In this document: positions 1 through 25,406 of the stretch, piece after piece
Position numbering within the stretch: position 1 is the stretch's first letter
How the letters are laid out: each line of letters opens with the position of its first letter
IMG/VR virus record: IMGVR_UViG_3300017708_001971
Span: 1-25,406 of that record
Length of the DNA stretch: 25,406 bases
Source of the DNA: a virus
Reading direction: 5' to 3' (one strand)
Made by a program: the position numbers and the translations under genes
The notes under the pieces: model-generated
Seen by the model: the letters and a program-made list of their open reading frames with translations, nothing else
Databases searched by the model: none
What the model was told of the DNA's origin: nothing

Positions 1-13
1 ATACAATTAATTA

Positions 14-54
14 GAATACTGACGAGTATAGTCGACGGCCTAGAGACAGTATTC
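14..54 (+). other. Inverted repeat upstream of the first virion gene
   Basis: Arms GAATACTG (14-21) and CAGTATTC (47-54) are perfect 8-base complements around a 25-base loop that contains the palindrome GTCGAC. The hairpin ends just before the AGGAGG ribosome site of the gene at 77. It has no U-tract, so it is more likely an RNA processing or stability element than an intrinsic terminator. Upstream, frame 2 ends at a TAA (8-10); bases 1-10 may be the tail of a gene outside the window, but this cannot be settled. Confidence 0.45.
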
Positions 55-76
55 GGAAAACTAGGAGGATATAATT

Positions 77-631
77 ATGGCAAATACTACATTTAATGGA
101 CCGGTACGTTCGGAAAAAGGTTTCCAAGTGGCAACCAAAAATACGTCTACGGGTGCATTCACAACTAGAATGAGTTCAGGTATGCCTGACTTAACTGGTT
201 TAACTAAGAACGATTTAGCAACAAGTTCTACTGTCACTTTGACAGCAGACGCAGTTAATATCGTGAACTACACAGGAGCAGCGGCTTGTGCAGCAACTTT
301 ACCTGCAGCGACAGCAGGAACAGTGGTTGTTTACATGCAAGCAGTTGATACAACTGGTGGAACAGCGACATTAACTTTTGACGCAGCAGGTTCTGATGTT
401 TGGGCAACTGGTTCAGTGATTGAATCAAGAGCATCTTCAGAAGCTGATATCGACATCTCTGCAGCAGGCGAAACACAATTAGTTTTTACACCAGCTAACG
501 CAGCAACAAACTTGTTGACTGTTGGTGGACAAATTGCTTTCATTTGTTACGAAGATGGCACATGGCACATAGCATCATCATTAGCGAGAGAAACAACTCA
601 AACTACTGGTGCATTTGCATTTGCGTCATAA
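77..631 (+). CDS. Virion structural protein, probably capsid-associated (decoration-like)
   Basis: A 184-residue protein rich in Ala, Thr, Ser and Gly with alternating beta-type patterns and no catalytic motif, as expected of a small capsid decoration or head-surface protein. The N-terminus MANTTFNGPVRSEKGF is one I recognise from small structural proteins of marine phages; the capsid-associated role rests on that resemblance and on its place upstream of the adaptor genes. The start is secure: AGGAGG at 63-68 sits 8 bases before the ATG. The composition, high in Ala/Thr and low in Lys, contrasts with the Lys/Ile/Asn-rich island genes downstream. It could instead be a head fibre or head-completion protein. 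Confidence 0.7.
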   Translation: MANTTFNGPVRSEKGFQVATKNTSTGAFTTRMSSGMPDLTGLTKNDLATSSTVTLTADAVNIVNYTGAAACAATLPAATAGTVVVYMQAVDTTGGTATLTFDAAGSDVWATGSVIESRASSEADIDISAAGETQLVFTPANAATNLLTVGGQIAFICYEDGTWHIASSLARETTQTTGAFAFAS

Positions 632-643
632 TAATAATTATGT

Positions 644-684
644 GGGAGAGAAACTTTGAGACTTTTTGATCTCAATACTCTCCC
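644..684 (+). other. Two-tier stem-loop between two structural genes
   Basis: The outer stem pairs GGGAGAG (644-650) with CTCTCCC (678-684). An inner stem pairs TTGAGA (656-661) with TCTCAA (670-675) around the loop CTTTTTGA. The stem fills most of the 78-base gap before the gene at 710 and is followed by CGCACCAAAG rather than a U-run. It is therefore a poor intrinsic terminator and a better candidate for an RNase-processing, mRNA-stability or attenuation element that sets relative amounts of two virion proteins. Confidence 0.6.
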
Positions 685-709
685 GCACCAAAGATAAGGA
701 GAAAAAACT

Positions 710-1312
710 ATGTATATGGGTGATGTAAAGTCGAAGACTTTCTTAGACACAAACGCTTCGTCTGCAACTTATGTGGCTGCCGCTGCTCAACCAACAAGCA
801 CTTTCACGTTGGCTAATACGTCTTTCGGAACAAATACCGCAAGAAAAATTACAGCTACGACTGCTGGAACGGGTGATAACGGCAAAACAGTTACGATCGT
901 TGGAACAGATCATAATGGAGATGCGGCCACTGAAGTCATAACTTTAACAGGATCTGCGGAAACTTCGTCTGGAACTACTATAGCTTTCTTGACAATAACT
1001 TCTGCTACAGTTAGCGCGCAACCTGCTGCTAACGTATCTTTAGGAATGACTGCTGACGTGTTTGGATCTGTTTTTCAAGGTAGAACTAGAGTAAGACAGG
1101 TGAACGCCGAGTCAGGTGGATCAATCGGAAGTGTTCTATTTAGAGATGGAAGTTTAACAGGAACAGCTTTATTAACAGTTAGAACGGGTGCAACTGCAGG
1201 AGACATCAATACAGTTAACATTCCTCAAGATGGAATATTGTACAAAGATGGTGCATTTGTAACTTTTGATGAAACTCAATGTAATTCAGCAACTGTTTAC
1301 TTTGACGGGTAA
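710..1312 (+). CDS. Virion structural protein, beta-rich
   Basis: A 200-residue protein, Thr/Ala/Gly/Ser-rich, with repeated short beta-strand patterns such as KTVTIVG and AATEVITLTG. It lacks a signal peptide, membrane segment or catalytic motif. It follows the 77-631 protein and has a similar composition, which suggests a second head-surface or head-completion protein. AAGGAG at 696-701 is 8 bases from the ATG at 710; a second in-frame ATG at 716 is possible but worse placed. The residues around 120-200 (FQGRTRVRQVNAESGG, LFRDGS) are less repetitive and may be a separate C-terminal domain. I do not recognise a named family. Confidence 0.65.
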   Translation: MYMGDVKSKTFLDTNASSATYVAAAAQPTSTFTLANTSFGTNTARKITATTAGTGDNGKTVTIVGTDHNGDAATEVITLTGSAETSSGTTIAFLTITSATVSAQPAANVSLGMTADVFGSVFQGRTRVRQVNAESGGSIGSVLFRDGSLTGTALLTVRTGATAGDINTVNIPQDGILYKDGAFVTFDETQCNSATVYFDG

Positions 1313-1317
1313 GGAGG
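1311..1317 (+). promoter_or_regulatory. AAGGAGG ribosome site fixing a GTG start
   Basis: AAGGAGG overlaps the stop codon (TAA, 1310-1312) of the preceding gene and lies 4 bases before GTG at 1322. In the same frame a TAA stop occurs at 1319-1321, and the next in-frame ATG is about 37 codons in, so GTG is the only credible start. Neighbouring virion genes begin ATG GCA, so this gene looks like the same leader with A changed to G. Confidence 0.8.
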
Positions 1318-1321
1318 ATAA

Positions 1322-2050
1322 GTGGCAAACACTACTTCCGGTACAACAATATTTGATAAGAATTTTTCTATAGATGAGATTATAGAAGAGTCTTATGAAA
1401 GAATAGGTCTTCAAAGTGTATCTGGTAATCAGATGCGCCAAGCAAGAAGATCTCTTAATATATTATTTCAGGAATGGGGTAATAGAGGTCTACACTATTG
1501 GCAAATCGGAAATAACTCAATTACATTAGTAAATGGTCAAGCAGTTTATACAATGTTTAGATCAACAGGTGATGGCACGTCTGATGCTACAGCTATTTAT
1601 GGTGTGGATGATATTTTAGAGGCTGTTTACAGAAACTCCTCAAGTGTTGATTCACCTCTTACAAAAATAAACAGATCTACGTATCAAGCTCTTTCCAATA
1701 AGACATCAACAGGTCAGCCTTCACAATATTACGTTCAAAGATTTATTGATAAAGTTACAATTACTTTATATTTAACACCAGGTTCATCAGAAGCTGGTAA
1801 CACAATTAATTATTATTTTGTAAAAAGAATACAAGATATTGGTGACTATACTAACGCAACAGATGTGCCATATAGATTTGTTCCTTGTATGGTATCTGGA
1901 TTAGCTTTTTATTTAGCACAAAAATTTAGACCTGAATTATCACAACAAATGAAATTGTATTATGAAGATGAATTACAAAGAGCATTAGCAGAAGATGGTT
2001 CTTCTTCAAGTTCATTTATAACCCCGAAAACTTATTATCCAAATGTCTAA
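1322..2050 (+). CDS. Head-to-tail adaptor, P22 gp4-like (DNA packaging stabilisation)
   Basis: A 242-residue protein starting at GTG. The N-terminal helical part (residues about 15-60: IIEESYERIGL, then QARRSLNILFQEW and GLHYWQI) has the two-helix layout with a conserved Leu-Asn and Trp that I associate with P22 gp4-type adaptors. These form the ring under the portal after DNA packaging. The C-terminal part has alternating beta/aromatic patterns and a Tyr/Phe-rich helix (VSGLAFYLAQKFR) also seen in this group. It is followed with an 8-base overlap by the gene at 2043, in the order expected for head-tail connection genes. Family assignment is by motif memory, not a search. Confidence 0.65.
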   Translation: MANTTSGTTIFDKNFSIDEIIEESYERIGLQSVSGNQMRQARRSLNILFQEWGNRGLHYWQIGNNSITLVNGQAVYTMFRSTGDGTSDATAIYGVDDILEAVYRNSSSVDSPLTKINRSTYQALSNKTSTGQPSQYYVQRFIDKVTITLYLTPGSSEAGNTINYYFVKRIQDIGDYTNATDVPYRFVPCMVSGLAFYLAQKFRPELSQQMKLYYEDELQRALAEDGSSSSSFITPKTYYPNV

Positions 2051-2540
2051 TTTTGCAAAAGGTAAATTCGCTAAATTTATATCTGATAGATCAGGAATGG
2101 AATTTCCATATAAAGAAATGGTCACAGAATGGAATGGTTCTAAAGTACATGTTTCTGAGTTTGAACCAAAGCAACCACAATTAGAGCCCAAAGCACACGG
2201 AGCGGATCCACAAGGTTTGCCCATGGCAAAACCAGCTAGAACAGAACCAGCTACACAAAATTTATTACCAGGAAATCCTTTTAATATTACATCTGGAAGC
2301 ACAACAATTACAGTAACGGAACCTAGTCACGGAAGATCTACTTCAGATACAGTAGTTTTTAGAAATGTTGATGGATCTCCAGGAGGCGTTGCTTTTACAG
2401 TGTTTGAAAATTCTTCAGGATTTAGTATAACAGTAACAGGAACAGATAATTATACGTTTACCTTAGGATCAACTCCTACGGTAACGGAAAAAGCAGGAGG
2501 AATGTTTGTAACGGCAGGGCCGGTAACATTAACACCATAA
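2043..2540 (+). CDS. Small two-part virion protein with a C-terminal beta module
   Basis: A 165-residue protein. The N-terminal part (1-75) begins SNFAKGKFAKFISDRSG and contains FEPKQPQLEPK, a pattern I recognise from small proteins found beside adaptor genes in marine phages. Residues about 80-154 form a separate beta module (NITSGSTTITVT, SHG at 95-97, DTVVF, YTFTLGS, ending in a Gly-Gly) that resembles an insertion in the large tail protein at 13026. A Pro/Ala linker (55-78) joins the two. The ATG lies inside the last codons of the preceding gene, so translation is probably coupled. Function unknown; it likely sits at the head-tail junction. Confidence 0.7.
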   Translation: MSNFAKGKFAKFISDRSGMEFPYKEMVTEWNGSKVHVSEFEPKQPQLEPKAHGADPQGLPMAKPARTEPATQNLLPGNPFNITSGSTTITVTEPSHGRSTSDTVVFRNVDGSPGGVAFTVFENSSGFSITVTGTDNYTFTLGSTPTVTEKAGGMFVTAGPVTLTP

Positions 2541-3247
2541 TGGCAGGATTAAGTTATAACACTTTAATTACACAAATTAGAAACTACACAGAGGTAGACT
2601 CTAATGTTTTAACAGCCGATCAATTAGAGAATATTATTTTAAATGCACAATACAGAATTATGCGTGATGTTCCTATTGATGCAGATAGAAAACAACAGAT
2701 AGGTAATTTAGTTACGGGACAAGAAACAATCAATGCTCCAGGAGGAGCTTTGTTTATTAGAGCAGTTCAAGTGTATGATTCTACGTCTGCCACAACTGGA
2801 GCAAATGTGTTTTTACAGAAAAAAGACGTTACATATTTACAAGAATATATTTCATCTACAGAGTCATCAAAAAGAGGCCAGCCTAAATATTACGCTATGT
2901 TTGGTGGGGCTACTGGAGATGGTGATACTAACTCTGGCAGAATGATGTTTGCACCCGTGCCAGACACAACATACAAATTTAGAGTGCATTATAATAAAAT
3001 GCCAGCTACTTTAGCCTCAGATAACGTTACTAACTATATTAGCTTAAATTTCCCAAATGGCCTATTATATTGCTGTTTGGCAGAGACATATGCTTTCTTA
3101 AAAGGTCCAGCAGATATGTTGACACTTTACGAAAATAAGTATAAACAAGAAGTAGATAAATTTGGTGTAGAGCAAATCGGTAGAAGAAGACGAGATGATT
3201 ACACTGATGGGGCTGTTAGAATAACAATACCATCAACAACACCTTAA
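2540..3247 (+). CDS. Phage adaptor-like protein (second head-tail connector)
   Basis: A 235-residue protein. The N-terminus (TLITQIRNYTEV, DQLENIILNAQYRIMRDVPID) is a helical adaptor-type region in which a short helix precedes a longer one with a conserved Asn-x-x-x-x-Ile pattern. This is typical of phage adaptor proteins of the kind seen in short-tailed phages. The middle is beta-rich and the C-terminal third is helical (LLYCCLAETYAFLKG, then a Lys/Glu-rich helix), ending in a basic RRRRDD segment. The stop and start codons overlap (TAATG), indicating coupling to the gene at 2043. With the 1322 protein it gives two adaptor-type proteins in one block. The exact ring position is not known. Confidence 0.6.
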   Translation: MAGLSYNTLITQIRNYTEVDSNVLTADQLENIILNAQYRIMRDVPIDADRKQQIGNLVTGQETINAPGGALFIRAVQVYDSTSATTGANVFLQKKDVTYLQEYISSTESSKRGQPKYYAMFGGATGDGDTNSGRMMFAPVPDTTYKFRVHYNKMPATLASDNVTNYISLNFPNGLLYCCLAETYAFLKGPADMLTLYENKYKQEVDKFGVEQIGRRRRDDYTDGAVRITIPSTTP

Positions 3248-3258
3248 GGAGTTTTATT

Positions 3259-3699
3259 ATGGCAATAACATCGGCAGTATGCACAAGTTTTAAAGTAGAG
3301 CTTTTAAAAGGAGTTCATAATTTTACAGCGACAACAGGTAATACGTTTAAGATTGCCTTATACACGAGTGACGCAACTTTAGGAGCTTCAACTACAGCGT
3401 TTTCATCTTCTAACGAAATTACTAACACATCTGGAACGGCGTACACATCTGGTGGAGCAACTCTAACAAGCGTAACACCTGCTGCTTCTGGAACGACGGC
3501 AGTTTGTGATTTTTCAGATGTAAGTTACACAGACGCCACTTTCACTGCAAATGGTGCATTAATTTATAATGACACAGCAACAGGAGATCCTGCTTGCGCA
3601 GTTATCGCATTTGGAGCAGACAAAACTGTAACTAGTGGTACGTTTACAATTCAATTTCCTACAGCAGACGCTACAAACGCTATCATACGATTAGCATAG
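3259..3699 (+). CDS. Small tail/virion structural protein
   Basis: A 146-residue protein opening MAITSAVCTSFKVELLKGVH, followed by a Thr/Ala/Ser-rich beta domain (TFKIALYTSDATL, GALIYNDTATGD, GTFTIQFPTADATNAIIRLA). I recognise it as a widely conserved small structural protein of marine phages, usually next to tail fibre genes. No catalytic or membrane features are present. The start is well supported by AAGGAG (3245-3250) 8 bases upstream. It contains few Cys residues, so no disulfide scaffold is suggested. Whether it is a fibre-attachment or tail-surface protein cannot be told. Confidence 0.7.
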   Translation: MAITSAVCTSFKVELLKGVHNFTATTGNTFKIALYTSDATLGASTTAFSSSNEITNTSGTAYTSGGATLTSVTPAASGTTAVCDFSDVSYTDATFTANGALIYNDTATGDPACAVIAFGADKTVTSGTFTIQFPTADATNAIIRLA

Positions 3700-3712
3700 G
3701 AGGTTTACCCTT

Positions 3713-4621
3713 ATGGCTAATACTTGGAACCAGTCCGGAACAACCTGGAACACAGGCCGTTGGGGAACAACAGATGCTTTTACATTAGGTTTTGGTGCAC
3801 AATCTTGGAATGATGGTGAGTGGGGAGAACTTAATGATGTAACATTTACCCTTACAGCGCCAAGCGCAATAACTTCTAGTATTGGTTCGGTAACAGTTTC
3901 AACAGAAATAAATAAAGGTTGGGGTCAAGACACTTGGGGCAATGAAACCTGGGGCGAATCAGGTATGTTAGTTGAACTAACTGCTCCTGATGCAATGCAA
4001 TCTAATATATCTGCGAACGCTTGGAATGATGCTTCATGGGGACGAGGTCAAGGTTGGGGTATATTCTCATTAGCAGTAGCAGATGTGATGGGATTAACAG
4101 GTGTATCCTCTACACCTTCCGTTGGATCACCAACAATAATTGGTAATGTAGAATTTTCTATATCTTCAGCAGGTGTAGCAACTTCTGCTGTTGGTTCTTT
4201 ATCACCAGCGGATGTTATGGGATTATCAGGAGTAGCTTCTACTTCTGCTGTTGGTTCTTTATCACCAGCAGACGTTATGGGACTAACAGGTGTTTCTGCA
4301 ACATCTTCTGTTGGATCTCCAGAAATAAGTACAAACCCTATTGTAGACGTTTCTGGTCAAGTAACAACTTCTGCTGTTGGTTCTTTAACACCAGCAGATG
4401 TAATGGGATTAACGGGAGTATCCTTTACTTCCGCAGTGGGATCTTTAGCACCTGCTGATGTTATGGGATTAACAGGTGTTTCTTCTACAGCTGAAGTTGC
4501 TGCTTTTGGCACTGCTTCTGGCTTCGGAATACAAGCATATTCTGATGTTGACACAGGCTCAAATTCTTCGTATACAAATGTTGCAACAGGATCAAATACA
4601 AGTTATACTGACGCTGCATAA
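3713..4621 (+). CDS. Trp-rich repeat tail protein (WN/WG repeats plus 20-residue repeats)
   Basis: A 302-residue protein with three parts. Residues 1-115 hold eleven Trp in paired WN/WG spacings (W5, 12, 17, 32, 37, 70, 75, 80, 104, 109, 115). Residues about 123-262 hold copies of a 20-residue unit of the type TSAVGS.SPADVMGL.GV, which is perfectly phased at 157-176, 177-196, 219-238 and 239-258, with degenerate spacers between. The C-terminus carries two 11-residue repeats (VDTGSNSSYTN and VATGSNTSYTD). AGGAGG precedes the ATG. This looks like a fibrous or virion-surface protein; Trp/Gly repeats of this type occur in marine phage tail regions. It lies between a small structural protein and a fibre, supporting a tail role. 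Confidence 0.75.
   Translation: MANTWNQSGTTWNTGRWGTTDAFTLGFGAQSWNDGEWGELNDVTFTLTAPSAITSSIGSVTVSTEINKGWGQDTWGNETWGESGMLVELTAPDAMQSNISANAWNDASWGRGQGWGIFSLAVADVMGLTGVSSTPSVGSPTIIGNVEFSISSAGVATSAVGSLSPADVMGLSGVASTSAVGSLSPADVMGLTGVSATSSVGSPEISTNPIVDVSGQVTTSAVGSLTPADVMGLTGVSFTSAVGSLAPADVMGLTGVSSTAEVAAFGTASGFGIQAYSDVDTGSNSSYTNVATGSNTSYTDAA
4181..4486 (+). repeat. In-frame 60-base tandem repeats inside the Trp-rich tail protein gene
   Basis: Four 60-base units lie at 4181-4240, 4241-4300, 4367-4426 and 4427-4486, split by a 66-base divergent segment. A partial related copy (ADVMGLTGVSS) starts near 4079. The period is an exact multiple of three, so copy number can change without breaking the frame. 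Third-base differences between copies show they are not all recent duplicates. Confidence 0.8.
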
Positions 4622-4634
4622 TAGGAGATAAAAT

Positions 4635-5867
4635 ATGGCATCAACATATACACCACTCGGTATAGAACTTCAGGCAACTGGTGAAAACGCCGGAACGTGG
4701 GGAACTAAAACTAATACAAATTTACAAATTTTTGAACAAATTGTTGGTGGATTTACACAACAATCAATAGCAGGTGGAGCACAAACTACAGCATTATCTG
4801 TTTCTGATGGATCAACTGGAGCAGTTTTATCTCATAGAATGATTGAGTTTACTGGTACAATTTCAGGAAATCAAATCGTAACTATTCCACTAGACGTACA
4901 AACTTTTTACTACTTAAGAAATTCAACATCAGGTTCACACACAGTACAATTTAAATACGTATCAGGATCTGGTGATTCGTTTACTTTTGCAGCAGCTGAT
5001 AAAGGAGACGCTGTTGTGTTTGCAACTGCAAACGATGGAACTAATCCAGATATTCATACTTTACCAGCTGGTAACGTAACGACTGCTGGAACACAAACTC
5101 TAACGAACAAAACGTTAACTTCACCTAAAATAGGAACTTCTATTTTAGACACTAACGGAAACGAAGTAGCTTTAATTACAGCTACAAGTTCAGCGGTTAA
5201 CGAAGTTACTTTTGTAAACGCCGCTACAGGAAACAATCCATCAATTGACGCTTCAGGTGGTGATACAAATATAGGTCTTGCATTAAAAACAAAAGGCACA
5301 GGAGTAATTCAAGCAGAAGACTCGGGCGGAAACGTATCTGCAGTTAAAATAGCAGGTAAAGAAACTATTTGGGTTCCTGCAGTTGCAATGTATCCAAACA
5401 CTACAAATGGATGCGCAGATTTAGCACAAACAGAATTATCAAATGGACCAGAACTTAAAACTTTAGATTTCGATAAAGACTCAGATGAGTTTGCACAGTT
5501 TGCTGTTGCATTTCCAAAATCATGGAATGAAGGCACAGTAACTTTTCAAGCATTTTTTACAGCTGCTTCAACAGACACAGGTACAACAGCATTTGTTTTA
5601 CAAGGTGTTGCATTAGCAGATAATGGTGATCTTAACACCGCTTTTGGAACAGCAGTAGGACCAACAGCAAAAGCTATGAGTGGAACATCAAACGATTTAG
5701 CAGTTACAGCAGAAAGTGGAGCAGTCACAATAGCAGGCTCACCTAGCACGGATGAGTATGTGTTCTTCCAAATATCAAGAGACGTTTCAGCGGACGATTT
5801 AAATGCTGATGCAAAATTATTAGGAATCAAATTATTCTTCACTACAGACGCTGCTAACGACTTATAA
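4635..5867 (+). CDS. Tail fibre protein with a C-terminal receptor-binding-like domain
   Basis: A 410-residue protein. The N-terminal region includes NAGTWGTKTNTNLQIFEQ (about 18-35), a signature of tail fibre/structural proteins in marine phages. The central TQTLTNKTLTSPKIGTS (153-169) is the classic fibre shaft motif found in many phage tail fibres. From about residue 243 (ETIWVPAVAMYP) a distinct C-terminal domain begins, with beta-strand patterns such as TVTFQAFFTA and DEYVFFQISR, like a jelly-roll receptor-binding tip. GGAG about 8 bases upstream supports the ATG at 4635. It is the best candidate here for the host-recognition fibre, with the glycine-rich protein directly downstream as a second adhesin. 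Confidence 0.8.
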   Translation: MASTYTPLGIELQATGENAGTWGTKTNTNLQIFEQIVGGFTQQSIAGGAQTTALSVSDGSTGAVLSHRMIEFTGTISGNQIVTIPLDVQTFYYLRNSTSGSHTVQFKYVSGSGDSFTFAAADKGDAVVFATANDGTNPDIHTLPAGNVTTAGTQTLTNKTLTSPKIGTSILDTNGNEVALITATSSAVNEVTFVNAATGNNPSIDASGGDTNIGLALKTKGTGVIQAEDSGGNVSAVKIAGKETIWVPAVAMYPNTTNGCADLAQTELSNGPELKTLDFDKDSDEFAQFAVAFPKSWNEGTVTFQAFFTAASTDTGTTAFVLQGVALADNGDLNTAFGTAVGPTAKAMSGTSNDLAVTAESGAVTIAGSPSTDEYVFFQISRDVSADDLNADAKLLGIKLFFTTDAANDL

Positions 5868-5879
5868 TAGGAGTAGCAA

Positions 5880-6755
5880 ATGATGGATATAAAAAATAAA
5901 CTTTTCGCGGAAGGTCCAAGAGAAAATAAAAAAAGGCTTAGACCAAGAAAAAAATTCTTTGGTTATCAAGTTTTAGGATTTGGTTCTGGTGGTCTTGTTC
6001 CTGTCGAATACAACGTTCAATATTTAGTTGTTGCTGGCGGTGGCGGATCTGGTTTTGGAGAAACCAATAACTATCAATCTGGTGGTGGCGGAGCTGGTGG
6101 TTTTAGAAAAATTGATGATAAATCATTTCCCGTTTTTACTTTAACTGATTACCCTATAACTGTCGGAGCTGGTGGACCAATAGGTCCAGGAGTTGCAGAC
6201 TCTGGAGGAGGAGCTGGAGGAGACTCTGTTTTTAGTTCTATAACTTCAGCCGGAGGTGGAGCTGGAAGTGTACGAGGCGGAGGATCTGGCGGATCTGGCG
6301 GAGGCGGCGGTGGCGGAGGCCATGGCGGCGGAGCTGGAGATACACCCCCTACATCACCACCACAAGGAAATAACGGAGGACAAGGACACCCTAGTCACTC
6401 TCCCGTAGGAAACACAGGCGGCGGTGGAGGAGGCGGCGCTGGAGGCGCTGGTAGCGGCGGAGGTCCCACTTCAGGTGGCGGTGGAGGATCAGGCTCACCA
6501 TTTTCAATTACTGGCTCAGCTGTAACTTACGCTACAGGCGGCGCTGGACAACCAGGCCCAGGGGCAACTGGAACAAACGGAGAAGGCGATGGCGGCAGTG
6601 GGTCAGGACAGGGATCCGCAGGAAAAACTGGTGGTAGTGGAATAGTTATCATTAGAAGATTAACTGCAAGTTCAGCGACTACTAGCGGATCTGTTACTAC
6701 TTCAGGTGATGACACTATTCACAGCTTTACATCAGATGGAGTATACGCAGGATAA
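5880..6755 (+). CDS. Glycine-rich tail adhesin
   Basis: A 291-residue protein. A basic N-terminus (residues 1-27, KKRLRPRKKFF) leads into YNVQYLVVAGGGGSG (44-58), the entry motif of the glycine-rich domain family common in phage tail proteins. Residues about 58-250 are dominated by runs of Gly with Ser/Ala/Pro/Thr. A C-terminal cap (GSGIVIIRRL, then a Ser/Thr/Asp-rich end) closes the domain as in relatives. Poly-Gly sandwiches occur in tip adhesins of some T-even-like phages; that comparison is analogy. The gene makes a locally GC-rich patch (GGN codons) in an AT-rich genome. The start could be ATG 5880 or the adjacent 5883, with GGAG upstream. Confidence 0.8.
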   Translation: MMDIKNKLFAEGPRENKKRLRPRKKFFGYQVLGFGSGGLVPVEYNVQYLVVAGGGGSGFGETNNYQSGGGGAGGFRKIDDKSFPVFTLTDYPITVGAGGPIGPGVADSGGGAGGDSVFSSITSAGGGAGSVRGGGSGGSGGGGGGGGHGGGAGDTPPTSPPQGNNGGQGHPSHSPVGNTGGGGGGGAGGAGSGGGPTSGGGGGSGSPFSITGSAVTYATGGAGQPGPGATGTNGEGDGGSGSGQGSAGKTGGSGIVIIRRLTASSATTSGSVTTSGDDTIHSFTSDGVYAG

Positions 6756-6757
6756 TT

Positions 6758-7138
6758 ATGGCATACTTTGCAAAATTAGATTCTGAAAATAATGTTTTAG
6801 GACTTCACACTGTTAGTGAAGCTAATTGTACAAATGATGCGACAAATGTTAGATCAGAAGAAACGGGTATTTCATTTTTAACTAAAATTCACAAGTGGCC
6901 TTACTGGAAAGAATACAAAATAGATGGATCATTAAGAACAAGAGCTGCTGATATAGGTGGCACTTACAATACAGAACACGATGCTTTTATTCCACCTAAA
7001 CCATACCCTTCATGGAATTTTAATACTTCAAGTTTAAATTGGGATCCCCCAGTTGCTAAACCTACTACAGGTGGTCCCTATGATTGGGATGAAGATACTC
7101 AAGCTTGGGTTCAAGCAGTTGCACCAGGTGCACAATAA
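6758..7138 (+). CDS. Small conserved tail-associated protein
   Basis: A 126-residue protein starting MAYFAKLDSENNVLGLHTV, with a central GGTYNTEHDAFIPPKPYPSW and a C-terminal DWDEDTQAWV. I recognise this pattern from a widespread family in cyanophages and other marine phages, where it lies next to tail fibre genes; its exact role is unknown, and a fibre-assembly or fibre-tip function is plausible. GGA at 6750-6752 is a weak ribosome site 5 bases before the ATG. Its last 28 bases are shared, antisense, with the end of the methyltransferase gene on the other strand. It is the last virion gene before the accessory island. Confidence 0.7.
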   Translation: MAYFAKLDSENNVLGLHTVSEANCTNDATNVRSEETGISFLTKIHKWPYWKEYKIDGSLRTRAADIGGTYNTEHDAFIPPKPYPSWNFNTSSLNWDPPVAKPTTGGPYDWDEDTQAWVQAVAPGAQ

Positions 7139-7836
7139 AATATATTAAAAACATCTCTCCTATTAAAATAGTTTTCATACTTTTCTTCCAACATACCTAA
7201 AGTAAAAGTCTTTGCTTCTGAATCTTTCCATTTAGAATATTCTTGTATATTTTTTAAACAAGCCGTGGCTACATTATCAGTTATATCTTTTACCTCTATA
7301 GATTTAAACAAATGTTTGTTTTTATAAAAAGTTTCTAATGTTCTATAGCTACAATCAGTGCATATAAATAGACCACCTGGTTTTAATAATTTAATTACAT
7401 TTTTTAAAAATTTACTTTGATCTATATATAATGACATAGACTCTACGTTAGTAATAATGTCAAAAGTGTTTTTATCATAGGTTAAGTTTTCTGCGTTAGC
7501 GACTTTAAAATTTATATCTTTATGTTTTGATTTTGCATAATCAATATTAACATCTGTAATATCACAGCCATACACATTTTTAAAATTAAAGTATTTTTTG
7601 TAAAGAGCAACACCACCGCCTCTACCACATCCAACATCTAAAATATTTTTATTGTTAGTATCTATGTTTTCTAAAAGTTTTAAATACAAAGAAGCCTCTC
7701 TTTTCATAATAAAATCTTTGTCCAATAAATTGGATACAGGGTCATAACCATGATTCATAAAATCATAGAACTTTATTTTATTAAGCAGTTTATTGTGACG
7801 TGTGTAGTCAGCTATAATTTGTTTATATTCTATCAT
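7111..7836 (-). CDS. Class I SAM-dependent methyltransferase
   Basis: A 241-residue protein with the Rossmann methyltransferase layout. Motif I is ILDVGCGRGGG (65-75). An acidic residue ending strand 2 is D92 in VYGCDIT, post-I/motif II is FDIITNVESMSLY (125-137), and motif III is LLKPGGLF (150-157). An N-terminal NHGYDP (28-33) recalls the 'NxGY' segment of small-molecule methyltransferases. No target-recognition domain or DPPY/NPPY motif is present, which argues against DNA modification; a metabolite or lipid substrate is more likely, by inference. It is the third gene of a minus-strand operon: its ATG overlaps the stop of the membrane protein gene by ATGA. The C-terminus (YCAPGATA) is encoded antisense to the end of the 6758 gene and may have been extended at insertion. 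Confidence 0.85.
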   Translation of the reverse strand: MIEYKQIIADYTRHNKLLNKIKFYDFMNHGYDPVSNLLDKDFIMKREASLYLKLLENIDTNNKNILDVGCGRGGGVALYKKYFNFKNVYGCDITDVNIDYAKSKHKDINFKVANAENLTYDKNTFDIITNVESMSLYIDQSKFLKNVIKLLKPGGLFICTDCSYRTLETFYKNKHLFKSIEVKDITDNVATACLKNIQEYSKWKDSEAKTFTLGMLEEKYENYFNRRDVFNIFYCAPGATA

Positions 7837-8183
7837 AAATTAAAAAAATACCTTACCAATATAAACGAACTTATAAATATCCATATAGTGTTAAAAGCGA
7901 CTAATGTAGGTAAAAGTTTTTGTTCACTTGCCCATATTAATAGAGAAGAAGTCATTAATGTTATAATGTGTGCCCACCAAACTTCTGTTTGAAAAAATAT
8001 AGCAGGTAAAATAACAAACAGTTTACCCGACCAAGCCATTGCCTCCACGACGTTATATCTTTTTCTCCAATAACTTTTGTGCCACCACATGGAGTAAGAG
8101 TCTTTTATTTCTCTCCAACCAACATGATTGTAGATAATTAAAACTAAAACTAACCATAAAATAAAAGAGGCTAATAAAATCAT
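7833..8183 (-). CDS. Small integral membrane protein, about four segments
   Basis: A 116-residue hydrophobic protein with likely membrane segments at about residues 2-18, 47-64, 69-85 and 91-112. A cytosolic or periplasmic loop near 22-46 is rich in Trp, Tyr, His, Arg and Lys (SMWWHKSYWRKRY). It sits between an oxygenase gene and the methyltransferase gene, with 4-base ATGA overlaps on both sides, so the three are co-translated. No family is recognised. It could anchor the pathway at the membrane, carry a substrate, or be a small exporter; a holin is less likely because a holin-like gene exists at 23042 and this one is outside the lysis region. Confidence 0.7.
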   Translation of the reverse strand: MILLASFILWLVLVLIIYNHVGWREIKDSYSMWWHKSYWRKRYNVVEAMAWSGKLFVILPAIFFQTEVWWAHIITLMTSSLLIWASEQKLLPTLVAFNTIWIFISSFILVRYFFNL

Positions 8184-8623
8184 TCAAAGTCCATTGCTAA
8201 TGTATATCTGTCTAAATTGTAATCTGCCGAAGGAGAGCTATGAGTAATAGAATTGTCAAATATAACACAAGAGTTTTCTGGGCAGATAGTCTGTATTTCT
8301 TCTTTTTTATCTTTTAAAACAGTACCTAATTTTGATTTGTTTTGTAACATATAAACAATTGAAAAAGTGCCTGGATGAGTGTGCCAAGACTTAAAATCTC
8401 CTGTTGTATAGTTTGCCCAACATTTTAATATGGTTGAATTTTTTGGCATATATTTCTCTAGCTTTATTAATAGCGGATGTGTTGCCACGTTAAAATGCAG
8501 GTCTGCATTACTTTGTAAACCAGGGAAATCTTTACCTCTATCATATATTTTAGTTTTAACTACATTAAGCAAAGTGCTTTTTTCAGAGGTAGATAATATG
8601 TCGTAATAAACTTTATATTTCAT
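8180..8623 (-). CDS. 2OG-Fe(II) oxygenase-like protein, HxH type
   Basis: A 147-residue double-stranded beta-helix protein. The metal site reads WHTHPG (H81, H83), followed by a distal histidine H128 in FDNSITHSSP and an arginine R139 (LDRYTLAMDF) placed to bind 2-oxoglutarate. An HxH start instead of HxD is a known variant in the putative 2OG-Fe(II) oxygenase family to which this motif set belongs. A simple cupin is the alternative. It is the first gene of the minus-strand operon, with its ATG at 8621-8623 only about 7 bases from a TATAAG box. The substrate is unknown; small-molecule, peptide or protein hydroxylation are all possible. Confidence 0.75.
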   Translation of the reverse strand: MKYKVYYDILSTSEKSTLLNVVKTKIYDRGKDFPGLQSNADLHFNVATHPLLIKLEKYMPKNSTILKCWANYTTGDFKSWHTHPGTFSIVYMLQNKSKLGTVLKDKKEEIQTICPENSCVIFDNSITHSSPSADYNLDRYTLAMDFE

Positions 8624-8665
8624 GTATTTGCTTATAACTTTATATCGTGTATATATACTATAGAA
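8624..8665. promoter_or_regulatory. Divergent promoter region of the accessory island
   Basis: A 42-base, very AT-rich gap between two divergent start codons. On the minus strand TATAAG (complement of 8631-8636) lies 7 bases from the ATG at 8623. On the plus strand TATACT (8654-8659) lies 6 bases from the ATG at 8666, with a weak TTGCTT (8628-8633) upstream. If both are -10 boxes, both transcripts would start at or next to the start codon, giving leaderless mRNAs; neither gene has a Shine-Dalgarno sequence. The motif matches are by eye. Confidence 0.45.
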
Positions 8666-9220
8666 ATGAAAAAAACAATATTATCTGAAACAGCTATTTA
8701 TACAGGGACCATAGACAGTCCTAAAGGATACGAAATAAACAGAGAAAAAATTAAAAAAGAAGCTATCCAAGGATATGTTTTAAATAATAGAAAAAGCTTT
8801 CGTGAAAATACTTGGGAGCACAAAGACTACAAATTAATGAGACACATATCTGAGTTAAGATTTGTAGAGGATTATATAAAAGATTTTTTTAAAATTAAAG
8901 CAGGAGTTGTTTTAGAACCAAAAAATTATTACGTTAATATCTTAGAACATTTAGAACAATCTTATTCTCGTAATAATTTAAACCTTAATTACTTATTAGA
9001 TTCACCAAACTACACTATGATTTATTGTGTGGATGTTACAGAAAAGTCTTCTTCTATAGTTATAGAATATGATGATCATTTAAGAATTAATAAATTACAT
9101 CAAGTCCCTGTAAAAAATAATATGTTTTTAATAATGCCATCAACATTAAGATATTTTATATCTGAAAATTTATCAGAAGAGCCAAACATTTTTATTAACA
9201 CTAATTATAGAGCAAAATAA
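8666..9220 (+). CDS. Probable degenerate 2OG-Fe(II) oxygenase-like protein (pseudo-enzyme)
   Basis: A 184-residue protein. Its C-terminal half has the strand pattern of the small phage-type 2OG oxygenases: YTMIYCVDV (116-124), then NNMFLIMPSTLRYFISEN (151-168), then IFINTNYRA (175-183). The corresponding segment in active relatives is of the form 'IFPS-L-H', but here the distal histidine position is Tyr (Y163). No HxD or HxH is found in the expected first-strand position. The N-terminal half (1-100) is helical and Lys/Glu-rich. The fold call is tentative. It is co-oriented with the next gene (TAATG overlap) and shares the divergent promoter. It may be an inactive partner or regulator of the active oxygenases. 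Confidence 0.5.
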   Translation: MKKTILSETAIYTGTIDSPKGYEINREKIKKEAIQGYVLNNRKSFRENTWEHKDYKLMRHISELRFVEDYIKDFFKIKAGVVLEPKNYYVNILEHLEQSYSRNNLNLNYLLDSPNYTMIYCVDVTEKSSSIVIEYDDHLRINKLHQVPVKNNMFLIMPSTLRYFISENLSEEPNIFINTNYRAK

Positions 9221-9846
9221 TGAATTTAAAAAATACCTTTTGGCATTTTCCTAAAGCTTTAAGTGATAGGTTTTGTAAAGATGTCATAGACTTTTCTACC
9301 AAGAGAAAGCCTGTAAAGGGCATAACAGGAATAGTTGGTAATCATAGAGATCAAATGAAAAACCCTTTATCGAAAGAGGAGTTTAAAGAAGTTAAAAAGA
9401 AAAGAAAGTCAGACATTGTTTGGTTAAACGAACCATGGATTCATAGAGAGATACTTCCGTTCATAAACACTGCAAATGAACAAGCTGAGTGGAATTTTAA
9501 TTGGGATCATTCAGAAGAAATACAGTTTACAAAATATAAAAAGGGCCAGTATTATGGTTGGCATAGAGATAGCTTTACAGACCCATACCCTGAAGGAAAG
9601 TATAAAAAAGGTAAAATTAGAAAATTATCAGTTACATGCCAGTTGTCCGATCCTAACGACTATGAGGGTGGTAACTTAGAATTAGGTGAGTTAAGTGAAG
9701 ACATGACTTTAAAAATTTATACGGCTGAAAAACAAAAAGGTTCAATAACTGTTTTTCCTTCATTCATTTACCATAGGATTACACCAATAACTAAAGGCAC
9801 TAGATATAGTCTAGTAGTTTGGAACTTAGGAGTGCCATTTAAATGA
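9220..9846 (+). CDS. Prolyl-4-hydroxylase-like 2OG-Fe(II) oxygenase (PKHD type)
   Basis: A 208-residue protein with the full dioxygenase set: YGWHRDSF gives H115 and D117, FPSFIYHRITPI gives the distal H185, and TKGTRYSLVVWNLG gives R195 for 2-oxoglutarate. The spacing, and the GGNLELGE segment between the halves, fit PKHD-type/prolyl-hydroxylase-like enzymes, which are known in bacteria and in cyanophages. The N-terminus (TFWHFPKALSDRFC) is the usual leading strand-helix region. It starts on the A of the previous stop (TAATG) and its end overlaps the halogenase start by 4 bases, so it is translated with the halogenase. The substrate is unknown; the family includes peptidyl and free-amino-acid hydroxylases. 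Confidence 0.85.
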   Translation: MNLKNTFWHFPKALSDRFCKDVIDFSTKRKPVKGITGIVGNHRDQMKNPLSKEEFKEVKKKRKSDIVWLNEPWIHREILPFINTANEQAEWNFNWDHSEEIQFTKYKKGQYYGWHRDSFTDPYPEGKYKKGKIRKLSVTCQLSDPNDYEGGNLELGELSEDMTLKIYTAEKQKGSITVFPSFIYHRITPITKGTRYSLVVWNLGVPFK

Positions 9847-11279
9847 TGAAATCTATTTGTGTAGTTGGAGGGGGCAGCGCTGGATTAACTTCAGCTATGA
9901 TACTCAAATCAAGATTTCCAACTATGAAAGTTAAAATAATTAAATCTGATAAGATAGGCATCATAGGAGTTGGCGAAGCATCTACAGAACATTGGAGTTA
10001 TTTTTTGCAGTTCTGTAACTTAGATTACCTTGAGTGTTTAAGAGAAACTGGAGCAACTTTTAAGTATGGTGTGCTGTTTAAAGATTGGATGAAACATGAT
10101 TATTTTAATAATCTAAACAGTCTTATAACAGATACACAAGCAGGTCAGTATTCCATAGCCATGGCTTACACAATAGCTTATGATTTAAAACCAGAAGAAT
10201 ATACCGACAGCTTAGCCCTACAAAACAAAGTTTATTTTCAAAGCGTGCCTACAAACCAATTTAATTTTAATACTTTTAAACTAAACGAATGGTTATTAAA
10301 AAAATGTGCTGAGAGAGGCATAGAAATTGTTGACGACGATATTGAAGATATAGTTGTTAAAAACAATAAAATTATAAAGTTAAAAGGTAAACAAGAACAT
10401 GTTGCTGATTTTTTTGTTGATTGCACAGGTTTTAAAAGACTATTAATTTCTAAATTAGGCGCTAAGTGGCAATCTTATAAAGAATATCTGCCTATGAATG
10501 AGGCCATTGCTTTTCCAACCAAAGACACAGATGAGTATCCTCCTTACGTTACAGCAAGAGCCATGAAAGCTGGTTGGATGTGGAGAACTCCCGTTAGAGG
10601 TAGATGGGGAAACGGTTATGTATTTGATAATAGATATATTAATGCTGAAGAAGCACAAAAAGAATGCGAAGAATATTTAGGACATAAAATTAAAATTGCC
10701 TCTAACATAAAATTTGATGCGGGCAGTTTAGACAAACCTTGGCAAGGTAATTGTATTGCTTTAGGTCTGAGCTCTAGTTTCGTAGAACCACTAGAGGCAA
10801 CATCAATTGGCTTTGGTATTAATCAATGTTTTTTATTTATACATATGTTGCTAAACTACGATCAACATATTATAGATGATTACAACGAAGACTTTCAATA
10901 TTTGATAGAGAACGTTAGAGACTACGTAATTATTCATTACATGGTAGATAAAAAAGATTCACCTTTTTGGAAAGAATTAAAATTAAACTTACCGGATTCT
11001 TTAAAGAAAAATTTAGCTATTTGGAAAAACCGACTTCCTATGCAAATAGATTTTAAAAGTAAATACTGTTTATTTTATCCTAATAACTATTCTTTAATAT
11101 TAAAAGAAATAGGGTTTTTTGATAAACAAAAAATAAAAGAAGAATACGAAATGTTGCCAAAAGAACTTAAAAAATGGTGTGAGTCTAAGATGAAATTTCA
11201 AAAGCAAAGACTTAACGATAGAAGTATGTGGATAAGTCACAAGAGTTTTTTAGAAAGCCTAACAAATGAAAGTAATTAA
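9843..11279 (+). CDS. Flavin-dependent (tryptophan-type) halogenase
   Basis: A 478-residue protein with all the signatures of the flavin-dependent halogenase family. These are the FAD-binding GGGSAG (9-14), the second flavin-contact GVGEAST (42-48), the segment ATFKYG with the candidate catalytic lysine K74, the signature GWMWRTP (W245, W247) and FVEPLEATSIG (313-323), which carries the conserved glutamate. Such enzymes use reduced FAD, oxygen and halide to make hypohalous acid that is passed to the lysine. Phage relatives exist; the cyanophage enzyme VirX1 is a characterised iodinating member. The substrate here is unknown and tryptophan is not assured. No flavin reductase is visible in the window. 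The start is at ATGATG; the end overlaps the next gene by 14 bases. Confidence 0.9.
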   Translation: MMKSICVVGGGSAGLTSAMILKSRFPTMKVKIIKSDKIGIIGVGEASTEHWSYFLQFCNLDYLECLRETGATFKYGVLFKDWMKHDYFNNLNSLITDTQAGQYSIAMAYTIAYDLKPEEYTDSLALQNKVYFQSVPTNQFNFNTFKLNEWLLKKCAERGIEIVDDDIEDIVVKNNKIIKLKGKQEHVADFFVDCTGFKRLLISKLGAKWQSYKEYLPMNEAIAFPTKDTDEYPPYVTARAMKAGWMWRTPVRGRWGNGYVFDNRYINAEEAQKECEEYLGHKIKIASNIKFDAGSLDKPWQGNCIALGLSSSFVEPLEATSIGFGINQCFLFIHMLLNYDQHIIDDYNEDFQYLIENVRDYVIIHYMVDKKDSPFWKELKLNLPDSLKKNLAIWKNRLPMQIDFKSKYCLFYPNNYSLILKEIGFFDKQKIKEEYEMLPKELKKWCESKMKFQKQRLNDRSMWISHKSFLESLTNESN

Positions 11280-11802
11280 AAATTATATAACAAAAGAGGA
11301 ATTAAACACAATTAAACAAACCTTAGAGAGCCCTGCTTTCCCTTGGTATTGTAATCATGATATTACTCCTAATACTTACAAGCTAGCTTCACACAGACAA
11401 AAATTTAAAAAAGAAGACAATACAAAACTATATTTAAAAAATTTTCAATTTACCCATACTTTTTACATTAACTATAATATTAGTAGCAGCGCTTATTTTA
11501 ATATACTTAATCCAATTCTTAAAAAATTAAATCCTCACGCTTTAATAAGAATTAAAGCTAATCTAAGACCCTACGTAGAAAAGCCTCATCAAACAGAATG
11601 GCATATAGATAATGAAGCACCTAGTGCTAAAACCGCTATTTTTTATGTTAACACTAACAATGGCTATACGTTATTTAAGAATAAAAAAATAATTAAATCG
11701 GAAGAAAATAAGATGGTTGTGTTTGATAGTAAACTTCAACATTGCGGTATGTCTAGCACAGATACTAAATACAGAATGGTAATTAATTTTAATTATGTCT
11801 GA
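11266..11802 (+). CDS. 2OG-Fe(II) oxygenase, HxD type
   Basis: A 178-residue protein with WHIDNEAPS (H113, D115), the distal H159 in DSKLQHCGMSS and R170 in KYRMVINFNYV, a complete Fe(II)/2-oxoglutarate site. The N-terminal half is helical and Lys/Asn-rich. It overlaps the halogenase gene by 14 bases, so it is probably co-translated with it. No ribosome site is visible. The substrate is unknown; its immediate coupling to the halogenase suggests the two act on the same or successive substrates. This is inference from gene order. Confidence 0.8.
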   Translation: MKVIKNYITKEELNTIKQTLESPAFPWYCNHDITPNTYKLASHRQKFKKEDNTKLYLKNFQFTHTFYINYNISSSAYFNILNPILKKLNPHALIRIKANLRPYVEKPHQTEWHIDNEAPSAKTAIFYVNTNNGYTLFKNKKIIKSEENKMVVFDSKLQHCGMSSTDTKYRMVINFNYV

Positions 11803-11819
11803 TATAGTTTTTAAAAAAT

Positions 11820-12320
11820 ATGATAACTAAATTTACCATTTCAGATCACCGAAAACATAAATTAATTTTGTTGGATTTAATTAAATCAATGCCTAACTTG
11901 TCTTCTAGAGTTAAGGGAAGTGATAATATAAGTAAATCAGATTGGTATTTTAATTCTTTATTTCCAAGAGAATATTGGGATTATTTTTCTAAACTATTAA
12001 ATCCTTGGTTTGAATCTATGAAAGTTAATTATGGTAACGAACATGTTAAAGTTATGATTGGTAATTATTGGTTTCAACAATACTCTACAAATAGCTCTCA
12101 CGAATGGCATAACCATCCAAATTGTAATTTTTCTAGTGTTTATTTTCTTGAATTACCCACCAAAGATATGATTACTGAATTTAAAGATTTTAAGAATATT
12201 GATGCAAAAGAAGGAGATATTATCACATTTCCAGCTTATTATTTACACAGATCAAAACCCAACAAAACTAAAAAAAGAAAAACTGTTATTGTTTTTAATA
12301 GTTCATTATCTCTGATATAG
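11820..12320 (+). CDS. 2OG-Fe(II) oxygenase-like protein, HxH type
   Basis: A 166-residue protein with the metal motif HEWHNHP (H97, H99), a family-like SSVYFLELP strand, EGDIITFPAYYLHRSKP providing the distal H143, and R153 as a possible 2-oxoglutarate ligand. This is the same HxH variant as the minus-strand protein at 8180-8623, and the two may be distant paralogues. The N-terminal 60 residues are helical. The ATG at 11820 has no Shine-Dalgarno; a TATAGT (11803-11808) lies 11 bases upstream. A plain cupin is the alternative call. Confidence 0.72.
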   Translation: MITKFTISDHRKHKLILLDLIKSMPNLSSRVKGSDNISKSDWYFNSLFPREYWDYFSKLLNPWFESMKVNYGNEHVKVMIGNYWFQQYSTNSSHEWHNHPNCNFSSVYFLELPTKDMITEFKDFKNIDAKEGDIITFPAYYLHRSKPNKTKKRKTVIVFNSSLSLI

Positions 12321-12349
12321 TTGGAATAAAAGGAAAAACGTGGTATAAA
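12321..12349 (+). promoter_or_regulatory. Sigma70-like promoter for the last island oxygenase
   Basis: TTGGAA (12321-12326) and TATAAA (12344-12349) are separated by 17 bases, the ideal spacing. They fill the start of the 70-base gap between the genes at 11820 and 12391. The start site would be near 12356, giving a leader of about 35 bases. Found by eye only; the -35 box has 4 of 6 consensus bases. Confidence 0.45.
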
Positions 12350-12390
12350 GTTGGCAATAAAGAATAATTTTTTCATACGGAATTTATTAA

Positions 12391-12993
12391 ATGTCTTTTA
12401 AGAAAAACAAATATCTACTATTTAAAAATATCATAACCCCTGATTCAGCGACCTTTTTAATGGGGTATTCTTTATTAAAAAGAAAAGTCTTATCAACTAT
12501 GCAAGAGACACGATACGTCTCTCCTAACGAAACCATCTTAGGAGGGTTTGGAGATTCCCAGGTATCGGCGACCTATAATCATTATGGAGATATAGCCATG
12601 GATACTTTGTTACAAGTTTTAAGACCTGAGATAGAGAGAAAAATTAAAATAAAATTAGTGCCAACATATTCTTATCAAAGAATTTATAAAAAAGGAGATA
12701 TTTTAAAAAGACATAAAGATAGAGTGTCTTGTGAAATATCAGGCACTTTAAATCTAGGTGGAGATCCTTGGCCTATATTTATTAAAAAAGATAAAAAAGA
12801 AATTAAAATTAATTTAAAACCAGGAGATATTTTGTTGTATCATGGTTGTGAATTAGAACATTGGAGAGAGCCTTTTTTAGGTAATTTTTGTGTGCAAGTG
12901 TTTTTGCATTACAACCAAGAAAGCTCTAAAAACCCCAATCTTTGGGATGGCAGGCCTCATCCTGGTTTACCAGCCTATTTTAAAAAAGGTTGA
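12391..12993 (+). CDS. 2OG-Fe(II) oxygenase, phage HxD family
   Basis: A 200-residue protein with the pattern I know well from cyanophage and other marine phage oxygenases: YQRIYKKGDILKRHKDR (H108, D110), SCEISGTLNLGG, then NLKPGDILLYHGCELEHWRE with the distal H157 and a final VFLHYN strand. The C-terminal NLWDGRPHPGLPAYFKKG is an extension after the core. Unlike the other oxygenases here it is a common phage family, so it may belong to the phage backbone rather than to the tailoring pathway. It is preceded by its own promoter-like sequence and a 70-base gap. No clear ribosome site is present. Confidence 0.85.
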   Translation: MSFKKNKYLLFKNIITPDSATFLMGYSLLKRKVLSTMQETRYVSPNETILGGFGDSQVSATYNHYGDIAMDTLLQVLRPEIERKIKIKLVPTYSYQRIYKKGDILKRHKDRVSCEISGTLNLGGDPWPIFIKKDKKEIKINLKPGDILLYHGCELEHWREPFLGNFCVQVFLHYNQESSKNPNLWDGRPHPGLPAYFKKG

Positions 12994-13018
12994 AACACCT
13001 ACATTTCTAATATATTTT
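12990..13018 (+). promoter_or_regulatory. Promoter-like sequence restarting the virion operon
   Basis: TTGAAA (12990-12995) overlaps the TGA stop of the oxygenase gene. TATTTT (13013-13018) follows at 17 bases; TATATT (13011-13016) at 15 bases is an alternative -10. The ATG of the gp10-like gene lies 7 bases after the -10, so transcription could begin at or next to the start codon. It would let the right-hand virion block be expressed independently of the island. Motif match is by eye. Confidence 0.4.
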
Positions 13019-13025
13019 AAATTCT

Positions 13026-15182
13026 ATGGCTTTAAAAAAAGTACAATTTTTACCTGGATTCAATAAACAACTTACCGAAACCCAAGCTGAAGGACAATGG
13101 GTAGATGGTGATAACGTTAGATTTAGATATGGCTCACCAGAAAAAATAGGTGGTTGGTCACAGTTAGGCACTGATAAACTTACTGGTGCGGCGAGAGCTA
13201 TGCATCATATTGTAAATAGTAGCGGCGTAAAATATTCTATCATAGGGACTAACAGAATATTGTACGCTTATTCAGGAGGTGTCTTTTATGACATACATCC
13301 GATTAAAACGACTACAACTTTAACCAATGCTTTCAGCACTACAAATGGATCATCTACAGTTACAATAACATTCTCTACGGGACATGGCTTAAATCCTGGA
13401 GACATAATTTTATTAGATAATTTTACTACAATTACAAACTCTAATTTCAGCTCTTCTGATTTTGATGATAAAAAATTTATGGTAACTAGCACGCCAACCA
13501 ACGTTACGATAACTATAACAATGCCATCAAATGAAACTGGATCAGGTGCTACCACATCTGGAGGTATTAGAGTTCAATCTTATTATCCTGTCGGACCTGC
13601 AGAACAGCTACCTGGATTTGGTTGGGGTTTAGGTTCTTGGAGTGGTGAAGCAGCAAATCCTCAAACGTCAACTTTAAACGGAGCTTTAGGTGACAACACG
13701 GCAGGAACAGGTGGGTCAGGAACGAGCGTAACATTAGCGAGCACAACAAACTTTCCAACAACAGGAACGAATTTTGTAAAAGTAGGAACAGAGGAAATAT
13801 CTTACACAGGAGTTTCTGGTAATGACTTAACAGGAATTACAAGAGCAGTTAGAGGGACAACAAGAGCTGCACACTCGGATGGAGCTACTGTAACAAATAC
13901 GTCAGACTTTGTAGCGTGGGGCGAGGCAGCATCTGGAGATTTAGTTATTGATCCAGGTCTTTGGTCTATAGATAATTTTGGTAATAAAATTATTGCCTTG
14001 ATTCACAACAAACAAGTTTTTGAATGGAATGCAGATTTAGCTAACGCAAACGCAACCAGAGCAACTATTATTACAGGTGCGCCAACAGCATCGAGAGACA
14101 TGATTGTATCTACACCAGATAGACACTTAGTATTTTTTGGTACAGAGACAACTATCGGTGATGAATCAACACAAGATCAAATGTTTATCAGATTTTCTAA
14201 TCAAGAGGATATTAATACATACACACCTACAGCAACCAACACGGCGGGTACACAGAGGCTGGCCGATGGTTCAAGAATTATGGGAGCTGTTAGAGGTAGG
14301 GATGCAATTTATGTTTGGACAGATACTGCTTTATTTACACAAAGATTTATTGGTCCACCATTTACATTCGGTTTTGCTCAAGTGGGAACTAACTGCGGAT
14401 TGATAGGACAGAATGCAGCTGTTGAAGTAGACGGAGCTGCATACTGGTTTTCAGAAAATGGTTTCTTTAAATATGCGGGTGCACTTCAATCGTTACCATG
14501 TTTAGTAGAAGATTTTGTTTTTGATGATTTAAATACTACAGCTAACCAACTTGTAAATGCTGGAATAAATAATTTGTTTGGAGAGATTAATTGGTTTTAC
14601 TGTTCTTCAGGATCAACAGTCGTTGATAGAGTTGTGACATATAATTATTTTGAATCTACACCTCAAAGACCAATATGGACAACAGGCACGTTGGATAGAA
14701 CAACATGGCAAGATTCTGCAGTGTTTGGAAAACCTCATGCTACAGATTATGATGCTGGTTCAGATAATTCTTATGATGTAGTCGGTAACACAGACGGATG
14801 CACTATATACTATGAGCACGAGACTGGAACAGATCAAGTTACATCTACAGCAACGACAGCTATAACTTCAAATATACAGTCTGGAGACTTTGATATAAGT
14901 CAAGGCGGTGATGGTGAGTTCTTTGCAAAGATTAGAAGATTTATACCTGACTTTTTAACACAAACAGGTAACACACAAATTACATTAAACTTAAGAAACT
15001 TTCCAAATAACACTGAGGCAAGTTCGGCTCTCGGTCCTTTCACAATCTCGTCATCAACAGAAAAGGTGGATACAAGGGCTAGAGCAAGAGCAGTTTCTTT
15101 AAAAGTTGCAAATACAGCTGCAGCACAGAGTTGGAAACTTGGTGGATTTAGGTTAGATATACAACCAGACGGAAGAAGATAA
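13026..15182 (+). CDS. gp10-like tail/packaged-DNA stabilisation protein (beta-propeller)
   Basis: A 718-residue protein. The N-terminus (QFLPGFNKQLTETQAEGQW, DNVRFRYGSPEKIGGW) and SGVKYSIIGTNRILY are signatures of the gp10-like tail protein family, whose propeller forms part of the short tail. Residues 95-295 hold two inserted beta modules: FSTTNGSSTVTITF...GHG (about 103-180) and SVTLASTTNF...VGTEEISYTG...AVRGTTRAAHSDGATV (about 234-290). The propeller resumes at about 297 with VAWGEAASGDLVIDP and RDMIVSTPDRHLVFFG. The C-terminus is Thr/Ser-rich with a basic finish. No Shine-Dalgarno is visible before the ATG. In a podovirus this is expected next to the gp4-type adaptor, so the island separates two parts of one assembly. 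Confidence 0.75.
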   Translation: MALKKVQFLPGFNKQLTETQAEGQWVDGDNVRFRYGSPEKIGGWSQLGTDKLTGAARAMHHIVNSSGVKYSIIGTNRILYAYSGGVFYDIHPIKTTTTLTNAFSTTNGSSTVTITFSTGHGLNPGDIILLDNFTTITNSNFSSSDFDDKKFMVTSTPTNVTITITMPSNETGSGATTSGGIRVQSYYPVGPAEQLPGFGWGLGSWSGEAANPQTSTLNGALGDNTAGTGGSGTSVTLASTTNFPTTGTNFVKVGTEEISYTGVSGNDLTGITRAVRGTTRAAHSDGATVTNTSDFVAWGEAASGDLVIDPGLWSIDNFGNKIIALIHNKQVFEWNADLANANATRATIITGAPTASRDMIVSTPDRHLVFFGTETTIGDESTQDQMFIRFSNQEDINTYTPTATNTAGTQRLADGSRIMGAVRGRDAIYVWTDTALFTQRFIGPPFTFGFAQVGTNCGLIGQNAAVEVDGAAYWFSENGFFKYAGALQSLPCLVEDFVFDDLNTTANQLVNAGINNLFGEINWFYCSSGSTVVDRVVTYNYFESTPQRPIWTTGTLDRTTWQDSAVFGKPHATDYDAGSDNSYDVVGNTDGCTIYYEHETGTDQVTSTATTAITSNIQSGDFDISQGGDGEFFAKIRRFIPDFLTQTGNTQITLNLRNFPNNTEASSALGPFTISSSTEKVDTRARARAVSLKVANTAAAQSWKLGGFRLDIQPDGRR

Positions 15183-15346
15183 TGGCAAAGATAGTTCAAG
15201 TATTAACAAGACCAAGTAAAGAATATAGACAAGATGTGGCTGATGCACAGGTTAGAGATCTTGATGCCATCGTGCAAAAATTAAATACAACATTTCAACA
15301 AGAGCTAAAGGATGAGGTAGAAGCTGAAAACTTCTTTTTAAATTAA
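15182..15346 (+). CDS. Small conserved-looking phage protein, 54 residues
   Basis: This starts on the last A of the preceding stop (TAATG) and ends with TAA that again overlaps the next ATG, so it is coupled on both sides in an unbroken chain. The 54-residue product begins MAKIVQVLTRPSKEYRQ and is mostly helical and charged (VRDLDAIVQKLNTTF, QQELKDEVEAEN), with no membrane segment. The stop-start overlaps at both ends are the main evidence that it is real. Its role is unknown; a small tail or chaperone protein is plausible. Confidence 0.8.
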   Translation: MAKIVQVLTRPSKEYRQDVADAQVRDLDAIVQKLNTTFQQELKDEVEAENFFLN

Positions 15347-15687
15347 TGTCAAATAGTTTCGTAAACGCAAAAGTAGATTTAACATCAACAGACAACACAA
15401 CGTTGTATACAACACCAACGGCAAACGTTTCTTTGGTTAAGTCTTTGTTAGTATCTAATGATGCTGGATCTTCGTGTAATATAACTGTTACGTTAACCGA
15501 TGCCTCTGGCAACGTGTTTAGTTTGTTCAAAACAAAAGCGGTAGATACCAACACAACAGTAGAACTTTTAACTCAACCCCTTGTAGTAGAGGAGAGTGAG
15601 ATATTAAAGGTACAAGCTAGTGACGCGAACGAGCTGCACGTTATAGCTTCTATATTACAAATACAGCCAAGAGAGGTAACAACATAA
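15346..15687 (+). CDS. Small virion-associated beta protein
   Basis: A 113-residue protein, beta-rich, starting MSNSFVNAKVDLTSTDNTTLYTTP and containing SLLVSNDAGSSCNITVTLTD, a pattern I recognise from small proteins beside tail genes in marine phages. It has no catalytic motif or membrane segment. It is chained to its neighbours by single-base stop-start overlaps on both sides. A tail-surface or assembly role is inferred from context only. Confidence 0.7.
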   Translation: MSNSFVNAKVDLTSTDNTTLYTTPTANVSLVKSLLVSNDAGSSCNITVTLTDASGNVFSLFKTKAVDTNTTVELLTQPLVVEESEILKVQASDANELHVIASILQIQPREVTT

Positions 15688-15857
15688 TGTTAGAATTAAA
15701 ACCAGAAAAAATTATAGAGACTATATCTAACCTAAAAACTGGTGAAATATATAAGGATGAAAAGGAGTGGAAAGCTAAAGGAGTGCCAGAAAAGGACATT
15801 CGAAGAGATGTTAAAGTGATTATGCCAAGCCTTGATTTATTCCCAAAAACCAAGTAG
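15687..15857 (+). CDS. Small conserved-looking phage protein, 56 residues
   Basis: A 56-residue ORF from ATG 15687 (overlapping the previous stop) to TAG 15855-15857. The product begins MLELKPEKIIETISNLKTG and continues KEWKAKGVPEKDIRRDVKV, ending PSLDLFPKTK. I recall similar short proteins with this Trp-Lys-Ala-Lys-Gly-Val-Pro-Glu stretch in other marine phages. It is helical and charged. Start-stop coupling supports expression; the function is unknown. Confidence 0.75.
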   Translation: MLELKPEKIIETISNLKTGEIYKDEKEWKAKGVPEKDIRRDVKVIMPSLDLFPKTK

Positions 15858-15907
15858 ATTGAGGATTACAGGAAATCAAAGCCTGCCAATAAGGATTTAA
15901 TTAAATT

Positions 15908-16822
15908 ATGCCAATAACACGAGGACAGATGAATAGACAATTACGCATGGGTGGCGGTATTATGAATGTCGTGCCTAGAGATAGAGCTTTATTAGGTGGT
16001 ATTAAAAAAGCCGTTAAGAAAGTTACCAAAGGTGTAAAAGATATTGCATCTTCCGACATTGGTAAAGCTGCATTAATAGGAGCAGCCGCATTTGGTATAC
16101 CAGGAACAAGTATAGGTGGTATATTTGGTAGATCATCTTTTATGTTACCAGCAAGCGGAGCAGGAGCTCCAGGAATTTTTGGTCTTGGTGGGATAAGCAA
16201 TTTATTCGCTGCAGGAGCAGCTAAAGATACTGTAACAAAAGAAGCAGCTAAAAAAATTGGTCTTAAAGAGACTTTAGGTATTATGGCAGGAGGTTCTTTA
16301 TTAGGAGCTTTAGCAGCTGGAGTAGAAGCAGGAGATCAAGAAGCTATTGAGGCAAGTCGAAATGTTGATGCTCTAAAAACTTATTTAAGACAAGGATATA
16401 GAAATTTAAAAAGCTTTGTAAAAGAAGATGGCACTGAGGATGCAGAAGCGCTTGAAGCTCAAGTAAATAGAGATGTTTCTGAGTATGCATCTGGACAGGG
16501 CGGATACGCTGAGGGTGGCAGAATAAAGTATGCCATGGGTGATAGTGCCAGCGATAACGCTATGCAAGCGGCGGGTATCGAGGGACTACCTATAAGACAA
16601 AATCCTAGAGGTGTTAAGGAGCTAGACCTTAGAAAAACTGGTGGATTTATACCTCCAGTTGGTATAAAAGAAAAAGAAGATGACATCCCAGCGATGTTAT
16701 CAAATAATGAATTCGTATTTACAGCCGACGCCGTAAGAGGTATGGGTGAAGGTGATGTTAACAAAGGCGCTGAACGTATGTATAACATGATGAAAACTTT
16801 AGAGGCAGGAGGAAGAGTATAA
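15908..16822 (+). CDS. Internal-virion/ejection-type protein with a conserved C-terminal motif
   Basis: A 304-residue protein. A basic amphipathic helix (IKKAVKKVTKGVKDI, about 32-46) is followed by Gly/Ala-rich hydrophobic stretches (about 50-145), suited to membrane interaction. EGGRIKYAMG (202-211) and the C-terminal KEKEDDIPAMLSNNEF (254-269) and VFTADAVRGMG (270-280) are motifs I recognise from many marine phage proteins of unknown role. It sits just before the Gln-rich and very large internal proteins, so a DNA-ejection or internal-core role is inferred. The start has AAGGA at about 15893, 10 bases upstream. Confidence 0.65.
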   Translation: MPITRGQMNRQLRMGGGIMNVVPRDRALLGGIKKAVKKVTKGVKDIASSDIGKAALIGAAAFGIPGTSIGGIFGRSSFMLPASGAGAPGIFGLGGISNLFAAGAAKDTVTKEAAKKIGLKETLGIMAGGSLLGALAAGVEAGDQEAIEASRNVDALKTYLRQGYRNLKSFVKEDGTEDAEALEAQVNRDVSEYASGQGGYAEGGRIKYAMGDSASDNAMQAAGIEGLPIRQNPRGVKELDLRKTGGFIPPVGIKEKEDDIPAMLSNNEFVFTADAVRGMGEGDVNKGAERMYNMMKTLEAGGRV

Positions 16823-17628
16823 TGGCAGAAGTACAATCAGTAAGACAATTACCACCTGAATTTATAGAAGCAGCCAGCAAAACATATATAGATGATTTAC
16901 AGAAAGCAGTTGGTGATTTTAAAACACAAGATCTATCTCAAATTATGGGTCGACAGTTTGTTGCTGGCCCTGGCGCTTTAACAACACAAGCTGAAGGTTT
17001 AGCATCTGGTCTTGGTGGCTTTCAACCTTTCTTACAACAAGCAGAACAATTAAGAGGTCCTACAGCTTATCAATCTTACATGTCGCCTTTTCAACAAGAT
17101 GTCATTGATACGACACTTGCAGAATTTGACAGGCAAACACAAGCAGGTTTACCATCATTAGCATCACAAGCTATTGGTGCTGGTGCATTTGGCGGTGGTA
17201 GAGAGGGTGTACAAAGAGCAGAATTTTTATCTAATCAAGCTAGAAACAGAGCAGCATTACAAGCACAACTATTAGGTCAAGGATTTACACAAGCACAAAA
17301 TTTAGCGTCTGCAGATTTTCAAAAAAATTTAACTTTAGCACAACAAAACCCTGCATTGTTAGGTCAACAAATAGCAAGTTTAACAACATTAGGTGGTCAA
17401 CAACAAGCAAGAGCACAGCAACAATTAGCAGCTGATCAACAACTTGCTCAAAGACAAGCATTTCAACCATTAGAAGCGGCACAAACTTTAGGTTCTGGCA
17501 TTGTGCCTTTAATATCAGGATACCCTGGTACAGAGAAAACTATGACAACACCAACACCAAGTCCATTACAAACAGGATTAAGCACAGGTGCTACGTTAGC
17601 TGGTATCTATAGATTAATAAGAGGATAG
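16822..17628 (+). CDS. Gln-rich internal virion protein
   Basis: A 268-residue protein, helical, Ala/Gln-rich with long Gln stretches in the C-terminal third (TLGGQQQARAQQQLAADQQL). Conserved-looking blocks are YMSPFQQDVIDTTLAEFDR (86-104) and GAFGGGREGVQRAEF (121-135), which I recognise from marine phage internal proteins. No catalytic motif or signal is present. It starts on the A of the previous stop (TAATG). Its composition and position fit proteins ejected with DNA in short-tailed phages; that role is inference. Confidence 0.65.
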   Translation: MAEVQSVRQLPPEFIEAASKTYIDDLQKAVGDFKTQDLSQIMGRQFVAGPGALTTQAEGLASGLGGFQPFLQQAEQLRGPTAYQSYMSPFQQDVIDTTLAEFDRQTQAGLPSLASQAIGAGAFGGGREGVQRAEFLSNQARNRAALQAQLLGQGFTQAQNLASADFQKNLTLAQQNPALLGQQIASLTTLGGQQQARAQQQLAADQQLAQRQAFQPLEAAQTLGSGIVPLISGYPGTEKTMTTPTPSPLQTGLSTGATLAGIYRLIRG

Positions 17629-17629
17629 T

Positions 17630-18397
17630 ATGAGCATAACTTTAAAAAGACCAATGTTTAGAAAAGGCGGAGAAGTAGAAGAAGGCATCATAGAATTAGC
17701 TACGCCGAGAAAAAACTATGATGAAGGAACTGCTTTAGAAAAGATAGAACAATCAAATGTACCACAATTAGCTAAAGAACAGGCAAAATTATTTTCTGAA
17801 CTTGCACAACTAGGTAGACCATCAGGTGGAGATTTATTAACTAACGTTTTAATACAAGGTGGATTAAGAGGATTATCAACTGCTGGTAAAGGAGGCACAC
17901 TTGCAAACTTAGCTGCTGCTTTTGAAGCACCTGTAGGTCAAGCATTGAAAGAAAGAACAGCAGGTAAAGGTTTAGGTGCAGCAGGAGCTATGAAAGGTCT
18001 TGAACTTGGTACAAAGCTAGACATCGCTAGACAAAAAGAATTAAGACAAAAACAATTTGAATCTGGAACTTTTGCATCTAGATTAAAACAAGTAAGAGCT
18101 GCCTTTGAAGGTTTGGTAGGAGAAAAATTACAAGATTATACAGTTAACCTAGCACCAAAAATTACTAGAGGTGAAATGGCATATGAAAAGGGTGTTGATT
18201 TTGCAGGCTTAATGAAAGTAAAAAGAGATGGCACTCTAGATACAGACTATTTAAATGCTCAACCAATGGGAACTGTACTTTTAAATCCACTTAATGGTCA
18301 GTTCTTTAAAAAAGTAAGAGATCCTGATACAGGCGAAGTTGGGTTTGATGACACATATTTAAATCAAAGAACGTTTGAATATAAAAGAGGAGATTAA
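17630..18397 (+). CDS. Internal-virion-type protein
   Basis: A 255-residue protein. The N-terminus KRPMFRKGGEVEEGI is of a type that recurs in marine phage proteins of this region. The middle is Gly/Ala/Leu-rich and helical (LIQGGLRGLSTAGKGGTLANL), followed by a charged coil (KLDIARQKELRQKQF) and a beta-rich end. Only one base separates it from the preceding gene. It belongs to the same block as the 15908 and 16822 proteins. It is not recognised as a named family; an ejection-protein role is inferred. Confidence 0.6.
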   Translation: MSITLKRPMFRKGGEVEEGIIELATPRKNYDEGTALEKIEQSNVPQLAKEQAKLFSELAQLGRPSGGDLLTNVLIQGGLRGLSTAGKGGTLANLAAAFEAPVGQALKERTAGKGLGAAGAMKGLELGTKLDIARQKELRQKQFESGTFASRLKQVRAAFEGLVGEKLQDYTVNLAPKITRGEMAYEKGVDFAGLMKVKRDGTLDTDYLNAQPMGTVLLNPLNGQFFKKVRDPDTGEVGFDDTYLNQRTFEYKRGD

Positions 18398-18402
18398 TCA
18401 TC

Positions 18403-21400
18403 ATGGCATTTATCAAGTTGTCAGATGATAAGGAAAAAGACGAAAATCTCCTTAAAAAAAATAAAATAGAACCAAACAATTCATTTATATCTCTTGAAGA
18501 AGAAGTAGAAACACTCACACCACCAGCAGCAGATGATAATGAAGTAAGTCAAATACACGGTGCTATGGCAGGTATTGCATCTGGTCTTATTAAAGTACCA
18601 GAGGGTATTTTTTCTTTAGGTGCAGAACTTTTAGACTTTACAGGCATGACAGTAGACTCTGCAGCAAAGGTAGAACAAGTTTTTGACACGATTAATATAT
18701 TTGAAGAAACAGCTGAAAAAACAGCTGCAGGTAAAATCACACAAGCGTTAGTACAAATTGGTGTACCAGCAACAGCTGCCGCAACAGCTGCAAGAAAATT
18801 AGCGTTAAAAGGTTTACGTGCTAGAAAAGCTGGCACATACTTAAATCCAAAAGCAAAAAATTTACAAAAAGGTTTAAAGAAAGCAAAAGAATTAAGAAAA
18901 AACCCGCCTAAACTAAGTACGGGCCAGAATATAGCAGCTGTAGCTCTTGGTGGTGCAGCAGGAGAAACTTTAGTTGGCGATGTAGAAGATATTGGAACTA
19001 TTGGAGATGTATTTGAAGCTGGTCCAACAGAATTAGATAGGGATGTGCAAGCAGATCCACAGAAAGATGCGGGAAGAAAATTATTAAATAGATTAAAATT
19101 TAGTGCTGAGTCCATACCACTTACAGGATTAGTATTTGGTGCGGGTGTTGGATTAAGAGAACTAGGTAAACGTGGTAAACAAGCTATATATAGTAATGAC
19201 AAACTAATAAGATTTTTTGATAAAGTAGGTTCTGCATTTAGACCTAGAGGTGCACAACCACAAGAATTATTTTTAGCTAAAAGAACTGAAAAAGGTAGAC
19301 AGATGGCAGACACAAACTTTGCCATGGAACAAGTAAAACGTATTGATAAAGAAGTAAATCAAATGTTTCCAACATTAAAAAATTTTTTAAATAAAACCAA
19401 CGATGAAAACAGAGGTCAATTTTTAAAAGAAATAAATGATTTAATGTTTGAGGGAGATATAAAAAAAGGTTACGCTGATAAGGCTATAGAAGCGTTTAGA
19501 AAAACTGCAAAAAAACAAGGAGCTTCTACTAAAAATATACGAAACATAGTTGAAGCTACAACAAAAGTTAGAGAAAGATTTAGCACTCTTTTAGATATTA
19601 CAGCTCAAGGTTCTGTGGGTATGAAAGGAGCAGCGGGTAAAAAATTACAAGCTAACCTAAGAGAACTTATGGGTGACAGAGTAAAACAATTTATAGGTAC
19701 AACATATAGAATATTTCAAAATCAAGACTTTGGTTTCTATCAAAGATATAAACCAGCAGCAGAATCTGTAGAAAAAGTAAAAGAAATATTTAAAAGATAC
19801 GCAGCTAAAAACAAAAATCCAATTACAGATGAAACAGCAGAACAGATGGTAAATAGTGTTTTATCACAAGCAAGACAATATAATCCAAAAACAAAGCTAC
19901 CTTCTTTTGAGTTTGATAATTTAACACAAGGTGCTAATGACGCTACAAACATAAAAACATTCGCACAAACTTTAACTAAAGAACTACCAGATGGATCACA
20001 AGAATTAAAAGTTATAGGTAAAGGTAGTAAAGCATTTAGAGAATTGTTTGGTGAGATAGAAGATGCAAGATATTCAATATTTGAAGGCATAAATAGATTA
20101 TCTACAATAGCTAGAAAGAACCAACTATTTGATGAAATATTAGACGTTGATCAAAGATTAAAAGATGCAGCTACAGCTACAACACTTCCAGGATCAAAAG
20201 GTTTTTTCTTTGCAAATCCGTTGGATGCAAGAAAAGCTTTACCAAACACAGAGATTGTAAAAATAGATGATTATGTAAAAGAATACTTTCAAGATGGTGT
20301 GTTGATAAATAGATTACAAGGTCAATATACATCAAAAGAAATAGCAGAAGCATTTAGTAATGCAAGTAAAGTATCTGAATGGATGAGAGGAGAAACAGGT
20401 AATTTTGCAGCTAGAACAGCATCAGGTGCATATAGAAATTTATTCTTAACACCAAAAGCAGTATCACAATACGCAAAAACAGTTTTATCTATACCTACAC
20501 ATTTTAGAAACTTCTTATCTTCTTCTGCATTTGCAATAGCAAATGGTGCACTAACTAACCCTATCTACATGGTAAGAGGTTTTAATCAAGCAAGAAAAAG
20601 CTTAAATTTAGGATTAAGAGATCCAAAAGCTATGGAGTATTACAGAGAATTATTAGAGCTTGGTGTTACAAATTCTAACGTAAGAATGGGTGATCTTAAA
20701 AATCTTATGCGCGATGCAAAAATATTTGAGTCAGGTAACATAGCAACTGATTCTATTTTAAAACCTATGGCAAAAGCTTTGGGTAGAGTTGGTGAGGGCG
20801 CATTAAGAAAAGCTAGAAAAGCTGGTCAGGTGATGCAAGACGCCTATATAGCTGAAGATGATTTCTGGAAAATTACAATGTATGAAACAGAAAAACTTAG
20901 AAGAGCCGATGCATTTGCAAAAGCAGGTATAAAAAGAACACCTCAACAAATAAAAGAAGAAGCTGCTGATATTGTAAGAAACACAATACCAAACTATGCT
21001 TATGTTGGTGACTTTGTAAGAACAATGCGTGTTACACCTTTTGGTAATTTTATGTCTTGGCCATCAGAAGTATTTAGAACTAGTGGTGGTATCTTTGAAC
21101 AAATATTAAAAGACATAAGAGATCCTGTAACAGGTAGTTTAAATTATTTTAAAAGTACAAATCCTATGAAGGGTATTGGTTTATCTAGAGCCGCAGGTGC
21201 AGCTGCTGCATTTACTGCTATACCATATGGTATTGTTGAGGGATCAAAAGCTATCTTCGGTGTATCTGATAAGGAGGCAACAGCAGCGAGAGACTTAGGT
21301 GTTGCACCGTGGTCTAAAAATTCACAACTTATATTTGTTAAAGATCCGGAGACAGGAGAGTTATTTTACAGTGATTGGAGTCATAACAATGTTTATGATA

Positions 21401-22446
21401 CCGTATCAAGACCTTTTACGACTGTATTACAGAGTGTACAGCAAGGTATTGAAGACGAAGAAGTTTTAGCAAAAGGTTTTTATGAAGGACTTGTAGAGGC
21501 CATGGCAGAAACAGCTAATCCATTTATTGGTGAATCTATTTTTACAGAAGCTATTGGAGACATTGTAGCTAGAGGTGGTAGAACAAAAGATGGCTTGCAA
21601 CTATATACAGATAATACACCAAGAAATGAACGATATGACAGGATGTTAAAACACGTTGTTGAATCACAATTACCACAATACAAACAGTTTGTGAGAGTTA
21701 TTGATTCTGCAACAGGTAAACCAGATAGAAACGGTGATGTTATAGAGATAGATAAATCTCTTGCAGGAGTATTTGGTTTTAGATTAATACCAGTAAAAGC
21801 AGAAAATGCTCTTGAGTTTGCTATAAATGACTTTAATGCAGGTATTCGTAATTCTAGAAAAGAATTTACCGGAGGTAAAGAAGGTGTCATTAGACCAAAC
21901 AAATCACCAGAAGAAGTTATTGAAAGATTTTTTGTAGCAAATAAAGCTATGTATGATGTTAATAAAGATATGGCGAGTAAAATTAGAAGCGCAGAAATAT
22001 TAGGTTTGTCTGATGATAAAATTTCTAAAACTTTCATAGACAGAAATTTAAAGAAAAATTATTCTTTTATAAAAGGCGGATACTTTAGACCTTATTTTCC
22101 AAGTAAAGATATAAGAGAGGCTTTTTTAGAAATAGAACAAAAAACAGGTCAAGATTTTTACAGTCAAGCAGAGCCAATTATTAGTCAGATGTATGAAGAT
22201 TTTACTAAACAATCTTTAGATGAACCATGGAATTTTAAATTAGAAGATTATTTACCAAAGCCACCCGAACCACAATCTAGAGTGCCATTACCACCACAAC
22301 CACAACCTAATCCTGCTATTGTGCAACAAGCTAACCCTGTTGTGCAACAAACTACGGCTATGACTAGTGGCTTGACACCTGCTGAACAGGCGTTATTATC
22401 GGAAGAGGAGAAGATGATTAGGCTTCGAAACAGAGGATTAGCATAA
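18403..22446 (+). CDS. Very large internal/ejection protein, 1347 residues
   Basis: The largest gene here. The product is mostly helical, Lys/Arg-rich with several hydrophobic, Ala/Gly-rich patches, for example GLSRAAGAAAAFTAIPYGI. A stretch around residues 857-905 (NTIPNYAYVGD, TPFGNFMSWPSEVF) is one I recognise as conserved in large internal proteins of marine phages. The C-terminus (about 1285-1316) is Pro/Gln-rich, then a helical end. No lytic transglycosylase or protease motif was spotted. By size and position it corresponds to the large core protein of T7-like phages that enters the cell with DNA; homology is not shown. GGAG about 12 bases upstream supports the start. Confidence 0.65.
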   Translation: MAFIKLSDDKEKDENLLKKNKIEPNNSFISLEEEVETLTPPAADDNEVSQIHGAMAGIASGLIKVPEGIFSLGAELLDFTGMTVDSAAKVEQVFDTINIFEETAEKTAAGKITQALVQIGVPATAAATAARKLALKGLRARKAGTYLNPKAKNLQKGLKKAKELRKNPPKLSTGQNIAAVALGGAAGETLVGDVEDIGTIGDVFEAGPTELDRDVQADPQKDAGRKLLNRLKFSAESIPLTGLVFGAGVGLRELGKRGKQAIYSNDKLIRFFDKVGSAFRPRGAQPQELFLAKRTEKGRQMADTNFAMEQVKRIDKEVNQMFPTLKNFLNKTNDENRGQFLKEINDLMFEGDIKKGYADKAIEAFRKTAKKQGASTKNIRNIVEATTKVRERFSTLLDITAQGSVGMKGAAGKKLQANLRELMGDRVKQFIGTTYRIFQNQDFGFYQRYKPAAESVEKVKEIFKRYAAKNKNPITDETAEQMVNSVLSQARQYNPKTKLPSFEFDNLTQGANDATNIKTFAQTLTKELPDGSQELKVIGKGSKAFRELFGEIEDARYSIFEGINRLSTIARKNQLFDEILDVDQRLKDAATATTLPGSKGFFFANPLDARKALPNTEIVKIDDYVKEYFQDGVLINRLQGQYTSKEIAEAFSNASKVSEWMRGETGNFAARTASGAYRNLFLTPKAVSQYAKTVLSIPTHFRNFLSSSAFAIANGALTNPIYMVRGFNQARKSLNLGLRDPKAMEYYRELLELGVTNSNVRMGDLKNLMRDAKIFESGNIATDSILKPMAKALGRVGEGALRKARKAGQVMQDAYIAEDDFWKITMYETEKLRRADAFAKAGIKRTPQQIKEEAADIVRNTIPNYAYVGDFVRTMRVTPFGNFMSWPSEVFRTSGGIFEQILKDIRDPVTGSLNYFKSTNPMKGIGLSRAAGAAAAFTAIPYGIVEGSKAIFGVSDKEATAARDLGVAPWSKNSQLIFVKDPETGELFYSDWSHNNVYDTVSRPFTTVLQSVQQGIEDEEVLAKGFYEGLVEAMAETANPFIGESIFTEAIGDIVARGGRTKDGLQLYTDNTPRNERYDRMLKHVVESQLPQYKQFVRVIDSATGKPDRNGDVIEIDKSLAGVFGFRLIPVKAENALEFAINDFNAGIRNSRKEFTGGKEGVIRPNKSPEEVIERFFVANKAMYDVNKDMASKIRSAEILGLSDDKISKTFIDRNLKKNYSFIKGGYFRPYFPSKDIREAFLEIEQKTGQDFYSQAEPIISQMYEDFTKQSLDEPWNFKLEDYLPKPPEPQSRVPLPPQPQPNPAIVQQANPVVQQTTAMTSGLTPAEQALLSEEEKMIRLRNRGLA

Positions 22447-23042
22447 TGCAAAGAAACAGTAAAATGAATATGTTTGCGGGAGATGCATACGGTGCAGCCA
22501 TGGATCGAATGAATTTTGCACCCAACTATTCTATTCAACCTGGTGTTGGTTTAAATTTAAATGACTTAACAGGTATTTTACAGAACGTGCCTATTAATCA
22601 AAATCCTCAGCTTACAGAAGAAGAATTATTACGAAGATTTTTAGAAACAGAGGGAGGAAACGTAGAAACAGATCCTTTTGTGCAACAAAATATTTTTCAA
22701 AGAGGTTTAGATTTTTTACGAGATACCCCATCAGCTAGAGTTGGGCTTGGTGCTATTTTAGGTGGACCAGTAGGTGCTTTAACAGGATTTTTTGCAAACA
22801 AAATAGGTGGCGGTATAACTAATTTAATTAATAGATTTAGAAATAGGGGCAAAGATGTAGAGATAAATTTACCACAAGTTATACAGACAGGTTCAGATTT
22901 TGTTGACGAGTTTTCAAGAAATGACCCAGGTACAGTTGGTGGTAGTAGCTTTGACACAGCAACAGGAGGAACGTTTGGTACATCAACAAATGAGGCTACT
23001 GGTGCAAGAGGATCGGGGACAGGCTTCTCGGATTATTCATAA
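22446..23042 (+). CDS. Structural/internal protein with a hydrophobic middle
   Basis: A 198-residue protein. A helical N-terminal part contains EEELLRRFLETEGG (58-71), followed by a Gly-rich hydrophobic segment (about 98-124: GLGAILGGPVGALTGFFANK) and a Gly/Ser/Thr-rich C-terminus. The segment could insert in a membrane. The start overlaps the stop of the 1347-residue gene (TAATG); an in-frame ATG at 22464 is a possible later start. Function is unknown; location suggests a minor virion or ejection protein. Confidence 0.6.
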   Translation: MQRNSKMNMFAGDAYGAAMDRMNFAPNYSIQPGVGLNLNDLTGILQNVPINQNPQLTEEELLRRFLETEGGNVETDPFVQQNIFQRGLDFLRDTPSARVGLGAILGGPVGALTGFFANKIGGGITNLINRFRNRGKDVEINLPQVIQTGSDFVDEFSRNDPGTVGGSSFDTATGGTFGTSTNEATGARGSGTGFSDYS

Positions 23043-23251
23043 TGCCTAACGGAAAACCACCAAAGACAACTGGCGAACATTTAGTATCTCTGTATGGTTA
23101 TGTACAAGGTTTTAAAAGACAGATAGATCATTTACATCAAGACGTAGGAAAGTTAGAAAGAAAAACAGATACTGTAATCTATTGGATTATTGGTGGTGCT
23201 TTTACCACTATACTAACGCTGGTAGGTTTATTTAATTTATTTATACACTAG
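23042..23251 (+). CDS. Holin-like one-segment membrane protein (XhlA-like)
   Basis: A 69-residue protein with a charged amphipathic/coiled segment (FKRQIDHLHQDVGKLERKTD, about 24-43) followed by one hydrophobic segment (about 46-67). This is the layout of XhlA-type holin-associated proteins. The N-terminus (NGKPPKTTGEHLVSLYG) is one I recognise from small membrane proteins near the end of structural blocks in marine phages. No endolysin is visible in the window, so the lysis role rests on topology. It overlaps its upstream neighbour by TAATG and the convergent helicase gene by 4 bases. Confidence 0.65.
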   Translation: MPNGKPPKTTGEHLVSLYGYVQGFKRQIDHLHQDVGKLERKTDTVIYWIIGGAFTTILTLVGLFNLFIH

Positions 23252-24672
23252 ATCCAATCTTTTAATTCTTCACCCATTATCTCTGTAGCAATATTAACTT
23301 TACTACGAAGTGATTTTACAATCTTCATATCAACAGTGTCTTCAGCCATAATATCAATATAAGTCATTGGCTTTTCTTGACCAATACGATCTATTCTAGC
23401 TTCTGATTGTTGTCTCTTCTCAAGGTCATAACCGTTAGAATAATAAATCATTGTTGATGCACCTGTAAGCGTAATACCATAACCACCTGTTTGCGGCGTA
23501 CCAACTATAAATCTAACTGGAGATTCTGGGTCTTGTATTTTTTTAATCGCAGCAGTTCTTTCATCTGTAGTTGTATCTCCATAGTATGTAACCACCGCAT
23601 TATTGCCATATTTTTTTGATATAGCCTCTACAATTTTTTCTATATCATATCTGTAATGAGCCCATATAACAGCTTTGCCTTCTACTTCTTCTAGTATGTC
23701 TACAAGTTGATTAATACGATTATTTTTTATTTCCTGAATAGTGCCATCGTCTGATGTAAAATGACCACATGTTATCTGATGTAGTCGCATAAGTTGTGTA
23801 ATAACAGTTGCAGATGTAACCATCTTGCCATTTAAAACTGCAAGTGCTTCTTGTTTCATTTGTTTATAAACTTTTCTTTGTTCATCTGATAAATCTATCG
23901 TACGTTTTAAATATGTTTTTTTAGGTAAATCTAAACAATCATCTTTTAATACTCTATATGAAAAAGGTTTTAACTTGTCTGATAGTTCGGATAAGTTTCT
24001 GTATCCAACTACAATCTCAACTTGTCTACCCTGAACTTGTATTTTTCTACATACGGCATACCGTGTCCTAAAAGAATAATAAGAAGATTGATCTAATAAC
24101 CATGGATCTAAAAAATTACATTGTGAAAATAAATCTAAAGGAGATTTAGTTACAGGTGACCCTGTAAGTATTCTTCTATATTTTGTAAGAGATCGTAAAG
24201 ATAAAATATTTTTAGTTCTTTTTGCTGCAGGGTTTTTTATAGTCGTGGACTCATCCACACCCATCAAAGTATTATGACTACTTAAAAATTTATGTGCAAA
24301 TTGTAGACCTTTTTTAGTAGAGAATGCTTCCACATTCATAATTAATATGTGAAGCTCTGCACCAGTTTTAAACAAAGGTTGTAGATCTTTTGCCTTTGGA
24401 TCTGTTCTCCATAAACCAACTCTTTTTTCAATATAATCAGGCATATGGTTTGGTATCTCACTATCAAACCAGTTCTTATAAACACCTTTTGGTGCAACAA
24501 TTAAAGCGGCATTTATCTTGCCAGCGTTATAAAGCATAGCAATATTGTCAATTAATACCTTAGATTTACCTGTACCCATCTCCATGAAATACGCAAAAAC
24601 TTCTTTATCCCATGACATTTCAAGGGCTTTCTTTTGATGAGCAAATGGCTTGCTTTTATATTTATAATGCAT
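23248..24672 (-). CDS. SNF2-type superfamily 2 helicase/ATPase
   Basis: A 474-residue protein with all helicase motifs in order: Q-like PFAHQKKAL (9-17), Walker A EMGTGKSK (31-38), Ia LIVAPKGVYKNW (57-68), II VDEST (139-143), III LTGSPV (169-174), IV VIWAHYRYDI (335-344), V GTPQTGGYGITLTG (391-404) and VI QSEARIDRIGQ (422-432). The DExx box reads DEST and motif VI is SNF2-like. Relatives are common in phages and are thought to act in DNA replication or recombination. No nuclease or DNA-methylase domain is attached. It runs against the virion operon and ends in a 4-base overlap with it. The ATG at 24672 has no clear ribosome site. Confidence 0.9.
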   Translation of the reverse strand: MHYKYKSKPFAHQKKALEMSWDKEVFAYFMEMGTGKSKVLIDNIAMLYNAGKINAALIVAPKGVYKNWFDSEIPNHMPDYIEKRVGLWRTDPKAKDLQPLFKTGAELHILIMNVEAFSTKKGLQFAHKFLSSHNTLMGVDESTTIKNPAAKRTKNILSLRSLTKYRRILTGSPVTKSPLDLFSQCNFLDPWLLDQSSYYSFRTRYAVCRKIQVQGRQVEIVVGYRNLSELSDKLKPFSYRVLKDDCLDLPKKTYLKRTIDLSDEQRKVYKQMKQEALAVLNGKMVTSATVITQLMRLHQITCGHFTSDDGTIQEIKNNRINQLVDILEEVEGKAVIWAHYRYDIEKIVEAISKKYGNNAVVTYYGDTTTDERTAAIKKIQDPESPVRFIVGTPQTGGYGITLTGASTMIYYSNGYDLEKRQQSEARIDRIGQEKPMTYIDIMAEDTVDMKIVKSLRSKVNIATEIMGEELKDWI

Positions 24673-24680
24673 AATATATT

Positions 24681-24708
24681 TTAACTTTCTATTGGAAGCA
24701 TATACATT
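24681..24708 (+). promoter_or_regulatory. Weak promoter-like sequence between helicase and next gene
   Basis: TTAACT (24681-24686) and TACATT (24703-24708) at 16 bases spacing, each with 4 of 6 consensus bases. The start site would be near 24715, after the first possible ATG at 24711 but before 24744, which agrees with the later start for the next gene. The whole gap 24673-24743 is AT-rich and may also hold the helicase promoter on the other strand. Confidence 0.25.
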
Positions 24709-24743
24709 ATGTGTTAAACAATGTCAAGAAGGATATATTACTA

Positions 24744-25079
24744 ATGGCAACAGTCTTTGTTATACAAGACATACCAGGATCTAAAATAGGTGCACCTAAA
24801 ATTAATATCATAGGGGCAACAGAATTTGGTAATTTAAAAGTATTACTACCAGAAAACTCACAGATCATTTTGAGTCCTGCATACGTAATACAAACTTTAC
24901 GAAAAAAACTACAAGAATATAAAAAAGAAGACTATTTACTACTTACAGGTGATCCTGCCATAATTGGTGTGGCCTGTTCTATAGTATCTGACATTACCAA
25001 TGGAAAATACAACCTGTTGAAATGGGACAAACAAGAAAGAAAATACTACCCTGTAGAAATAGATTTATATAAGACTTGA
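24744..25079 (+). CDS. Conserved phage protein of unknown function
   Basis: From ATG 24744 the product is 111 residues: MATVFVIQDIPGSKIGAPKINIIGA at the start, then beta-rich and helical parts (SPAYVIQTLRKKLQEYKKED) and LLLTGDPAIIGVACSIVSDI. I recognise it as a short protein seen near replication genes of marine phages; role unknown. I prefer 24744 to the upstream in-frame ATG at 24711 because AAGAAGGA (24726-24733) precedes it at 10 bases and the added N-terminal residues look non-conserved. The stop codon (25077-25079) lies inside the -35 box of the next promoter. Confidence 0.7.
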   Translation: MATVFVIQDIPGSKIGAPKINIIGATEFGNLKVLLPENSQIILSPAYVIQTLRKKLQEYKKEDYLLLTGDPAIIGVACSIVSDITNGKYNLLKWDKQERKYYPVEIDLYKT

Positions 25080-25103
25080 CAATAATATAAAAACCTATAT
25101 ATA
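25076..25103 (+). promoter_or_regulatory. Sigma70-like promoter overlapping a stop codon
   Basis: TTGACA (25076-25081), a perfect -35 consensus, covers the TGA stop of the preceding gene. TATATA (25098-25103) follows at 16 bases. It precedes the partial gene at 25120, whose ATG has AAAGG (about 25106-25109) 10 bases upstream. It is the best promoter match in the window and marks the start of a new transcription unit, probably early or middle genes. Confidence 0.6.
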
Positions 25104-25119
25104 GAAAGGCGAGAAAGTT

Positions 25120-25406
25120 ATGACAAAAATAGATTTTGAAAACGATAGAATGCAATCGGTGGAGCAAATAGATTCCGCTAAACGATTATCCGACAAAGTG
25201 TTGGAGTTAAAAGATTTAGAAGATGAAATTGCAAATGCAGAAGAGTCTCTTAAAAAATTAAAAGAGAAAGCAAAAGTAGTTTCATCTGTAGAAATACCTG
25301 CAATGATGGATGATATGCAGATTACAAAATTAAAGCTGAAAGATGGTGAAGCGGTAGAGATCAAAAAAATCTACGGTGCCTCTATTCCGAAAGATCAACA
25401 GGAAGC
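25120..25406 (+). CDS. Phage protein, partial at its 3' end, coiled-coil N-terminus
   Basis: Ninety-five complete codons are visible and the frame stays open to the window end. The N-terminal 50 residues are helical and heptad-like (VLELKDLEDEIANAEESLKK), followed by EIPAMMDDMQITKLKLKDG and VEIKKIYGASIPKDQQE. The latter part resembles the conserved end of a family of short phage proteins of unknown function near replication genes. It follows a strong promoter and is probably the first gene of an operon. The rest of the protein lies outside the window. Confidence 0.75.
   Translation, partial: MTKIDFENDRMQSVEQIDSAKRLSDKVLELKDLEDEIANAEESLKKLKEKAKVVSSVEIPAMMDDMQITKLKLKDGEAVEIKKIYGASIPKDQQE

Follow-up and report, generated by a model that had tools for sequence, protein, structure and literature searches.

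The stretch of DNA analyzed here (hereafter the window, a 25,406-base virus contig that is possibly a fragment) carries a flavin-dependent halogenase (FDH) gene as an optional member of a variable island of 2OG-Fe(II) oxygenase genes, lying between a glycine-rich adhesin/tail gene and a virion structural gene, an arrangement that is new here. Phage halogenases as such are already known (VirX1, cyanophage prnA), and no natural substrate is given for any of them, VirX1 included, in the literature examined. The genomic context is informative in this respect: the gene is present in some but not all versions of a tailoring island at a host-recognition locus, a setting shared with VirX1, and this suggests a testable job for the enzyme. 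The genes of the island and its borders are as follows.

5880..6755, + strand: glycine-rich putative tail adhesin, a candidate substrate (PF21722, E 3e-15)
6758..7138, + strand: small protein after the adhesin, recurring at this place (phrog_7759)
7111..7836, - strand: SAM-dependent methyltransferase (Methyltransf_11, E 3e-18)
7833..8183, - strand: small protein with hydrophobic, membrane-like stretches in its sequence; homologs adjoin other halogenases
8180..8623, - strand: 2OG-oxygenase-like protein, HTH replacing HxD (phrog_81)
8666..9220, + strand: 2OG-oxygenase-like protein without recognizable Fe ligands in the expected places (phrog_81, E 1e-7)
9220..9846, + strand: 2OG-Fe(II) oxygenase, prolyl-hydroxylase-like (PF13640, E 5e-15; HRD at 115, H185)
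9843..11279, + strand: flavin-dependent halogenase, 478 aa (Pfam, PHROG, motifs and AlphaFold2 model; K74, E318, FAD motif at 9-14, GWMWRTP at 244-250)
11266..11802, + strand: 2OG-Fe(II) oxygenase-like protein (phrog_274; HID at 113, H159)
11820..12320, + strand: 2OG-FeII_Oxy_5 protein, HNH replacing HxD (PF13759, E 2e-10)
12391..12993, + strand: 2OG-Fe(II) prolyl-hydroxylase-type enzyme by ligands and fold, with the database label 'ferrochelatase'
13026..15182, + strand: virion structural protein, 718 aa, right border of the island (phrog_3287)

The halogenase gene is a single open frame from ATG to TAA whose product matches PF04820 (Trp_halogenase) in a Pfam profile search far beyond chance (E 6e-88; 296 bits, the cut-off being 21), and phrog_2928 'tryptophan halogenase' with E 1e-99. 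The sequence elements listed in a preliminary description of this DNA are all where it had placed them, and its numbering of K74 was right: the GxGxxG FAD motif reads GGGSAG (residues 9-14), K74 sits within GATFKYGVLF, FVEPLEAT occupies residues 313-320, and the WxWxIP motif is kept as GWMWRTP (W245, W247 and P250), with T at the position where most relatives have I. K74 and E318 align to the catalytic Lys/Glu pair of characterized enzymes (K79 in PrnA and Thal; E346/E358). The same description had made its reading depend on K74 facing the flavin tunnel, an orientation that is predicted by the alignment to the FDH lysine, and at that level the point stands. Of 138 halogenase relatives scored for K74, E45, W245, W247, P250, E315 and E318, 137 retain the catalytic lysine and 133 the catalytic glutamate. 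An AlphaFold2 model built from 18 viral sequences (pLDDT 89.6, pTM 0.90) has as its best structural match the tryptophan 5-halogenase PyrH (2WET; Z 43.1, 464 residues aligned at 2.7 A, 27% identity), which has the same catalytic Lys and Glu, and aligns to VirX1 with Z 35.3. Family, fold and catalytic residues make the 478-aa protein a variant-A flavin-dependent halogenase. The gene is also under strong purifying selection, with pairwise dN/dS of 0.02-0.06 against close relatives (with saturated dS in the comparison with the most distant of them). Because fold, Lys/Glu conservation and low dN/dS agree, we conclude that the gene is maintained for catalysis; the expectation that the enzyme should be active is thus borne out as far as residues, modeled fold and selection can speak to it, and the protein is very probably an active enzyme.

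Free tryptophan is unlikely to be what it acts on, since the motifs of the tryptophan pocket are absent. Of the Trp1, Trp2 and Trp4 signatures that define tryptophan halogenase groups A and B (PMC8269204), the Trp1 position reads ASTEHW, there is no HxF (Trp2) between residues 88 and 140, a stretch about 26 residues shorter than its PyrH counterpart, and the Trp4 lid position reads YCLFYPNN as against YHGFESYS in AbeH. Membership in either group is ruled out by motif, and the window protein differs here from PyrH, which carries tryptophan-binding motifs. VirX1 likewise has no tryptophan lid, and in PMC7948982 its lack of a helical lid is said to leave an open pocket that accepts bulky substrates and iodide. 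By analogy with this lidless enzyme and its open pocket, the acceptor of the window halogenase is probably larger than tryptophan.

The halogenase is closely coupled to its neighbors. The end of the upstream hydroxylase gene overlaps the halogenase start by 4 bases (ATGA), and the downstream gene starts 14 bases before the halogenase end, exactly as had been described. Both products carry HxD...H metal ligands (HRD115/H185 and HID113/H159). The additional claim that such coupling is unusual must be reversed. Across 46 non-redundant related viral halogenase loci with both neighbors visible, a 2OG gene lies on at least one side in 34 and on both sides in 19, against about 12 and about 1 expected if 2OG genes were as frequent there as they are at greater distance (14%); the corresponding binomial value of 2e-11 is no strict probability, related contigs sharing history. 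Overlap is also the norm at these loci (median -4 upstream, -8 downstream). The pairing is annotated in HTVC008M, and for the cyanophage S-SSM6a cluster it was proposed in 2021 that halogenase and hydroxylases act jointly, on one product (PMC7824862). It is plausible that halogenase and hydroxylases share the same target in the window as well. The S-SSM6a setting is otherwise different, being that of a jumbo cyanophage with carbamoyltransferase and sugar genes and a distant halogenase (the S-SSM7 row of our tree). HTVC008M, whose PrnA gene overlaps a 2OG (phytanoyl-CoA dioxygenase) gene, is a pelagiphage in which a 2OG array adjoins a glycine-rich gene; it differs in being a myovirus, in the 37% identity and other clade of its halogenase, and in the roughly 8 kb that separate halogenase and glycine-rich gene.

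No flavin reductase had been seen in the window, and a PF01613 profile search of the 25,406-base record, which may be a fragment, agrees. The same search finds none in the 18 other halogenase-bearing phage records, so that the count is 0/19 viral records against 13/14 control genomes; because of this difference we regard absence of the reductase as the rule for phage halogenases, VirX1 included. The proposal that FADH2 comes from the host holds insofar as an external supply is needed; the supplier could be an unrelated reductase rather than that of the host.

The phage itself appears to be HTVC023P-pelagiphage-like, judging from gene content and order. The 718-aa protein is 48% identical to its homologs in the Pelagibacter phages HTVC023P and HTVC027P and in 023Pt_psg01, and all three share the window's gene order: tail genes, an island with 2OG and 'ferrochelatase' genes, the 718-aa homolog, more structural genes and an opposite-strand helicase. 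The window carries no polA, the gene on which the clade of these phages is based. As an ocean virus related to phages that infect SAR11, a highly abundant group of bacteria, the window phage would have a SAR11 host. The HTVC023P-type group, which PMC12753301 ranks first in abundance among known pelagiphages, has been surveyed and its co-located 2OG and 'ferrochelatase' genes, which occupy the same island position as in the window, were noted (PMC9599517); the word 'halogenase' is absent from that survey. Unlike the window, HTVC023P, HTVC027P and 023Pt_psg01 contain no PF04820 gene in a profile search. A halogenase is thus unreported for HTVC023P-type phages in the literature examined and is new here.

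In 30 contigs with a 718-aa homolog and enough upstream sequence, the interval upstream of that gene is a 2OG-oxygenase array in 29, usually following a glycine-rich adhesin gene and its small companion, and sometimes inverted. The halogenase is optional in it (PF04820 in 5 of 31 virus contigs searched). The window's island is AT-rich, with 29% G+C compared with 40% and 36% on its two sides. The array persists without a glycine-rich gene in some contigs (L181, L184, L187 and L200). Within the phage group, halogenase presence is not significantly associated with that of the glycine-rich gene (6/23 vs 0/7, p 0.29; the six cases being five of the 30 survey rows plus the separate contig L008). The Trp and Tyr contents of adhesins are no different whether or not their island has a halogenase (p 0.20 and 0.31, respectively); those with a halogenase are lower in Pro (p 0.004) and higher in His (p 0.03), in a set of eight tests that are uncorrected and ignore relatedness, so that these two differences are given no weight.

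The adhesin neighborhood is also seen outside pelagiphages. In Syn10, S-RIM44, P-RSM6, P-TIM40, S-WAM1, Sf-FP1, Sf-CH11 and S-SZBM1 the distance between a halogenase and a PF21722 glycine-rich gene is 0.5-1.3 kb, with 2OG genes close by, the Syn10 gene (CPUG_00131) being that of VirX1. Twelve phage records, complete or large, contain a PF21722 gene, and in 8 of them a halogenase is no more than 5 kb from it, where 1.4 are expected and none of 20,000 shuffles does as well, although these eight cyanophage cases belong mostly to one orthologous lineage and are not independent. In S-SRM01 a halogenase directly precedes an annotated 'adhesin tip complex', the only PF13640 gene of that genome being 24 kb away. 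The halogenases of P-SSM2, S-H38, S-PM2 and S-MbCM6, on the other hand, are far from glycine-rich genes or in a genome without one.

Phylogenetically, the window halogenase represents a new branch, made up only of viral sequences, within a known kind of enzyme. The 47 rows of its clade all come from phage contigs; the P-SSM2 type branches off at its base, and support for the union is 100/100. The closest named proteins are accordingly 'PrnA' of P-SSM2, S-H38 and S-SCSM2R (41-42% identity over the full length), which differ in being encoded in auxiliary-gene regions, far from or without glycine-rich adhesin genes. VirX1 (cyanophage Syn10, PDB 6QGM) is likewise a variant-A FDH of viral origin that shares the catalytic set, and its gene, too, adjoins glycine-rich adhesin-like genes and lies upstream of 2OG genes. 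It is nevertheless only 22% identical over the structural alignment, 530 rather than 478 aa long, and from a cyanomyovirus rather than an HTVC023P-like pelagiphage. Membership of the window halogenase in the VirX1 lineage is rejected, since VirX1 falls in another clade, and the two clades are separated by starred branches that hold bacterial rows; because of this separation the adhesin neighborhood was arrived at on more than one occasion. A bacterial donor is also rejected: bacterial relatives are distant (26-37% identity) and outside the viral clade, 2OG genes are rare near them and no glycine-rich gene was seen there. Two apparently bacterial matches at 55% and 44% identity (L104 and L120, from Maricaulis and Verrucomicrobia TMED56 MAGs) are phage contigs carrying the phage island.

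Among the partner genes, the one labeled 'ferrochelatase' deserves correction. All 19 sequences compared keep its H108, D110 and H157, and its model (pLDDT 93.8) has as best PDB match in Foldseek the Pseudomonas putida prolyl-4-hydroxylase 4iw3 (E 2e-8, prob 1.00), which was solved in complex with a protein substrate, EF-Tu. The best 50 structure matches are all of 2OG-oxygenase type, and the viral collagen prolyl hydroxylase vCPH is also among the matches. Profile searches gave no ferrochelatase match in Pfam or NCBIfam, the protein has 200 aa where that family has about 300, and with its 2OG fold the ferrochelatase identity is ruled out. Ligands and modeled fold indicate that what HTVC023P-type and other pelagiphages carry as a 'ferrochelatase' partner (phrog_2954; PMC9599517) belongs to the 2OG-Fe(II) oxygenases, more precisely to the prolyl-hydroxylase type, a correction that removes a heme/iron story from the literature. 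The phrog_274 label 'DNA endonuclease V' (denV) for the gene at 11266-11802 likewise looks wrong, as the 2OG ligands HID and H159 are present. The metal site may differ in the two proteins with HxH (HTH at 8180-8623, HNH at 11820-12320), as far as sequence can tell. The gene at 8666-9220 overlaps that of the intact hydroxylase (9220-9846) by a single base, and its product is possibly a pseudo-enzyme partner of that hydroxylase. The small protein at 6758-7138 would be a chaperone of the adhesin.

We propose, tentatively, that the halogenase depends on host FADH2 and tailors, together with the hydroxylases, a large acceptor involved in host recognition, perhaps the adhesin; of the accounts considered here this one comes nearest to an even chance of being right. 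FADH2 from a host reductase would allow the enzyme to form C4a-hydroperoxyflavin and oxidize chloride, bromide or iodide to HOX, which would pass down the tunnel to K74; K74 with E318 would then halogenate an electron-rich aromatic group in a pocket without tryptophan-specific motifs. The gene belongs to a swappable 2OG-Fe(II) tailoring island that sits between the receptor-binding (glycine-rich adhesin) gene and the structural gene of HTVC023P-type pelagiphages, and halogenase and hydroxylases would most likely modify a single macromolecular acceptor that serves in host recognition, with the adhesin/tail protein as first candidate. That protein-type hydroxylases and a halogenase stand beside an adhesin gene fits modification of the adhesin; judged by position only, the host surface is just as good a candidate for modification. 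FDHs that act on peptides or proteins exist (MibH, SrpI; PMC10286304), and in T2-type gp38 tip proteins glycine-rich motifs hold up hypervariable receptor loops (PMC12892980). That the acceptor is the phage's own adhesin is possible but doubtful, and some weight is left for other acceptors or none. Against the proposal stand the islands that lack a glycine-rich gene, the non-significant association between that gene and the halogenase, the lack of a Trp/Tyr difference among adhesins, the phage halogenases located far from glycine-rich genes, and the shared ancestry of most of the eight cyanophage cases. The halogenase as a virion component in its own right is unsupported, the virion proteome table of S-SZBM1 omitting both the halogenase and its glycine-rich neighbors (PMC9146016).

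The strongest competitor, though somewhat unlikely, is that the cassette acts during infection on the host surface, where halogenase and hydroxylases would make or modify a glycan or lipid, rather than on a phage protein; this could block superinfection, for instance, or keep progeny from sticking to debris. Among the window's island genes that were scanned with profiles, none was recognized as a glycosyltransferase or sugar gene. Common glycans, moreover, lack the electron-rich aromatic groups that FDHs require in an acceptor. HTVC023P and HTVC027P do carry glycosyltransferases shortly after the 718-aa homolog, and the S-SSM7 halogenase stands among sugar nucleotide genes. Pelagimyophage host-recognition clusters mix tail fibers with glycosyltransferases, with surface alteration against co-infection as a proposed role (PMC7029224), and capsule decoration was proposed for the S-SSM6a cluster (PMC7824862).

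It is unlikely that the cassette makes a small halogenated and hydroxylated metabolite such as a signal, toxin or antibiotic. A halogenated amino acid-sugar metabolite was proposed in S-SSM6a (PMC7824862), antibiotic protection was proposed for cyanophages (as cited in PMC2984593), and VirX1 takes many small heterocycles (PMC8407142); but no scaffold-building enzyme (NRPS, PKS, carbamoyltransferase or similar) is seen in the island, its hydroxylase matches are of the protein-acting prolyl-hydroxylase type, and the tryptophan pocket motifs are missing. Finally, loss of halogenation in favor of another flavin-dependent oxidation, for which one might point to the T in GWMWRTP, to phage PF04820 proteins with Gln at the catalytic Glu and to the inactivation of a studied FDH by Glu to Gln (PMC8407142), is very improbable for a protein that keeps K74, E318, both Trp and Pro under strong purifying selection.

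The preferred account, tailoring of a host-recognition acceptor, can be put to a concrete and cheap test of substrate, given that two separate halogenase clades recur beside glycine-rich adhesin genes and 2OG hydroxylases. If adhesins are indeed halogenated, their modification by enzymes would add a level of host-range control, and a class of natural substrates would be at hand for VirX1. The broadest version, in which adhesin-linked halogenases of both the window and VirX1 types act with 2OG hydroxylases to modify glycine-rich receptor-binding proteins of marine phages post-translationally, is an unlikely generalization.

Other phage halogenases have tRNA/hli or psbA surroundings; in three of these, Gln takes the place of the catalytic Glu. 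Gln at this position occurs in S-PM2, one S-RIM44 copy, the second copy of Sf-CH11 (in a tRNA/hli region) and Campylobacter phage CP21 (PF04820 genes L124 4007-5443, L125 3995-5470, L127 3866-5263 and L138 3995-5194), and such proteins, going by this residue, may not halogenate. Because genome regions differ and Gln variants exist, PF04820 genes in phages probably have more than one role.

In some contigs (L152, L156, L167, L168 and L183) all or most of the 2OG island is turned around with respect to the structural genes, and these inversions point to cassette exchange. Some islands also contain two or three halogenase genes in tandem (L029 3406-7752, L037 5995-9100, L131 and L193), and those of L029 come from different clades.
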